A stretch of DNA of 64,000 nt from the IMG/VR virus record IMGVR_UViG_3300020180_000017, positions 1 to 64,000 of that record; one strand, given 5' to 3'. Under the pieces are notes generated by a model. That model did no database searches, was not told where the DNA came from, and saw only the letters and a program-made list of their open reading frames with translations. The stretch is from a virus. Both the position numbers and the translations under genes were made by a program. How positions within the stretch are numbered: position 1 is the first letter of the stretch; every line of letters starts with the position of its first letter. This document shows, in pieces, positions 1 through 64,000 of the stretch.

Positions 1-3000
1 CTATTACCATTAATTACACCATCAAATTCTCTATACTTTTTATTAATATCTCTTAAAGTAATATATCCATCTTTTAATTTTTCATTTTTCTCTTGTAAAA
101 CACCTTTTTTTATTAATTCTTTTCTTAACTCTTCCAAAGTTTCAGATAGCATTTTTCTTTTATCGTAGAATTCTTCTGATATTTCTATTCTTGTATTTTC
201 CTCTACCCAAATATCATAGTCTTCTTTAGAAATACTTCCTAGTAATAAACTTGCTTTTTTTAATTCGTATTGATCTCTATAAAAATTTTCATTATTTAAT
301 GAAATTACACTTTTTTTATAGGGAGCCATAATATCCCTGTATTTTTGAGCTTGAATAGCCATTTTATACTCTATAGAGCTTTCTTTTTTACCACGGCTTA
401 CAGATATATCATTTACTAGTATTTGAAGCTCTTTAACCGCTTCAGTATGTATCTTTTTCAAATCCAAACTAGAGTCAGTATCTCTTTGTTGTTGAGCTTC
501 TTCTAATTTTTGATAAAGGTTACCTCTGTATTGTGATAGAGTTGTACCATCAATTATTTCTTCTAATAATTCAAAGCCTTCTTGTACTTGTTTTATATAC
601 CTATTCTGTACACTTTCTTTATAGAATTTTCTTTTATCTTCTTTTACAGATTCAAGAACATTTTTTAAATCTTTACCTTGTGAAATTAATATTTGTAATG
701 CAGTTTCTTTTTTCTTTAAAAGATTTAATTCGTATTGATATTCATCTGTATATTCATTTATTAAGCCAAGTTGCTTATGACTTACTACATCAAATTCTTT
801 TGTATCTTCATTATAAATTACACTATCAATCACAGTTAATTCATATAAGAATGGGTCATTTAATTTTTCTGTGTCAATGTTAGTTTGATTTGTTGCTTTT
901 AAATAAGCATCTCTTTTAGTTTGAGCTTGATTTAAAAATTGTTGCATATACTCTTTTGTTCTGAGTTCGTTATCTTTTATTTTTGAAGATAGTGTTTGAA
1001 CAAGAGTTGATCTGCTAATTGTATTACTTTCTACCCACAAATTTAAAAAAGACATATCTCCATTAATTTGAGCTATTAAATCTTTTACATTGTTATTTTC
1101 TTTAAGAGGTAATTTTTTTATCTTCTCTTTGAGAGAGGCTATTTTATCTTTTATAACTCTTTGATTTTTTATATTTGCTGCGGGTAAGTCATTTTCTCTA
1201 TCAAGTATTTCTTGTTCAAATCTTAATTTAGCTTCTGTAGCTGTTGATTCTAAGTCCGTATATATCATATTTTCAACTATAGACTCATAATTTCTCATGA
1301 ATATTGATTTGATGTCATTTGATATATTCCTTGGTTCAGATAATACTCTTGTAAGATTTATTTCTACTCTAGTATTTTTAAGTTTTTCATCTTTTGATAT
1401 AGCATTAGTAAGCATTGAAATATTATTATCTTCTGTAGCTTCCAAAGATAGTCTAATATTAGAAAGTAATATTAAAAAAGGTTCGTGTTCTTCAGCCATT
1501 TCTTTTAATTCATATAATACTCTTAATTTTAAACTTTCATTTGTAATTTTTTGTGCATTAACAGCTTCGGCTTTGAGTTTTTTAAATATAAATGAAATAT
1601 TAAATATTTGTTTTACAATTGATATTAAATCATTTGGGTTATCTTCTATTTTTTCTAATTCTTTTATTAAAATAGTTACACTATTTTTAATGGATGTATC
1701 TTGTAAAAACTTTTGTTTATCAAATAAAAGTTTCCTCATATTTTTTATATTCAAAAGCATTTCTGGCAATTTATCTCTAAATTCATTTGAAATGCTATCC
1801 ACTTTCATTAGTAATTCAAATTCATCAAAGATTGTAGTTTTTATGTCAGCTTCTACAACATTTCTAATAGTATATGGATTTTCTCTGTTAATAGAATTGT
1901 TTGTATTTTCAATTAGTATTTTTTTAGATTCTATTAATGCTGTGAGTTCTTGATATAACGTAGGAGTAGATTTTATTATTCCTATACTATTTAAAGCTTT
2001 TTTAATTAATAATAATAGTTTGTGGAATAAATTATTTTTTTTATTACTCTGCAACCAAGTAATAAGGTAGGGATTACTGTAGTAATCAGCTATTAATTCA
2101 CTTACATTTGCAAATGCTCTGGGTTTTCCATTAATAGTAAATCCGCCTCTTAATACGTCTTCAAATGGATTATTTTCATTTACTTTAATAATTTCTTTAA
2201 GAAGTTTTTCAAATTCAGTAATATCCGAATTTGCTAAAGCATATTCTGTTTGAGCATGACCAATTTCATGGTTTACTACAAAATTTAATACTTCGTTTTT
2301 AGATAAGCCAGATGCAGTAACTAATTCATCTACTTCATTCATGTTAATATTAATACTATTAGTATTACCATCAAAGTAGCTTTTATCTTCATTAGTGTAA
2401 TTTATAGTTACATTAGTTAAATCCTGTATACTTTTTAAATTATCTTTTGTAGCTTGAGATAAGTCGGAACTTATTTTTTGAAAAGGCATTTCTTCTTCAC
2501 TATAACCAAAATTTCCGTTACTTTTTCCCTTTATAGGTTTAACTTCACTTCTAATTAAACTTCTAGGATATTTTTTAGCTACTTCTTTTAAAGCTGCTAT
2601 TTTAGTATTTATTAATGCTTGAGAAGTGTATTCTTTAGAGTTAATTTTAATTTTACCATATACTTCACCTGTTTGATATTCATCTTCATTAATAAACATC
2701 TCTTTAGAAACATCATTATCTATTTGAGTATAGATGAATCCATTATAATTATAAGTCTCAGAATAACCAAAACTTTCAGTACCTAATTCAAATCCTTTTT
2801 TACCTTTTTTTACCGCTTCTTCGTACTCATTATTAGAGATAATTTCAAAATCTTCTTTCTTACTTAAACTACCTTCATTATATTTTACAGTTTTATTTTT
2901 AACACTATCAATACTTTCTTTTAAAGTTTCATTAGTTTGAGTTGGTTGAATTGAATTATAACTTTCTTTTTTTAATTGGTCATATCTTTCTTTAGATAAA

Positions 3001-6000
3001 CTAATTTCATCATTACTATTATCATTGTAAAAATATTCACCATTTCTTTCATATAAAAAATCTAATATTGTATCATTTATTTTTGATTTTCTTATTTCAG
3101 GCTTAACTAACTTACCATATTTTTGATCAAGTATGTTATTTACACCATCAATAATCTTTTTAGTAGAATAAGGAATATCTTCATCATATTCAAGTCTAAA
3201 ATTATTACCTGTTAGTACAATACCAAGCTCATTGTGATGGTGAGCTAAATTGTCTACTACAGCAGCTAAATTAGACTGAACAGTGTTTATGCTATTTAAA
3301 GAAGGATATTTAGTATAACTAACACCAAGTAATTCAGATTTTTTATCTTTATTTACCTTTTCAGAAGCATCCCAAACACTTCCTGAATATACATCTTGAT
3401 TAGAAGCCCAAAGAATATCCTGTGATTGTGGATTAATTTTAAATTTAATCTTACCTCCACCCCCTTCTAAGTGTTCTATTTTTCTATCAACAGGTTTAGT
3501 AATAGCTGAAATAGCAAATTTACCCCCAGCTTTTTCATTATCTTCTATATGATGTAATAGGTTTTGCATCATAAGGTTTACATCAAAATTAGAATAAGCT
3601 CCTACAATAGAAACAAATTCTTGTCCTCTACTATATATTTCTTCTGGATTATATTGAATGTTATTTACTTTCTTCCATTCTTCTATTATTTCTTTTGATT
3701 GTTCATATTCTTTATTTTTTTCTATAAAATATTTAACTGCATAAATAGAACTATTTTTACCCATATACCTATCAAAAGAACCTTCACTTTCTCTTATTTT
3801 ATAAGTAATAGTATAATTATTATCTTTAGCAAATTTTGTATATTGTTCTTTTATATATTCCCAATCTTGGGATAACATTTTACCATCTTTAATTACATTA
3901 GTTACATTTGATGTAGATATATATCTATTAATATCGTTTGGGTCTTTAAAACTTGGTTCTTCTATAAAATCTTTTTCATTTTGTTTAAAATATTTCCAAC
4001 CTCCATATATATAACTATCTACATTTTTGTAATCTTGTAATTTCAAGTTATTTAAATCAAGCTCTTTAACATCTTGAGCTAATTTACTAACATGATTACT
4101 TGCTTCTTGATAAGTTTTATGTTTAACATTATCAGGAGTTGTATATTCTACTTCATATCCTGGAAGTATAAGTTTACTATTACTATAAGCTAATAAATCA
4201 GAAAGTTGTCCTAATGTCATATTATCAGGTAACTTATCTATTTCTACTTCTTTTTGATTTAAAAGACTTCTAATAAAGGCTTTCATTTCTTTAAGTAATC
4301 TTTTAAGTAAAGATATTAACTTACCATCTTTTACATTATCAAGTTTATTAGCAGTCATTAAACCAAGTAATTCTACTAATGCTTCTTCTTGTTGTTCTTC
4401 TAATGTATACTTTGAATTTTCTTTTATGTATTCTTTAGCATCTTGTTCATTAAAAAAAGCAGTGTGTAAAACATTATTTTTATAGACTTCTTGACCTTTT
4501 TGAGTATATATATTTTCTTTATTTACATAATCTTTTTTAATCCTATCCAATACTTCTTTACCTACACCTGTTTCAAGTTCTTTAAGAAGGTTTTGATATA
4601 ATTGTGAATATTCTTTTGATTGAAAAAATGCTTTTTTATATTCTTCTTCTGTTATAATTTTACTTTCCTTTGTATAATTTCCTCCAATATCAGTTTCATC
4701 TCGATACTCCATATTATTTAAATAAAACTTACTTAAATAATCATTTTTATATTTTTCTCCTTTTTCTTTATATTTAATAGCTCTAATAATAGGATGTCCT
4801 AGTATTTCATGTATAGCAGTATCTAATGTAGCATAAGCTAAATTAATATAAGCAACACCATTTTCTATTTTACCTTTATAATTCTTAGTTTTATCAGCTT
4901 CAAATCTAATAGGCATACCTATTCTATCTGACATTGTAGCTGCTAAATCCCTGATGGTTTTTTCAGAGGCTATTATCCCTTCATTAGAATTAGTTTGATT
5001 TTTTTGATATTGAATTTTTTTACTACTTAAAGCATTAATACCAAGTTTATCTCCTACTAATCTAGTTACTTCACCTTGATATTCTGTATTTATACTTTGT
5101 ATAAAATTTGAAACTGTATTAATTTGATTTCTATTATTAATAATATTTCTTATTTTAGAAAAAGTTTCTGGAGAGTTTAAGCTATAGCTATTGGCTACAA
5201 AATCAACTTGCATTTTATTTTGTAGGTAGTTATTACTTGCTATGATTTGTGCTATTCTACTATTATTTTCTTTAACACCTATATACTTTGTTAAAATACT
5301 ATTCTTTTTTTCAATGGATTTTTCAGATTGTTCTAAGTAATTAACTTTTTCTATTTCATCTATTGCTATTTTTGCGGCTTTTAAAATGTCCTTTTTATAA
5401 TTACTTTGCAATTCCTTATCTAAATCTTCTAATGCACTTATTAATATTTTTTCACTTTTGTCAAAAATCATTGATTTTTCAGAATCTTTAGAAAATGAAT
5501 TATGAGAATAAATTAAATAATCACTTAATAAATCTTCTACATTATTAACCAAATTGTCAATTTCATTTTTATAATTGAAAAAAGTAGATTTTGTTTTTAA
5601 ACTGTTTATAAAATCTTTTGTTTGAGTTAATACATCTTTATCAGGTATTAATTGTTCAATAGCATATTGTATTTCGCTATTTAGAAAAACTTTATAGGAA
5701 GGCTCAATTTCTTTTAAATCATTAATGTTTTTATTTTGTTCTGGTGTTAGTTTATTATTTTTATTAACAAATGCTTTAAATTCTGCTATTGTTTCTGGGG
5801 AGTTTAGTATTATTATTTGTTCAGGTTCAAATGCTACAATAGAGCTGGCTAAAATTTCAGGATAACCATCTTGATCCATGTCAACAGATAATGCGCCTAC
5901 TACCCCGTCTTGTTGATTTTTTTCAATAAGTTCTTTAACTTCTATATAGTCTTTTTTAGATCCATTTCTTTTTAATCTATTAAAATAATCATTACCACCC

Positions 6001-6605
6001 TTTCTTAAAAATGAAGTTTCAGCATCTTTATTAAATTGTTTTGTTATATTAAAATCAGGTAGAATATTCCAGATTCCTTGAGTAAAACCATTATAATAAA
6101 TAGGATTTTTTATATTTAATACACTGACTGTTATTTCTTTACCTAATACTTCTTTAGTAACACCCATTTCTAATAATTGTTTTTCTTTATCTTTAGCTAT
6201 TTCTTGAATAGCGTTTAAGTTATCTGTAAAGAAAAAACCTAAAACAGTATCATTAGCAGATGTTTCACTACCTAAATATTTTTTATCAAATTTTTTAATT
6301 TTAGATTTACTAATATGAAAAACAACTTCTTTAATCTTACTATTAGGTATCTTACTTTCTATAAAAGATTTTACCTGCTCATTTGTGTAATTAGCATAAG
6401 CAGGTTCTATTGCTTTTAAATCTTCTATGTTTTTATTTTGTTCTGGACTAATAAATTCATTACTCTTTACAGTAAGGCCATCACCCTCTGTAAATAAACC
6501 AGAGAATTTAGCTTTATCATAAATATCAAGATGCACTTTAGAAAGTCTTTCTTGTTCTTCAATAGATGTATTATCATCTATGTACTGTGGTAACTTACAA
6601 GCCAT
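1..6605 (-). CDS. Giant polyvalent virion-associated protein (partial; ADP-ribosyltransferase-like plus two zincin motifs)
   Basis: The open frame runs from an ATG at 6605 to the window edge without a stop, giving 2201 residues and no C-terminus. The start overlaps the stop of the upstream gene as TAATG. Residues about 95-285 (VVFHISKSK, then GFFFTDNLNA, then LNIKNP) resemble the ADP-ribosyltransferase domain of phage polyvalent proteins. Residues 599-604 read HEILGH and residues 1446-1450 read HEIGH; both fit HExxH zinc-metallopeptidase motifs. Long lysine- and glutamate-rich helical stretches separate them and dominate the last 700 residues seen. In crAss-like phages such giant proteins follow the virion RNA polymerase and are thought to be packaged and injected. 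The domain calls are from motifs only. The same architecture could belong to a cargo or anti-defence protein. Confidence 0.75.
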   Translation of the reverse strand, partial: MACKLPQYIDDNTSIEEQERLSKVHLDIYDKAKFSGLFTEGDGLTVKSNEFISPEQNKNIEDLKAIEPAYANYTNEQVKSFIESKIPNSKIKEVVFHISKSKIKKFDKKYLGSETSANDTVLGFFFTDNLNAIQEIAKDKEKQLLEMGVTKEVLGKEITVSVLNIKNPIYYNGFTQGIWNILPDFNITKQFNKDAETSFLRKGGNDYFNRLKRNGSKKDYIEVKELIEKNQQDGVVGALSVDMDQDGYPEILASSIVAFEPEQIIILNSPETIAEFKAFVNKNNKLTPEQNKNINDLKEIEPSYKVFLNSEIQYAIEQLIPDKDVLTQTKDFINSLKTKSTFFNYKNEIDNLVNNVEDLLSDYLIYSHNSFSKDSEKSMIFDKSEKILISALEDLDKELQSNYKKDILKAAKIAIDEIEKVNYLEQSEKSIEKKNSILTKYIGVKENNSRIAQIIASNNYLQNKMQVDFVANSYSLNSPETFSKIRNIINNRNQINTVSNFIQSINTEYQGEVTRLVGDKLGINALSSKKIQYQKNQTNSNEGIIASEKTIRDLAATMSDRIGMPIRFEADKTKNYKGKIENGVAYINLAYATLDTAIHEILGHPIIRAIKYKEKGEKYKNDYLSKFYLNNMEYRDETDIGGNYTKESKIITEEEYKKAFFQSKEYSQLYQNLLKELETGVGKEVLDRIKKDYVNKENIYTQKGQEVYKNNVLHTAFFNEQDAKEYIKENSKYTLEEQQEEALVELLGLMTANKLDNVKDGKLISLLKRLLKEMKAFIRSLLNQKEVEIDKLPDNMTLGQLSDLLAYSNSKLILPGYEVEYTTPDNVKHKTYQEASNHVSKLAQDVKELDLNNLKLQDYKNVDSYIYGGWKYFKQNEKDFIEEPSFKDPNDINRYISTSNVTNVIKDGKMLSQDWEYIKEQYTKFAKDNNYTITYKIRESEGSFDRYMGKNSSIYAVKYFIEKNKEYEQSKEIIEEWKKVNNIQYNPEEIYSRGQEFVSIVGAYSNFDVNLMMQNLLHHIEDNEKAGGKFAISAITKPVDRKIEHLEGGGGKIKFKINPQSQDILWASNQDVYSGSVWDASEKVNKDKKSELLGVSYTKYPSLNSINTVQSNLAAVVDNLAHHHNELGIVLTGNNFRLEYDEDIPYSTKKIIDGVNNILDQKYGKLVKPEIRKSKINDTILDFLYERNGEYFYNDNSNDEISLSKERYDQLKKESYNSIQPTQTNETLKESIDSVKNKTVKYNEGSLSKKEDFEIISNNEYEEAVKKGKKGFELGTESFGYSETYNYNGFIYTQIDNDVSKEMFINEDEYQTGEVYGKIKINSKEYTSQALINTKIAALKEVAKKYPRSLIRSEVKPIKGKSNGNFGYSEEEMPFQKISSDLSQATKDNLKSIQDLTNVTINYTNEDKSYFDGNTNSININMNEVDELVTASGLSKNEVLNFVVNHEIGHAQTEYALANSDITEFEKLLKEIIKVNENNPFEDVLRGGFTINGKPRAFANVSELIADYYSNPYLITWLQSNKKNNLFHKLLLLIKKALNSIGIIKSTPTLYQELTALIESKKILIENTNNSINRENPYTIRNVVEADIKTTIFDEFELLMKVDSISNEFRDKLPEMLLNIKNMRKLLFDKQKFLQDTSIKNSVTILIKELEKIEDNPNDLISIVKQIFNISFIFKKLKAEAVNAQKITNESLKLRVLYELKEMAEEHEPFLILLSNIRLSLEATEDNNISMLTNAISKDEKLKNTRVEINLTRVLSEPRNISNDIKSIFMRNYESIVENMIYTDLESTATEAKLRFEQEILDRENDLPAANIKNQRVIKDKIASLKEKIKKLPLKENNNVKDLIAQINGDMSFLNLWVESNTISRSTLVQTLSSKIKDNELRTKEYMQQFLNQAQTKRDAYLKATNQTNIDTEKLNDPFLYELTVIDSVIYNEDTKEFDVVSHKQLGLINEYTDEYQYELNLLKKKETALQILISQGKDLKNVLESVKEDKRKFYKESVQNRYIKQVQEGFELLEEIIDGTTLSQYRGNLYQKLEEAQQQRDTDSSLDLKKIHTEAVKELQILVNDISVSRGKKESSIEYKMAIQAQKYRDIMAPYKKSVISLNNENFYRDQYELKKASLLLGSISKEDYDIWVEENTRIEISEEFYDKRKMLSETLEELRKELIKKGVLQEKNEKLKDGYITLRDINKKYREFDGVINGN
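5711..6446. repeat. Direct repeat pair bracketing the ADP-ribosyltransferase-like module
   Basis: Two 34-bp copies lie at 5711-5744 and 6413-6446 in the same orientation and frame, differing at 3 positions. They encode (S/T)PEQNKNI-DLK-IEP. The spacing is 702 bp, which is 234 codons, and the ADP-ribosyltransferase-like domain lies between them. The entry spans both copies and the module. Confidence 0.8.
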
Positions 6606-7204
6606 TAACAAATTGTTTTAGGTACTTCTGTATAAAATTCTTTATAATTCTCTTCTTGTTCATATAATGCTTCATCTCCATTATAATAATCAATATCTCT
6701 TTTAATATTTTTTTGCTTGTCAAACTCTATCTCTACTAATTCTGATAAATTATTAATTATGATTTTATCTACGTCACTACTTTTATAGTTTGTAGATCTA
6801 ACTGCATTAGGCCATAATTTATTTACTACTTTAACTATTTTAGCTGCTGCTTGTTTATTATAAAACATATTTACATCTACGTATCTATATATGTCTTGTA
6901 ATATTTTTTCTTTTATTTCTATCTTATCTGTATTAAGTGGAGTTAGTTTAACTGCGTTTAACACATTAATTTCTAAAATACCCATCCTATCAAATAGTAT
7001 TTGACCTTCTCTATTATTAATATACTCCATAAAAGCATATTGTTGCATTGCTTTTTCTGCGTAGAAATACAATTTGTTATTTCTATCTTCAAATATGTTT
7101 TGTTTTATTACTTCATTTAGTATTTCTCTATGTTTATTTTCCATAGCCAGAATACTTGCTTCATCTTTTAAAGCTTCTCTTATATAATCTATTTTACAAT
7201 TCAT
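6605..7204 (-). CDS. Conserved hypothetical protein between two giant virion genes
   Basis: I do not recognise this 199-residue protein. The chosen ATG at 7204 overlaps the upstream TGA as ATGA; an in-frame TTG two codons earlier is possible but less likely. The protein is charged and mostly helical, with an acidic C-terminal third, and has no signal peptide, membrane segment or cysteine cluster. It is sandwiched with overlaps between the virion RNA polymerase gene and the next giant gene, so it is probably translated with them and may be a packaged partner or an adaptor. That role is inferred from position only. Confidence 0.7.
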   Translation of the reverse strand: MNCKIDYIREALKDEASILAMENKHREILNEVIKQNIFEDRNNKLYFYAEKAMQQYAFMEYINNREGQILFDRMGILEINVLNAVKLTPLNTDKIEIKEKILQDIYRYVDVNMFYNKQAAAKIVKVVNKLWPNAVRSTNYKSSDVDKIIINNLSELVEIEFDKQKNIKRDIDYYNGDEALYEQEENYKEFYTEVPKTIC

Positions 7205-10200
7205 TGACAAGGGTTTATATCTTGTGATCCAACATTAATTCCAATTTCTTTAAAGAAATCTGTTAAAGATACAAAACTTCCTTCAGATATTTTATAAATA
7301 ATTTTATTTAAGTCAAGATTATACTTTTGAATTGATAAAATAGTACTTTTTAAAGCTTCCATACTAAAGCCAATATGTTCTGAGTTTTCATTATTAAAAT
7401 CTTTTTCTCTACCTTCTTGTTCTTCATTTGGTATTTGAATTAAGTAGTCTTTACTAGATTCTACAACTACATCTTGTAATTTTGAAATGTAGTCAATTTG
7501 TTTTTTATCACTTTTAACTTTTTTTATAACAATTACGTCATCAAGAAAAAATATTTCATCAGAACTTACTTTATCAAACGTTTTACCATTTCTAGTATAA
7601 GAAATTACAGAACCGTCTGAATCTGTAATCATATGATAAGTTTTACCATTTACGGTGTTATCAGCAATAATTTCATAATTACCATTTTCTAATAAATGTA
7701 ATTTTTTAATTAAAATTTTATGTTCATACGAAAGTCCTTTTTCATTTTCACCTACATCAAAAGAAAATATTTTACCTACTATATTATTTTCAGTATTATC
7801 CCAATAATCTATTTCAGCTTGCTTTTCAACTTGTTTTTTTAATTTAAGCTGTTTATTTTCTTCATCTACTTTTAAACTTTTTAAATAATCTTCATTAAAT
7901 TGTTCCTCAGTTATAGCATTGCTTACTTTTATTTTTTCCCAATTAACACTACCAAAAGGAGCAGCTACATAATATTTACTTCCATCTTCATTTGTATTTC
8001 TACTATATGAAATATTATCTATATAAAAACTATATGGTATTTCTTTATTGCTTTCTTGATATACAGGAATATAGTCAATATTTGTTTGTGAAGAATTTAA
8101 TAAATTATTCCAATCATATTTATTAATTAAATAATCTAATGCTGTAGCGTGAGAAGGTTCACCAAGTTCTTTGTAATATAATAAAGGTTCGCCTTTTAAT
8201 TTTCCTGATTTTAATTGACTTACTATCCAATCTCTTTGCATATCCAAATCTACGGGGTCTACATCATTTTCTCCAAAAAAGTATACACCTGTTTCGCCTG
8301 TTATTATCCAATTAATATATTTTTCAACAGATTCTTTAGTGGAATTTGTTTGTATTAAATAACGTAATTTTTTATTTGATGTAAAAGGGTTTCCGAAATG
8401 TTGAGCACTTGATCCTGGCATAAAGTTTTGAGTATCTATTCTTGTAGTAACAATTCCATCATTTGTAAAAACTTTTTTTTCTTCTTTAAGAACGCCCCAA
8501 GGAATAATTTTTATATTTTCAGATTTTGTTTTATTACCTAATTGAGAATATATTTCATTAGGACTAATTACTTCATTTAAATTATTAATTTCAAATTCTC
8601 TATTAATAAAATCTTGAGAATAAATAACTTTTTGTTCTTCTGAAAGTTTATTCTTATATCTGTATAATTCAGTTACACTTTCAAATTCTTTTAATTTATT
8701 TACTATTTCTGGATTTCTATTAATTACTTTTAATTCTGTTTTTGGTTGTGTATTAGAAACTTCATTTACTGTATTTAAAACTATAGTATTAGGAATTTTA
8801 TTATTTATAATTTTTACAATTCCATCATTTGAATCTTTCATATTATCAAACCCAAAGTCACTATCAGAATGAATATCATCTAGTATTCTATTATTTCTAA
8901 TATCGTCTATTATTTTTTTTATTTCATTTTTATTATTAATAATACTAATATTATTTTCACCAGTTACTGTTAATAATTGTTCTTCCAAAACAGATGCCCT
9001 TTTATTATTATTAATTTTAATCAATAAAAAAGGATAATTTTTACCTATTGAATTTTGTCCAAGAGAAGTGTCTCCAACAATAAAATATTTATTAGCATAC
9101 TTCCCAGAATATCCACTAGAATAGTAGCTTATATTTTTAAATAATTTATTATTTTCTTTAAATTTATATTTATTATCTCTATTAATAATTTCTTTAGGAT
9201 TAACTTCATTTAAAGAAGTTATATTTTCAGGTGTATATTCTCTTTGAGAAACTTTATTAGATGTATTTAAAACTTTATCTAATTCTTCTCTCCAATTAGG
9301 ATTTGCCATATTAATTGTAGGAATACCTTTCCTTCTAGCCATTTCTACAGCTTGTCCTGTGCCTCCTTTTGGTCTTAATGGATTGGAAGTTTCTTCAGCA
9401 TAAAATAAAACAAAATCAACAGGTGTATCTAAATTTTCTCCAAATATTTGATTAGTATTTCTAGCCATAAGTTTTTTACCCCCCGATTTTAAAGCTGAAG
9501 GATTTGGATGAATTTCTTCCATTACTTTCATTTCTCTATTACCTATTACTCCTGTTACTCCAAATAAATTCTTTTTACTTGTACCAGCAGAAAAAGCTCT
9601 ATCTGCTCCTTCTTCATCTAAACCAACTTGATTACCATGTAGTTTACTTAATTTTTCAGATTCTTTTTTTCTTTCATCATAAACCTTTTTATCATAACTT
9701 TCAGTGGCAGGAAAAGTTTTTCCTGTATTTAGTGTATATCTTCTCTCTAATTCTTTAGCAAGTTCTGTCATTTGAGAAAGAACATTTGCTGGAGTTTCTC
9801 TACTACCTATTCCTGCATATGTAAATGTAGGAATACTAGATTTAAAAGGTAATTTGTTAAATTCTGGTTTATTAATATCTATTTTTATAGGATTAACTTC
9901 ATTTAAAGAAGTTACTTCTTTTTCATTTATCACTGCTTGAGCCATTCCATTATAGTAATCTTTTAATCCTACATTATCTTGTTTTCCTCTATTAACACTA
10001 AATTGAGGGTTAAATTTATAGAATTCTAAGTAGAAATTAGTGGCTAATCCTAATTTTTTATTACTGGATAAAAGTTGGTAATTTTTAAATGCTAATTCAA
10101 ATTCTGGAATTAATATTGATAGAGGCAGTAGTGAAGTAATGTTAAATCTATTTTGTGAAAATCCTCCTTGTTTAAAAGCTAAATAAGTAAATGATTTAAT

Positions 10201-13200
10201 GAGGTCATTTACATCCTTAGTAAATTCACTTTGTTTATCTTTTAATTCATTTGAAGGTCTTCCTGTAAAACCGTTAAAAGATAGTAAACTATTTAATTCT
10301 TTAATATATGTATTTTCTTGAGATTTTATATTTTCACCTCCTAAATTTAATTTTACAACGTAGTTATCAGTCCTGCTAAAACCTTCTCCTGGCATTTCAT
10401 TTTTTATCTTTTCTATTATTATATTGTTTAATATAGAGTAAGTATTAGTTAATCTTTCAAAAGATTTTGGATAATTATTTTTTATAAAATATAATTTAGC
10501 AGCAAATGTTTGAATTGCATTTCCTTTAAATGCACTTCTAGCAATAATTCCTTTGCTTGAAAAAGGTACATTCATATTTTCCACTATAAATTGCATGTAC
10601 TCTTGAAATAATCTTTTTGCTAAAGTTCTTTTTAAAGAATTTGTACCGACAAAACTTTTAACTTTTTCACTAAAGTAATTCAGGGTTTCTTCATCTGTAA
10701 AATAAGGCAGGATAGCTTTTGAAATCTTAATTGATAATTCGCTATTATTAAATAGAGACACTACGCTTTCCTTTGAAAGGTAATTAATTGAATCTGCTGT
10801 AAATAGTGGAACTCCATTTTTTTCAACACCCAGATCAGCAATTTGTTTTTCCATCAATCTTTTAGCTCTTGCTTGAAAAGTATTTGTGATTTTTTTTGTG
10901 TCATCACTATAGTTTTGTGTTAAGTCTTTAAAACTTTGAGCTTTATTATTAAAATGTAAGTAAGTTGCTAAAATATTTAAACTCATTAATTTATATAATT
11001 GAGTTTTACGTACATCTGTAAATTGATCTTTCTTTAACTGTTTTAAATTTTCTGGTGTAATTCTAAAGTTTGAAATATTCAGAAGTCCTTTAATTTCTTC
11101 TTCTTCTGTTACACCATATGATTTAGCTATGTCATTAAACTTAATAAATGGGTTACTCTTTTTTAAGAGATTATATCTCCTAATTATTCCAGTATTCAAC
11201 ATATCCACAATTCTATCAAATGGCACATTCAATGTCAATAGATACTGAACTACTCCTAAATTTTCATATTCAATACCCAGTAAAAAATATGTTGGATTAC
11301 TAGGATTATCCACTGCTTCTGTAACTAATTCTGAATTAATTTCGTTTTTATTAGTTAACGGTGTATTATTAATATTTAATTGAGCTATCCCTTCCACATC
11401 ATATAATCCACTCAAAGATATTTTATTATTACTTACAATAGTATTAAATTCTTTTTGAGTTAGTAATGGAACATATACTTTTTTTACATTCATTTCTACA
11501 ATACCCTGTTGTAAGATTGCTGTTCTTACATTACCCACAGCATATACACCCAAAGCTCTTTGAGCTCCTTGCATAGTTTTATGCATATTTAGCTTGCCTG
11601 TAATGTAATTCAATATAGACATACCTTGAGGTAACTTTAATTTTCCTCCAACAGGAAGATCCTCTTCTTTAATAAATCCCATTTCAATACCATTTTGTCT
11701 TGCAATGTCTTTAATTCTTGAAGAAGAGTTTGGTTTAGTTAATCTTTCATATTGTAAAGGATGTTTTAAAATACTTGTCATTGATTCATTTAATTCATTT
11801 TCAAGCATTTGTTTTTGAGAAAAATCAAGACTTTTTAATTCTTTAAATGTTTCAATCAATTGTTGTTCTATTTCATTATATATAGCGTTACTATCTATAT
11901 CTATATCTCCAAACATAGTAGACAACAAATCTCCACTACTTTTATATATGGAACTACGAACTGCACTATTCCCTTTAAGCGATTTTAGTAATGATTTTAA
12001 TTCTTCTTTATTTTTTTCTATTTCTTTATTTGCTTCTTTATCAATATAAATACCATTTCTTGTTAAAGAAGGCATTAAAACAAATAATTTATCAATGTCA
12101 AAATCCGCACCTGATTTAGAAGTTATTTCGTCATAAGCTTGTATTGTCCACCCCACTGTTGGAGATAAAAACTCTTTAATAGTTAATATCTCCATAGAAT
12201 TTTGTTCTTGTGTTGGTATTCTATAAGCTATTATTGTTAAAGACTTTTTATGTTTTTTTATAAACTTGCTATCTTTTAATAATTCGTTAAGTCTTTTTAA
12301 TGTACCTATTGGTTGATTATCATTATCTTCATCTTGTAAATTCAATAGTTTTTTATACTCTCCAACTAATCCTACTCTAACATCAGCTTCTTTTACATAT
12401 AGTTTTTCATTAATCTTTTCTAAGTCGTAAAAATTAAGCTTATCAAAATAAGCATTTGATAGTAATGTAAATTGTCCTCCTTTTACTTTTTGAACTCTAA
12501 GAGTCTTATCTATGAGTCCAAAAAGTAAATCGTTTACTACTGAAGTAATTCCACTAAACTCAAAGGGAGTTATTAATTTTCCATCCATACCTACCTTTAA
12601 CGAATCTTTTACGTTGACATTCATTTCTAAATTATCCGCTTCTTTTTGCAATTTTTCTATGAATGCTGCTTGATTTTTAACTACTATATTATTACCTTCC
12701 AACTCGATACCAAGTTCTTTGAATAATTCTATTTTATTAATATCAATTAGATTTTTTAAAGCTTGCTTATAATTCTTATATAAAGATTCTATTTCAGAAT
12801 TTGCACTGCCATTTTCAAAAAAGGTAACAAAAAATAATTTTCTAAGTTGGCTTCCTATTATAACTAAACTATCTTTATCATTATCTGTTTTTAATTGTTC
12901 TTTTAAATCTCCACTATATACTTCAGTAATATTTTTACTTATATCACTAAGTAAGTTTACATCTCCTGTATATTGTAATTTAGTTGCACTTCTATGTTTT
13001 ACGTAGGCAATACCATTTTTTATACTTTGATCCGTTACCTTTAGTAATTCTTTACTTCTATATATTAAAGAAGGTAGTAATGGAGCCAAAGACATTTTAT
13101 CATAGGCTGGTCTTTCACTATTTACAATTCCACCACTTAATTGATATTTTAATATGGTAAGATTATATCTATCATCTTTATTTATTAATCCTTCCAATTC

Positions 13201-16200
13201 TAAAAATCTATCTGTTTCTTTTTCAGAAAGTTTTCTCTTTAAAATTTCTTTTTTATAGAATAATCCTTCATATTCATAAGTGGCTTCCATGTATTTATTC
13301 CACCTACCTCCTGTGTTTAATAAGAATTGTCTATATGCATCAATATTAATGTAGGCTTGTCCATCTGCTTTATTCGCTTCATTTAAAGAAAGTCTTTCTT
13401 TTTTTAATTTTTCGTTATTATCTACACTATTTTTTATTCCGTAAACGTTATTAACTTTATTTATATTTTTAACAGTATTATCTACTATATTTTCATTTGA
13501 AAATACATCTGGTATAACTGATGTTTTTGATGTTTTTGAAACATCTATGTTATTAACATTTACTATTTCAGCTAATGTTTGTATTTGAGAATTTTCAAGA
13601 AATTGTTTTGTAGATTCCAATCCATTAACAGGAATTCCTGTTGAAGCTAATCTAGCTACTCTTTTTGTAAAATCTTTGTAATAAGCTAAATTACCTGAAT
13701 TCATGATATTGAATTCAATGTCATGCACCATATTTTTAATTATAAAATCTCTATATATTTTTCTATAATCAATATCTTCTATTTTTCTTGGTGTTTCATT
13801 ACGTTCATCTATGTATATTTTTTTAACAAAAGAAGAATTGTCACCAAATAAATCTATAATTTTTTTTTCAAAAAGAGAAGTGGCTACATTAACATATCTT
13901 TCCAAAGCTATTTTAAATGAACCCAAATTAAAATCACTGTGTTCTTCTTTTGTCATAAAATCAAACATTCCCCAATTACTTGAACTTTCTTTTTTCATCC
14001 ATGCTTTATGAGGTTCGTAAAAGTTTACTATATTTTCTAAATCCGCAGATAAATAACCATTGGGTAAACTATCTGGGTACTTATTATTCACTATTGCTAA
14101 TGCGTAATAAGTAGCTTTACTTTCTGTTCTTGGCCCTTGAATAATATTGTTTTGTGTTAAATTACCCACATCCATTATTAACATATCACTTTCATCAAGT
14201 TTTGCAGTCATTTCTTCATTTATACCATTATAATTTTGTATTTCAATAGAAAATTCAGTATCTCTAAGACCACTTTCATCAAATAATTGCTTTCTGATAT
14301 TTGAATTTCTAAAAAGATCATTGTCCAATTGTGGAAGTCTTTCATATAAATCATCTAGATTTTCTGAATTATTTATTTCATAAGCATTTTTTGTTAAATT
14401 ATTTGCATCAGAAATAATACTTTGTAGTTCTCCTTCACTATTTCTATAAGCAATAGGCTGTATAATTTTAGTGTGTTTTGCTTCTGCTTTTTGAAGAGTT
14501 TTTATAACCCTTCTTATTACAAAGTTTTCCATTGGGTTTTCTTTATCGTATATATAACCTAATGGATTTTGATTGTATGCAGGATCATTTAATACTGTTA
14601 GTAATACACCATTAACTTCTTGAGTATCTGTGTAAAAATCATAAAGTAAAAGACCATTATCCCGAATATTTTCCCATTCATTTTCTACTGTTTCTTGAGA
14701 TAACTTTATTCCAATCACATCAAAAAAAGCAAGTAAGTCTTTTTCTTTTACATCTAATTTATTAATTAGAGGTATTTTTAATACCCTTTTAATAAATGTT
14801 TGTTCATTAACTTCTACGTATTTATTTGCTTTTGTATTTACTGTAAAATTATCAATCCATTCTTGAAGTATTATTTTTTCAGAGGATGAAATTGCATCAA
14901 TATATATAAATCTTGTAAATTCTTCTTCTCCTACTTTAATGCTTATTGTTTTAGTAACTTTAAGTGGTACTATTGGCCTACTGAATGTTCTGAACACTTC
15001 AGCGTATAAGCTAGCACTTTCCAATCCAAAATTAGCTTCACTAGGTACTCTAACTGCCCCTTGCATGTAGCTAGGCATTTTCATTAATCCTTTTAAATAG
15101 AATAGTTCTGGTATTTTTTTATAGGTTGCTTCGGAAAACAATTTTTCAAAAAATTTAGTTTCATTACTTTCTCCAGCCATGTGTAAAGCTACTCTGTTTA
15201 AAAGAGTAACAGAATCTACCATTTTATGAAATCCAAATTCATCCACTGTTTCAATAATACCGTCTTTTGTCCACGTAGCGTTAGGTAAAAGCCTAAATAA
15301 ATTTCTTATGGGTTTTGAAGCAAATTGATAAACGCTTTTTTTATCTCCTCCTTCCTGTAAAGAATATAGATCAACTTCTTCCTCTTCTTCTTTTTCAATG
15401 TACTCTATAGAATTTATTAATGCATCAGCATCTTTAATATTCACATCTAAATTACTGTTATTTAAATGAAATTTTATAAATGCATTGAAGTTTTTAAGTA
15501 TTATTTCTACTTTATCATATTTTTCATCTTTTCCTGCATTTTTATTTTCTTTATCACTTTTTTTATAAGTGTTTAACAATCTATTAAAAGTTCTTTCCAG
15601 ACTTTCATATATTTTTTTAGCTATAATTGGATCATTTAATCCATATATTGTTACGCTTTTAGCTTTTGCTTCTTTAGTACTAAGTAACTTTGATATGTGA
15701 TAATCTGCTTCATCACTAAAATAATTTGCTTCCACTGCATTTAATACTTCTTTTCCTTTTTCGTTGAATATAGACATTCTATTTACGCCAGTAGCAGTAG
15801 TAATTACTTTTTTAGTGGAAAAATAACCATTATCTATTTTATTATATAGATTTCTAATATTTTCTTTTCCAGAAAGAAATGATTGAATTTTAGCAAATAA
15901 ATTTTTGAAAAAGTCCAAAATTTTACTTGGAAAATTTGCATTTTCTTTGTTCTTTTTAAAAGTTTCAAAACCAAATGCTAATTTTTCTTCTAACTTAACA
16001 TCATTGCTTTGAGAATTATAGTACTCACTTTCCTGTTCTAATTCATTTAAAAATTTATCAGTGGATTGAGTAGTTCCTCTGCTTATATTAAATAGTTTAG
16101 AAGCTTCATCCAGTATGTTATTTTGTTCTTCCACTGGAATAAATAAATTAAATGCAACGTGAAATGCTTCGTGGTAATAAGTAGATTTATTAGCATATTT

Positions 16201-17418
16201 TGAAATCTTAACTAACCCTTCTGCAAACATACCAATTGCTTTTTCATTACTTTTTTGTATAGTAATATACTCTTGCACTAACTCTATTGGTATTTGAGGA
16301 AAGTTTTTATTGAACCAAGCTTCTCCAAGTATTCTGGATTCTTCATTCACTACAAAACTATTATTATCTGCTATTCTAAATTGAGCATCATCTTCATAGG
16401 AAGGTAGTATTTCATCAATAGCTTTTTCTTCAAAAGTTCTTCTATCTACAGCCATAGTATAGTTGTCATTCCTATCTTTACTGGCTGTTGCTTTAACATA
16501 TTCATTTCCACTTTTAAATACTTGTATTGGCAATACTGTAATATCAGCATCAATATCTGTTCTTTGTTTTAATAGTGTTGCATATCCAGATTGCTGTATA
16601 CTATCTGATTCTCTATATGAATCATAGTACGTTCCTAATACGTTTCTTCTATTTTGTGTAGATGTTTTTAAATCTATTATAAATACTTTTCCTGTATTTT
16701 TATCAATAGCAAGAAGATCAATAGTTCCAGCTACGTTTTTACCATTAATAACACCCCATAACGTAGGTATATCAGATATTAATTCTAAATTATTTGTAGT
16801 TTTTTTGATTTCACTAAAAATCATAAACAAATCGGATAGCATATCTCCTGTAAAAGGTAAAGATTCTCCTTTATCTATTTTGTTATATTTTTCTATTAAA
16901 TCTTTTTCTGAAATTATATTATTTGAAATAAAATCTCTTAATAAACTATCAATTATAGTTCCTCTATCAGCATCTCCTTTTTTAAAAACTCCAGTCTTTT
17001 TAATTAACGTACTAACTCTATCATATATTTTTCCAAAAGAATCAATATATTCATTTGAATTATTAGGATTTACTATTAAAATGTTTGAATTTAATATTTT
17101 TAATTTTTCTTTTACTTTTTCTATCTCAGCTACAATATTAATTGTAGTTGGTGAAAGGTATTTTTTATTTATTTCAGTAAAATCAGGTAATACTATAGGT
17201 GTAAAAGTATTTTGAGGAATACTCAAGCCTTTTTTTAATTTATTTAATTCTGCATTTAATCTTTTACTTTCTGCATTTACAAAAGTATTTTTAACTGTGG
17301 CTTCAGCTTCTTCAAGTGACATACCTTTACTCCTTAATGCCTCTGCATTTTTAAGTAATTGTTCTTTATTTTCTTTTGTTACGAAATCTATTTTTTCTAA
17401 ACACTTTGATAATGGCAT
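7201..17418 (-). CDS. Giant virion RNA polymerase (DFDID) fused to nuclease, zincin, SLOG and DUF4326 domains
   Basis: This 3405-residue protein carries DFDIDK at 1772-1777, the metal-binding signature of the crAss-like virion RNA polymerase (phi14:2 gp66 type), which is injected and transcribes early genes. Near the N-terminus, GTID with D234 and IIDLK with D249 and K251 fit a PD-(D/E)XK nuclease. HEAFH at 416-420 fits a zincin. After the polymerase region, a SLOG-like domain (GIGSRETP near 2530, GGTGQAVEMARR near 2685) and a DUF4326-like domain (SSAQHFGNPF near 3000) are appended. Motifs resembling LNEVNP separate these C-terminal modules. The family member phi14:2 gp66 is shorter, about 2180 residues, so much of the extra length is accessory. 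The polymerase call rests on DFDID, size and position. Which accessory domains are active is unknown. Confidence 0.85.
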   Translation of the reverse strand: MPLSKCLEKIDFVTKENKEQLLKNAEALRSKGMSLEEAEATVKNTFVNAESKRLNAELNKLKKGLSIPQNTFTPIVLPDFTEINKKYLSPTTINIVAEIEKVKEKLKILNSNILIVNPNNSNEYIDSFGKIYDRVSTLIKKTGVFKKGDADRGTIIDSLLRDFISNNIISEKDLIEKYNKIDKGESLPFTGDMLSDLFMIFSEIKKTTNNLELISDIPTLWGVINGKNVAGTIDLLAIDKNTGKVFIIDLKTSTQNRRNVLGTYYDSYRESDSIQQSGYATLLKQRTDIDADITVLPIQVFKSGNEYVKATASKDRNDNYTMAVDRRTFEEKAIDEILPSYEDDAQFRIADNNSFVVNEESRILGEAWFNKNFPQIPIELVQEYITIQKSNEKAIGMFAEGLVKISKYANKSTYYHEAFHVAFNLFIPVEEQNNILDEASKLFNISRGTTQSTDKFLNELEQESEYYNSQSNDVKLEEKLAFGFETFKKNKENANFPSKILDFFKNLFAKIQSFLSGKENIRNLYNKIDNGYFSTKKVITTATGVNRMSIFNEKGKEVLNAVEANYFSDEADYHISKLLSTKEAKAKSVTIYGLNDPIIAKKIYESLERTFNRLLNTYKKSDKENKNAGKDEKYDKVEIILKNFNAFIKFHLNNSNLDVNIKDADALINSIEYIEKEEEEEVDLYSLQEGGDKKSVYQFASKPIRNLFRLLPNATWTKDGIIETVDEFGFHKMVDSVTLLNRVALHMAGESNETKFFEKLFSEATYKKIPELFYLKGLMKMPSYMQGAVRVPSEANFGLESASLYAEVFRTFSRPIVPLKVTKTISIKVGEEEFTRFIYIDAISSSEKIILQEWIDNFTVNTKANKYVEVNEQTFIKRVLKIPLINKLDVKEKDLLAFFDVIGIKLSQETVENEWENIRDNGLLLYDFYTDTQEVNGVLLTVLNDPAYNQNPLGYIYDKENPMENFVIRRVIKTLQKAEAKHTKIIQPIAYRNSEGELQSIISDANNLTKNAYEINNSENLDDLYERLPQLDNDLFRNSNIRKQLFDESGLRDTEFSIEIQNYNGINEEMTAKLDESDMLIMDVGNLTQNNIIQGPRTESKATYYALAIVNNKYPDSLPNGYLSADLENIVNFYEPHKAWMKKESSSNWGMFDFMTKEEHSDFNLGSFKIALERYVNVATSLFEKKIIDLFGDNSSFVKKIYIDERNETPRKIEDIDYRKIYRDFIIKNMVHDIEFNIMNSGNLAYYKDFTKRVARLASTGIPVNGLESTKQFLENSQIQTLAEIVNVNNIDVSKTSKTSVIPDVFSNENIVDNTVKNINKVNNVYGIKNSVDNNEKLKKERLSLNEANKADGQAYINIDAYRQFLLNTGGRWNKYMEATYEYEGLFYKKEILKRKLSEKETDRFLELEGLINKDDRYNLTILKYQLSGGIVNSERPAYDKMSLAPLLPSLIYRSKELLKVTDQSIKNGIAYVKHRSATKLQYTGDVNLLSDISKNITEVYSGDLKEQLKTDNDKDSLVIIGSQLRKLFFVTFFENGSANSEIESLYKNYKQALKNLIDINKIELFKELGIELEGNNIVVKNQAAFIEKLQKEADNLEMNVNVKDSLKVGMDGKLITPFEFSGITSVVNDLLFGLIDKTLRVQKVKGGQFTLLSNAYFDKLNFYDLEKINEKLYVKEADVRVGLVGEYKKLLNLQDEDNDNQPIGTLKRLNELLKDSKFIKKHKKSLTIIAYRIPTQEQNSMEILTIKEFLSPTVGWTIQAYDEITSKSGADFDIDKLFVLMPSLTRNGIYIDKEANKEIEKNKEELKSLLKSLKGNSAVRSSIYKSSGDLLSTMFGDIDIDSNAIYNEIEQQLIETFKELKSLDFSQKQMLENELNESMTSILKHPLQYERLTKPNSSSRIKDIARQNGIEMGFIKEEDLPVGGKLKLPQGMSILNYITGKLNMHKTMQGAQRALGVYAVGNVRTAILQQGIVEMNVKKVYVPLLTQKEFNTIVSNNKISLSGLYDVEGIAQLNINNTPLTNKNEINSELVTEAVDNPSNPTYFLLGIEYENLGVVQYLLTLNVPFDRIVDMLNTGIIRRYNLLKKSNPFIKFNDIAKSYGVTEEEEIKGLLNISNFRITPENLKQLKKDQFTDVRKTQLYKLMSLNILATYLHFNNKAQSFKDLTQNYSDDTKKITNTFQARAKRLMEKQIADLGVEKNGVPLFTADSINYLSKESVVSLFNNSELSIKISKAILPYFTDEETLNYFSEKVKSFVGTNSLKRTLAKRLFQEYMQFIVENMNVPFSSKGIIARSAFKGNAIQTFAAKLYFIKNNYPKSFERLTNTYSILNNIIIEKIKNEMPGEGFSRTDNYVVKLNLGGENIKSQENTYIKELNSLLSFNGFTGRPSNELKDKQSEFTKDVNDLIKSFTYLAFKQGGFSQNRFNITSLLPLSILIPEFELAFKNYQLLSSNKKLGLATNFYLEFYKFNPQFSVNRGKQDNVGLKDYYNGMAQAVINEKEVTSLNEVNPIKIDINKPEFNKLPFKSSIPTFTYAGIGSRETPANVLSQMTELAKELERRYTLNTGKTFPATESYDKKVYDERKKESEKLSKLHGNQVGLDEEGADRAFSAGTSKKNLFGVTGVIGNREMKVMEEIHPNPSALKSGGKKLMARNTNQIFGENLDTPVDFVLFYAEETSNPLRPKGGTGQAVEMARRKGIPTINMANPNWREELDKVLNTSNKVSQREYTPENITSLNEVNPKEIINRDNKYKFKENNKLFKNISYYSSGYSGKYANKYFIVGDTSLGQNSIGKNYPFLLIKINNNKRASVLEEQLLTVTGENNISIINNKNEIKKIIDDIRNNRILDDIHSDSDFGFDNMKDSNDGIVKIINNKIPNTIVLNTVNEVSNTQPKTELKVINRNPEIVNKLKEFESVTELYRYKNKLSEEQKVIYSQDFINREFEINNLNEVISPNEIYSQLGNKTKSENIKIIPWGVLKEEKKVFTNDGIVTTRIDTQNFMPGSSAQHFGNPFTSNKKLRYLIQTNSTKESVEKYINWIITGETGVYFFGENDVDPVDLDMQRDWIVSQLKSGKLKGEPLLYYKELGEPSHATALDYLINKYDWNNLLNSSQTNIDYIPVYQESNKEIPYSFYIDNISYSRNTNEDGSKYYVAAPFGSVNWEKIKVSNAITEEQFNEDYLKSLKVDEENKQLKLKKQVEKQAEIDYWDNTENNIVGKIFSFDVGENEKGLSYEHKILIKKLHLLENGNYEIIADNTVNGKTYHMITDSDGSVISYTRNGKTFDKVSSDEIFFLDDVIVIKKVKSDKKQIDYISKLQDVVVESSKDYLIQIPNEEQEGREKDFNNENSEHIGFSMEALKSTILSIQKYNLDLNKIIYKISEGSFVSLTDFFKEIGINVGSQDINPCQ
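9196..9914. repeat. Exact 26-bp direct repeat bracketing the SLOG-like module
   Basis: Copies at 9196-9221 and 9889-9914 are identical, in the same orientation and reading frame. They encode TSLNEVNP. Spacing is 693 bp (231 codons), and the SLOG-like domain is the only recognisable content between them. A weaker relative encoding NNLNEV lies near 8563-8587, before the DUF4326-like module. Confidence 0.85.
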
Positions 17419-17463
17419 CTTTTATTTTTTACTGAGTACAGATTTTTATTAGAAAAACTTCAC

Positions 17464-20400
17464 TTATTTACATTGAATAAGATCATTCAATTCATTTATT
17501 TCTTTTACAATTCTATTGTAGTCACTTACTTTTTTTACTGATTTAACAGGGCCATATGCACCTTCTAAACTCTGTATTCCAAATTCTATTAGTCCTATAT
17601 CTATTGATGATTTACTTGTTAATTCGTGTATTTCATTTAATAAAGAATTTGATACCTTTTGGGGTTCTGATTTTAATACTGCTAACGCTGCATTATATCT
17701 AGCATTTATTAATTTAATGTTTTCGTATGCTTGAATTTCACTATCAAATATCTTACTTTGTTGTCCAAGTTTTTCCTTATTTTCTACTCTTTTTATAATA
17801 GATAGTAATACTTTTTTTAAAGCTTCTTCTTTATTTTTATCTCCAACCAATTGAGTATTTACAAGATGAGAAGAATACCACCCTTTTATTTTATCCATTT
17901 GAATTATACCAAGTGATATAATTAATTCTTCCTGTCTTCTTTTTTCTATTTTAGCTATTTCAATTTCTAAATCACTCACAGGAATAGGTGCATCAACTTC
18001 CTTTTGGGGTTGGGGTTGTTTATCTAATAGGGATTCTACTGCTTTGGCAGCATTACTATAAGATTGTATTTCTAAATTTGGAAAGGATTGTCTTAATAAA
18101 TCAATTATTTCTGGATTAGAGTTTAGTAAACCATCATTTACTAATATACCTCTAATATCATTAATATTTGTAATCATCCCATCTGTCCCAAGTAATATAA
18201 ATGCACCATCTCTATAAGCGTGTCCTCCTCCTGTTGTTTGAGCAGACACTTCAGGTGCTGTTAATGGTGCTACATCTAATCCTCCATGTCCTCTTTTTGG
18301 ATTAATGCCATTATTCATTAATTCAAATAAATCTTTTAATGCCGAAGCTAAACTGGATTTACCCATTCCATGAGCAGGGATATTAACACCCCCAGCTTCC
18401 GATGCTGCTGTAAAATCAACTGCAAATCCTTCATCTAAATCAGCCCGATTATTACTGTCTTTAGATGATATTCTATTCCAAATAGTTTTTAATTTTTCAA
18501 AAATCTCTTTTCTTTTTGATTTTTCTTCATTAGTGAGTTGCGGAGCATTTACAGTTGAGAATTTGTCTATAACACTTAAAACTTCTCCTCTTGATTTTTC
18601 TTCTTCTGCTTTTTGCCTATTTGCTATTTCAAGTATTTCTTTTGTTCTTTCAAAATCAGAGTATTCATTTCTACCATATAATATTTCATCTCTATTTAAA
18701 AAGTCAGTGTTGTTTTTCTTATTATATTCTTCAATTTCATTCTTATGCCTTGATTGCATTTCTTCATACCTATTTTCAGCATTAGTTAATTCATCATTCA
18801 ATGATCCCACTTCACTTGTAGTTTGAACATCAGTAATTGGGTTTTCTTTACTATAAGAAAAAGTAAAATAAGGAGTGAGTGGTAAACTTCTTAAATTATT
18901 ATCTTTATCTATTAATGGTTTGTAATTTGTTTTTAAATTATTTAATAAATACTCTGTAGCATTTATTTCAACCTCTTCAAATTTGTCATTCAGTATTTTT
19001 AATTTAGTATTCTTATCTAAATCCACAAACGGTAAAGATAGTGTTAAATCCATTGGATCAAAAGATATTTCTTCTGTTCCACTCACTTTAAATAAAGTTA
19101 ATTTTCCATTACTTACTTTTATTACGTAAGGACTATTTTTGTTTTTAGTGGGTTCAAATAAAAGTTTTTTACTTTTTGGAAGAGGAGGCAGTGATTTTAT
19201 AAATAAATATTTAGAAATAAACTTTAATACTAACTCTTTTTGAGCATCGCTCAGTTTTGAGTAATCTAAATCAAATATGTTTTTTACGCTGTTTTTTACT
19301 ACTTCATTTTCATTATCTCCTATTGTTGCTGGAATAACTTTAATATGTTCTTTACCATGTATTTGTACTATAAATGAACCCACACTAAAAAATTCTCCAT
19401 TAAAGTTTACTTTGTTGTCATAAGTTTTCTTTGTTATAAAGGTTAATTTTGGTTTTGCAATTACACTATTTACCAATATATATTGATTTCCATAAGGCTG
19501 TTTCCCTCTACTGGATTCCATAAAGTAAATAGGTATTTTAGTAGCACCTGTTTTATCTCTATCTATTAATTCAATAGCTTCTTCTAATTGTTTTACTTTA
19601 TTATCAACAATGCCATAAACATTTAATATTATCTCTTCCTCACTCATTGCTGGATCAATCTTATCTTTATAAATGCCAGCACTTTTACTTAAATGACTTA
19701 AAAATATATTTTTATCTATATTAAACATGACAACATCACCTGTGTCATCCTGTGTAATTTTTTCATCAACTTTAATCTTAACATATTTTCCATCACTATC
19801 CACTAAAGCAATTACGTGGCCTTCCTGTACTACTCCTGCATCTATACCAGCATTTACTTTATCTGTAAATCTATTTTTTCTTTGTGATTCTTCTGAAAAA
19901 TCTCCTTTTTGAATAACTAATTGAAATGAATTCTCACTTATGAATGACCCAAATCCAGGCATTAACATTAATGCATTCATTTTAATGTCATATTTAGAAG
20001 CTATAATAGGCATAGCATCTATTTCTCCTATTTCTGGTATTATAACTTTTTTTGTTACGTCAACTTTATTTACTACTTCTACTAATGAAATAACAGATTT
20101 GTTTGGAGTCAAATATGGAGTTGCACTATCTTTTATTTCAACTTCCACTTCATCTTCAATAACAACTCCATTAAATAAAGCATCTAATTTTCTTAGTGAG
20201 TCCACTGTTAAATCTGCTTTATACTCTACTTCATCCTGCATTTCAAATATTCTTCCATCTGCATATTTCCTATAGCTTTTACCATTAAACACAACTTCTT
20301 GAAATACACCCACTACAGGTTTAGTAGGGGAAAAATGATTTTCTATTGCTTCTGCTGTTTCATTACTAACTTCAGGAATTATTGTTTTTAAAGGTGCTGG

Positions 20401-23400
20401 TGTTAAAGAGTCAATATCTTCTTGAGTAGTTCCTTCTGGATAATATATATAGTTATCTCCTACTTTATCAAGAAGCCATACTTCCTTATCTTTTTTGTAT
20501 ACGAGTGGTGCAATTTTTACAGGAATATCTTTTTTCTCTAACTTTTTTAAAGCTGCTTCAGCTAAATCTTTATTACTGTATATTTCACCAGAAACGCCTT
20601 GATTAGTTTTAACATTTGCTATTTCATATTCTGTTACTACTCCATCTTCATCTTTTATTTCTCGAATAAAGTATATTGGATCTTTATCAATTATAATTTC
20701 TTCTTTTGCAAGTATTTTAGCTTTTATTTCTGCAATTTCACTTTCAAGTAAATCTATTTTTTTTAGTGTTTCTTTAATGTCATTCTGTTGTTTTTCTATA
20801 TCTATAATACGTTCTTTTTCAATATCATCAATAGAGCCTCTTTCTATATTTAATTCCTCTTGTTTCTTTAATATTTCATCTTTATTAAGAGCAATTAATT
20901 CTTCTTCTTTTTGTTTTAATAATTCTTTTAATTGTTCTATTTCACTTTTTACTTCTGATTCTATTTCCGTTGTTATTTCTGGAGTAGTAGTTTTTGCTAT
21001 TCTTATTTTTTCTTTTAAATATTCTAAATACTCTTCAGCATTCATATTTTTTAAGAGATTTGCTAAGTATTTTGCATTAATAGCTGCATTAGTAAGAGAT
21101 GTTACACTATATATATTTCTAATTTGTTGAGAAAGACTATGTGCTAAATCTGAAAGTTCATTTTGTATTAATACTGCTTGAGCTTTTATATTTTTTTCAT
21201 TTTGCTCAGAAGATATATTAGGATCACTTTTTAAAGAGGCTAATTTGCTTTCAAAAAATATTTTATTAAGATCTCCATAAATAAATTTAGTTACATCTTC
21301 GTATGAAGATAAAGGATTTTTTAAAATTGTAGTATTAATAAACTCATTTAGTGGGTCATTTATTAATGCATCCAATTTGTTTTGTGCTTTAACAAGCCTG
21401 TCTTCTTCTCTTTTTTTACCATCCTCTGTTATTGTTTTACTATCTATGTTTTGTTTTGCTTGATGAATATCTCCATATGCTTCTACAAATTTTAGTAATG
21501 TATCTTGCAATACATTTATTTCTGAATTTTCAGATTTAAACCTTGCAGTGAATATTTCATCTTTATGTTTTTTTACAGCATTATTAAAAATATCTTCATT
21601 AATAACGTGATGAAGAGCTTCATTTTTTCTATTTTCAGCTAATATATTTAAACTTTCATAAGTAATTAAACCACTTTTACTTTGAAATTTATCAAGGTTA
21701 TAATCTTCATTACTTAATACTTTTTTAGATATACTAACATATCTGTCATATATTTTTTCATTTAATGATTCAGGGTCAAGTCCAAATTCTCTTACTTGAG
21801 ATATAGGAGTATTTTTTACTGATTCTAAAGAAGAAAGTATTCCTTGTCCAAATCCAGCATTGTTGCCAGATATAAAATAATCTTTAAAAGTTTGTTCTCT
21901 AAGTACATCAGCAAATGCTGGGCTGACATTATCCAACGAATCAGCTAATATATTTTGTTCATTTAATTTAGTAATCTTTGATTGAGTGGCTTTCATCATA
22001 GCAGTATATTCTAACGCTATTGCATCTAATCTATCTTTATTATCTCCAGGAGCTTTTTTTAGTTGATCCCATTCAGTTTTTAACTCTGCTGTTTTATTTG
22101 CATCCTGCCAAGTATTGTATTTGTTTTGTAGTTTTGCTATTCCAAATACATCTGCATCCTTTTTATTTTTTATTTCTCCATAACCTACTCCACTAAGAGA
22201 GTACCAATTACTATTTATTTTATTTCCTTCTTTATCAAGTTTTCTTTTTTGTAAGTTAGCTTGTGCTACTGCCATACCTCCACCCATTATTCCTCCAAGA
22301 AGTATACTTGTAGCTAATTCTGTATCTCCACTTCCACCAAATAGTGTGGAAGCTTTTTCTGTTTGGCCAGCTATTTGTTGAAAATACTGCCATAAAGCAG
22401 AAGAATCAGGGTTGTAATGAAGGTATTCTTTGTCATTAGACGAATTTATTCTTTCAATAGCCAACTGAGGATTTTCTTCTAAGTATCCTTCTATAACCGT
22501 ACCTTTTATCGCAAGTTTTACTCCTTGAACTACTCTATTATTAAGAAGTTTACTAAGTTCTTTTTTAGCTACAACTTGTTGTGCGTTATTTACTGCACCC
22601 CTTATTGATGGAGCAGCTTGTTTTCCCAATGCTTTAAATAATAACTTTGTTTGAAACATGTTTGTTAAAGAAAGCAATGCTGCATTTGCTAAAAAAGTAT
22701 TTGAAGCTTTATTATTTTTATACTCTTCAAATTCTTCTTGAGATAAATTAAATAAAGGGTCAGTAAAATCTTTCCTTCTTTTATTTAAAGCGTCCACTAC
22801 TCCTTTTGTTTCAAAAAATGATTCAGAAGCAACTGAATAAGCCCATTGAATAGGTGCAGCAATTTCTTTACTGCCAAATAAAGCGTTTGAAGCATTTCCT
22901 AATCTTCCTGTTAACACTCTACCACCAGAGGCTATATTCATTGCAGCAGACGCTTCTTCAGCTACTGTACCTAGTTCTCCAACTACTTGCGCTCTTTTAG
23001 CAAATGACAACCCTTTGCCAATCTTTGAAAATATTCCAGCAACAGGTATCATTGCGGATAGCATAAATGCAAACCCATCTGCTGCTTCACTCCCCCAAAA
23101 TTCAGAAGTAGTCATTTTTTCAAATGCTCCCATACTGTCATATTCAGAAGATTTATAAGTTCTGAACATTGGGTCGTCCTTCATACCTTCTTGTACTTTA
23201 TTAAAGTAATTGGAAAAGCCATTATCTGCCACTTTTAAAAAATAATCTTCTCCAAAAATATTAAGGGGGTTTAGAGCTGAACCAACATATCCCAATCCTT
23301 CAACAAATTTTAACCCTGCTTTAGCTACTATGTTAGTAGCCATAGTTCCAATTGTTTTTAAACCTCTTGTAAGTACATTTTGTTTCATCCAATCATCGTA

Positions 23401-23766
23401 ATACATTTGTTCATTCTCTTGGATTGTTTTTGTTAAGTCATAACCATATTTATCATTAAGGTATTTTTTTTCTTCAAAATTATCAAAGTAAGAATTAAAA
23501 TCTTTTTTTACAAATAATGTAGGATCAAATAAGTCTTGTTCTTGTTTTGGATTATACTCTCGTAAAGTAAGCTTGGCCATTTCTCTAGTTGTCAATGGCT
23601 CTGCATTTTTATTGCGGGCATATTCTCCTTCATCAAATGTTCCAAAATCAAAAGGTTTATACTGTTTTAATATTGCTACATCAGTTGCATTCTTAAAGAA
23701 AGAATTAGCTGCATTATCTTTATCTATGTCTGATTTAAATATGTCCCATTCATTTATATCTGGCAT
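17464..23766 (-). CDS. Giant inner-virion or cargo-type protein, 2100 aa
   Basis: No characterised family is recognised with certainty. The N-terminal 600 residues contain small hydrophobic, glycine-rich segments near 225-245 and 489-505 that could insert in a membrane. Residues about 925-1030 form a long glutamate/lysine coiled coil. Residues about 1780-1890 form a compact glycine- and histidine-rich domain (HGMGKSSLA, then TTGGGHAYRDGAFILLG, then a valine-asparagine strand) that looks enzymatic but is unidentified. The start overlaps the preceding stop as TAATG. It lies between the 894-residue protein and the virion RNA polymerase, where crAss-like phages encode cargo proteins stored in head and tail and ejected with the DNA. 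That role is inferred from size and position. Confidence 0.75.
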   Translation of the reverse strand: MPDINEWDIFKSDIDKDNAANSFFKNATDVAILKQYKPFDFGTFDEGEYARNKNAEPLTTREMAKLTLREYNPKQEQDLFDPTLFVKKDFNSYFDNFEEKKYLNDKYGYDLTKTIQENEQMYYDDWMKQNVLTRGLKTIGTMATNIVAKAGLKFVEGLGYVGSALNPLNIFGEDYFLKVADNGFSNYFNKVQEGMKDDPMFRTYKSSEYDSMGAFEKMTTSEFWGSEAADGFAFMLSAMIPVAGIFSKIGKGLSFAKRAQVVGELGTVAEEASAAMNIASGGRVLTGRLGNASNALFGSKEIAAPIQWAYSVASESFFETKGVVDALNKRRKDFTDPLFNLSQEEFEEYKNNKASNTFLANAALLSLTNMFQTKLLFKALGKQAAPSIRGAVNNAQQVVAKKELSKLLNNRVVQGVKLAIKGTVIEGYLEENPQLAIERINSSNDKEYLHYNPDSSALWQYFQQIAGQTEKASTLFGGSGDTELATSILLGGIMGGGMAVAQANLQKRKLDKEGNKINSNWYSLSGVGYGEIKNKKDADVFGIAKLQNKYNTWQDANKTAELKTEWDQLKKAPGDNKDRLDAIALEYTAMMKATQSKITKLNEQNILADSLDNVSPAFADVLREQTFKDYFISGNNAGFGQGILSSLESVKNTPISQVREFGLDPESLNEKIYDRYVSISKKVLSNEDYNLDKFQSKSGLITYESLNILAENRKNEALHHVINEDIFNNAVKKHKDEIFTARFKSENSEINVLQDTLLKFVEAYGDIHQAKQNIDSKTITEDGKKREEDRLVKAQNKLDALINDPLNEFINTTILKNPLSSYEDVTKFIYGDLNKIFFESKLASLKSDPNISSEQNEKNIKAQAVLIQNELSDLAHSLSQQIRNIYSVTSLTNAAINAKYLANLLKNMNAEEYLEYLKEKIRIAKTTTPEITTEIESEVKSEIEQLKELLKQKEEELIALNKDEILKKQEELNIERGSIDDIEKERIIDIEKQQNDIKETLKKIDLLESEIAEIKAKILAKEEIIIDKDPIYFIREIKDEDGVVTEYEIANVKTNQGVSGEIYSNKDLAEAALKKLEKKDIPVKIAPLVYKKDKEVWLLDKVGDNYIYYPEGTTQEDIDSLTPAPLKTIIPEVSNETAEAIENHFSPTKPVVGVFQEVVFNGKSYRKYADGRIFEMQDEVEYKADLTVDSLRKLDALFNGVVIEDEVEVEIKDSATPYLTPNKSVISLVEVVNKVDVTKKVIIPEIGEIDAMPIIASKYDIKMNALMLMPGFGSFISENSFQLVIQKGDFSEESQRKNRFTDKVNAGIDAGVVQEGHVIALVDSDGKYVKIKVDEKITQDDTGDVVMFNIDKNIFLSHLSKSAGIYKDKIDPAMSEEEIILNVYGIVDNKVKQLEEAIELIDRDKTGATKIPIYFMESSRGKQPYGNQYILVNSVIAKPKLTFITKKTYDNKVNFNGEFFSVGSFIVQIHGKEHIKVIPATIGDNENEVVKNSVKNIFDLDYSKLSDAQKELVLKFISKYLFIKSLPPLPKSKKLLFEPTKNKNSPYVIKVSNGKLTLFKVSGTEEISFDPMDLTLSLPFVDLDKNTKLKILNDKFEEVEINATEYLLNNLKTNYKPLIDKDNNLRSLPLTPYFTFSYSKENPITDVQTTSEVGSLNDELTNAENRYEEMQSRHKNEIEEYNKKNNTDFLNRDEILYGRNEYSDFERTKEILEIANRQKAEEEKSRGEVLSVIDKFSTVNAPQLTNEEKSKRKEIFEKLKTIWNRISSKDSNNRADLDEGFAVDFTAASEAGGVNIPAHGMGKSSLASALKDLFELMNNGINPKRGHGGLDVAPLTAPEVSAQTTGGGHAYRDGAFILLGTDGMITNINDIRGILVNDGLLNSNPEIIDLLRQSFPNLEIQSYSNAAKAVESLLDKQPQPQKEVDAPIPVSDLEIEIAKIEKRRQEELIISLGIIQMDKIKGWYSSHLVNTQLVGDKNKEEALKKVLLSIIKRVENKEKLGQQSKIFDSEIQAYENIKLINARYNAALAVLKSEPQKVSNSLLNEIHELTSKSSIDIGLIEFGIQSLEGAYGPVKSVKKVSDYNRIVKEINELNDLIQCK

Positions 23767-26450
23767 TATTTTCTTTGTATTATTTTATTTCTAAATTGAT
23801 TTAACAAAATTAAAGCTTTTTCAAACGTTAAAATATTTCCATACTCTCCTATAGGATTATCCCATACTCCATTTTTCTTTTCTTCAATCGAATATGTCAC
23901 TCTACCATTACTATCTTTAAAAGCTTTTATCATTACTGGAATTTTAATTCCATCTCCACTTGGTACATTCATTTGTCGTAACACAGTTTCTTTTCCAACT
24001 GTTAAAGGGCTTTCTTCAAATGCATGTTTAAGGTTCAATAAGTCTTTGTTATCTGTTAATCCTGGAATTGTATTTGTATTAGTTATATTTATATCACTTT
24101 TATAAGCAATATAATTACCTGCTTCAGATTTCATTATTCTTGCACCAGCAGCAATTAATTTATTTTCATTTACTTCTCCTCTTTCATTTATTACTTTATC
24201 TGGAGTTTTTAATACAATTTCATTGTATTTTGTATAACCCATTACTTGATAACCGTCTTCTATGAATTCTTTTGCACTTCCTTGAAATTTTGTAGCTCTT
24301 ATTGCATCTGCTACTAATATATCATATAGCTTTGGATCACTACTAAATTTTTCTTTGTATATTCTATTACTTTCTATTATTGCTATGCCATAAATATTAT
24401 TCTCTAACTCTTTAATATCATTAATTCTTTCGCTAGATTTACTTTGTACATCTCCTAATAAATTATAGACGGGATGTCTAGATGAATGAATTTCCCCATT
24501 ATTTACTATTTGTGGGATTTCTTGTCCATTTTTAAAGATTATATACTTTGTATCAATAACACCTGTTCTCCCATTTGTCATTTCTTTTTTAATAAATATA
24601 GAACCATCATTACTTTTACCATTACTATTTGTAAGTGCTTCTCTTAATTGGTTTCCTTTAACAACTTGACTTCCATAATTAACTGTTTTATTATCCACTT
24701 CTCTCATTACTTCTGTTATAGAAGGAATTTCTTTATCTACTCTAGCTTGATTTATCTCTATAATTTTCTTTTTAGTTTCTATTTCAATGGATTTTTCTTC
24801 TACTACAGATAAATAGTCTTTAATTGCATTTACTGTATTAGTCCTGTAAGTGTTTGCTATTTCTGCAACTTGCTTATCCTTGGGTAATACTCTATTTTTT
24901 TGACGTATTAATTCATTTTCATTTTCTATAGTGTTATATGCTTTTACTACTGACTCTAAATAAGTAATTTGTTGATCTCTATTTATTGCTATATTTGGAT
25001 CAAATCCTTTATTTATATCAGCTCCTATTCCAGTATAGAATCCTGCATCTCTATCTTCTATTTTTGCAGGGCTTAATTTATTAGACAGTGTATTTCCTGC
25101 ATCAACTATTGATTTACTTGCACTAGCTACTTCTGCATTTAATTGAGCAGCATATATATTTCCTTCTTTATCTTCTGTAGTACTTTGTTTTAATACTATT
25201 CCTTCATCTAATGGAGCTGAATTAGGATCTGTAGATACAGATCCAGTTCTTCTATATTCTTCTGTTTTATACGAATTACCAACTTTTATTTCTTCCAGTT
25301 CTTTATTTTGCCCATGTTCTTTATCACTCATAAAGATTTCATTTTTAAAGTCATTAGCATCTTTTAAAGTTTGAAAATTTTGTTTTTGTATAATTGCATT
25401 TGCTTCATTTAAGCTAAATTCATTTGAAGTATCAGGTGTTGCAAATTCATTACCCATTTCCCTTGCATGAGAAATAACAGCTAGTTGATAGGCATATCTG
25501 TTCATATTCTGACTTACATCAGAATAATCTCCTCTGTTAATATCGCCTAATCCTTCTTGTAATTTGTCTATTTCCCCACTCAAAGATGCTGCAAATTCAG
25601 TCCAATATTTAAACTTAACTGGATCTATTTTATTTTCATTAGCCAGTAATCTTGCTTTTGTTAATCTTTCTGTCTTCTCTTCTATATTTGTTGCTCCTAT
25701 ATTTCTCCAAGCTAAAGCTAACCCTTCTGGGTTATTGTGGTATTGAACTTTTTTTCTTAAAGCTATTTGGTATTTTGCTTTATCTGATAGTTGATCTAAG
25801 CATCCTGCTATTTTTGAAGCAGTTAAAGAATTGTTTGTTTTTGTTTCATATGTTAACGGATCTTCTCCAGAAAACATTATTGTTTCTTTATTTGGTTTAC
25901 ATTGTTTTAGTAATTCAAGACTCTCTTTGGAAACATCATAGTAAGGTGTATAACTTACTTGCTTATCTAAATAATCTTTTGACTCGTCTCCATTTTCAAT
26001 TCCTTTTTTAAAATCTTGGTAATGGTTCATTACATCTTGAGCACTTAACTCATTGTAGTCTTTTCCTGCATTTTTAGTTCTATCCCTATTAATTTTAGCA
26101 AATTCAGATTGATAATAAGTTGTGTTTTTATGGTTATCCATCATTTCAACATCTTTATATAATGGAGCATAAATGCTAATTGCAGAAGCAGCATTGTCAT
26201 ACATACTTAAATCATTTGAAAGAGCTTTTTTCAATTGTTCATTTGCTCCTTCCATAAATGTTTTAAGTCTATTTTTTGCAATATCTCCAGATATAGCTAA
26301 TCCTGCTGCACTTTCGTAAGCAGTTTTAACCCTTTGTACTCCTTGTTTCCAATAAGCTTCTTTTACTTCTAACCCTTTTAATATTCCAGCGTAATCAGTC
26401 TGAAACGGTTGTACTTTATCGTAATTATATTTTTCTACGTAACTAGGCAA
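23766..26450 (-). CDS. Probable virion cargo protein, 894 aa, TTG start
   Basis: The protein is soluble, highly charged and predicted mostly helical, with many AxxA-type heptads and no catalytic motif I can name. It resembles crAss-like cargo or tail-filling proteins by length, composition and position just before the 2100-residue protein. The frame has no ATG near its N-terminus. An in-frame TAA lies 18 nt upstream of a TTG at 26450, and the next methionine is residue 66. The TTG follows an A-rich stretch like those before other starts here, so TTG initiation is the likely choice. The stop overlaps the next ATG as TAATG, which suggests coupled translation. Confidence 0.75.
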   Translation of the reverse strand: MPSYVEKYNYDKVQPFQTDYAGILKGLEVKEAYWKQGVQRVKTAYESAAGLAISGDIAKNRLKTFMEGANEQLKKALSNDLSMYDNAASAISIYAPLYKDVEMMDNHKNTTYYQSEFAKINRDRTKNAGKDYNELSAQDVMNHYQDFKKGIENGDESKDYLDKQVSYTPYYDVSKESLELLKQCKPNKETIMFSGEDPLTYETKTNNSLTASKIAGCLDQLSDKAKYQIALRKKVQYHNNPEGLALAWRNIGATNIEEKTERLTKARLLANENKIDPVKFKYWTEFAASLSGEIDKLQEGLGDINRGDYSDVSQNMNRYAYQLAVISHAREMGNEFATPDTSNEFSLNEANAIIQKQNFQTLKDANDFKNEIFMSDKEHGQNKELEEIKVGNSYKTEEYRRTGSVSTDPNSAPLDEGIVLKQSTTEDKEGNIYAAQLNAEVASASKSIVDAGNTLSNKLSPAKIEDRDAGFYTGIGADINKGFDPNIAINRDQQITYLESVVKAYNTIENENELIRQKNRVLPKDKQVAEIANTYRTNTVNAIKDYLSVVEEKSIEIETKKKIIEINQARVDKEIPSITEVMREVDNKTVNYGSQVVKGNQLREALTNSNGKSNDGSIFIKKEMTNGRTGVIDTKYIIFKNGQEIPQIVNNGEIHSSRHPVYNLLGDVQSKSSERINDIKELENNIYGIAIIESNRIYKEKFSSDPKLYDILVADAIRATKFQGSAKEFIEDGYQVMGYTKYNEIVLKTPDKVINERGEVNENKLIAAGARIMKSEAGNYIAYKSDINITNTNTIPGLTDNKDLLNLKHAFEESPLTVGKETVLRQMNVPSGDGIKIPVMIKAFKDSNGRVTYSIEEKKNGVWDNPIGEYGNILTFEKALILLNQFRNKIIQRK

Positions 26451-26487
26451 TTTTGTAAATTTAGTTTATTATTAATAACTCCGCAAA

Positions 26488-28395
26488 TTATTTTCTTTTT
26501 ATATAACCTCCATATTTATTTCGATATGGTGTTTCTTTATTTACTAGTAATTTTATTAATGAATTATACAGAACTGATTGTGCTTTTTCATCAGTTGTAC
26601 CATTTATTGCTTGTCTCAAATTAGATATTTCTTCATCAAATATACCTTGTTTTTGACTTTGTGGCATATTCCAACCATCCACTCCATTAAATTTAAAATT
26701 ACCCATCCAATCAGGGCTATAAGCAGTATTATACATTCTTTTACCTACTGCATTAGTAATATAATTTCCGTTTTTATCTTTCATTGGATATTGCGGCATT
26801 GTACTTAATGCGTGTTGCATTTGTTGATTTTGCCCGTAGTATCCTATAAATTTGTTTAAATATTCTGTGGAATCATTTATTTTTTGTTCGTTAATTCTAC
26901 CTACTGTAGTATCTGTCAATACGTTGTAATTATTATTATTCTGTACGTTTCTTGCATTTACAGCATTAAAACCTCTATTGTTATAATCATTTTGAGCATT
27001 TTGTATTTCTACGTTACCGCTATCGTATTGACTTCTAATTTTATTAGCATTATCCATACTTTCAGTAAATGCTTTTTGAGCCATAGCATTATTACCTGAT
27101 AATGCTCCAATTCTTTGAAATTGCAAATAATTATCAGCATTTTGTCGTAATGCTAGATTTGGATTTAGTAATTGAGATTCCAATGATTTAAAACTATCTC
27201 GTAAACTATTTGGATACAAATATTTACGAGTGGAATTTATTGCTAAACTTCCAAACAAACTTAATATTTGTCCCGTATTAAACGGAACTTTTTGATTGGT
27301 ATACTCACTTCCAGGATTATCTATTTCTGCTTGTTGTATATCTGATAATTTTTTAGGTGAAGTATTTGTTGCTTCTAAAATACTTTGAGGTGCAAATTTA
27401 TCTATTGGAGTGGGTCTTTTAACTGTATATTCTCCTGTAATTCTTTGTCTTTCTTTATTTGGTATAAAGTTGTCTACAGGTTGTATAACTCTTGGATTTT
27501 TTTGAGGTACATTAGGAGTAACTATTTTTGGAGCTTTTTTTGCTTCTTCTACTATAACTTTTTTCTCTTCTTCTGTGCATTCCTCACATACTTTATTTAT
27601 TAAGTTAGTAAGAACATTACCATAGGGTAATTTTTGAATTGCTGCTCTTACTTGTTTTGGATCATTGAGGTCAATTGAATTAGTTGAAGTAGTATTTGAT
27701 GGCATTGTTGCAGGTGGTGTTAATTCATTTCGGTTAAAAACGTAATTAAGCCGTTTCCCATCAAAAGCAACTCCATATTTATTACCTCCAAGTTGTGCAT
27801 ATTGTTTAGATGTATCTATGCTTGTTTTAGTGTTTTCTGAAAAAATAGGTTCAGTTCCTTCAGAAAACTTTGGTGTTCCCTGTTTAAATTCTTTTTTAGC
27901 TTCTTGTAAAAACGCTATTTGACCAAGATATTCTTGATTTTTTTGTAGCATCTCCTTAGCTGTATTCTTTGCTGTTACATCTCTATTTTTAACATCACTA
28001 AGTATACCTGACATTTGATTGTGGTTTTCAATGTTAATTTGTCTCTCTACTAATTTTGCTGGTGTATTATATTTTTTGGCACTTCCTCCTAATTTAAATC
28101 CAAAAGCTTCTTGTTGTTTTTTAGGTATAGCCATTGAGTTGTCTCTGGAAAAGATAAATGAATCTTCTTCAATGTTTAATTTAGTTCCACCTTGACTATG
28201 GCGTTTTCCTCCAACTCTATATAGATTCATTAAATCAGGGCTTACAACTAATTCACCTAACTCTGCTTCAAGATTCGCTACTTCTTCATCAACAGGTTTT
28301 AACGTAGTACTAACATTAGGAAGTTCATTACTCCTATTTATATTAATTACATTTCTCTCTGCTCTATTAGGATTTGTTACTATTTGAATTCTCAT
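26488..28395 (-). CDS. Virion structural protein, 635 aa, glycine motif followed by Asn/Gln-rich helical region
   Basis: The N-terminal part contains VGGKRHSQGGTKLN followed by a DSFIFSRD element. This matches a motif shared with its two neighbours (30308-32587 has a comparable PGNRIT, then MAFPNVGKPRM, segment), so these three proteins probably share an N-terminal virion-docking domain. A proline-rich linker lies around residues 300-370, and then an asparagine/glutamine-rich helical domain ends in the basic sequence GGYIKRK. It also has a CEEC pair near residue 270. It begins with a TAATG overlap and is likely a tail or inner-virion component. No enzymatic motif is seen. Confidence 0.7.
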   Translation of the reverse strand: MRIQIVTNPNRAERNVININRSNELPNVSTTLKPVDEEVANLEAELGELVVSPDLMNLYRVGGKRHSQGGTKLNIEEDSFIFSRDNSMAIPKKQQEAFGFKLGGSAKKYNTPAKLVERQINIENHNQMSGILSDVKNRDVTAKNTAKEMLQKNQEYLGQIAFLQEAKKEFKQGTPKFSEGTEPIFSENTKTSIDTSKQYAQLGGNKYGVAFDGKRLNYVFNRNELTPPATMPSNTTSTNSIDLNDPKQVRAAIQKLPYGNVLTNLINKVCEECTEEEKKVIVEEAKKAPKIVTPNVPQKNPRVIQPVDNFIPNKERQRITGEYTVKRPTPIDKFAPQSILEATNTSPKKLSDIQQAEIDNPGSEYTNQKVPFNTGQILSLFGSLAINSTRKYLYPNSLRDSFKSLESQLLNPNLALRQNADNYLQFQRIGALSGNNAMAQKAFTESMDNANKIRSQYDSGNVEIQNAQNDYNNRGFNAVNARNVQNNNNYNVLTDTTVGRINEQKINDSTEYLNKFIGYYGQNQQMQHALSTMPQYPMKDKNGNYITNAVGKRMYNTAYSPDWMGNFKFNGVDGWNMPQSQKQGIFDEEISNLRQAINGTTDEKAQSVLYNSLIKLLVNKETPYRNKYGGYIKRK

Positions 28396-30308
28396 TATAA
28401 ATTTTTTATATTGTATCCCATTGCCTTTAATTGCATTGCTTGTATGGGTGTTACTTCATAAGTTCCACCCTCTTTAAAATTCTGAATTTCTTGAAAGAAT
28501 TGCTTTATTTTATTTGGTTGCCCAGTAATATCCATTGCTGCTCTTGCATTTCCATTTAATTTTTTGTAGTGATAACTATTTTTACTATGTACTGGATCAA
28601 TTTTAGCATCTTCTTCTCCATCCTCTGTTACATTTAACCCTAAGCTTTTTGCTAAAATTTTAGCTTTACTCATTGTTTCTGAATTTTGTGAAGCAAAGTG
28701 GCCGTGATTACTATGCCCTCCTAAAGGAGTATTTTTAAATCCTCTTTTATTATTATAGTTTAAACCTATAGGGTCATAAAACATTTCTGAAATATCATTT
28801 CCTTTGTAAGTTTGATTGATAGGACTTTTACGAACTTCTACATCTTTATTATTTTTATATTGTCTTGAAGAACTATAATCTTCATTGACAATATCCATAC
28901 CTTTCTTATATCTATCTTTTTTCTTTCTTATTCTTTCTGCATATTCTTCTTCACTTGAGTCTGTTTTTTCTTTTGTTTCTTCTTTTGGTTTTATATCTTC
29001 ATCAAAAAGTTCAAAAAAGTCTATTTCATCTTCTTCTGTAAACATTCCACCCTTTTTAAAATATCCTTTATTTACTCCTTGTGAATAACCATATTGATTA
29101 GTTACGTCTACGTAAGGATCATTTTGTTGAATCCTATTATTTCCTTGTTTTGTCTTCTCGGCATTATTAGCTACCATTTGTCCAATACCAGAGAGAGTAC
29201 TACCTAATAAAGAACCCAATGGGTTAAAACCAAATTGATTTTGCATTGTATATTTTGGTTTTTCATTGTAGGCTTTTGTTAAATCATCTGTAACAGGGTC
29301 TCTATTTAAACGCTTAAAATAGGCATCCATTTCTTTTTGTCTTTGAGCTTCCTGTCTTTTTTTCATTTCTTCTAATGTTTCAGGTGCTATTCCTTTTGGA
29401 GGGACTAAATTAGGGTCTATATAACCATCTTGTGGTGGTTTTGGAAATACATATCCGGCATCTTGATATTTTTTTAATCCTCCGTGTTTAAAAACGGGTG
29501 TGGTAGTTAGAAAAACAAATGAAGGAGATTTCAAAGTTGTTATTGTACCTTCTTTTAATTTTTTCTTTAGTCCATCCATTAATTGTTGAGATGTCTTAGC
29601 AATTCCTCCTTTACTAAATTTTCTTATTTTTAAGTTTTCTATATCTTCTGGAGTTAATGGTTGACCATTCTGAGTCCAAACTGGGCCAAATGCTCCAGCA
29701 TGATGCCATGCTTTTTGTTCTACTGCACTTGTTGGAGTATTACTTTGAGGTAATGATTGTTGAATTGGTATTTGTAATGGTTGCGGGTTTGTTCCAGTAA
29801 ATCCTGCTATTGGTACTTGCTGACTTAAAGTAGGGTTAGCTACAATCCTTTGTCTATTTGATAATACTTTTTCTGGTTGCTCTTTTAGTTTTGGTATTAC
29901 TACTGGTTTTCTATAAATAGGGTATGCCATACCTTCTCCCCAATCTTTAGTTGCTATAGGTTGTATTTTACCGGGAAATTTACCTGTTCTATAATATTCA
30001 TAATCGTAATCTATATTATTTCTTCTTGCAAAAGCATTTGTTCTAAATCCATCTACTACATTATACCAACTAGGAGGTAATCCATTATAATGTTTAGGAT
30101 TTTCTATATCTTTTGTTTTTTTATAAAGATTACTACTATCACTCCTATTTTGTAAAGCTTTTTTGTATTGTGCTTCATCATCATACCATTTTACAAATTC
30201 TTTAGGGTCTTTTGACTTATTACCACCCTTCTGCATTACAGGCATATTCTTAGGATAAGGAACAAATTCCCATTCATCTGAATCAATGTATTTTTTATAT
30301 TTTTGCAT
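28395..30308 (-). CDS. Virion protein with C-terminal M15-like peptidase motif
   Basis: This 637-residue protein has a low-complexity N-terminal two thirds rich in proline, glutamine and lysine. Several short KxGG segments (QKGGNKS, FKHGGLKK, FKKGGMF, FKEGG) recur and also occur in neighbouring proteins. The C-terminal domain, about residues 525-615, has GGHSNHGHFAS, then a histidine-tyrosine-histidine element (NSYHY) and AAMDIT. That spacing resembles D-Ala-D-Ala carboxypeptidase-like M15 enzymes, which use two histidines and an aspartate to hold zinc. It probably cleaves peptidoglycan during DNA entry. It overlaps both neighbours as TAATG. The M15 assignment is by motif and should be treated as probable. 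Confidence 0.7.
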   Translation of the reverse strand: MQKYKKYIDSDEWEFVPYPKNMPVMQKGGNKSKDPKEFVKWYDDEAQYKKALQNRSDSSNLYKKTKDIENPKHYNGLPPSWYNVVDGFRTNAFARRNNIDYDYEYYRTGKFPGKIQPIATKDWGEGMAYPIYRKPVVIPKLKEQPEKVLSNRQRIVANPTLSQQVPIAGFTGTNPQPLQIPIQQSLPQSNTPTSAVEQKAWHHAGAFGPVWTQNGQPLTPEDIENLKIRKFSKGGIAKTSQQLMDGLKKKLKEGTITTLKSPSFVFLTTTPVFKHGGLKKYQDAGYVFPKPPQDGYIDPNLVPPKGIAPETLEEMKKRQEAQRQKEMDAYFKRLNRDPVTDDLTKAYNEKPKYTMQNQFGFNPLGSLLGSTLSGIGQMVANNAEKTKQGNNRIQQNDPYVDVTNQYGYSQGVNKGYFKKGGMFTEEDEIDFFELFDEDIKPKEETKEKTDSSEEEYAERIRKKKDRYKKGMDIVNEDYSSSRQYKNNKDVEVRKSPINQTYKGNDISEMFYDPIGLNYNNKRGFKNTPLGGHSNHGHFASQNSETMSKAKILAKSLGLNVTEDGEEDAKIDPVHSKNSYHYKKLNGNARAAMDITGQPNKIKQFFQEIQNFKEGGTYEVTPIQAMQLKAMGYNIKNL

Positions 30309-32587
30309 TACTTTCTTTTAAAATATCCATTTAATTCTTTAGCATGAATAATACCACCCAATTGTTTTTTTGGTTTTACAATTACATCTGGTAAAGGATG
30401 TATTGCATCAAAAAATTGTGATGTCCTTTCTATATTATTTTCAATAAAATCTTCTACTTTACGAGGATAAGAACCTTTAGCTCTATACAATTGATTTTCC
30501 ACTAAATTCTTTTTTATATATGCTTCTATATCTTTTTCAGTTGGTTTTTCACTTTTAGATTGAAAAGGACTAAGTGCGTCGTCTACTGGAGCTTGAGATA
30601 AAACTTTTATAGCTTCTTTTCTTAATCTTTCTTTAGGGTCTTTAATAGAACCTCTATTCCACATATACGGTGTCCATCTACCTATTCCTCCACGTATATG
30701 TTCTGCATCAACTCCAGGAATACCTATTAAATCTTTTGAAAGATTTTCTCCTTTATTTTGTAAGTATTTCCTATTTCTAATATTCATTGCTACCATTAAT
30801 GGTAGCAATTTATCGTAATCATATAAATCCTTTGGACTATTGATATTAAATGTATTTTTAAGATCTGGAGCTAGTGTTGAAAATCTTATTTGTCCTGGCC
30901 CGATACTTTTAGTTTTTGGTTTAAAAATACGTTCAAAAATTGATTCTAAAGATTTTGAAGTGTTAAATTTAGATTCCTGCCATAATTCACCAGCAACATT
31001 CAACATTTCATCGTCAACTTCTGCTGTTGATGTATTTAGTATTTTAGCTAGCTTATTTCCTGTTTGTGTATTATTTGCAAACTCTAAATATTTTTTTAAA
31101 CCTTCTGGTGGGTTTTTTGCTAATTTTGATTCATCTCTTATTTTATATTCCCAAAGATTTGGGTTTTCAGTTTCAAATTTATTTATAGAATTTCTACGAA
31201 ATATTGCTTCTTTAGCTTCTGGATTAAATATTCTTTCTTGTTCAAGAGCTTCTTTATCTAAAGAATAACCTGGTCTTGTTACTAAACGTTCTTTGTTTTT
31301 AATTAATTCTTTAAGTTCATTTTGAGATAAATCTCTTTCTTCAAACGTTGATTTTCCCGAAGTACCTACAATCTTATATCTTTTTTCTCCTTCTTTTTCA
31401 TAAGAATTCATTATAATTTTTGCATCATAAGCTTTACCTTTATCAGTTGTAGCTTGAACAATATCTCCAATTTTAAAATTATCATTTACCCAATATCCAT
31501 CTTCTTTCTTTTCATTTTCGTCTTTACCTTTAATATTATCAGATAATTTTGTATTACTTAAATATCTTCCTTCATTCCATTTTTTACCTGATTTTTCCAT
31601 TAAGCCACATACTCCATCAATACAAGTGTTTTCTTCATTTGTTAAATTAACACCATTATCTTTTATTTTTGTTCTATCTGCTCTAAAATAAGGAATTGCT
31701 GATGTACCTATTATATTGCCATCTGCATACAAGTTTTTTAATTTTTGTTGGTATTCTTCTCTATCTTCTTTTGAATTATAAAAAGAACCACCCAATTGAA
31801 GTTTAAGCTTAGTTCCAAATTTACTTACATTTGTATTACCTAATACTCCAACACCCATTTTATATCCACTTGTTTTATTTTTTGAATTGGCAAACCATTC
31901 AGCTTGTTCAGTAGTGGGAAACTCTATATATTCTTTAGTATTATCTGCATAATCCCAAGCTGCGTCTCCTGTTAAATGTTCAAGTTTACCATTGCGATTT
32001 ACAATTTCAGGGTAAACTCTTTTTGTGTTAGGGTCGTAAGCCATGAGATGAGTGGATGGGTCAGTTTCACCAGGTATCATTAAAGTTTTAGGATTTTGTT
32101 CATATAACCTTTTTACGAATTCTTTTTTATTTCTATTAGCATTAAGTGTACTATCTACAAAACCTTGTTTATTTGTATTCCACAAACCACCCAATTGGTA
32201 TAAAGGTTGTTCAAATACTTTTGTAGCTCCAGGAAAATAATGTTCTTCTCCTTTATTCATCATTCTGGGTTTACCTACATTTGGAAATGCCATTACTCTA
32301 TTGGGTAATGTATTCATTCCCTTTTTATCTTTCATGGTTATCCTGTTTCCAGGAATTATTACAGGGCCATTTTCTTCCCAAAGTCCATTTGGATTTGTTG
32401 GTATCCCACCCAATTGTTTTTTTGGTAGTGTTGCTCCTGCTATTGCTGCTTTTTTAGTAGGGGCTACATACGTATTATCACCTATAGGTATAACTATAGG
32501 TTTATTAGCTAAAGTTTTCTTTCTTTTGCTAAAATTCAATCCAAAAAGATCTGCCTGTTTAGGGTCACTCAATTGATATTTTTTCAT
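30308..32587 (-). CDS. Virion peptidoglycan hydrolase: NlpC/CHAP-like region plus lytic transglycosylase-like domain
   Basis: This is a 759-residue protein with an N-terminal KxxGG-type docking region. Around residue 315, NTCIDGVCGLM is followed about 60 residues later by FKIGDIVQ, a layout like the Cys-GD core of NlpC/P60 or CHAP peptidases, but the expected histidine is not obvious. The C-terminal half contains GELWQESKFN near 535-545 and KSIGPGQIRF near 562. In SLT-type lytic transglycosylases these supply the catalytic glutamate and the G-x-x-Q-I element. It probably degrades cell wall during penetration. The C-terminus (GYFKRK) resembles that of the 635-residue protein. Transglycosylase is probable and peptidase only possible. 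Confidence 0.7.
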   Translation of the reverse strand: MKKYQLSDPKQADLFGLNFSKRKKTLANKPIVIPIGDNTYVAPTKKAAIAGATLPKKQLGGIPTNPNGLWEENGPVIIPGNRITMKDKKGMNTLPNRVMAFPNVGKPRMMNKGEEHYFPGATKVFEQPLYQLGGLWNTNKQGFVDSTLNANRNKKEFVKRLYEQNPKTLMIPGETDPSTHLMAYDPNTKRVYPEIVNRNGKLEHLTGDAAWDYADNTKEYIEFPTTEQAEWFANSKNKTSGYKMGVGVLGNTNVSKFGTKLKLQLGGSFYNSKEDREEYQQKLKNLYADGNIIGTSAIPYFRADRTKIKDNGVNLTNEENTCIDGVCGLMEKSGKKWNEGRYLSNTKLSDNIKGKDENEKKEDGYWVNDNFKIGDIVQATTDKGKAYDAKIIMNSYEKEGEKRYKIVGTSGKSTFEERDLSQNELKELIKNKERLVTRPGYSLDKEALEQERIFNPEAKEAIFRRNSINKFETENPNLWEYKIRDESKLAKNPPEGLKKYLEFANNTQTGNKLAKILNTSTAEVDDEMLNVAGELWQESKFNTSKSLESIFERIFKPKTKSIGPGQIRFSTLAPDLKNTFNINSPKDLYDYDKLLPLMVAMNIRNRKYLQNKGENLSKDLIGIPGVDAEHIRGGIGRWTPYMWNRGSIKDPKERLRKEAIKVLSQAPVDDALSPFQSKSEKPTEKDIEAYIKKNLVENQLYRAKGSYPRKVEDFIENNIERTSQFFDAIHPLPDVIVKPKKQLGGIIHAKELNGYFKRK

Positions 32588-32799
32588 TACATATATCTTT
32601 GCATCCCACCTTTTCTTGCTTGTGGAGGTATGTACTGCTCTTCTGGAGCTTGTTCTGGAGCTTGTCCTTCACCCATTAACTGTTGCATCAACATTTGTTG
32701 GCCTTCAGGGGAAAGCTGTTGTATTGCTTGTAATATTGCTTGAATCATTTGTGATTCATCTTGTGGGGCTTGGCCACCATCTTGATACCTTTTGTACAT
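32587..32799 (-). CDS. Small glutamine-rich protein
   Basis: This 70-residue protein is dominated by glutamine, glutamate, alanine and proline, with a short amphipathic helix in the middle and a C-terminal KGG element similar to those in the following virion proteins. It sits between the large tail protein and the transglycosylase gene and ends in a TAATG overlap. It may be a chaperone or a minor virion part. The function is unknown. Confidence 0.6.
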   Translation of the reverse strand: MYKRYQDGGQAPQDESQMIQAILQAIQQLSPEGQQMLMQQLMGEGQAPEQAPEEQYIPPQARKGGMQRYM

Positions 32800-32801
32800 A
32801 A

Positions 32802-35800
32802 TTATCTAATTGAATTGGTTATTTTTGAATTTAAAAATTTAAATATAAATTGTGTTCTACCTGAAACTTCTTTTGCCAACCATATTTCGTGGTAAGAATG
32901 TCTGAATTTTGATATTTTAGAGGAATCCATATTAATTGTATATAAAGATCTTGTGTATCCGTTATCGTCATTTTTGAGTATGTAAGCATCCATATTAGAA
33001 AATTCTCCTCTATCTTTTACTATATTGTTAAAACCATTAAACCTATATCTGTTTTCTTTTTTTATGCATAAAACATCTGTCGTAAAGTTATTTACTACTT
33101 TAGGGTAATTATATAAGTCAATGTCTCTCACTTCTGTTTTTGTTATGAGATTTAACATTCCAGAATTTTGTTCTGAATTTGATACTATGGCTCTGTCAAA
33201 GTTTTCTTTTAAGACGTGATATTTATCCAAACAATTATTTATGTAGTGATAAGCTTCTAATTGATATTCAAATGAATTTAATATGTTTATTTCTTGACCG
33301 TAAGAAATAATTGGAGAAACTTCCCAAGGATAATCTTTTCCGTAGAAATTACAGTAAGACCCACAATTATCATTATGTTTCCATAATGCATTATTTTTAA
33401 TTGTAAGAAAGTGATCTTCCAATTGAACTACTCCATCTGGATGCCAATCATGAAAGGAAATAAATCCTTCATTTTGTGCTCTATAACTTAATGTCCAAGA
33501 AGCACTTTTAAAATAAAGTGGGTTATTTAGTGATATTGGGTTACCTTGATATTCAAATTGTTTTTTAATGGAGTTATATATAATACTTTCTAATAAAGGA
33601 ACGTAGTCTTTTTTACAGAGATATATCGTTTCGTAAAAATTATCATATACCATACTATATCCTACACCACATGCTATATTATCTTCTTCTGCATAATTTG
33701 GAAAGACTTTCTTTAACTTTAAAGGCATAAACTCTTTACTCCAAAAATGTATACCTTGTTTAGTCACATCATCCAAAGATTTTTCTGAAAATCTAAACAA
33801 TCTTCCTTGTGATGCAGAAGGGTAGTAGTACCCAGATGGAGTTGATAAAAAAGCATATTTTGATTGTGTACTTCCATAAGCTACATCAGTATGCATTATT
33901 TCTCTTGGTTGTCTTGCAAATAATCCTCCATCCCCTATTGTAATTGTGTCATTATTCAATTGCAATTCACTTCTACCCACTGATAAATACGGAGAAGCTT
34001 TATCAAACAAAAATATTAATCTGTCCATATCAACAGAGTGAACACCAATAAGATTTCCAAATTGTAGATTATCAAAAGAGTAATAATTATTATTTAAAAA
34101 AGATTTCCAATTATTTACTCTTTGATTTTTAAAAGCAGGTAATGAATAAATTACTGCATTTTTATCTCTGAATAAATCATCTATTTTCAATTGTTGTTGA
34201 GAAAATATTTGATTAGTTTCCAATTTAAAAAAAGAAGGGCTCAACTTAAACTCTTCTGCAAATTCTAGTCTGTCACTTCTAAATATGGATGATAAATTTG
34301 AATTTTCTGAAGAGTAATGCGGATGTGTAGTTTCTTCTCTAAACCAAAGATTAGCATCTGCTTCAACTATGTGATTTACTACTCCATTAATTGAAGTGTA
34401 CATGTATTCATCTGTTACAGTAAACAGATTTTTATTATTTTTTTTGCAATCTAAATTATGGTTTTGTGCTGGTAACTTTCCTTGACTTGGAGCCTTGCTA
34501 ACTATATTTGTTAATTCATAGGGTTCATTATTATAGTAGAATCGAGGGTAACCAAGGTTACGATAATTTTTATAGTTAAAAATAAAGTCATCTGCATTAT
34601 TATAATTAGAAATACTCTGTGAAAATACTTGCCTTCTAGTTTGAAAAGATGTTTGTACAATAACACAGTCTCCTCCTGCTATTACTGGAGACTCGTAAAA
34701 TCCACTTCCACTTACAACTATTGGGCAAGAATGAGTTTTAACGTATTGTCCACTATCAAGTGTCCCATATTGATTTCTATTTGAAATTTTTGAAATGGCG
34801 TAGTACATTGCTGCTGAACCAGATGTTGTATTTGTAATGTCATTGCACACTCCAAATTCTGTTGCAGTTCTATTGCTATTATCTTCAAATGTAATTTCTG
34901 GAACTTCTTTATTTAACTCTACGTATATAGTTTTATTTCCTTTAAAGTTATTAAATATTGTGCCATTATTAAGTTCTACATTATTATCTGGAATGTATAG
35001 ATAATCCTTTACGTATCTTCTTTTATTAATGCATTTACTTTGATTAAATGTAGCTACACTATTATGTTGATAAGCATAGCTACGGGGCTTTACTAATTTT
35101 TGAATTATATCTAGCCATATTTGAGCATGTTGAGAAGCAAGTAAAGTAAAACCCAACGTTTTAGCAGTTGTTTGAAGTATTCCCATTAACACTCTATTAG
35201 GTTTTAAAGCTAACAGATCTTCTGTATTACTTGTGGATTTATTCCATAGAGTATCACATGTTTCAAATAATGTAGTTTTAGCTACTACAGTTGTAGTTGT
35301 TGTAGCAGGAGGTGTTGTTGTTACTGTTGTAGTGACTTCAGGATTCTTTTTTTGAGTTGTTTTACATACTTTACCATTTAATTCTAAATAGGCTTGTATT
35401 AGTCCTAAGAATGAAGCTAAATACAAAGAAAAGTTAGTTATCAATGTAGCTTTTGGATGTCTGTATACTTCTTCAAAACTACCTTTAACTTCAGCTTTTT
35501 CTTCTGTTAATATTTTTAATTCTTCTCCTAAACCTGTTTTTAATCCGTAATTAGCATCTGCTGTATAAAAACTAAATCTATCTTTATAAACTTTTGATAA
35601 AGGATTAAAACCTTGCTCTTTATTATTCTTACTATTTACAATGGTGGAAGAATGAAAACTATCTGGTGATTGATCGTTAAACGGATAATTTTGGTAGAGT
35701 ATTTCTCTTTTTTGATCCAACATACTTCTTATGTTAGATAAATATCCTGTGGCCAATACAGATTTATTTCCTGCTTCTCTACTTTGCCTTAATATTTCAT

Positions 35801-37355
35801 AACCAACAATATCTTTTCTATATGCCCCATCTTTATTTTTAGGGTGCTCAATTTTTTTAAATTGCCACAACTTTAAATTGATGTGTATCACTCCATCTAC
35901 ATTAGTATATCTTTCTGCTATACATTCATCAGGAAATTTAGGATAACGAATTGGAGTACAAGCGTCATCTCCAAATAGTAACTTATCACTAGGATAAAGT
36001 TCTGTACTTTCAAAGTACGCCATTTCTCCTTTTCCTATTATTTTGCCGTCACAAAGAAGGGTTTCTTTTCTTATTAAATTACCCGCAGTGTTTTTTACTT
36101 GCCATTGTTGAATTTTTTCTGGAGCATCACAAATATTCAGATTTTTATCCAATTCAAAAACTTCGTCACCACTTGCATTACTACTATCTTTTCCTGTTTT
36201 TTTTCTTCCTGGTATATGATACCTATTTGATTTTTCTCCTTTATTTGTTATCCATCTAATTGCAGGAGAGTAGTTTTCATCTCCAAAGTACCCAAAATCA
36301 AAATTATTTTTATAATATTCTAAGGGTACTTGTTTTATTACATATTCCACTTCAATATTCATTGCTTGTAATTGATAGTCAAGTGGCTCTGAATATTGTA
36401 TATCTGAATAAAGTAAGTATTCGCTATTACTAGTTATATTACCTACTTTACTTGGAATTCTATTTTCTATTATAACTCTGTCCAATGTTTCCCTTATATT
36501 GGATATATCGGATATAGTTACTTTTGATTGTGAAGTCGAGTAAGGTCCGTAAGTGTAGTATGATTCGTTATTAACTGCTGAATTTTCCTGTCCATTAAAT
36601 GCTGTATTAACAATTAATAAAATTTGATATTCTTCGTAGTTTTGATCAAGATTTTTTATGGTTAAATCAATTCCACCTCTATTTTGATTAAATATTTGTA
36701 TAGGGGTTGATAGTGATTGATAGTCTCCAATTTTATCTCCACCTGCTAAATAAGATATACCCACAGAATAAGTGCCATTAGGTAAGTTTCCTCTTCCTTT
36801 TTTTATTTCCAAGCAAGGTATTGTCGTTTCTTTAAATTGAAATAATTGCTTACAATCAATTTCATTGCCAATTATTTTTTCCTTACAGTTAGTATCTTTA
36901 TTGATAGTATATTTATAAGGTATATTAGATAGGTTTATTTCTCCTATATCAATATCTTCATTTCCAAACACAACATACTCTTCTACATTATTTAATATTC
37001 TGCTTCTACCTATAATTGGTTTACAAGTGAACTTATATTCTGGGCAATCAACTTTAAACAATTTTTCATAGGTACAGTTTACTATATTTAATATGCCAAA
37101 CTCTCCATTTTGCTGTATTATTAATAATCTATTATCCCTTAACTGTATTTGAGATAAAGGAGTAGACTCAAATTGATAGCATAACTTATTACTTTGTTCA
37201 TTGGATAACGTAAATAATTGCCCATCCATACCATGCACCATTGTGTTTCTGGCATGTTTCCATGTATCACTCCCATTAAAGTTAGAGTGAACATCTTTTA
37301 CTAGTTTTTTAGTAAAGGTGCTTGTTTTTATATTTGAAATTTCTTTTTCTGCCAT
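32802..37355 (-). CDS. Large tail protein (nozzle/tail-tube type), about 1517 aa
   Basis: The start at 37355 overlaps the preceding stop as TAATG; an upstream in-frame start at 37376 would lie inside the previous gene. The sequence is beta-rich with repeated tyrosine/asparagine segments and short turns, as in large podovirus-type tail hub or nozzle proteins (T7 gp12 and P22 gp10 functional class), which crAss-like phages encode next to adaptor genes. A threonine/valine/proline low-complexity linker lies around residues 665-690 and may be a flexible hinge. Cysteines are frequent. It follows three connector-like genes, which supports a tail role. No catalytic motif is seen. Confidence 0.7.
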   Translation of the reverse strand: MAEKEISNIKTSTFTKKLVKDVHSNFNGSDTWKHARNTMVHGMDGQLFTLSNEQSNKLCYQFESTPLSQIQLRDNRLLIIQQNGEFGILNIVNCTYEKLFKVDCPEYKFTCKPIIGRSRILNNVEEYVVFGNEDIDIGEINLSNIPYKYTINKDTNCKEKIIGNEIDCKQLFQFKETTIPCLEIKKGRGNLPNGTYSVGISYLAGGDKIGDYQSLSTPIQIFNQNRGGIDLTIKNLDQNYEEYQILLIVNTAFNGQENSAVNNESYYTYGPYSTSQSKVTISDISNIRETLDRVIIENRIPSKVGNITSNSEYLLYSDIQYSEPLDYQLQAMNIEVEYVIKQVPLEYYKNNFDFGYFGDENYSPAIRWITNKGEKSNRYHIPGRKKTGKDSSNASGDEVFELDKNLNICDAPEKIQQWQVKNTAGNLIRKETLLCDGKIIGKGEMAYFESTELYPSDKLLFGDDACTPIRYPKFPDECIAERYTNVDGVIHINLKLWQFKKIEHPKNKDGAYRKDIVGYEILRQSREAGNKSVLATGYLSNIRSMLDQKREILYQNYPFNDQSPDSFHSSTIVNSKNNKEQGFNPLSKVYKDRFSFYTADANYGLKTGLGEELKILTEEKAEVKGSFEEVYRHPKATLITNFSLYLASFLGLIQAYLELNGKVCKTTQKKNPEVTTTVTTTPPATTTTTVVAKTTLFETCDTLWNKSTSNTEDLLALKPNRVLMGILQTTAKTLGFTLLASQHAQIWLDIIQKLVKPRSYAYQHNSVATFNQSKCINKRRYVKDYLYIPDNNVELNNGTIFNNFKGNKTIYVELNKEVPEITFEDNSNRTATEFGVCNDITNTTSGSAAMYYAISKISNRNQYGTLDSGQYVKTHSCPIVVSGSGFYESPVIAGGDCVIVQTSFQTRRQVFSQSISNYNNADDFIFNYKNYRNLGYPRFYYNNEPYELTNIVSKAPSQGKLPAQNHNLDCKKNNKNLFTVTDEYMYTSINGVVNHIVEADANLWFREETTHPHYSSENSNLSSIFRSDRLEFAEEFKLSPSFFKLETNQIFSQQQLKIDDLFRDKNAVIYSLPAFKNQRVNNWKSFLNNNYYSFDNLQFGNLIGVHSVDMDRLIFLFDKASPYLSVGRSELQLNNDTITIGDGGLFARQPREIMHTDVAYGSTQSKYAFLSTPSGYYYPSASQGRLFRFSEKSLDDVTKQGIHFWSKEFMPLKLKKVFPNYAEEDNIACGVGYSMVYDNFYETIYLCKKDYVPLLESIIYNSIKKQFEYQGNPISLNNPLYFKSASWTLSYRAQNEGFISFHDWHPDGVVQLEDHFLTIKNNALWKHNDNCGSYCNFYGKDYPWEVSPIISYGQEINILNSFEYQLEAYHYINNCLDKYHVLKENFDRAIVSNSEQNSGMLNLITKTEVRDIDLYNYPKVVNNFTTDVLCIKKENRYRFNGFNNIVKDRGEFSNMDAYILKNDDNGYTRSLYTINMDSSKISKFRHSYHEIWLAKEVSGRTQFIFKFLNSKITNSIR

Positions 37356-38164
37356 TAGTAAAATGGAATAAACCATTTATTGTAAAATGCTGCTTGCTCT
37401 TCTTTATATCTTTTATTTAATTGCCTAATTGATTCACTTTTTATATAATTATCAAAATCTACATAAGTAAGATTCATTTGTTTTTCTGCATATTGTAATT
37501 TTCTTTCTACGTCATCCTCTGAATTCATAAATATATCCTGTAGTATTTTAACTTTTACACTCCATTCGTAAAAAAAATATAATTGAGGTTGCTTCGGTAT
37601 TAGCCCTATGGCATCCATATCTATATAATAAGTTATGATTGCTTTTCCTGTAGTTACTCCAAATTCTATTAAACTTTCGTCTCTATTAATTTTGTAAGTG
37701 TGTTTATTGCATTGATCTATTGATGGAGTAAGAGTAGAGTGTTCAGTAAATACTAAAAATTGTTCTTTGCTTTGTTTATAAGGTATTGTCCAATAGCAAA
37801 CTCCGCAATCATTTATACAACCAAGTGGTGTATAAACAGGTTCACCTTCTTTTGGTTTTTCACATACTTGCTCTGTCCAATTTTGATAAAAAGGTAATGA
37901 AGAAGGTACTTTGAAATTGGATATAATATCTATAGACTTTACTTTTTTTAAATTGTCAGGTAAAGTTGCTACGCCATTTTCTATTTCTAAAATACTACAC
38001 TCAATCGGATTTATTCTTATACCTGCTATACTATTTGTATAACTTATTATTTTATAGAGTCCAGAGACATCAATAATCCCACCTTCAAAATATTTTTTAA
38101 AGTCTCCTTTAATAGAATCAAGAAGTTGTTTTAATGTAATATATTCTGTATTAACTAAATTCAT
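37355..38164 (-). CDS. Tail connector / adaptor-like protein
   Basis: This 269-residue protein starts with a helical segment (TLKQLLDSIKGDF), passes through a beta-rich middle (ECSILEIENGVATLPDNLKKVKSI) and ends with long helices containing YEWSVKVKILQDIF. The pattern of helices around a central beta domain resembles T7 gp11 / P22 gp4-type head-tail adaptors and the 221-residue protein at 50005-50670. A cysteine pair (CGVC) lies near residue 130. It overlaps both neighbours (ATGA upstream, TAATG downstream) in a block that leads into the large tail protein. The assignment is structural inference. Confidence 0.65.
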   Translation of the reverse strand: MNLVNTEYITLKQLLDSIKGDFKKYFEGGIIDVSGLYKIISYTNSIAGIRINPIECSILEIENGVATLPDNLKKVKSIDIISNFKVPSSLPFYQNWTEQVCEKPKEGEPVYTPLGCINDCGVCYWTIPYKQSKEQFLVFTEHSTLTPSIDQCNKHTYKINRDESLIEFGVTTGKAIITYYIDMDAIGLIPKQPQLYFFYEWSVKVKILQDIFMNSEDDVERKLQYAEKQMNLTYVDFDNYIKSESIRQLNKRYKEEQAAFYNKWFIPFY

Positions 38165-38799
38165 TTGTTTTCATTTTTATCTATCTTTTCTTGGTTTACT
38201 ATTTGTATTGAAATAGACATTTCTTTTATTGCAAATTCAATTGCTTGAGCTTGTAACTTTTCAGAAATCATCCACTCTTTATCCAAATATCTTTTACATT
38301 TATTGCAATCAATTACTTCTTCTTTGAATACAGCTAATATGTTTATTTGTTTGGGAAGATCTCCATAAATATAACCTCCTTGATAAAAATAAAACTTTTC
38401 TGTTTTTGGAATCCAAGGACTTTCTTTTTTGGAAGGGTAAGAAGATATTGTAGAAGAATTTAATTCTGTACTATTATCTATTGAACTTACACTTTTAATC
38501 ATTACACCAAGACTATCTTCAAATAAATCTGGTATTTTTTCTTTTGTCCTTTTAATTACGCACTTAGTAGTTATTCCACAACAAGGGTCTACTTTTGGTA
38601 CATCAATTACAGTAGCACATTTATAGGATTGATTAATTTTACTTCTACGCCCTAACTTAAATGTTTCAGACTCTCTTTCCATTAACCAATTAGCATGTTT
38701 GTTTAATATCGTATCAATTTGTTTATTGGTTACTCTATTATCAGCGTTAATCTTTTTTAAGATTGTTTTAACATTACTTATTGCTTCTCTTTTTGTCAT
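38161..38799 (-). CDS. Probable ring / tail-completion protein
   Basis: This 212-residue protein has helical ends around a cysteine-containing middle (DPCCGITTKC and, later, DCNKCKRY), probably a beta domain. The N-terminal helix-rich part (NKQIDTILNKHANWLMERE) resembles that of crAss-like ring proteins. It begins with an ATGA overlap and is followed by the adaptor-like gene, so it probably belongs to the neck or tail. No family is assigned with certainty. Confidence 0.6.
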   Translation of the reverse strand: MTKREAISNVKTILKKINADNRVTNKQIDTILNKHANWLMERESETFKLGRRSKINQSYKCATVIDVPKVDPCCGITTKCVIKRTKEKIPDLFEDSLGVMIKSVSSIDNSTELNSSTISSYPSKKESPWIPKTEKFYFYQGGYIYGDLPKQINILAVFKEEVIDCNKCKRYLDKEWMISEKLQAQAIEFAIKEMSISIQIVNQEKIDKNENK

Positions 38800-39314
38800 T
38801 TAATGGGTTTGTGAAGTTTATTAACATCTTTATATTGATTGCCATTTTGTTTTATGCCTTCATTACACATTTTATTTATTTTTCTAACTGCTCTAAATCC
38901 TAAGTAAGACAGGAAAAAATGCACTCTACGTGCAAATTCTGTTTTCCATATCATTTTTGCAGGTTTATTATTTGTGTGGAAATTTAAGTATTTTATGGGT
39001 TTACCTGCTTCTGCACTTGCTTTTATATCTATTACGTTATGTACTCTTAACAATCCAAGTTTCATTTCTCCCATATTATTTCCTAATTGGATACCATCAG
39101 GTTCTTCAATTATCAATGAAGCCATAGCGTATGAAATGCTTTCCCAATCTTTTAATATTTCAGCATCTTTCTTTTTATATTCTGGATAAGCCTTTCTAAA
39201 TTTATCAAAAAATGATTTAGTTAAAAGTTGTTCAGTATATTTTGACTTACCAAATCTTTTTGCTTTTCTATCATTAATATTTAAAATTAATTTTTCTGGT
39301 TGTATTTCATCCAT
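38796..39314 (-). CDS. Conserved crAss-like protein of unknown role, 172 aa
   Basis: The start at 39314 is preferred because the longer frame (to 39374) would run through an intrinsic terminator hairpin. The protein is basic and helical (KSFFDKFRKAYPEYKKKDAEI, WESISYAMASLI) with a conserved-looking GNNMGEMKLGLLRV segment, and lacks cysteine clusters or membrane segments. It is the first gene of the tail block after the terminator and overlaps the next gene as ATGA. DNA binding or tail assembly are possible but not supported directly. Confidence 0.6.
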   Translation of the reverse strand: MDEIQPEKLILNINDRKAKRFGKSKYTEQLLTKSFFDKFRKAYPEYKKKDAEILKDWESISYAMASLIIEEPDGIQLGNNMGEMKLGLLRVHNVIDIKASAEAGKPIKYLNFHTNNKPAKMIWKTEFARRVHFFLSYLGFRAVRKINKMCNEGIKQNGNQYKDVNKLHKPIK

Positions 39315-39339
39315 AATAAAAATATAATCTTTTTTTGTA

Positions 39340-39382
39340 ATAAAAACTAAAATAACTTGACAAATTAATATCAAGTTATTTT
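39340..39382 (-). terminator. Intrinsic terminator after the metallophosphoesterase gene
   Basis: A perfect 12-bp inverted repeat (39349-39360 with 39371-39382, 10-nt loop) is followed on the minus strand by a T-rich tract. It lies 14 nt after the phosphoesterase stop and before the next gene's start. The A/T-rich stem makes it only moderately strong. Confidence 0.7.
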
Positions 39383-39395
39383 AAGGTTAATCTAA

Positions 39396-40685
39396 TTATT
39401 TAAATCTTATTACTTGTCTCATTGGTTCAGGCATTTCCAACCAAAATAATTCTATTACTACTCCTGCTTTACTTGAACCAAAATTTACTGTTTGCCAATC
39501 TGACCCATCTGCTATACTTGGTATGCTAACATACCTAAATGATTTAGCTTCTGTCTCTGCATATTTATGTTGATCTGCCTTAATGAAACTTACATTTACT
39601 TTTTTAGGATTTATTCCTTGTTCTAATATATAATCAGTTAAATAACTTTCTGTTTTTGAATCTATAACAACTGGTAATGGACTTTTTTGATGTTTTTCAT
39701 CTTTACCATGTATTGCAAAAAGAATATGTTCAGTAGCTAAATTTATTTCTGTAATTAAATCTGTAGAGTTATTCATTTCTACAAAAGGGAATTTTTGAGA
39801 TACATACAATTTAAGCCATTCATTTGCCATATATGAAAATCCAAGACCTGTGTGGTTACTATTGTTAACTTCTACGATTTTATATTTATTGGCTATATTA
39901 GAACTGAATATATCGTCATAGAATATCTTACGAGAGGATACGTAATCATCAAATTGCTCTTTATTAGAAGAGGATTTTACTATGTGTCCCCCTCTTGTTG
40001 TTTGTTCATTCCACCCATTCATTTGATCTCCAAGAGAAACAATGACTAATTCATTAATTCCCTTAAATTGACTTATAATGCTTTCTGAAACAGTTTTTAA
40101 TCTACCTTGATAAGTGTGTTTTGTGTATTTACCATTTTCAAGAAGCATACCAATGTGATCATCTGAAATATAAATAACCATAGATGTTTTTGCTACATTT
40201 TTAGAACTACCTTGTTCAAATGGTTTTATAGTATTAGGGAACAGCTCTTTTAGTTTTTCTTTGAGTTCTCCTTCATTATAGAAATCCTGAACATTATATC
40301 TGAGATCTACGCTATAATCCCACTCTGTTCCATTTTTAGCACTTTTATTCCATACTCTTGCTACTTTAGTATTTATACCATCAGCCCCTACTAATTCACT
40401 TATTTCAGTGGGTGTGAGTGGTCTATTAGACTTAATCTTTATGTTATTTTCTGTTTTTGAAGTGATGTGTGGTTCTTGATAAGTCTCTGTAATTTTATCG
40501 TCATAAAAAGTTACATCTTCTATTGCAGCCAAAGCTGAATTTAGTTTACTGGCTTTATACTTACTCTCTTTAATATCTTCAATAGGAACTCCAAACCTTT
40601 TTGATAGTTTAGGATTGGATATGTAATTAGTATCCATCAATTTAGGATTATCTATAAATGCCTGTGTTACTTTGTCAATTATCAT
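39396..40685 (-). CDS. Calcineurin-like metallophosphoesterase
   Basis: This 429-residue protein has an N-terminal helical part of about 160 residues, possibly DNA-binding (TPTEISELVGADG). The phosphoesterase core follows, with metal-ligand motifs in the standard order: SDDHIG, SLGDQMNGW, NSNHTG and IHGKDEKH. The first motif is D-D-H rather than D-x-H alone, and GDQMN replaces the usual GD-x-x-D, so metal coordination may be slightly altered. Such enzymes hydrolyse phosphodiesters of nucleic acids or nucleotides. It begins just downstream of tRNA-Arg and has its own terminator, so it may be a separate short transcript. The substrate is unknown. Confidence 0.8.
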   Translation of the reverse strand: MIIDKVTQAFIDNPKLMDTNYISNPKLSKRFGVPIEDIKESKYKASKLNSALAAIEDVTFYDDKITETYQEPHITSKTENNIKIKSNRPLTPTEISELVGADGINTKVARVWNKSAKNGTEWDYSVDLRYNVQDFYNEGELKEKLKELFPNTIKPFEQGSSKNVAKTSMVIYISDDHIGMLLENGKYTKHTYQGRLKTVSESIISQFKGINELVIVSLGDQMNGWNEQTTRGGHIVKSSSNKEQFDDYVSSRKIFYDDIFSSNIANKYKIVEVNNSNHTGLGFSYMANEWLKLYVSQKFPFVEMNNSTDLITEINLATEHILFAIHGKDEKHQKSPLPVVIDSKTESYLTDYILEQGINPKKVNVSFIKADQHKYAETEAKSFRYVSIPSIADGSDWQTVNFGSSKAGVVIELFWLEMPEPMRQVIRFK

Positions 40686-40704
40686 TTTATTTATTTAAGA
40701 TTAG

Positions 40705-40775
40705 TAGAGCTATTAGGATTCGAACCTAAACTAATCGCTTAGAAGGCGATTTTGCATCCATTACAACATAGCTCT
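40705..40775 (-). tRNA. tRNA-Arg (anticodon UCU)
   Basis: A complete cloverleaf of 71 nt reads on the minus strand: acceptor AGAGCTA/TAGCTCT, an anticodon stem ATCGC/GCGAT with loop CTTCTAA, and a T-arm with loop TTCGAAT. The anticodon is TCT, which reads AGA, a codon favoured in AT-rich genomes. The discriminator is A and CCA is not encoded. It lies 3 nt downstream of an intrinsic terminator and 19 nt before the phosphoesterase start, so it is presumably cut from read-through transcripts or uses a promoter I cannot see. Confidence 0.95.
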
Positions 40776-40777
40776 AT

Positions 40778-40801
40778 AAAAAAAAGGGGTATTACCCCCT
40801 T
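40778..40801 (-). terminator. Intrinsic terminator of the synthetase island
   Basis: A short AAGGGG/CCCCTT stem with a 6-nt loop is followed on the minus strand by eight T residues at 40785-40778. It comes 13 nt after the stop of the 55-residue gene. Confidence 0.8.
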
Positions 40802-40814
40802 AATAATTCTTTTA

Positions 40815-40982
40815 TTACATAGCCAAACCGTTACGATATTGATTACTCATTATTTTAAATAATGCTGTTTTTTTAAATTTATTTATTGTACTTTCTTTTA
40901 TACCTATTCTCATTGAGATTCTTGCACTACTGCATTTAATGTAGGAAGGGTTTTCTTGCAAAAATTTTACTGTTGTTTTCAT
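40815..40982 (-). CDS. Small basic protein, 55 aa, helix-turn-helix-like
   Basis: The frame from ATG at 40982 to TAA at 40815 encodes 55 residues, beginning MKTTVKFLQENPSYIKCSS and containing SMRIGIKESTINKFKK. The latter resembles the second and third helices of a small helix-turn-helix domain. It starts 4 nt after the preceding gene's stop and is followed directly by a terminator, so it is the last gene of the synthetase island. A regulator is plausible; the function is unproven. Confidence 0.6.
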   Translation of the reverse strand: MKTTVKFLQENPSYIKCSSARISMRIGIKESTINKFKKTALFKIMSNQYRNGLAM

Positions 40983-40986
40983 TTTT

Positions 40987-41307
40987 TTAATTTAAAAGGT
41001 TATTGATATTTTCTGTTGCTTGCTTTAACTTATTTAAAGTTATTTGAAATTTAATTAATTGATTATCTAACTTATTTATAACTGTGGAGGGTGAAGATTC
41101 AATTACTGGATTGTCTTTTTCTTTTTCTCCAGGAAACTCACTTAAACAGTTTTGAATAATTATGGTTGTACCAAGTACATCGTTTAATTGATCTACTTGA
41201 TTTTCTAACACTCTACATATCTCAACAAACGCTGGAGATTGTTTATAAGGAACTTCACCTAAAGTGCATGAAGGATCGTTTTGGAGATAGCAATTATCTA
41301 TTTTCAT
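40987..41307 (-). CDS. Small coiled-coil protein, unknown function
   Basis: This 106-residue protein has two predicted helical halves: FVEICRVLENQVDQLNDVLG, and LDNQLIKFQITLNKLKQATE near the C-terminus. They are separated by a proline/serine-rich acidic loop (FPGEKEKDNPVIESSPS). The heptad pattern suggests a dimer or bundle. It resembles small phage adaptor or antitoxin-like proteins only in general shape. It lies between two small genes in the synthetase island and starts 9 nt after the preceding stop. Confidence 0.65.
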   Translation of the reverse strand: MKIDNCYLQNDPSCTLGEVPYKQSPAFVEICRVLENQVDQLNDVLGTTIIIQNCLSEFPGEKEKDNPVIESSPSTVINKLDNQLIKFQITLNKLKQATENINNLLN

Positions 41308-41316
41308 AATTTTGTT

Positions 41317-41547
41317 TTAAAATGTTTTTGTTTTTACCTTAATGAAGTTTGGTACTTTTTGTTTTAAATTTGTTATTGGGTTTACTTCTATTATAAAACC
41401 ATCTTGGAACTGGTCATGTCCTTTTAAATGTGCTTTGAGGTGCTTTTGCTCTCTCCTTTGTTCTTTTTTGGAGTCAAAGTCTTTTATCTTACCTCCAAAA
41501 GATCTTGTTTCAGAGGGTTTTCGATTTTTGTTTTGGTGAGTATTCAT
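41317..41547 (-). CDS. Small very basic protein, 76 aa
   Basis: The start at 41547 (MNTHQNKN) is preferred over 41592, because it follows an A-rich leader and the extra 15 codons overlap a TACATTTG element that fits a Bacteroidota -7 box. The protein is rich in lysine, histidine and arginine (KKEQRREQKHLKAHLKGHDQ) with a short beta-like C-terminus, so it probably binds nucleic acid. It lies directly after the leucyl-tRNA synthetase gene. An RNA-binding partner of that enzyme or of the nearby structured RNA is a possibility suggested by position and charge only. Confidence 0.6.
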   Translation of the reverse strand: MNTHQNKNRKPSETRSFGGKIKDFDSKKEQRREQKHLKAHLKGHDQFQDGFIIEVNPITNLKQKVPNFIKVKTKTF

Positions 41548-41565
41548 ATTCTTATTTTGTTTACA

Positions 41566-41573
41566 CAAATGTA
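41566..41573 (-). promoter_or_regulatory. Possible Bacteroidota -7 box (TACATTTG)
   Basis: On the minus strand TACATTTG matches TAnnTTTG exactly and lies 18 nt before the chosen ATG at 41547. No TTTG or TTG is present at the expected -33 distance, so this is a half-match only. Confidence 0.3.
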
Positions 41574-41599
41574 CAACTAATTTATTTAACATCGCCTAA

Positions 41600-42829
41600 T
41601 TAAAAACAAACATTAAAAAAAGTTAGGAGTTCTTCTTTTTGTAAATTAGAAATATTAATATTTTTGTTCTTATTTAGAAATATCATCCATTCAGATACTA
41701 CTTTATTTACTTTCCAACTTTCAAAGTAATTTACAATAGTATTTTTAAATTGCTCTAAGTCAAGTTCTACTGCTTCTAACTCATTATACTCTAACCATTT
41801 AAATATTCTATTTTTAAATCTTTCACATCCTTTATACCCGTCATCTTTCCATTTTCCACCTTCAAAATAATGATTAATAAACATCAAATACATTCTTAAT
41901 GTTTGAGGATCGTAATCTATGGGGTTTACTGTATTATTAAGTGACTTACTCATTTTATTACCATCCTCTCCTAATATCATCCCTTGATGTATTACTTTAA
42001 GGAATGGTTCATCAAAATCTATGTAACCTATATCAAATAAAAATTTAGTTATAAACCTAGCATATATGAGATGCATACAAGCATGTTCATTTCCTCCAAC
42101 ATACAAGTCAACAGGTCTGTTTTTATCATATTCAATAGTATAAAAAGAACTATCAACAAATGTATCTAAAGTATCTTCTTCTCCATTTACAGGTATTGAA
42201 CACCCCCATTTTCTTTGCCTACTTACACACCAATCAGTTAAGTTATGTAGCCAATGTATTTGTTGTTTTTTAGTTTTTTCTGGGTAATCTACTTTGTCAA
42301 GGTCATTAATCAATCTTTCTTTGTAATCTGTAATTTTAAAAAACCACTGATTTAATTCTTTTTTAATTACTTCAGTATTGCATCTTTCACATTTTTTATC
42401 TTTTACTTGTTCTTTAGCTAAAACAGTTTCACATGAAATGCAATAATCTTGTTCTCTATTAGCCTTATAAGCTAATCCATGATCTAATAGTTTATTGAAT
42501 AACCACTGAGTTCTTTCTTGATATTCTTTAGAATGTGTTGAAAGTTTATATTCAAAAGAAGTATTCATTCTTTCCATTTCTTTTGAAAAAGCCACTATAT
42601 TTTCTTCAGTTATTTCTTTTGGATCTCTATTTACTTTTTTAGCGTAATTTTCTGTTGGAAGACCAAAAGCGTCAAAACCAAAAGGTTGAAATATTTCATA
42701 GCCTAAATACTTTTGTATTTTACAATAACTATCTACAATAGAATAATTATAGTAATGTCCTACGTGAAGATTTGCTCCACTTGGGTAAGGAAACATTACA
42801 GTTACATACTTATTTTCTTTTTTTATCAT
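41600..42829 (-). CDS. Minimal leucyl-tRNA synthetase lacking the CP1 editing domain
   Basis: This 409-residue protein aligns by eye with the class I synthetic core of bacterial LeuRS: HVGH at 22-25 (HIGH motif), FGFDAFGLPTEN, a zinc knuckle with C130, C133, C147 and C150, NQWFFKITDY, DWCVSRQRKWG, DTLDTFVDSSFY, YVGGNEHACMHLIYARF, and KMSKS at 292-296. The segment that normally holds the roughly 200-residue CP1 editing domain is absent: QIHWLHN runs straight into DWCVSRQR near 192-206. The leucine-specific insertion before KMSKS and the C-terminal domain are also missing, leaving about 110 residues of helical anticodon-side fold. Usual LeuRS length is 800-950. All catalytic motifs are intact, so aminoacyl-adenylate chemistry is plausible. 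It has an A-rich leader and follows a structured RNA. Its substrate RNA is unknown. Confidence 0.93.
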   Translation of the reverse strand: MIKKENKYVTVMFPYPSGANLHVGHYYNYSIVDSYCKIQKYLGYEIFQPFGFDAFGLPTENYAKKVNRDPKEITEENIVAFSKEMERMNTSFEYKLSTHSKEYQERTQWLFNKLLDHGLAYKANREQDYCISCETVLAKEQVKDKKCERCNTEVIKKELNQWFFKITDYKERLINDLDKVDYPEKTKKQQIHWLHNLTDWCVSRQRKWGCSIPVNGEEDTLDTFVDSSFYTIEYDKNRPVDLYVGGNEHACMHLIYARFITKFLFDIGYIDFDEPFLKVIHQGMILGEDGNKMSKSLNNTVNPIDYDPQTLRMYLMFINHYFEGGKWKDDGYKGCERFKNRIFKWLEYNELEAVELDLEQFKNTIVNYFESWKVNKVVSEWMIFLNKNKNINISNLQKEELLTFFNVCF

Positions 42830-42862
42830 AATTTATTTTGTTGTTTACATAACTCCGTTTAT

Positions 42863-43147
42863 CCCTGCAAGTGTTTTCACTTTGGGTTAAAGATTATTAG
42901 AGTAATAACATAATCTTTAAGTTAACCTATAAACTCCCACACCCCTGTTTCGACTTTATTAATTCTTGGGAATTAAGTCTGTGTTTTATGTGGAGGAATA
43001 CGCTTTTTCCCAAGAATTACTTGCAGGGCATTGTTGTGACGGTAACACAGAGCAACTATTTTACGTATCCTATACCAGTAAGGCCAAGTTTCCACTCCTT
43101 ACTGAGTTTATAATAACTATCTTTTATTGACTCTAGGACTAAAAGAT
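42863..43147 (-). ncRNA. Large structured RNA directly upstream of the LeuRS-like gene
   Basis: No reading frame of note crosses this stretch, yet it holds a nested set of strong inverted repeats. They are 43140-43147 with 43119-43126 (8 bp); 43097-43104 with 43076-43083 (8 bp, 13-nt loop); 43019-43028 with 42863-42872 (10 bp), which closes a domain; within it 43007-43018 with 42961-42972 (12 bp, 34-nt loop), stacked directly on the closing stem; and 42910-42927 with 42885-42897 (13 bp with a 5-nt bulge). The 34-nt loop can also pair with the unpaired strand near 42933-42941, a likely pseudoknot. It begins just after a terminator and ends 33 nt before the LeuRS ATG, so it could be a 5' leader or a separate RNA. 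The minus orientation is inferred from the neighbours. It does not match tRNA, tmRNA, RNase P, T-box or group I signatures that I can recall. Confidence 0.75.
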
Positions 43148-43162
43148 GGAAAAAACCCGAAT

Positions 43163-43192
43163 AAAAAAAACCCCTTGTATTTCTACAAAGGG
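43163..43192 (-). terminator. Intrinsic terminator between leader RNA and structured RNA
   Basis: On the minus strand a 9-bp stem (CCCTTTGTA/TACAAGGGG, one G-U pair) closes a GAAA tetraloop and is followed by eight T residues. It lies about 120 nt after a consensus promoter and before the structured RNA, so expression of the LeuRS gene from that promoter needs read-through. Confidence 0.9.
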
Positions 43193-43305
43193 CTAATTTA
43201 GACAGGAGATTGAGAATACAGTTGTTACACTGTAAAGATATGAAATTTATTTTAATTACTAATTATATTTTTGCACTAACTCCTGTCTAAGAAGCATTTT
43301 GCTTT
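43193..43305 (-). ncRNA. Short leader or small RNA between promoter and terminator
   Basis: The promoter at 43312-43343 and the terminator at 43163-43192 delimit an RNA of about 140 nt. It contains a small hairpin (AAGCA/TGCTT at about 43289-43301), a 9-bp long-range stem (43280-43288 with 43200-43208) and an inner ACAGT/ACTGT hairpin (43218-43233). A 12-codon frame overlaps the first strand of the long stem. It is either a free small RNA or an attenuation leader for the downstream RNA and LeuRS gene. The ends are estimated, not known. Confidence 0.6.
43259..43297 (-). CDS. Possible 12-aa leader peptide with leucine codons
   Basis: A minus-strand frame MLLRQELVQKYN starts about 8-10 nt after the predicted transcription start. 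Codons 2, 3 and 7 are leucine, and codons 4-6 form the 5' strand of the 9-bp stem. That layout resembles an attenuator leader peptide for leucine supply, but a frame this short can occur by chance and has no clear ribosome-binding site. Confidence 0.3.
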   Translation of the reverse strand: MLLRQELVQKYN

Positions 43306-43311
43306 ACATAA

Positions 43312-43343
43312 CAAATGTATACTTTTAATTAATATCCACCAAA
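43312..43343 (-). promoter_or_regulatory. Consensus Bacteroidota promoter for the synthetase island
   Basis: On the minus strand TTTG (43343-43340) is followed by a 20-nt spacer and TACATTTG (43319-43312), an exact match to the TTTG-N19/21-TAnnTTTG form used by the primary sigma factor of Bacteroidota. The predicted start is near 43305. The match suggests the island is read by the host polymerase. Confidence 0.8.
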
Positions 43344-43451
43344 TTTATTTGTATTATTTTACTACTTAATAATTCCTCCTAAAGTTGTAGTAATCCATAA
43401 AGGAAGGTGAGTTGAGCTTAATGTTATAGTGTATTTCATACTGCAAATATA

Positions 43452-43487
43452 CAACAAAAGAGGGGCCAGTATAGAAATACTACCCCT
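43452..43487 (-). terminator. Probable terminator of the long structural operon
   Basis: It lies 22 nt after the stop of the fibronectin-like gene. AGGGG/CCCCT and AGTAT/ATACT form a 10-bp stem with a small internal loop and a 4-nt loop, followed on the minus strand by CTTTTGTTG. The T run is short. The stretch between it and the promoter at 43343 contains no feature I can support. Confidence 0.6.
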
Positions 43488-43509
43488 GAAAAACAAAACA
43501 AAACAAATT

Positions 43510-44673
43510 TTAAGGATAATTTATGTAAAAACTCTTAATATCCGACTTAGGTACGCCAACACAAGGATAAGATTCTACCCTAATAGTATGATAACCTTTA
43601 TTTAAATTTAATAGAGAGACACTTGCAGCCACTTGAGGTTGTGCAGGTGACGTAATCAAGATATTATCTAAATACACTCTAAATGTAGTTTCTACACTTG
43701 TCCACGAAGTTGTTGCAACGTCATTAACTATTACTGGTGTATTAACTACTATAGAAGAGCATCCAGAAGTTACTGAAAGAGACGTAGTTGTAGAGCCAAA
43801 AGTTACAGAAGCTACTGACCCACCATTGTTACAATAAGCTTGTATTTTAAGCCAGTAAGGTGTTGATGGGGATAATTCTGAGAATGTAGCAAAAGGTACA
43901 ACAAGGTTAGCTTGAGTTGATCCTGGAACTAGTACAGTTAATCCTGCATCAGTGTAGAGAGAAACAGTCCAAGTAGTGTTATTACTACCAGAAACCCAAG
44001 TATAAAATAATGAAGTAGATGTAATACCTATTGCAGTTACACCTGTTATTTCACTGCAATTAGATAAAGAAGCTACACAATTTAATACAGATGTGCAAAA
44101 TCCAGGAAGAGCAACTAAGTAGTTTAAAGCACATTGCCAGTCTATTGTTGCTTGTATTTTTTCGTTAAAACCTGTATTTACTTTTGAAAAAGTAATGCAT
44201 TGAGTGCTTAACAATTTATCAAATAAATAGCTTGTAGTTGTATCTGTTGCAGATATTTTAACTTTTTCATCAGGTGGAGTTGATACAGCTCCAGTTGCAG
44301 TCACTTGTACTTTTTCAATTCCTGAAACTGTTATAGGACTTAATAAAATACCAGTACCAGCAGTTAACATTGTTGAAAGATACTCTGGTGTTGCATCAGA
44401 ATTGTCTCTAAGTACTTTTCCTTTATAAATGTTATAATCACATTTCCAAGATTCTAATTTTCCAACAAGATCATACAGAGTTTCATTTGTTTCAAAATCA
44501 AGACAAGTAAAAACTATATTAGTGCCATTTACACTTTTTTCTTTTAACTGTATACAGCCAAATGGAAGTTCATTGTCACATCCCATTATAGAATAGTCAG
44601 GAAGATTACAAGTGCATAGATTATCACATTGATCACATCCACATTTATTGCAAGGATTTGTATTAACACACAT
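43510..44673 (-). CDS. Cysteine-cluster protein with fibronectin-III-like repeats (fibre or adhesin-like)
   Basis: This is a 387-residue protein. The first 40 residues hold about ten cysteines (CVNTNPCNKCGCDQCDNLC and more), a dense cluster suited to metal binding or disulfides. The middle is a beta-rich domain, and residues about 200-290 read like a fibronectin type III fold (SLFYTWVSGSNNTTWTVSLY, then LSPSTPYWLKIQAYCNN). A second Ig-like strand set follows to the C-terminus. It is the last gene of the structural operon, where fibres and receptor-binding accessory proteins are common. Its exact place on the virion is unknown. Confidence 0.65.
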   Translation of the reverse strand: MCVNTNPCNKCGCDQCDNLCTCNLPDYSIMGCDNELPFGCIQLKEKSVNGTNIVFTCLDFETNETLYDLVGKLESWKCDYNIYKGKVLRDNSDATPEYLSTMLTAGTGILLSPITVSGIEKVQVTATGAVSTPPDEKVKISATDTTTSYLFDKLLSTQCITFSKVNTGFNEKIQATIDWQCALNYLVALPGFCTSVLNCVASLSNCSEITGVTAIGITSTSLFYTWVSGSNNTTWTVSLYTDAGLTVLVPGSTQANLVVPFATFSELSPSTPYWLKIQAYCNNGGSVASVTFGSTTTSLSVTSGCSSIVVNTPVIVNDVATTSWTSVETTFRVYLDNILITSPAQPQVAASVSLLNLNKGYHTIRVESYPCVGVPKSDIKSFYINYP

Positions 44674-44684
44674 ATTATATTATT

Positions 44685-45290
44685 TTAAGGGAGAATTGGA
44701 TTACAAATATCTATGGCTGTATAACCAACAGGTAAACAACTGCCTGAAACAACACCTTTTAAGTAAAGAGTGTGGTTACCACTTGGGTTGTTTATTTTAA
44801 CTTCTGGAATAAAAGAACCTATAGTTTTTAAAACTAAAAAATACTCATTAAAGTTAGTACTAATAATAGATCTTACTGCCGTAGCTTTTAATCTGTAATT
44901 GTTAAGATTGTTAATAGCGTTTGCTAGAGTGTTAGGTGTCAAAGTATTATAATTAATTGGTGCTATAGCCGACAGCACATTATTAATTATAACACCTGTA
45001 AATGTATAATTAGTATTGTTTAAATATCCATAAACGCCATTAATAGCGTCAAGAAATAATAAACTCCAATCCACTATATAACAAGCGGAAGGTAAATTGG
45101 TTATTGTGACACAAGCAGAACTTGCTGCTGCATTACCAGATATATTTGTATATGTGATTTCTGTAGCAGCATCATTAATATAAAGGGTCTCTCCAAAAAT
45201 ACCAGTCATTACATGAGCTGTACCTGTTAAAATGTAGCGAATTTCTACACTACCTGTTGTTCCTGTTACTGTAACTACACATGAAGGCAT
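44685..45290 (-). CDS. Beta-rich virion protein of unknown function, 201 aa
   Basis: I do not recognise the family. The sequence is rich in threonine, valine, isoleucine and asparagine, with alternating strands (VTVTGTTGSVEIRYILTG) and a C-terminal cysteine pair, as in fibre or capsid-decoration proteins. It has no signal peptide or membrane segment. It lies 11 nt from each neighbour in a run of similar beta-rich, cysteine-containing genes, so a surface structural role is likely. Confidence 0.6.
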   Translation of the reverse strand: MPSCVVTVTGTTGSVEIRYILTGTAHVMTGIFGETLYINDAATEITYTNISGNAAASSACVTITNLPSACYIVDWSLLFLDAINGVYGYLNNTNYTFTGVIINNVLSAIAPINYNTLTPNTLANAINNLNNYRLKATAVRSIISTNFNEYFLVLKTIGSFIPEVKINNPSGNHTLYLKGVVSGSCLPVGYTAIDICNPILP

Positions 45291-45300
45291 AATAATTTAT

Positions 45301-45792
45301 TTAAGGGCAAGCGTCTATTTGTGGTTTAACATAGAGACCATTAGGCCATTTTCCTGTGATAAATGTAAGTTTTAATTCTATCTTATCTACATAACCTGAA
45401 GGCATTCTTAAGCTAATTACATATTGACGACTAGAGTTATTAGCAGTGGATGTTAAAAAGCTATTTGTTATTCCAGCTACATTCATAAATCCTGGTGGTG
45501 GAAAAACTAATATTGAAGCAGAAGGTGACATTAAAAAATCTATAGGAAAAGAAACTCCACTAATAATAACAGAATCAATTCTAGCTCCATCTGTAGGGTC
45601 ATAAAAATTTACATCTGCATCATCCAAAGAAAAATGAAAACTTGCACAAACAGGTGCTGGAACATTAAAATCCAAGCAATCAGAATTTATATCAAGACCA
45701 CCACTATTTGTAATAGATAGTAACTCTACGTCTTTTGGTAAATAAACACATTCTCCTGGTTTTATTGTTATTGTTTGGATATTTGTTGTCAT
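45301..45792 (-). CDS. Beta-sandwich-like virion protein, 163 aa
   Basis: This is a short protein with regular beta strands (QTITIKPGECVYLPKDVELL) and a proline/glycine-rich middle (PSASILVFPPPGFMN). It resembles small head-fibre or tail-accessory domains in composition only. The start overlaps the preceding stop as ATGA, so it is probably co-translated with the 404-residue protein. No specific family is recognised. Confidence 0.6.
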   Translation of the reverse strand: MTTNIQTITIKPGECVYLPKDVELLSITNSGGLDINSDCLDFNVPAPVCASFHFSLDDADVNFYDPTDGARIDSVIISGVSFPIDFLMSPSASILVFPPPGFMNVAGITNSFLTSTANNSSRQYVISLRMPSGYVDKIELKLTFITGKWPNGLYVKPQIDACP

Positions 45793-47003
45793 ACTAATAC
45801 ATTATTTATTGTGTTAACTGAATATACTATTACTACTTCTCCAGTTCCGCTGCCTACGCATACTTTACAAACAGGGCAAGAAGGATCGTTAGTAAAATAA
45901 GTTCTGCATTCACATATAACACAAGTCAGCCCCGGCCCAGCCATAGTAACTTTTAAACATAATGTTAATGGCTTAGTAGTATTAAATGGAGTTATATCCA
46001 ATTCAGGGCTAAATCCATTTTGAACTACGTTTAATCCTGTGTAAACTCTTTCATGACCAAATTCATCGTTGATAGTTAAAGTAGACAGTGTGTCAACAAA
46101 ACCTGTTGGAATAAATGTACCCATAACAGATGTGTAATGAAGTGTAATTCCTGTACCATCTTCGTTAATGGCTACTTCAAATCCAATTTTAATATCTTCA
46201 CATTTAACTTTACAAGCACAAGCTTCTAAAGCTGTTAGTCTATTTAAAGCACTGCATATTGCAATCCACTGATTATTATCACTATCTGCTAATGTAGTAG
46301 GAGCTTGAATAAAGTTAGCGTCTCCTATAAAAGAAACATTAAGATTAGAGCATTGTCTACCTATTGCTGTATCTATTTGTACTAAAGAACCTACTTTGTT
46401 TTTATAAGTGCAATAATTGGTAGCTAATAAGTTTACTGCTTGTGATAAAGGCTGTGCTGTATATACACAAGAGCTTAATACTGGCTCTGTATATATTGGA
46501 ATAGCGTCTATTTGACTTTGTAAGCTAATTATTGTTCCTCCAATGCTACTCAATTGCAATTTATGTGTGCAAGTTTCATTTATTAATACTTGCAATATTG
46601 ATTGCACGGTATAAGTGACATTACCAAAAGCATCCGCTACACTTAAACATTTTAAATCCAGAGCTAAATTGGTATCATTTAAATCATCAATTCTTTTATT
46701 GATTCCGTCAATAAGTTCTTTTAAAGAACAATCATTATCAATTAATAACTGTAAGTAAGTAGCAATGTTCTTATTGCCGGGTTCTTGTATATTAAATTGG
46801 TCTAAAAGACATTGAGTAGAGATAGAAGATATGTCCATTGGAGTTGTTAATTGACATATCTTATCAACTATAACACAAATGATTTGATTTATGTAATCTC
46901 CATTATATACGCCTATACAAGGAATATCTGGCCCATCATACTTAATACAGTTAGTGTATGAAGTGATGCAATCCCTTTGTTTTTCTCTTTTATTAATAGG
47001 CAT
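45789..47003 (-). CDS. Cysteine-rich structural protein, 404 aa (possible fibre)
   Basis: The protein begins with a basic segment (PINKREKQRDC), continues with helical repeats carrying regularly spaced cysteines (CLLDQFNIQE, DCSLKELIDGIN, CLSVADAFG) and ends in a beta domain with a dense cysteine cluster (CVICECRTYF, CPVCKVCVG). This layout, a helical trimer-like stalk followed by a beta tip, suits a head or tail fibre. It overlaps the 81-residue gene by 11 nt. The assignment is inferred from architecture and context. Confidence 0.6.
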   Translation of the reverse strand: MPINKREKQRDCITSYTNCIKYDGPDIPCIGVYNGDYINQIICVIVDKICQLTTPMDISSISTQCLLDQFNIQEPGNKNIATYLQLLIDNDCSLKELIDGINKRIDDLNDTNLALDLKCLSVADAFGNVTYTVQSILQVLINETCTHKLQLSSIGGTIISLQSQIDAIPIYTEPVLSSCVYTAQPLSQAVNLLATNYCTYKNKVGSLVQIDTAIGRQCSNLNVSFIGDANFIQAPTTLADSDNNQWIAICSALNRLTALEACACKVKCEDIKIGFEVAINEDGTGITLHYTSVMGTFIPTGFVDTLSTLTINDEFGHERVYTGLNVVQNGFSPELDITPFNTTKPLTLCLKVTMAGPGLTCVICECRTYFTNDPSCPVCKVCVGSGTGEVVIVYSVNTINNVLV

Positions 47004-47238
47004 TATTTAGTTCTTTTATTTTGGAAAAATCACATCCTTTAGTTATTTCACAAGCATCTTCGTAATTAATATAATCACTATTTTCCAATAAATTAATTAA
47101 AAGGCTATACTCTTTTATTTTTAAATCTCTATCTTCAAAACTTGCACAAGTTATCATGTAATCATTTTCTATTTTTTCGTCTGTAAGTATAGAAACAATT
47201 TTACATTTTAATTTAGCAAGAATAGCAGCCTTGTCCAT
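46993..47238 (-). CDS. Small helical protein, 81 aa
   Basis: This acidic, helical protein (KLKCKIVSILTDEKIENDYM, then ENSDYINYEDACEIT) overlaps its upstream neighbour by 26 nt and its downstream neighbour by 11 nt. Such overlap suggests tightly coupled translation and perhaps a chaperone or small subunit for the adjoining fibre-like proteins. No family is recognised. Confidence 0.6.
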   Translation of the reverse strand: MDKAAILAKLKCKIVSILTDEKIENDYMITCASFEDRDLKIKEYSLLINLLENSDYINYEDACEITKGCDFSKIKELNNAY

Positions 47239-47755
47239 GTTGATTTAATTTAATATTGACATCTTCGTATTTCTCCAATGCATCTTTAACGTCTAAACAC
47301 TCTTCTGCTGCATATTTAGCAGCGTATAAAAGTTCTTTTATTTTATATAAGTCTTCTAATTTCTTATTAAATTCTTTTTTTGTAGTTACACATCTTTCTT
47401 TCCACAACTTACAATTTTCATTTAAGTACTTTTTAAATTGAGTGCAATTACGAAAATGGTTAAATTCAACCATTAATTTTTCATTTGGAGCAACTGAGTA
47501 TTTTATTTCGTAGTTACCATCAGGAAGATCATTATATTTTTCTGAAGAAGTACTGCAACAAATACCCAGTGAAACACAATTAACAATTTTGGTAAATCCT
47601 GGCCTTACATCAAAAAATACAAAACAATCTGCTCCAGGAGGTTTTATTTCTAATATAGCATTAAATATATCAGATCCTTCGTTATATATAGAAGTGTCTC
47701 TAATGACAAGACTTCTACAATCAGTTCCAGTTATATCAACGTTTAGTATAGTCAT
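47213..47755 (-). CDS. Cysteine-containing virion protein with C-terminal helices, 180 aa
   Basis: A beta-rich N-terminal domain (NVDITGTDCRSLVIRDTS, then FDVRPGFTKIVNC, with a CCSTSS element) is followed by a helical lysine/glutamate-rich segment and a terminal CYSC. It is the first gene after an intrinsic terminator, so this fibre-like sub-operon may be transcribed from a promoter I cannot identify or by read-through. The function is inferred from its neighbours only. Confidence 0.6.
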   Translation of the reverse strand: MTILNVDITGTDCRSLVIRDTSIYNEGSDIFNAILEIKPPGADCFVFFDVRPGFTKIVNCVSLGICCSTSSEKYNDLPDGNYEIKYSVAPNEKLMVEFNHFRNCTQFKKYLNENCKLWKERCVTTKKEFNKKLEDLYKIKELLYAAKYAAEECLDVKDALEKYEDVNIKLNQHGQGCYSC

Positions 47756-47760
47756 AATAG

Positions 47761-47794
47761 AAAAAGGATAGTAGGTATTATCTACTTACTATCC
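47761..47794 (-). terminator. Intrinsic terminator after the 724-aa structural gene
   Basis: A 12-bp stem with one wobble pair (47766-47777 with 47783-47794) and a 5-nt loop is followed on the minus strand by TTTTTCTATT. The plus strand also has a T run after it, so it could work in both directions. Confidence 0.8.
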
Positions 47795-47815
47795 TCTTTT
47801 TTTAATTTAATTATA

Positions 47816-49990
47816 TTACCAATTGATTACGCCCTCTCTTTTATTCAAAACAATATTTGTTGAGGAAATTGCTTTAGCAAACATTTTTTCAAATGTACCA
47901 GAAGCTGCATCAGTTTCTTTAAAAATTACCAAAGGTTCGAATATTCTTGGTTGCTCTGCGAAAGTATTTACACCAGCTCTGCTTTCAACAAATTTAGTAT
48001 AATACACTTTATAAAAAGCATTTCTATCCACTTGTGAAAGAACTTCTTGACCCAGTGCTTCTCTAAATCTAGGGTTAACGTTCCAAGAACTTGCCCAATG
48101 GTATGCACTCCACTCAATCAACTTACGAATAACCCACTCACCACTTTGCCTACGATACAGTTGCTCTTCTACATTTTTAATAACAGGCAGAGAACCTAAC
48201 TTACAAGTATCAGGATAATTAAGCTCCCAAATAGCTTCCAAATGAGGTGGTTCATTTTCATAAAAATCTTGTGGATCAAAAGAACAATCTCCAAAAACTG
48301 TTTCAGGTACTTCAGCCTGAATAGTAAAACCACATTTTCTAGTTGGGTTAACAGATACAACTTCAGGAACAACAGTCCAAACTTGACCGTCAAATGAACC
48401 AAGATTTGTGTAATCACCAGAATCAGTAGCCAAACAATCATCGGTAAGACAACCATTAGACCATTGTTCTATTGTATATGTATCTTCGCAACCCACTGAA
48501 CCACTTAATTTAAGAATAGTTCCAGATACTACATTAGGTGTAGTAGCATAAAAAGCAGTTAATTCAGATAATCTATCTGCATCATTACAGTCAGTACGTT
48601 GAAGAGTAACTTTTAATTTACGCTTAGTTTTATAAGCTGTTCCACAAACTGTCCATGCAATTGCTGTAGCAGCAACGCTGGGAGAACAACTTGCTTCAAT
48701 CTTAACACCTACTATTACTGTATCAGACAGTAGAGCTACAACAACTGTACCTGTGGGTACTTCAAAACTAACTGAAGCAGTAGCACCACTCTGAGAGTTA
48801 AATCTAGCGTTAATTGGACTGTAAGCAGTGTATGCAGTAGCAATTGTACCAGCATAAGTTGCTTGAGCACCAATAGTAGATAAATTAGTAGAAGGAGTAA
48901 TCGGACGAACAATTGTAATTGTATCCATTGCTGCTACAGCAGTGTATCCAGTAGGGCACACACCACATATAGATAGTAATACATCTTGTGTCGGAGTGAA
49001 ATTACCAGCAGCTACATCACCACAATAAGTATATTGAGATTTACAATCAGCTCTACCAGTACGGGTTACCACACCTGCTACACCTGCATTTGTTTGAATT
49101 GCTTGCAATGCAGGAGTATCTCCATTATCACAAACTTCCAAACAATATTTATTCCTTCTATTAGAGGGAGCAGAAAATGTTGCAATAGGAGCACTTGAAT
49201 AACCACTACCTCCAGCAGTTATTGTAACAGCAGTAATAACGCCGTTAACAACTGTAGTTGTACCAGTAGCACCAGTTCCATCACCTGTAAAAGTAACAGT
49301 ACCAGAGGTATAACCAGTTCCACCATTTACTATAGTCACACTGGATACAGCAGTACCTGTAACTACAGCAGTACCAGTAGCTTGAACTGAAGGAGCACTA
49401 TAAAGATTAGAAACAAAACGAGCTTTTACGCCAACTTGTTTCAGCTCTATTTCATCGTTGATTAATTTAACAATAGCTTTTGTGTGTAGTTCACAGTCCA
49501 AAGTAGTATCTGGACAAGTGGCACAATCTTCTCCACAACAACCAGTGTTGTAAGAAATAATCTTTTCAAGAGGTTTACCAAAGTACCTAAGTATTGGAGA
49601 ACCCTTCAAATAAATTTTAAGAACGTAATTTTTATCGCATTCATACTTAATTCCAAGAGAATCACTTGCACCTGAATAGCCAATAGATAGTTTATTTGAA
49701 CGTGTAATCTTTTGAGCATTACTCACTTCAAAATTAACTACATCCTTCACTTTAAAGAAGGTGCTTTTTTCTGAATCTTTCAAACCAGAAACGTCTCCGA
49801 TAGAATCATATTTGCGAGTAGATCCCATAGCAAAGAAAATTTCTTCTCTAGGGCTGGGTGAGCTAACTACGCTATAATTATTTCTACTGTAAAGACCAAG
49901 TTGGCCTGGGGCAATGTCATTGACATGGCCTGATGTTGCAATTCCTGAATTAACTACAAACACAGGAAAATTGTACTCTTGATTATGCAT
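47816..49990 (-). CDS. Major virion structural protein, 724 aa, with inserted GGxGY beta module
   Basis: The N-terminal 200 residues and C-terminal 150 residues look like one conserved virion protein (PVFVVNSGIATSGHVNDIAPG; later WVIRKLIEWSAYHWASSW). Residues about 205-268 hold an inserted glycine/threonine module with paired NGGTGYTSG and AGGSGYSSAP motifs, typical of exchangeable Ig- or beta-roll-like decorations. A cysteine cluster (CCGEDCATC) lies near 145. It follows the connector genes in the head block and has its own terminator. A tail-tube, sheath-like or auxiliary capsid role all fit. Confidence 0.65.
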   Translation of the reverse strand: MHNQEYNFPVFVVNSGIATSGHVNDIAPGQLGLYSRNNYSVVSSPSPREEIFFAMGSTRKYDSIGDVSGLKDSEKSTFFKVKDVVNFEVSNAQKITRSNKLSIGYSGASDSLGIKYECDKNYVLKIYLKGSPILRYFGKPLEKIISYNTGCCGEDCATCPDTTLDCELHTKAIVKLINDEIELKQVGVKARFVSNLYSAPSVQATGTAVVTGTAVSSVTIVNGGTGYTSGTVTFTGDGTGATGTTTVVNGVITAVTITAGGSGYSSAPIATFSAPSNRRNKYCLEVCDNGDTPALQAIQTNAGVAGVVTRTGRADCKSQYTYCGDVAAGNFTPTQDVLLSICGVCPTGYTAVAAMDTITIVRPITPSTNLSTIGAQATYAGTIATAYTAYSPINARFNSQSGATASVSFEVPTGTVVVALLSDTVIVGVKIEASCSPSVAATAIAWTVCGTAYKTKRKLKVTLQRTDCNDADRLSELTAFYATTPNVVSGTILKLSGSVGCEDTYTIEQWSNGCLTDDCLATDSGDYTNLGSFDGQVWTVVPEVVSVNPTRKCGFTIQAEVPETVFGDCSFDPQDFYENEPPHLEAIWELNYPDTCKLGSLPVIKNVEEQLYRRQSGEWVIRKLIEWSAYHWASSWNVNPRFREALGQEVLSQVDRNAFYKVYYTKFVESRAGVNTFAEQPRIFEPLVIFKETDAASGTFEKMFAKAISSTNIVLNKREGVINW

Positions 49991-50004
49991 TTTTTTAGAT
50001 TTTT

Positions 50005-50670
50005 TTAGTTGTTATTCTCTACGCTAGTAGAATTTCTTTGATATTGATTATTATTATCCATGTCACCAGCTATTATTTTTGCCGCTTCATCTATAATCAA
50101 CTCCATTACATCATCTTTTAATTCAAAATATTCGTAAGGTTTATTAGAATCGTATTTTTTAGGATTCTTATAATAGGAAAGTGTAACTTCTTTTGGTAAA
50201 AATTCTTTATTGTGGTACACTTTAATTTTATTGCTGCTTATTGTGTGGAAAACCTGTTCAAAATCTAAAGATGGTTTTGTACCGTCTGTATTTAATAAAA
50301 CATCTACATTGCTATCTTCAGCCAGTTGAGAGGGAATAATAATTTCTCCACAATCATCTTTATGTAAAAAGTAAACTCTATTAAAATATCTGTAATCTCG
50401 TGGTAAATTATTTGATTCTGAATAAACACCTCTATCTGTCATTGTCAACTTTCTTGAACTTAATAGAGGTTGTAAGTCATCAATCCTAATTCTACTTTCT
50501 TCATTACCTTCTTTTAGTATATTATTACCGTGGTAAGTTCTCCTAAACCAATCGTTAAAAGCTTTATTTATTACTTCAGATGCAGCATCTTTATCTATAT
50601 TTTCAAAATCTTGAGTTCCAGATTTATTTAGTCTATATTTTAGTTTTGTAAAACCATCTATATATTGCAT
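50005..50670 (-). CDS. Head-tail connector-like protein, 221 aa
   Basis: This is a helical protein with a central beta part (LTMTDRGVYSESNNLPRDYRY) and an asparagine/glutamine-rich tail. It resembles the adaptor-like protein at 37355-38164 in fold pattern. The start overlaps the previous stop as TAATG. Together with the upstream 325-residue protein it lies between the capsid and 724-residue structural genes, where neck proteins are expected. The role is inferred. Confidence 0.65.
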   Translation of the reverse strand: MQYIDGFTKLKYRLNKSGTQDFENIDKDAASEVINKAFNDWFRRTYHGNNILKEGNEESRIRIDDLQPLLSSRKLTMTDRGVYSESNNLPRDYRYFNRVYFLHKDDCGEIIIPSQLAEDSNVDVLLNTDGTKPSLDFEQVFHTISSNKIKVYHNKEFLPKEVTLSYYKNPKKYDSNKPYEYFELKDDVMELIIDEAAKIIAGDMDNNNQYQRNSTSVENNN

Positions 50671-51647
50671 TATAAGTCATTCGTTAATAGTTTCATGGTA
50701 TCAGAATACATTTCATCAAAAATATCTCTATTGGATGGTTTCATTAGTTTCTGAACACATTCGTCTAATGTTTTTCCTAGCACTATACCATTTGGAGTTA
50801 CGTACATATTTTCTCTATTGGTGTAAATGTAGTTGTGGTAATCTGCAATCCTTATGATTACTTTCATCATAAAAATGTCTCTATCTGCTTTATATTCAGA
50901 ATAGCTTTTGACAAATTCATTTACAGCCAATTTCTTACCTCGATCTTTAGTCTTACCATCTACAAAATTATAAAGAGCTTTTACTAATGTAGCAATATTT
51001 GTACTTTTAGAAAAACCAAGCATCTTATCTTTTCGATCTCCTAAACTCCAAGATAAGTACAATAGAGCTTCTTGATCACCAGTTTCAGCTAAATTTCCTA
51101 TCATGGAAATTGCTTTAACTTTATTTAATTCATCAAGACTATCTCTAATTTCAGCATCTTTTATTTCTTGTAGAAAATAAGGCGAGCTTTTATACATGGC
51201 ACATTCCATATTATAAGCAACCAATCCAAATGCGTCACAAACAATTTGCCAGTAAAGTATTAAATGTTCAAGCCTGTCTGTATCATAAACTAATGAACTT
51301 GTTTCATTAGTAATATCTAACTTACTATATTGTGGTTGTGACCACATGTATTTATCAGTGTCATCAATCTCCTTTTTTTCACTTCCAAGTAGTTCTTTTG
51401 AAACACGTTTGTAAGCTTCTTTTTGAGCTTTAAGAAGACTTACTTTTTCTTCTTTGGGAATATACTTATTTCTTTCAATTGGTTCAGGACTAAACCCAGT
51501 ATTAAACCTAAATTTTCCATCCCCAATGATAATGCTATTTATTTCTTCTGATTGAAATACTATCAGATTTTGAGCAGTATCTACATTTGTTATATTACCA
51601 ATTGTTTCTTCGGGGTTGTTTTCTACAACGCTAATTTTAAATCGCAT
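50670..51647 (-). CDS. Head/neck structural protein, 325 aa
   Basis: The frame could begin at 51713, where an ATG overlaps the homing endonuclease stop, but the start at 51647 (MRFKISVVENN) is preferred because it follows a long A-rich leader like those before other genes here. The N-terminal 90 residues look beta-rich (QNLIVFQSEEINSIIIGDGK) and the rest is helical and charged. Its position between the capsid and connector genes suggests a neck or capsid-associated role. If the longer start is used, translation would be coupled to the endonuclease. Confidence 0.7.
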   Translation of the reverse strand: MRFKISVVENNPEETIGNITNVDTAQNLIVFQSEEINSIIIGDGKFRFNTGFSPEPIERNKYIPKEEKVSLLKAQKEAYKRVSKELLGSEKKEIDDTDKYMWSQPQYSKLDITNETSSLVYDTDRLEHLILYWQIVCDAFGLVAYNMECAMYKSSPYFLQEIKDAEIRDSLDELNKVKAISMIGNLAETGDQEALLYLSWSLGDRKDKMLGFSKSTNIATLVKALYNFVDGKTKDRGKKLAVNEFVKSYSEYKADRDIFMMKVIIRIADYHNYIYTNRENMYVTPNGIVLGKTLDECVQKLMKPSNRDIFDEMYSDTMKLLTNDL

Positions 51648-51712
51648 GTTTTTTGTTTTATTTTGTTTGCTCCATCTGAATTTATACAGGCTGTGGACTG
51701 TCTTTGGCTTCA

Positions 51713-52477
51713 TTAAGCAGTAGGGTTGACCCCTACTACGTATGTAAATTTAAAATTTCCTGCTGATTTCCTATTCCCTTTTAACACTCTGCTAATGTGT
51801 GAAATTTTAATTTCCAAACTATTTGCAGCTTCTGTAAGTGATGAAAACTCTTTTAAAATATTTCCATTTAAATCTAATTGAAGTATGGATTTTTTAGAAG
51901 TGCTCGCAGAAGATAATTTTAATTTATCTTCTTTATTTAACGTAGTTCCTTTGTTGTGAACTGTGTGTGTTTTAAAATATTCTTTTTTATTACTGGATAT
52001 TTTTTCTTTTGTCTCTTCAGATTGTATTTTACCTTTGTGAAACTCAGACATTTTTTGTTTATACTCTTCACTTCTTTTCTTTCCAGTATTAGCATTTACA
52101 ATTTTAGCTACGTGATCTTTTGAAAGTTTCTTACCTGTGTGAGCAACGGACATTTTAAGTTTGGATTCTTCACTATGCTTTCCACCTTTACCTCCTTTTT
52201 GAAGATTTAATAGTAAGATACCTGACTCTCTATACTGTTCAATAAAAAATATTTCGTAATTATCTAAAACTTCTTGAGAAACATCTTTTGGTAATTCTTG
52301 AACTATCTCCATTCTATGATTTGTAGAGCCATATTTCATAAAAGAGTTAAATAAAAGAACTTGGTACTTATGTCTGCTTGGAGAACATGTATATCTATAC
52401 AACCTGTTTTCAAGATCCCAACTCTGCCCAATATAAACTTTTTCACTTGGACTTGTGATTTTGTAGATTCCTACCAT
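51713..52477 (-). CDS. Free-standing GIY-YIG homing endonuclease (NUMOD3/NUMOD1)
   Basis: This 254-residue protein has an N-terminal GIY-YIG nuclease (GIYKITS, then VYIGQS, then the arginine in NRLYRY). NUMOD3-type repeats follow around 100-165 (HSEESKLKMS, then HTGKKLS, then GKKRSEEYKQKM). A C-terminal NUMOD1-like helix-turn-helix (ILQLDLNGNILKEFSSL, then ISHISRVLKGN) completes the DNA-binding part. Such genes spread by cutting the matching site in an allele that lacks them. It sits between the capsid and a neck gene, outside any intron, and has its own host-type promoter. Confidence 0.95.
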   Translation of the reverse strand: MVGIYKITSPSEKVYIGQSWDLENRLYRYTCSPSRHKYQVLLFNSFMKYGSTNHRMEIVQELPKDVSQEVLDNYEIFFIEQYRESGILLLNLQKGGKGGKHSEESKLKMSVAHTGKKLSKDHVAKIVNANTGKKRSEEYKQKMSEFHKGKIQSEETKEKISSNKKEYFKTHTVHNKGTTLNKEDKLKLSSASTSKKSILQLDLNGNILKEFSSLTEAANSLEIKISHISRVLKGNRKSAGNFKFTYVVGVNPTA

Positions 52478-52495
52478 ATTTTATAATTTAGATTA

Positions 52496-52526
52496 CAAAG
52501 ATACAGTGGATAAGTGATACTACAAA
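52496..52526 (-). promoter_or_regulatory. Consensus Bacteroidota promoter for the homing endonuclease
   Basis: TTTG (52526-52523), a 19-nt spacer and TATCTTTG (52503-52496) match TTTG-N19-TAnnTTTG exactly on the minus strand. The -33 box overlaps the last codons of the capsid gene. The endonuclease ATG is 19 nt after the -7 box. Confidence 0.8.
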
Positions 52527-54172
52527 GTAAAGTTTGATAGTTTAGGGTTCTTAGGAACCAATTTTAAAAGCTTCGACGCATCTTTCACCCAAGGAGTACT
52601 TACTCTTTTGGTAAAGAACATGCTAAAACCTGTTGCATTTCCAGAACTGTCATGTCCACTATAACCATTCATACTTTTCTTAAAGAATGGATGTGCTTCT
52701 GTTCCAGCAACGTGATGCCAAGTAGTTTCTCTTTCATCTCTAATATCTCTTAGTATCTTAATATTATCTTTGCTCATAACATAATCATCAATTATGAATG
52801 AATAAGAGGATAATCTATATCCTGTATGTATATATGGATTCAATAGATCATTTGCAAACGTAGGGTCAAAACTTGGCTCATATTCAAACCTAAACTCTAC
52901 TTGACCAGGGATAACTAATCTTGTATAGAAAGGTTTAACTGCGCCAAGACCTGTACGTGCAGTACCTTCAATTATACCTAAAGGTTGAGCTTGTTGCTGG
53001 TAACCTCCAAGAGAATTTACAGCGTACCTTTCAATCAAAGGAGATACTAGTTGCAAACCTCCTTTACCTGTACGAACTCTTACAATTGGTTCTACACCTT
53101 GTTGAACCAAAGGCATTTTACCAGAAGTAAATTTACGATAAGCATTAAGTAGTGTATCCAGGCTAAAGGTATTTAAATCAAAAATATCTTTATAACCATT
53201 TTTGTCTAATTGATGGTAAATACCTATTGGTAGTCTACCTTTATCAAGACCGTCTCCACCACCAACTACACCACCCTTACCAAACATTATGTAATTACTG
53301 TCTTCGTGAGCAAGCATTTTAAAACAAATATCATCCAATGAATATACTAATGCAGATGCTTTTACATTACCATTACCACCCGCAGCTCTGTATTCATCCA
53401 TGTACTTAATCTGAGGATCAATTGGGCTATCCATGAAAAGATATTCTGTAACAGACTCTTTCATTTGAGCCAATGTCTTAGTGCCAATATCAGATAAAGA
53501 CATACCATTAGAATATCTAACAGCTTCTCTAGTTAAATTATAATGTATTTGTAGTTCAGCAGTGGCTAGTTCTTTTAAATACTTCCTTTCAGAAGCACCT
53601 TTAAATTGAAAACTATCCCAATTTTGACCAAACTCAGAACTCCGAGCAGAAGCCATTTTAAACATCTTACTACCAGTAGTCAAAAATTCAGAAGGTATAA
53701 ATTTATCTTCTGTCCAACCAGAACCTTGAACTATTTTAAAGCGGTAAGCCCATTTGTCACCCATTTCTTTTACACCAGTAACTTCAAGTTCGGGAGAATT
53801 AGAAAGTTTGTCAAATGTTACAATACTACCGTGACCACCCAAAGCTCCATTGGAAAGTATCAAAGAAAATTCTTCACCACCTTTACCAATTTGAATTTGC
53901 TTATTTGGATTTTCTATAATCTTAGTAGATGTATCTGAAGCTGTTGGCAAACTAAAATAGTATGCTCCATCAACATAAGTAATGTCATTGTTAATGACAA
54001 AACCAGCATACATAGGAATATCCTTTACATTTTTATTTGCCCAAAGATCAACAAGACCAAAATCTGTTGGTTTTCTATCACTGGCAAGTTTGAAAATGGA
54101 GGTTTTATCTAATTGAGATGACACTACACCAAGAGTTGTTTCTTTAATGAGTGTACCAGGAATTAAAGCCAT
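52520..54172 (-). CDS. Major capsid protein
   Basis: This 550-residue protein begins MALIPGTLIKETTLGVVSSQ and contains a long HK97-like pattern: a glycine-rich E-loop region, a spine helix around residues 200-240 (LKELATAELQIHYNLTREAV) and a beta-rich C-terminus. Position after portal and scaffold genes, length and overall sequence fit the crAss-like major capsid protein. The fold call is from context and pattern; no structure was compared. Confidence 0.85.
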   Translation of the reverse strand: MALIPGTLIKETTLGVVSSQLDKTSIFKLASDRKPTDFGLVDLWANKNVKDIPMYAGFVINNDITYVDGAYYFSLPTASDTSTKIIENPNKQIQIGKGGEEFSLILSNGALGGHGSIVTFDKLSNSPELEVTGVKEMGDKWAYRFKIVQGSGWTEDKFIPSEFLTTGSKMFKMASARSSEFGQNWDSFQFKGASERKYLKELATAELQIHYNLTREAVRYSNGMSLSDIGTKTLAQMKESVTEYLFMDSPIDPQIKYMDEYRAAGGNGNVKASALVYSLDDICFKMLAHEDSNYIMFGKGGVVGGGDGLDKGRLPIGIYHQLDKNGYKDIFDLNTFSLDTLLNAYRKFTSGKMPLVQQGVEPIVRVRTGKGGLQLVSPLIERYAVNSLGGYQQQAQPLGIIEGTARTGLGAVKPFYTRLVIPGQVEFRFEYEPSFDPTFANDLLNPYIHTGYRLSSYSFIIDDYVMSKDNIKILRDIRDERETTWHHVAGTEAHPFFKKSMNGYSGHDSSGNATGFSMFFTKRVSTPWVKDASKLLKLVPKNPKLSNFTL

Positions 54173-54192
54173 TGTTATATTTATTTAAATAT

Positions 54193-55242
54193 TTAAGTGT
54201 AATTTCCAGTAAAAGGGTTAAAAACCTTATCAGATTTATTTTCTTTTTTTCTGGAGGTTGCCTCTGAATGAGACTCTGTTGTATCTGAAGCAAATTTTAA
54301 TTTGCCTCTTAAATCTTTTGCTACTGCTCCTCTAACTCTATTTGTATAGAGTTCATCAAATCTTTCTTCATTTTCTATTAGCATGATTGCTTTTGCAAGT
54401 GTATCAAACTTTCCTTCTGCTTGTAGTTGCTCTATTTTTTTATAAATTGTAAATCCTTTAACATCAGGATTATAAGATAGATTATTATAAATAATATCTT
54501 TATCTTCATCTTTTAACTTCATCCCACCTATTTCTTTATTAGAAAGAAACGTTAGTACAGATTTTTCATTTTCATCTATTGCTTTATAAAAAGAAGCAAT
54601 GTTATTTTGTTCGTCAGCTAACTTTTGTTTCTTTTCATTCTCAAAATGAGAAACAAGAATAGGTTTATACTTATTTGCTCTTTCTGAAAGTTTATTTCTC
54701 TCTCTTAAATCTGCAATCTCTTCTTCAATTACTTCTTTTGGTTCATTTCTAAGCCTCATGTAATTTTCAATTACTAATTCTGCATCATTCAGATCTGTGG
54801 TGTCTAAACTACTATAATCATCAATTACTTTTTGTGACTCAATTATAGAGTATAACTTAGACATGTCATCTCCTGCAAATTCAGCCATTTTTGCAAATTC
54901 TTGAAAAACAGGGGATTTAGATTCGTACCAAGTTTTATCAACAGTTTTAATGGCTTGCTCATATCTAAGATCAGCATTCATATCAATGAACTCAACTACG
55001 TCTTCGTAAGATTCAATTTTTTTATCTTCCCAAAAAGCAAAGTTGTAAGTTTTATCGTCTCTTAACTTTTCAAAGACATCTACCAAATTTAGATCTTCAC
55101 TTTCACGCACCTCTTCCTGTATAGGAAGTGGTTCTTGTTCGTTTTGATTTTCAGGTAGTTGATCAGTAGACTCAATAGGAGTTTCCACTTTATTGCTATC
55201 TTGCATAAACCAAGAAGCATCTTCGGTTTGTTTAATATCCAT
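54193..55242 (-). CDS. Probable scaffolding protein
   Basis: This 349-residue, very acidic protein is rich in glutamate, aspartate, glutamine and lysine, with coiled-coil helices throughout and no hydrophobic core segment. Proteins of this composition between portal and major capsid genes are usually scaffolds that are removed during head maturation. The start is preceded by an A-rich leader (AAACAAAACAAA). A weak 8-bp inverted repeat (55256-55263 with 55279-55286) lies upstream. Confidence 0.75.
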   Translation of the reverse strand: MDIKQTEDASWFMQDSNKVETPIESTDQLPENQNEQEPLPIQEEVRESEDLNLVDVFEKLRDDKTYNFAFWEDKKIESYEDVVEFIDMNADLRYEQAIKTVDKTWYESKSPVFQEFAKMAEFAGDDMSKLYSIIESQKVIDDYSSLDTTDLNDAELVIENYMRLRNEPKEVIEEEIADLRERNKLSERANKYKPILVSHFENEKKQKLADEQNNIASFYKAIDENEKSVLTFLSNKEIGGMKLKDEDKDIIYNNLSYNPDVKGFTIYKKIEQLQAEGKFDTLAKAIMLIENEERFDELYTNRVRGAVAKDLRGKLKFASDTTESHSEATSRKKENKSDKVFNPFTGNYT

Positions 55243-55316
55243 TTTGTTTTGTTTGTCTATAATAAAAGTATAACCCTAATTATAGAGATTAAAAAATATA
55301 TTGTTAAATGATATAA

Positions 55317-58130
55317 CTATTTCTTTAAAACCTTCTTATCCAGTGAAGAATCTGAAGAACTGTTCCTGTTTACAACAGCTTGCTTTAGTTTTTTATCGTC
55401 ACTTCTATCTTTCTGTAAAAGTTTATCTCTTTCAATACTTAAGTTGTCTTGATGTATTTCTTGTTGCAGTTGTAAAGAAGAAATTGATTGAGCTTCTTTT
55501 GCTTTTAATTCTCTTTGTTTTAAAATATATTTAAAATTCTCCATACTATCAATTTCTGTATTTGTATTACTATCAGTTTGTAAGCCACCACCCAATATGT
55601 TTAATTGAGCTATATACTCTTTTGATTCTCTATCCAAATCTTTTTGAATATTGCTATTCTCCAGTTCTTTATCCAGCAACAATTGTTCGTGATCTTGTAG
55701 AGCTTTTAATTCAGCTTGTTTTGCTTGCTCTGCTTTACTTGCATTTTCTTGAGCTTGTAATTCAGCTTCTTCTAATATTGTTAAAACTTTAGTTACATTT
55801 TCATCTGCTTCAGCAACAACTTTAAGACGGGTTAATAAACTTTCTTGAAGTGTATTATCAAAAGCCATTTTTTTCAATAGCTGTGTAAATTCTTGATTAT
55901 CAAAAGAATATTTTGGAGTACACATAAAATCTTTATGCAGTAATTCTAAACCAGTTATATCTAACCAAGTATTTTCATCTTTTTCATTTAAATATGTTAT
56001 TCTAAACTCTTTGTTGATAGTAGAATAGTATTGTGTGGCTTCCAGCATTTTCTGATAGAGATCAGGCATAAGTCTAGTGTTAAATTCGTCAAATATTAAC
56101 TCTGTTTGTACTTGTGATATTTGTTGAGAAGCTTGTACATTAAACACGCCTTCTGAAGCTTTTATTTCTCCCATAGCCTGTGGTGTCACACCAACTGTTC
56201 TAAGGGCGTTATACCATATCCTTTCAGCTAATTGATCGTACTTAAGAGCTTCATCTAATGTAGATAAATTTAATACGGTTGGAGCAGACATTTGCCCACC
56301 TGCGTTTTGCATATATTGTTTGTCATATGTTAATCTCAATGTTTTATTTTTCTTTATTTGATCTTCGTAATTTTTTACTATTTGACCGTCATCACTGTCA
56401 TCACTATCCCATCTGCTAACAAGATTTGTAGGGTAAGCTAAAACCAGTCCTCTATCTTGAGCAATGGCTTGTTTAACTCTATTTTTGCAAATATTATATA
56501 TTACTTGATCTTGTTTCAACAAAGAAACTACAGAAACTGCTTTTACACCTCTTTGTTTTAATTCAATACCCACAATTGGTGGTTGCACACCAAATGGGGT
56601 TTTATCGTTTTTAAATTGAAAGTCAAGAGAGTTCCCGTCAATGTAAATTTTATCAAGATTAATACCTAAATTATTAAAATTAGAATGTGTATTATTTGGA
56701 GAAAGAACAATAAATCTTCTCCAATCAGGAACCCACTCCCAATCAATATGTTCTCCATAAACAAGTGTTTCTACTGTTTTATCTTTTAATTTGGCAAAAT
56801 TATAAATGGGTTGTTCTGTAACAATGTAATCTTCATTTATCCAATCAGAAAATTCTATTTCACCTGTTCTACCTATTTTAGTTAACCACCCAATTCTTCT
56901 TTGACTTTTTAAGTATAGGTACATTGTCCTGTATATACGATCTTGTCCATAAGTAAAATCAGGATTTACATCTGGATTAGATAGAGTTACTGTAGTTGTA
57001 TTTGTAAACTCTATCCCTGTAGTATTTTTTAATTCTTGCTTATATCTTGCTACATCCAAAGGCTCATTTGGTTGAGCATTATACGGTCTTGTAGCATCAT
57101 ACCCTTCTTGGCCTATTACTGCACTTGTTCCACCTTGTCCTGTCCTATCCTGTACTTCGTTATTAAAAGAAGATATGAGATTTAAATTATTTCTACCTAT
57201 TGCTGTGTTAACTGTTTTTAATCTATCAATGTCTTCTTGGGTAAGTATTTTACCAAAGTTATCAAGAAGTTCCCCTATGTTCATCCATTTAAACCAGCCT
57301 ATATAATCACTATCAGTTATGTAAACTGAATTAGGAACAGACCCATTAAAAGCAAATGCTTCATCAATATGTTCCACGTGAAACTTATCTTTTAACATGT
57401 TAATATGAAAAATAACTTTGGAAGAATTTAAATAACTCTCTTTAAAAGCTTGTTTCATCATATTACGAATATTGAATTTTTCGTAATTTATTTTATGTAC
57501 TCTATTAGCCCATTCTACTGCTACGTCTTTATAGTTTTTAAATTTTAATTGAGCTTCAATTAATTTTTCTTGCTGTGCTTTACCATCAACAGGTTCTCCA
57601 TTAATAGAAGCATCCCTCATTTCAAGTAGCATACCTTTTAATGCATCTTTAAATATTTGATCTTTTATATCAAATAACTCTGCCTTACTAAATTCGTCAA
57701 TTAAAGAAAATGTCACTTTATTATTTCTTTTTAATTGGTAACCAGTAAAAAGATTTACAAGATTTGGAACTAACGGATAAAATTCCATACCTCCATCATC
57801 TTCTAAGGGAGCATCTAAAGTTATACCAGATTTGTTAAATACTTCATATTGATTTGTATTCTTAACTTTTTTATAGTCGTTAATATCAAGAACACCAGAA
57901 GAAATCCATCTATTTTTAATTATACTATTATAGTTTTGAGCTACTTTAGTTAAACCTATGTGTTCGTAGTAATCTGCAACAGAAGCTTTCCAATCATCTG
58001 TTTTTTCAGATTTAGGTAGAAAATGTATTACTGTATTTGATAGGACAGATGTGTTTTGACCTTTTCTTTTAAAGTATTCTCCTTTCCACATATCTACACC
58101 TCGTAAAATCATTTTGTCTACTCCGGCCAT
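55317..58130 (-). CDS. Portal protein
   Basis: This 937-residue protein lies directly after the terminase gene. It has the mixed helical and beta body expected of crAss-like portals, with long helices (KQALNRVHKI-type) and a C-terminal 150 residues made of glutamine-, lysine- and glutamate-rich coiled coil that would form the portal barrel inside the head. It would form the 12-subunit ring through which DNA is packaged and ejected. The call rests on position, length and the terminal coiled coil. Confidence 0.85.
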   Translation of the reverse strand: MAGVDKMILRGVDMWKGEYFKRKGQNTSVLSNTVIHFLPKSEKTDDWKASVADYYEHIGLTKVAQNYNSIIKNRWISSGVLDINDYKKVKNTNQYEVFNKSGITLDAPLEDDGGMEFYPLVPNLVNLFTGYQLKRNNKVTFSLIDEFSKAELFDIKDQIFKDALKGMLLEMRDASINGEPVDGKAQQEKLIEAQLKFKNYKDVAVEWANRVHKINYEKFNIRNMMKQAFKESYLNSSKVIFHINMLKDKFHVEHIDEAFAFNGSVPNSVYITDSDYIGWFKWMNIGELLDNFGKILTQEDIDRLKTVNTAIGRNNLNLISSFNNEVQDRTGQGGTSAVIGQEGYDATRPYNAQPNEPLDVARYKQELKNTTGIEFTNTTTVTLSNPDVNPDFTYGQDRIYRTMYLYLKSQRRIGWLTKIGRTGEIEFSDWINEDYIVTEQPIYNFAKLKDKTVETLVYGEHIDWEWVPDWRRFIVLSPNNTHSNFNNLGINLDKIYIDGNSLDFQFKNDKTPFGVQPPIVGIELKQRGVKAVSVVSLLKQDQVIYNICKNRVKQAIAQDRGLVLAYPTNLVSRWDSDDSDDGQIVKNYEDQIKKNKTLRLTYDKQYMQNAGGQMSAPTVLNLSTLDEALKYDQLAERIWYNALRTVGVTPQAMGEIKASEGVFNVQASQQISQVQTELIFDEFNTRLMPDLYQKMLEATQYYSTINKEFRITYLNEKDENTWLDITGLELLHKDFMCTPKYSFDNQEFTQLLKKMAFDNTLQESLLTRLKVVAEADENVTKVLTILEEAELQAQENASKAEQAKQAELKALQDHEQLLLDKELENSNIQKDLDRESKEYIAQLNILGGGLQTDSNTNTEIDSMENFKYILKQRELKAKEAQSISSLQLQQEIHQDNLSIERDKLLQKDRSDDKKLKQAVVNRNSSSDSSLDKKVLKK

Positions 58131-58140
58131 AATATTATAA

Positions 58141-60405
58141 TTAATAATTTGTAAAATTAAATTCCTCTACATTTTCATTTATATAATTATATAAATAGTT
58201 GGTTGTAGGTTTTATTACTTTGTCTGTTTTTATTTTTAATCTGTGAATACCATTTTTGATTGCATATAATTTCATTATGTAATAACCAGCAAAATCAGAT
58301 ATAATTCTATCAAAGTTTTCTATGTTATCGTCATTGTAAAATTTTAATTCTTCTAAAAACCAATAATCAGGTATTCTATCTATCCCTTTATAGGTCTTAA
58401 TAACTTTTTCATTATCTTTACCAGTATTGATAGTGATACTTCCATATTCAGCATGTAAGTATTCTTTAAATATTTTTTTAAATTCTTTAAATATTTCAGC
58501 CGCTTTACCGTTACTTCCTTTGTAAAACCCGTAGGATGAATTATCTCTACCAAACGTATTTTCTTTAAACATATCTATCTCTCTTTCTTTTGCTAAAAGG
58601 TGAGACAGCATTTTTCTAATTACGTAATTTATAAAATTTGGTTTATTTCTTTCTACTAATGTGTAAGCGTTATAAAGTTTTATTAAAAGATTGGCGTGTT
58701 CATTTGTTTCTTCTGTAGTATCAAACCTACCTCTCCAATTTGCAACCATTTTATCCCCTGTAATCTTTATTTGTTTTTCACCTTTTTCGTCTAAATACTC
58801 TTCTTCAACAGGTCTTTTCCAAATTGAAATAGAAAATACAGATTTTGATGTAGTAGTAACTCCTGTTTCTACAGGATCCACACCAGCAAAGTAAGTATAA
58901 AAAGGAGCATTTTTTTCTGGTTCTTCATATATTGTTACTAAACCCCTTTTATCTTGCATTTTTGGATCAACAGGGTAACCTATTTCTTCTGGCAGTTTAT
59001 TTAGTTGATATTTAGTCTTTCCATCACTATCAATGTATAGTAAACATTTTATTGGTTTAACATCCCAACTGTTTTCTTTATCTTTTATTTTTATAACTGC
59101 TTGTGCTCTTTCTATTGCTTGTACGTCAAACTCTGATACGTTTCTCCATGCAAAAGCCTCTTTAATATTTTTTGGATTTTGAGACTTTTTAAGTATGTAC
59201 TCTCTAGGCTCAAGAGCAATCCATGCGGGTTCGTCATCTATTCTACCATACTCTCCTGCTTTAAACCCTTCAAATTCAGCTTTGTTTAAAAGTGTTAAAG
59301 CTAACTCTATTTGAGAGTTACCATGAATATCAGTTGCCTCAGGCATACCCCATTGAGCAGGAACAAATAATCCGCAAATGTGCTCTACACCACTTTCATC
59401 GTAATATTCTGTGGGCACTCCAAAAAACCCGTAATTAAAAGGATTTTTAATAAATTTTTCCAAAGGTTTACATTCAGTAAGATCACCCACCGAACCTCCA
59501 ATACAAAAACTACCCACTCTACTAAGACCAGATGTTAATGCTGGTTCCATGTATTGCAGTGTAATATCAGCCGTGGGAGCAATTCCACCTTCTTCATACC
59601 AAGCCCAAAACGTAGGGCCACCCACACCTTTTTTAGGATCTTTATTAAGTGTGTTTGCTACTATAGTTGATTCATTTCCTTCCCACTCCCATTTATTCTT
59701 TACTCCTTTAACTTGTTGTCTCTGCCTTATCTCCCCTCCTTTATCAGGAGAAAATTCTCTATTCCAATCAGTGTGGTTATTTAAATGTGTTTTAAAATGG
59801 TTAAGGATAGACCAAGAACCATCCACGTCATCAATAAATTTATCATCTGAAGCAAACCATTTAATACGTCTTCTATTTTCAAACCAAAGATAATTTACTG
59901 ACTTAGCTACGTGAGCATAACTAAATACAAATTGTCTACGTTTAAGTATGCAAGAGTGCTTATGAAATATTTCAGCAATCTTTTCATAGAGCATCATGTG
60001 ATACTGTCCATCTCTTATAGTAACAAAAGTTTCTTTGTAGCCTTGTTCTTTATTTATGATTGGACAAAAATTAATAAAAAAATAGTAATCTCTACATGTA
60101 TACCAATAATTATTTTTATCTTTCCAAATAACCCCAAGTCTACTTTTTAATTCTTCTCCATCCCAAAACTCATTGTATTCTGGAGTGGATTCTGCATATT
60201 CTGTGTATCTATTGTTTTCTAACCAAGTTTTTGCAGGTTTATTCCACTCACATATTTTATCCTTGTGAAAATTATAATCCCCAGGTTTTTTAAAACATTC
60301 CTTAAGTAGGAAATTACCAAATTCTAATTGAGTATTAAATGATGTCTTACTCCATTGTTTAATGTCAAAGTTATAAGTGGGTATATTTTTTATAGGTACT
60401 ATCAT
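58141..60405 (-). CDS. terL: Terminase large subunit
   Basis: This 754-residue packaging motor has an ATPase half and a nuclease half. The ATPase part shows LKRRQFVFSYAHVAKSV, where the usual glycine-rich Walker A is replaced by a degenerate sequence, and WAWYEEGG as Walker B with its catalytic glutamate. The RNase H-like nuclease has YFAGVDPVETG with the first catalytic aspartate near residue 510 and ends with FDRIISDFAGYY, carrying the last aspartate. The stop of the candidate small subunit overlaps its start as ATGA. The family is the crAss-like terminase. Confidence 0.9.
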   Translation of the reverse strand: MIVPIKNIPTYNFDIKQWSKTSFNTQLEFGNFLLKECFKKPGDYNFHKDKICEWNKPAKTWLENNRYTEYAESTPEYNEFWDGEELKSRLGVIWKDKNNYWYTCRDYYFFINFCPIINKEQGYKETFVTIRDGQYHMMLYEKIAEIFHKHSCILKRRQFVFSYAHVAKSVNYLWFENRRRIKWFASDDKFIDDVDGSWSILNHFKTHLNNHTDWNREFSPDKGGEIRQRQQVKGVKNKWEWEGNESTIVANTLNKDPKKGVGGPTFWAWYEEGGIAPTADITLQYMEPALTSGLSRVGSFCIGGSVGDLTECKPLEKFIKNPFNYGFFGVPTEYYDESGVEHICGLFVPAQWGMPEATDIHGNSQIELALTLLNKAEFEGFKAGEYGRIDDEPAWIALEPREYILKKSQNPKNIKEAFAWRNVSEFDVQAIERAQAVIKIKDKENSWDVKPIKCLLYIDSDGKTKYQLNKLPEEIGYPVDPKMQDKRGLVTIYEEPEKNAPFYTYFAGVDPVETGVTTTSKSVFSISIWKRPVEEEYLDEKGEKQIKITGDKMVANWRGRFDTTEETNEHANLLIKLYNAYTLVERNKPNFINYVIRKMLSHLLAKEREIDMFKENTFGRDNSSYGFYKGSNGKAAEIFKEFKKIFKEYLHAEYGSITINTGKDNEKVIKTYKGIDRIPDYWFLEELKFYNDDNIENFDRIISDFAGYYIMKLYAIKNGIHRLKIKTDKVIKPTTNYLYNYINENVEEFNFTNY

Positions 60406-60956
60406 TCAAGATCCTCCTGTTTTTTCCTATTCTTTTTACCTCCCCCTCTTATTTGCTCTACGTTCATTTCTTCTTCTAATTCTTTATAGGAATCATTTGT
60501 TTTTTTATTGAGATCTTCTAATGCAGAAAGGGCTTTATTTACTTCAGCCATATTACCATCCATTTTATCAAGTGATACTGGCGTAAATCTTATTTGAGTA
60601 AGTATTTTTTCATGAAGTTCAGTAATAGCTTTATGTGCTCTGTATTTTGGAGTTGCGTAAAGCTCTTCTACTAAATCTAAAGCTTGTTCAATTAATTCAT
60701 CTTCCATATCTACTACTAACTCTAATTCTGGATATGTGCTTCTTAATATTGTTTCATATTTATTATTGGATGATAAATTAGCAAATGGATTAGTGTTTGG
60801 ATTGAGATCGTAGCATTTATCAAATATTTGAAATAATTTTAAAGAGTTTTGCTCTCCGTATTTGTCTATTATTTCTTGAAGATACCAAATGTCTTTAGTA
60901 GCTTTAGTTATTTTTGCTTTGCCGTTATTATCTATGTCAAATATATTAACCTTCAT
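60402..60956 (-). CDS. Possible small terminase subunit
   Basis: This 184-residue, strongly helical protein has a basic C-terminal tail (RGGGKKNRKKQE). It precedes the large terminase with an ATGA overlap, the usual place for a small subunit that binds packaging sites. The sequence (MEDELIEQALDLVEELYATP) does not match a known small-terminase family I can name, so the role is inferred from position and basic tail. Confidence 0.5.
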   Translation of the reverse strand: MKVNIFDIDNNGKAKITKATKDIWYLQEIIDKYGEQNSLKLFQIFDKCYDLNPNTNPFANLSSNNKYETILRSTYPELELVVDMEDELIEQALDLVEELYATPKYRAHKAITELHEKILTQIRFTPVSLDKMDGNMAEVNKALSALEDLNKKTNDSYKELEEEMNVEQIRGGGKKNRKKQEDLE

Positions 60957-61662
60957 TAAGTTTTTTAAATTTAAACATTTTTATTACTTCTTCTTTCATA
61001 TAGGGAACTTCAATTAATTCGTTTGAAGTAATTTTATCTTTATCGTTCATTATTATTTGTCTTATGTATAATTTCCCTATTTTAAGACTTTTATTATTTT
61101 CCCAAGCAAGATACATGTACAAAGATATTTGCAATACAATGTCATTGTAATTGCATTGATCCAAGTGACTTAATGGAGCTTGCATGGTAGCACCCCTCAC
61201 TTTAAAACCTTTATCTGTAGTAAAAGAACTTGACCTATATATTTTTTCAATCACTTTATTATCAGTAATATTAATCGTATTTCTTTTTACGTCAATCCTA
61301 TCTGCATACCCAATAATCCCATGTTTAGTTGAAAATAAACATTTTTCAAGGTAGGTTTTATTATTTTCAAGTTTGCAAATGTTTTTATCTATAGTTTTCC
61401 ATTCTTCATAAGGACTGTATACACCTAACACGGCATTTTTATTTGTGGCAATTTCTTTTTCACAAAGTTTTTTTTGTACATTAATCCCTCTATCTATTTT
61501 TCTATCCCACTCAGCTAGAATTAAAGATACTTCTTCAGAAAGATTTTCTTTAGTGACTTTATCACCTCTATCCCTAATGATTTTTTGAGCTTTACTTGTA
61601 GCTTTAGAATTCCTATCAAAAGACTCTTTAAATTCCTCTATAAAAATTTTTACTCCTATCAT
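60946..61662 (-). CDS. PD-(D/E)XK nuclease superfamily protein (Cas4/RecB-like)
   Basis: This 238-residue protein contains GIIGYADRIDVKRN, followed after a short turn by NITDNKVIEK, and then a helix with QISLYMYLAW. This fits the G-x-D, D-x-K and Q-x-x-x-Y elements of Cas4/RecB-type PD-(D/E)XK nucleases. The second acidic residue is followed by NK rather than a strict D-x-K, so activity is not certain. Phage members of this group trim or repair DNA ends. It lies between a DUF1573-like gene and the terminase operon. Confidence 0.75.
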   Translation of the reverse strand: MIGVKIFIEEFKESFDRNSKATSKAQKIIRDRGDKVTKENLSEEVSLILAEWDRKIDRGINVQKKLCEKEIATNKNAVLGVYSPYEEWKTIDKNICKLENNKTYLEKCLFSTKHGIIGYADRIDVKRNTINITDNKVIEKIYRSSSFTTDKGFKVRGATMQAPLSHLDQCNYNDIVLQISLYMYLAWENNKSLKIGKLYIRQIIMNDKDKITSNELIEVPYMKEEVIKMFKFKKLNEG

Positions 61663-61949
61663 ATTACATTTGCTGAAAAATACAGTGTATGTGAATCTCC
61701 ATTTTGTCTAAATGAAATTGATTTGCTATTATTACCTCTTGCATTTGCAGAATAGGTAATAACTAATTGAGCAGTTTGATTTGGCGGAATAGGGTTAATT
61801 GACATAGCTTCATTTGTACAACCACAAGACGTAGTAATATTCTTAATTTCAAGAAAATCCTGACTATCATTAATTATATCATATTGTAACGTGACAGGCA
61901 CATTGTAAGGTATATCCCCTAACTGTTTTGTTGTTATTGGTATTATCAT
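61659..61949 (-). CDS. DUF1573-like single-domain beta protein
   Basis: This 96-residue protein has the DUF1573 pattern: NDSQDFLEIKNITTSCGCTN, then PIPPNQTAQLVITYSA and a final strand set. In Bacteroidota these Ig-like domains are usually secreted or surface-attached, but no signal peptide is present here, so it may be a virion decoration. It overlaps both neighbours as ATGA. Confidence 0.8.
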   Translation of the reverse strand: MIIPITTKQLGDIPYNVPVTLQYDIINDSQDFLEIKNITTSCGCTNEAMSINPIPPNQTAQLVITYSANARGNNSKSISFRQNGDSHTLYFSANVI

Positions 61950-62275
61950 ATTGTTGTTTTAAATTGATCCCATTCTTTTTTTGTTTTCATAAAAGGAAAA
62001 CATCCATGTTTACATGCTGGGTCAGATAGTAAGCTTTCCTTTAAACTGCATTCGCAATATTCACATTTTCCTAATTCAAAACATTTAGGATTGTGTATCT
62101 TAACTTGCTCTTCTCTCCAACTTGCTTGTTCTAATATGTGTTCATCCACTATATTAAAATTCTTAGCAAAATCTCTTATGTGCCCTTGTATAAAATATTT
62201 TATAGTAGTGGCATTAATGATTTTTGGTTCTTTAATGCTTTTTCTATTAAATAGGTATTTGAGTAATGTTTTCAT
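61946..62275 (-). CDS. Small cysteine-cluster protein (putative zinc binding)
   Basis: This 109-residue protein has an N-terminal basic helix and then CFELGKCEYCEC, followed by ACKHGCFPF. The spacing of six cysteines and a nearby histidine suits a zinc site. It overlaps the HU-like gene by 29 nt. A DNA- or protein-binding accessory role is likely. The family is not recognised. Confidence 0.6.
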   Translation of the reverse strand: MKTLLKYLFNRKSIKEPKIINATTIKYFIQGHIRDFAKNFNIVDEHILEQASWREEQVKIHNPKCFELGKCEYCECSLKESLLSDPACKHGCFPFMKTKKEWDQFKTTI

Positions 62276-62645
62276 AATGTTTTTTTAATTCTTTTCTTTC
62301 CATGTAATTATCTCCGTATCTTTTCTTTTTAATGTCTTCTTTATCTTTTATGTATTGTTCAAACATTCCTATTATTAAATTTGAATTCTCTACAAATTTA
62401 CTGTGTTCTTTTGATCTATTATAACCCTCTGTAAATTCTTTTTTTATATTTAAAGCTTCTTGTAGCTTTTTATGCCTCCAATAAAATTTACCAAAATATT
62501 TAATACTTAATATTAAGTTATCCGGGTCTTTTGACCAATTTTTTATGCCATCTGTTATAAATGTTAACAATATTTTGATGTAATTTTCATCAAGATTAGT
62601 TTTTGCAGATATGGCTCTGTATAATATATTTTTTCTATACTGCAT
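62247..62645 (-). CDS. HU/IHF-like DNA-binding protein
   Basis: This 132-residue protein has the HU/IHF layout: an N-terminal helical part (RAISAKTNLDENYIKILLTF), the strand turn SIKYFGKFYWRH corresponding to the usual G-F-G-x-F element, and an extended basic C-terminal arm. The middle beta arms are shorter or diverged. crAss-like phages commonly encode IHF-like proteins near the packaging genes, where they could bend DNA. The call is moderately secure. Confidence 0.65.
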   Translation of the reverse strand: MQYRKNILYRAISAKTNLDENYIKILLTFITDGIKNWSKDPDNLILSIKYFGKFYWRHKKLQEALNIKKEFTEGYNRSKEHSKFVENSNLIIGMFEQYIKDKEDIKKKRYGDNYMERKELKKHYENITQIPI

Positions 62646-62994
62646 TCATTATTTTATAATCTAACCCAATAATTTCATCCCATTTATTTGGTAGCCACTC
62701 TTCAGAAAAAACTTTTTTGTACTTTCCTTCATTTTTAATGATATTTAATGCAACACATTTTGACAGTGTATTTCTAACGCTATCTTTTGTTTTTATAGTT
62801 GTATTAATTAAACATAAATTACTGAGTTCTTCAAAGTCTTTTTCATTTTCTATTCCACCCATTTCATACATATAAAAAAGAAGCTCTCTAATACCATCAG
62901 ATATATTAACACCAAGTTGCTTTGATTTAATATATAAGTGTATTAGAATCACTTCTTTTTTAAAGAGTATTATTTTATCAGTTATTACTATCAT
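62635..62994 (-). CDS. Hypothetical protein, 119 aa, possible winged-helix
   Basis: The sequence is helical (GIRELLFYMYEMGGIENEKD, then TIKTKDSVRNTLSKCVALNI) with a short C-terminal strand pair, as in small winged-helix proteins of replication or transcription. It overlaps its neighbours by 17 and 11 nt. No family is recognised, and the winged-helix idea is only from the pattern. Confidence 0.5.
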   Translation of the reverse strand: MIVITDKIILFKKEVILIHLYIKSKQLGVNISDGIRELLFYMYEMGGIENEKDFEELSNLCLINTTIKTKDSVRNTLSKCVALNIIKNEGKYKKVFSEEWLPNKWDEIIGLDYKIMNAV

Positions 62995-63328
62995 TTATGT
63001 TTTGTATTAAATTATAAATAGCAGAAAATGTAACGTCATCTTTAAACAGTTCATTAATCTTAAGATTATCCCAAAGCAATATATCTTTTTCGTCATCCCA
63101 TAATAGGATATGTCCAAAATGTTTTAAGAGAGGTTTTAATTGTGTTTGACTTAAAGATAGGATAAAAGTTTTTTTATCTTCTTTATGTTGATTAATAGAA
63201 TCTCTCAATTCTTTTAAACTTTCTTTTTTAGAGCCGTAGAATTTTGTTTTAGGAGAATGATCTACTGTTGTTAATTGCTTAGTATTACCAAAATCATCTT
63301 CATATGTATTTACGTCGTTTATTGTCAT
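62978..63328 (-). CDS. Hypothetical protein, 116 aa
   Basis: An asparagine/aspartate-rich N-terminus leads into a lysine-rich helix (KKESLKELRDSINQHKED), then a hydrophobic segment with a tandem WDDEKDILLWD motif, and a helical end. There is no recognised domain. The ATG lies one base after the tRNA-like minihelix, so that structure forms its 5' leader if both are transcribed together. Confidence 0.55.
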   Translation of the reverse strand: MTINDVNTYEDDFGNTKQLTTVDHSPKTKFYGSKKESLKELRDSINQHKEDKKTFILSLSQTQLKPLLKHFGHILLWDDEKDILLWDNLKINELFKDDVTFSAIYNLIQNINDSNN

Positions 63329-63378
63329 GTGCAGAGAGAGGGGTTGAACCTCTCACTAAACCTTTAATTTATTCTGCA
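63329..63378 (-). tRNA. tRNA-like minihelix (acceptor plus T-arm only), possible tRNA remnant
   Basis: On the minus strand TGCAGA pairs with TCTGCA, and the T-arm GAGAGG/CCTCTC carries the canonical 7-nt loop TTCAACC. The two stems stack into 12 bp, the length of a normal tRNA acceptor/T-arm. The D and anticodon arms are replaced by an 18-20 nt linker. No CCA is encoded and the 5' strand overlaps the last codons of the upstream gene. It is either a functional tRNA mimic or a deleted tRNA. It is not an ordinary tRNA. Confidence 0.5.
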
Positions 63379-63608
63379 TTTTGAGTTTCTACTTGAGCTT
63401 TAATTTGCTTTTCCACACTGGACTGCAAATCTTCTCTTTCTTGTTCATCCTCTTTAGCTTCTTTTAAGAACTCGACTGAAATCTTTTTGGCTTCAAGGTA
63501 GTAATACATTTTGTCGTATTCACTCTTGTTAAACCGAGCAATTAATTCATTTTCTAGAACCTTAGCTCTAAACTGATCAAATTCAGATGATTTTTCTACT
63601 TTTGTCAT
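63369..63608 (-). CDS. Small acidic coiled-coil protein, 79 aa
   Basis: This protein is entirely helical and charged (SEFDQFRAKVLENELIARF, then EFLKEAKEDEQEREDLQ), probably a coiled coil. Its last codons (Asn-Ala-Glu-stop) form part of the 5' acceptor strand of the tRNA-like minihelix. The function is unknown. Confidence 0.6.
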   Translation of the reverse strand: MTKVEKSSEFDQFRAKVLENELIARFNKSEYDKMYYYLEAKKISVEFLKEAKEDEQEREDLQSSVEKQIKAQVETQNAE

Positions 63609-63648
63609 AATTAATATTTATTGTTAATAAAAATATACCGATTAATTT

Positions 63649-63963
63649 TTAAAATTCAAAATTTATTTCTAATTCCCGTGTTAATTCTTCTATATTTATT
63701 TTATCTAAGCCTGTGCAATTCTCTATTAATTCTTTTAACTTATCTAAGTCATTTTCATTTATTGCAAACCTATTAATACTGTAATATTCGTAGGGAGAGC
63801 AATGCTCTGGAATGTAAATCTCTTTTAAATCCACTCCAATTAATTTATTAATACTACAGTAAGTGATATACTCTATGTGATAGATATTATCTTTAACCAC
63901 CCAATTTTTAACAGGTATAACAGAAGGTTTATTACTGTCATCCACACAAATGCATTTAATCAT
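63649..63963 (-). CDS. Hypothetical protein, 104 aa
   Basis: This is a small mixed alpha/beta protein with several cysteines (MIKCICVDDSNKP, then CSINKLIGVDLKEIY) and an acidic C-terminal helix. The pattern resembles small phage proteins of unknown function near the start of late regions. No domain is recognised. The 37 bases upstream to the window edge show no further feature. Confidence 0.55.
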   Translation of the reverse strand: MIKCICVDDSNKPSVIPVKNWVVKDNIYHIEYITYCSINKLIGVDLKEIYIPEHCSPYEYYSINRFAINENDLDKLKELIENCTGLDKINIEELTRELEINFEF

Positions 63964-64000
63964 AGTTTTTTTTCCAAAGCATAACTTTATGTATATCTCC

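Follow-up and report, generated by a model that had tools for sequence, protein, structure and literature searches.

The window analysed here is a stretch of 64,000 nucleotides (positions 1 to 64,000 of the IMG/VR virus record IMGVR_UViG_3300020180_000017) and is part of a 72.5-kb record. Its proteins place the source among the crAss-like phages, as a divergent member: Pfam CrAss_Ring_2 recognises tail ring protein 2, PHROG families were found for both portal and terminase, and the latter shares 22-24% identity with the terminases of Crassvirales. The predicted genes of the region lie on the minus strand. Between the gene 43510-44673, which has a weak fibronectin-type-III match, and a leucyl-tRNA synthetase (LeuRS) gene at 41600-42829 lies the largest non-coding gap found in the window, 43509-42830. 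This gap holds a structured RNA of 285 nt at 42863-43147 on the minus strand with a G+C content of 35%; the neighbouring non-coding sequence, 43160-43509, has 27%.

The LeuRS operon and its upstream region

The LeuRS gene (41600-42829, minus strand) encodes a mini leucyl-tRNA synthetase of 409 aa that lacks the CP1 editing domain. The product matches NCBIfam leuS_bact with an E-value of 3.6e-99, the editing insert being missing, and its best PDB matches are solved LeuRS structures; on the strength of these matches the enzyme is classed as a true, reduced LeuRS. The mini-LeuRS family (about 410-430 aa, no CP1 editing domain) is widespread in large phages, where its genes often adjoin tRNA-Leu arrays, and about 45 distinct viral genes were present among the matches listed, plus three in bacterial assemblies. 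L073, one of the relatives, looks like an intermediate: where CP1 would be, it retains a shorter insert of about 115 aa.

Read along the minus strand, the order of features is promoter, 12-codon ORF, 11-bp inverted repeat, terminator, structured RNA, 33 nt, LeuRS, three small genes and a second terminator. Before these, a hairpin with a U-rich tract can be read from the sequence after the upstream gene, at about 43487-43455, and a 25-codon ORF with a Thr-Thr-Thr run (MKYTITLSSTHLPLWITTTLGGIIK, 43439-43362) begins 4 nt downstream of the TATATTTG box at 43451. The promoter is of Bacteroidota type, with a full -33/-7 match (TTTG-N20-TACATTTG, 43343-43312, minus strand) to the published consensus (PMC7366714), and the minus strand of the window has four sites with this pattern, of which two are intergenic. 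Elsewhere in the window, a GIY-YIG/NUMOD homing endonuclease gene (51713-52477) has its own promoter match at 52526-52496, just after the gene 52520-54172. The 12-codon ORF, MLLRQELVQKYN* (43259-43297, minus strand), begins shortly after the predicted transcription start and has three Leu codons, only two of them adjacent and none in a run; its leader-peptide role is putative. Overlapping this ORF and standing directly before the terminator is the inverted repeat, UUAGACAGGAG/CUCCUGUCUAA (43198-43290, minus strand).

The intrinsic terminator (43162-43194, minus strand, hairpin 43194-43169) has the form AGCCCUUUGUA-GAAA-UACAAGGGGUU with a U tract after it. The structured RNA begins after it and ends 33 A-rich nucleotides before the LeuRS ATG at 42829, which agrees with the location given in the original prediction, and the start codon is not covered. 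No TAnnTTTG promoter was found between the terminator and LeuRS, and no terminator between the structured RNA and LeuRS; the downstream end of the operon is formed by a hairpin and U-tract terminator at 40814-40776. Classical attenuation at 43194-43169 was considered and rejected for want of an adequate antiterminator: no pairing in the window leader was found to beat the terminator, which persists in the best fold whether the upstream arm of the stem is included or left out, and the one alternative seen is weak and transient.

A pseudoknotted architecture beyond chance

All of the stems named in the original prediction, which were a 10-bp closing stem, a stacked stem of 12-13 bp, a bulged 13-bp stem and two flanking hairpins, were found on the minus strand where it had placed them, and the analysis, which rests on one sequence, adds a long-range helix that it had overlooked. 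Hairpin H1 (43119-43147) has 8 bp between AUCUUUUA and UAAAAGAU. The added helix, a (42928-43112), is a perfect 9-bp pairing of UAUAAACUC (43112-43104) with GAGUUUAUA (42936-42928). Hairpin H2 (43076-43104) pairs CAGUAAGG with CCUUACUG over 8 bp plus AGU-GGAA-ACU. The closing stem, d (42863-43028), has 10 perfect base pairs between CCCUGCAAGU and ACUUGCAGGG (43028-43019/42872-42863) and is crossed by helix a, forming a pseudoknot. Stem e (42960-43019), with 12-13 bp between UAAUUCUUGGGAA and UUCCCAAGAAUUA (43019-43007/42972-42960) and a 34-nt loop, stacks on d with no nucleotide between them. Hairpin hF (42885-42927), of 11 bp and a further 2 bp with a 5-nt bulge, carries in its loop the ORF ATG TTA TTA CTC TAA (MLLL*, 42911-42897).

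Helix a adjoins both H2 and hF with 0 nt between, C43104 being common to a and to the outermost pair of H2. Apart from this one shared base, the strands of the six helices of at least 8 bp (H1, a, H2, d, e and hF) are disjoint, and together they make up a single coherent architecture: a crosses d, and three junctions (H2-a, hF-a and e-d) have zero nucleotides. Two further pairings would involve the loop of e. The original prediction had proposed a pseudoknot between this loop and the strand near 42933-42941; a 7-bp pairing of UCCACAU (42994-42988) with GUGUGGG (42942-42936) can indeed be read from the sequence, but it is weak, includes two G.U pairs and competes with helix a at one end. The other, 8 bp between UCUGUGUU (43051-43044) and AACACAGA (42985-42978), also reaches into the loop. 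Both are possible and could be chance. The MLLL ORF in hF is suggestive of a leader peptide and weak as evidence, an MLLL-starting ORF arising in 1.4% of shuffles and some short LLL ORF in 10%.

The helices are far in excess of random expectation. Seven perfect helices of at least 8 bp, the six above among them, occur on the minus strand, against a mean of 0.86 in dinucleotide shuffles, and three of at least 10 bp, against 0.075; the longest has 13 bp (shuffle mean 7.6), and none of 400 shuffles reached any of the three observed values. Furthermore, three helices of at least 10 bp were found in 0 of the 2527 other 285-nt stretches in the window (overlapping, step 25). Chance is ruled out for the helix set as a whole, which bears out the original prediction that so many repeats were unlikely to be accidental. 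The z-scores of minimum free energy (MFE) are moderate (-2.4 for the minus strand and -3.6 for the plus strand), in part since pseudoknots are beyond the reach of MFE folding, and fold energy does not reveal the RNA strand. The plus strand is the less likely RNA: it is without supporting gene context, and energy is neutral on the choice. The phage mini-LeuRS gene is preceded by a real orphan structured RNA, with a fold far beyond chance.

Homologue searches and the leaders of related LeuRS genes

The original prediction had recognised no RNA class, and this held when both strands were compared with Rfam 15: no family matched at gathering thresholds, and the matches at E<=10 were sub-threshold and at chance level, several of them falling on the terminator and the upstream stretch. 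Searches by blastn gave only short matches in phages, with E-values no better than about 0.3 and the top match lying within a coding gene, and only chance-level matches in 14 LeuRS-bearing records. A covariance model of the three-way core, for which one sequence entered twice was the input and whose E-values are rough, had no significant match besides itself in 74 sources or 51 whole LeuRS-related records, none in 80 contigs picked by a 14-nt loop motif and none in about 300 bacterial genomes, all of one order. A 16-nt motif scan returned unrelated contexts only, a second copy of the RNA was not found within the 72.5-kb phage record, its last 8.5 kb included, and small ORFs in the element had no family matches. 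Searches with the upstream gene, a phosphoesterase-like gene and the gene 52520-54172 gave no close phage relative, and a terminase search gave one 6.3-kb contig (76%) that stops short of the RNA region. No close phage relative reaching the region was found, and the absence of homologues here is not evidence against the RNA. The RNA was found beside none of the about 45 listed viral LeuRS genes and three bacterial ones; LeuRS relatives of 54-71% identity are without it.

Four related viral LeuRS operons have leucine attenuators: a leader peptide containing 3-6 Leu codons in a row, and then a terminator. Three lie upstream of LeuRS, namely L048 (peptide MITTMNTNLLLLADS, about 9851-9970), L053 (MKQNAKSLLLLLL, about 9852-9985) and L015, which is LR745206.1 (MINNNVNILLLPLT, about 4695-4845); the fourth, L063 (MKTLNISTLLNNLLLLLR, 8834-8955), stands before a viral tRNA-Leu(UAA) gene that is itself upstream of LeuRS. 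By inspection, all four contain sequence able to pair with the first arm of the terminator. When 421 intergenic regions from these contigs were taken as a control, LeuRS operons were the only place where a Leu run preceded a terminator. Other relatives have tRNA-Leu genes directly upstream of LeuRS. Going by sequence, in several relatives LeuRS is under what looks like leucine-dependent control, and a literature search found no published account of leucine attenuators of viral LeuRS genes. Structured elements of other kinds were also seen. In L039, two lie in tandem in the 230 nt before its viral LeuRS gene (about 9780-9960), AACGAAT...ATTCGTT and AAGCAAATATGACAG...CTGTCTATTTGCTTTTTTT. Two viral contigs, L027 (near 6259) and L031 (near 5517), share GGUCGAAACAGGGGUGUAAGCCCUGU...CUGACGAGACC, a candidate type II hammerhead ribozyme directly before a gene.

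Possible roles and comparison with known systems

The original prediction offered two roles, a regulatory leader or an RNA partner of the enzyme. Position and the attenuators of relatives favour the former, and we tentatively prefer, at not quite even confidence, to regard the 285-nt element as a folded cis-acting 5' leader of the LeuRS operon mRNA. Given the order of promoter, terminator and gene, and the lack of a TAnnTTTG sequence after the terminator, the RNA is most simply part of this leader, made only on terminator read-through. Transcription would start at 43343-43312, pass the terminator at 43194-43169 and then yield the structured RNA, LeuRS and the three small genes. We infer that the element acts as RNA and in cis, most likely tuning expression of the operon, and that the signal is plausibly leucine or tRNA-Leu charging. 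The helix excess over both shuffles and the rest of the window argues for such a leader, as do its placement on the LeuRS strand 33 nt before the ATG with no intervening terminator, the full promoter (one of the two intergenic minus-strand matches) and the closure of the operon by its own terminator. The attenuators at the same position in four relatives indicate that the gene is preceded by a regulatory leader in several of them, and the window leader has the MLLRQELVQKYN and MLLL ORFs. Against it stand the lack of any homologue and so of covariation, the missing RNA beside the listed related genes, the lack of an antiterminator, the frequency of MLLL and LLL ORFs in shuffles, the unoccluded start codon and a size larger than that of the relatives' attenuators. 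That the element represents a new compact pseudoknotted RNA class (a nested double pseudoknot with stacked helices) controlling a viral aminoacyl-tRNA synthetase, either as a ribozyme or as a leader that senses translation or the status of tRNA-Leu, is a more speculative proposal and in our estimate rather unlikely.

The main rival, rather unlikely in our estimate yet a serious one, is a stand-alone structured non-coding RNA that is merely upstream of LeuRS and acts in trans. The compact pseudoknotted architecture with its zero-nucleotide junctions would suit such an RNA, as would its start after a terminator and its absence beside all other LeuRS genes searched, but there is no Bacteroidota promoter match between terminator and RNA, no terminator after the RNA, and no relative in anything searched. 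The inverted repeats might instead act as DNA, as a replication, packaging or protein-binding site, or their excess might be partly accidental. Fold energies that favour neither strand, the lack of covariation evidence and a location in the window's largest non-coding gap are compatible with this; we consider it improbable, however, since crossing helices with 146-167 nt between their arms and zero-nucleotide junctions resemble RNA tertiary architecture, and shuffles and window comparison exclude chance for the whole set.

Two further explanations concern the origin of the segment and its relation to the enzyme. A 10-bp direct repeat, GTTATGTAAA, at 43312-43303 and 42853-42844 flanks the terminator and RNA, which could mean that a segment of about 459 nt was inserted between the LeuRS promoter and gene, leaving the repeat behind; with the segment removed, the promoter TACATTTG would lie about 30 nt before the ATG, as in L073, L039 and L038. 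Such a repeat nevertheless occurs in 43% of shuffles of the region, and the segment has no terminal inverted repeats, no ORF of its own and no second RNA copy in the phage record, so that insertion is given little credence. Least probable of all is that the mini-LeuRS binds the RNA as a partner or as a mimic of its substrate, the one argument for it being adjacency. An obligatory partner is unlikely on grounds that the original prediction had itself named as refuting: related LeuRS genes are kept without the RNA beside them, the stems being absent at about 45 listed mini-LeuRS genes, many of which adjoin ordinary tRNA-Leu genes instead; the element also has no ARAGORN or Rfam tRNA match.

If the element is a leader, a structured RNA controls a phage-encoded aminoacyl-tRNA synthetase and, together with the leucine attenuators of relatives, this suggests that viruses adjust their own leucine decoding machinery to supply. 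A stand-alone element would be a pseudoknotted phage RNA outside the known classes, of a size that suits direct structural work.

Several known RNAs were compared with the element and do not fit it. It has no covariance-model match to a group I or II intron in Rfam, and no ARAGORN or Rfam match to a tRNA or tmRNA. For the hammerhead ribozyme, GUCGAAACA is present and the CUGANGA of the CUGANGA ... GAAA core is absent from the region, with no Rfam match. Bacterial RNase P RNA has what we take to be a similar helix order (P2-P3-P4-P5-P2'-P19-P4'), a lead only, but the conserved GGAAAGUCC and ACAGNRA are absent, P4 is not bulged and Rfam gives no match. The same nested double-pseudoknot skeleton is, as we assume its topology, found in HDV-like ribozymes, with P1, P2, P3 and P4 corresponding to a, d, e and hF; this too is a lead only. 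The order of helix crossing is equal, but the dimensions of P3 and L3 are wrong, P3 being about 3 bp with a short loop in HDV-like ribozymes and e having 12-13 bp with a 34-nt loop; furthermore, P1 of the element is without the initial G, a catalytic J4/2 is not recognisable, and there is no Rfam match.

GOLLD and ROOL are likewise structured RNAs known from phages, but they are much larger than the 285-nt element, for which Rfam has no match. T-box leaders share with it the character of a structured leader of an aminoacyl-tRNA synthetase gene; the assignment was rejected, there being no T-box Rfam match, no UGGNACC and no terminator after the element. The leucine attenuators of relatives are roughly 110-150 nt, whereas the window has its terminator ahead of the structured RNA and no convincing antiterminator, the first ORF is without a long Leu run, and 285 nt of pseudoknotted RNA follow. 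What the two arrangements have in common is the position between promoter and LeuRS operon, a short ORF that contains Leu codons, and a terminator.
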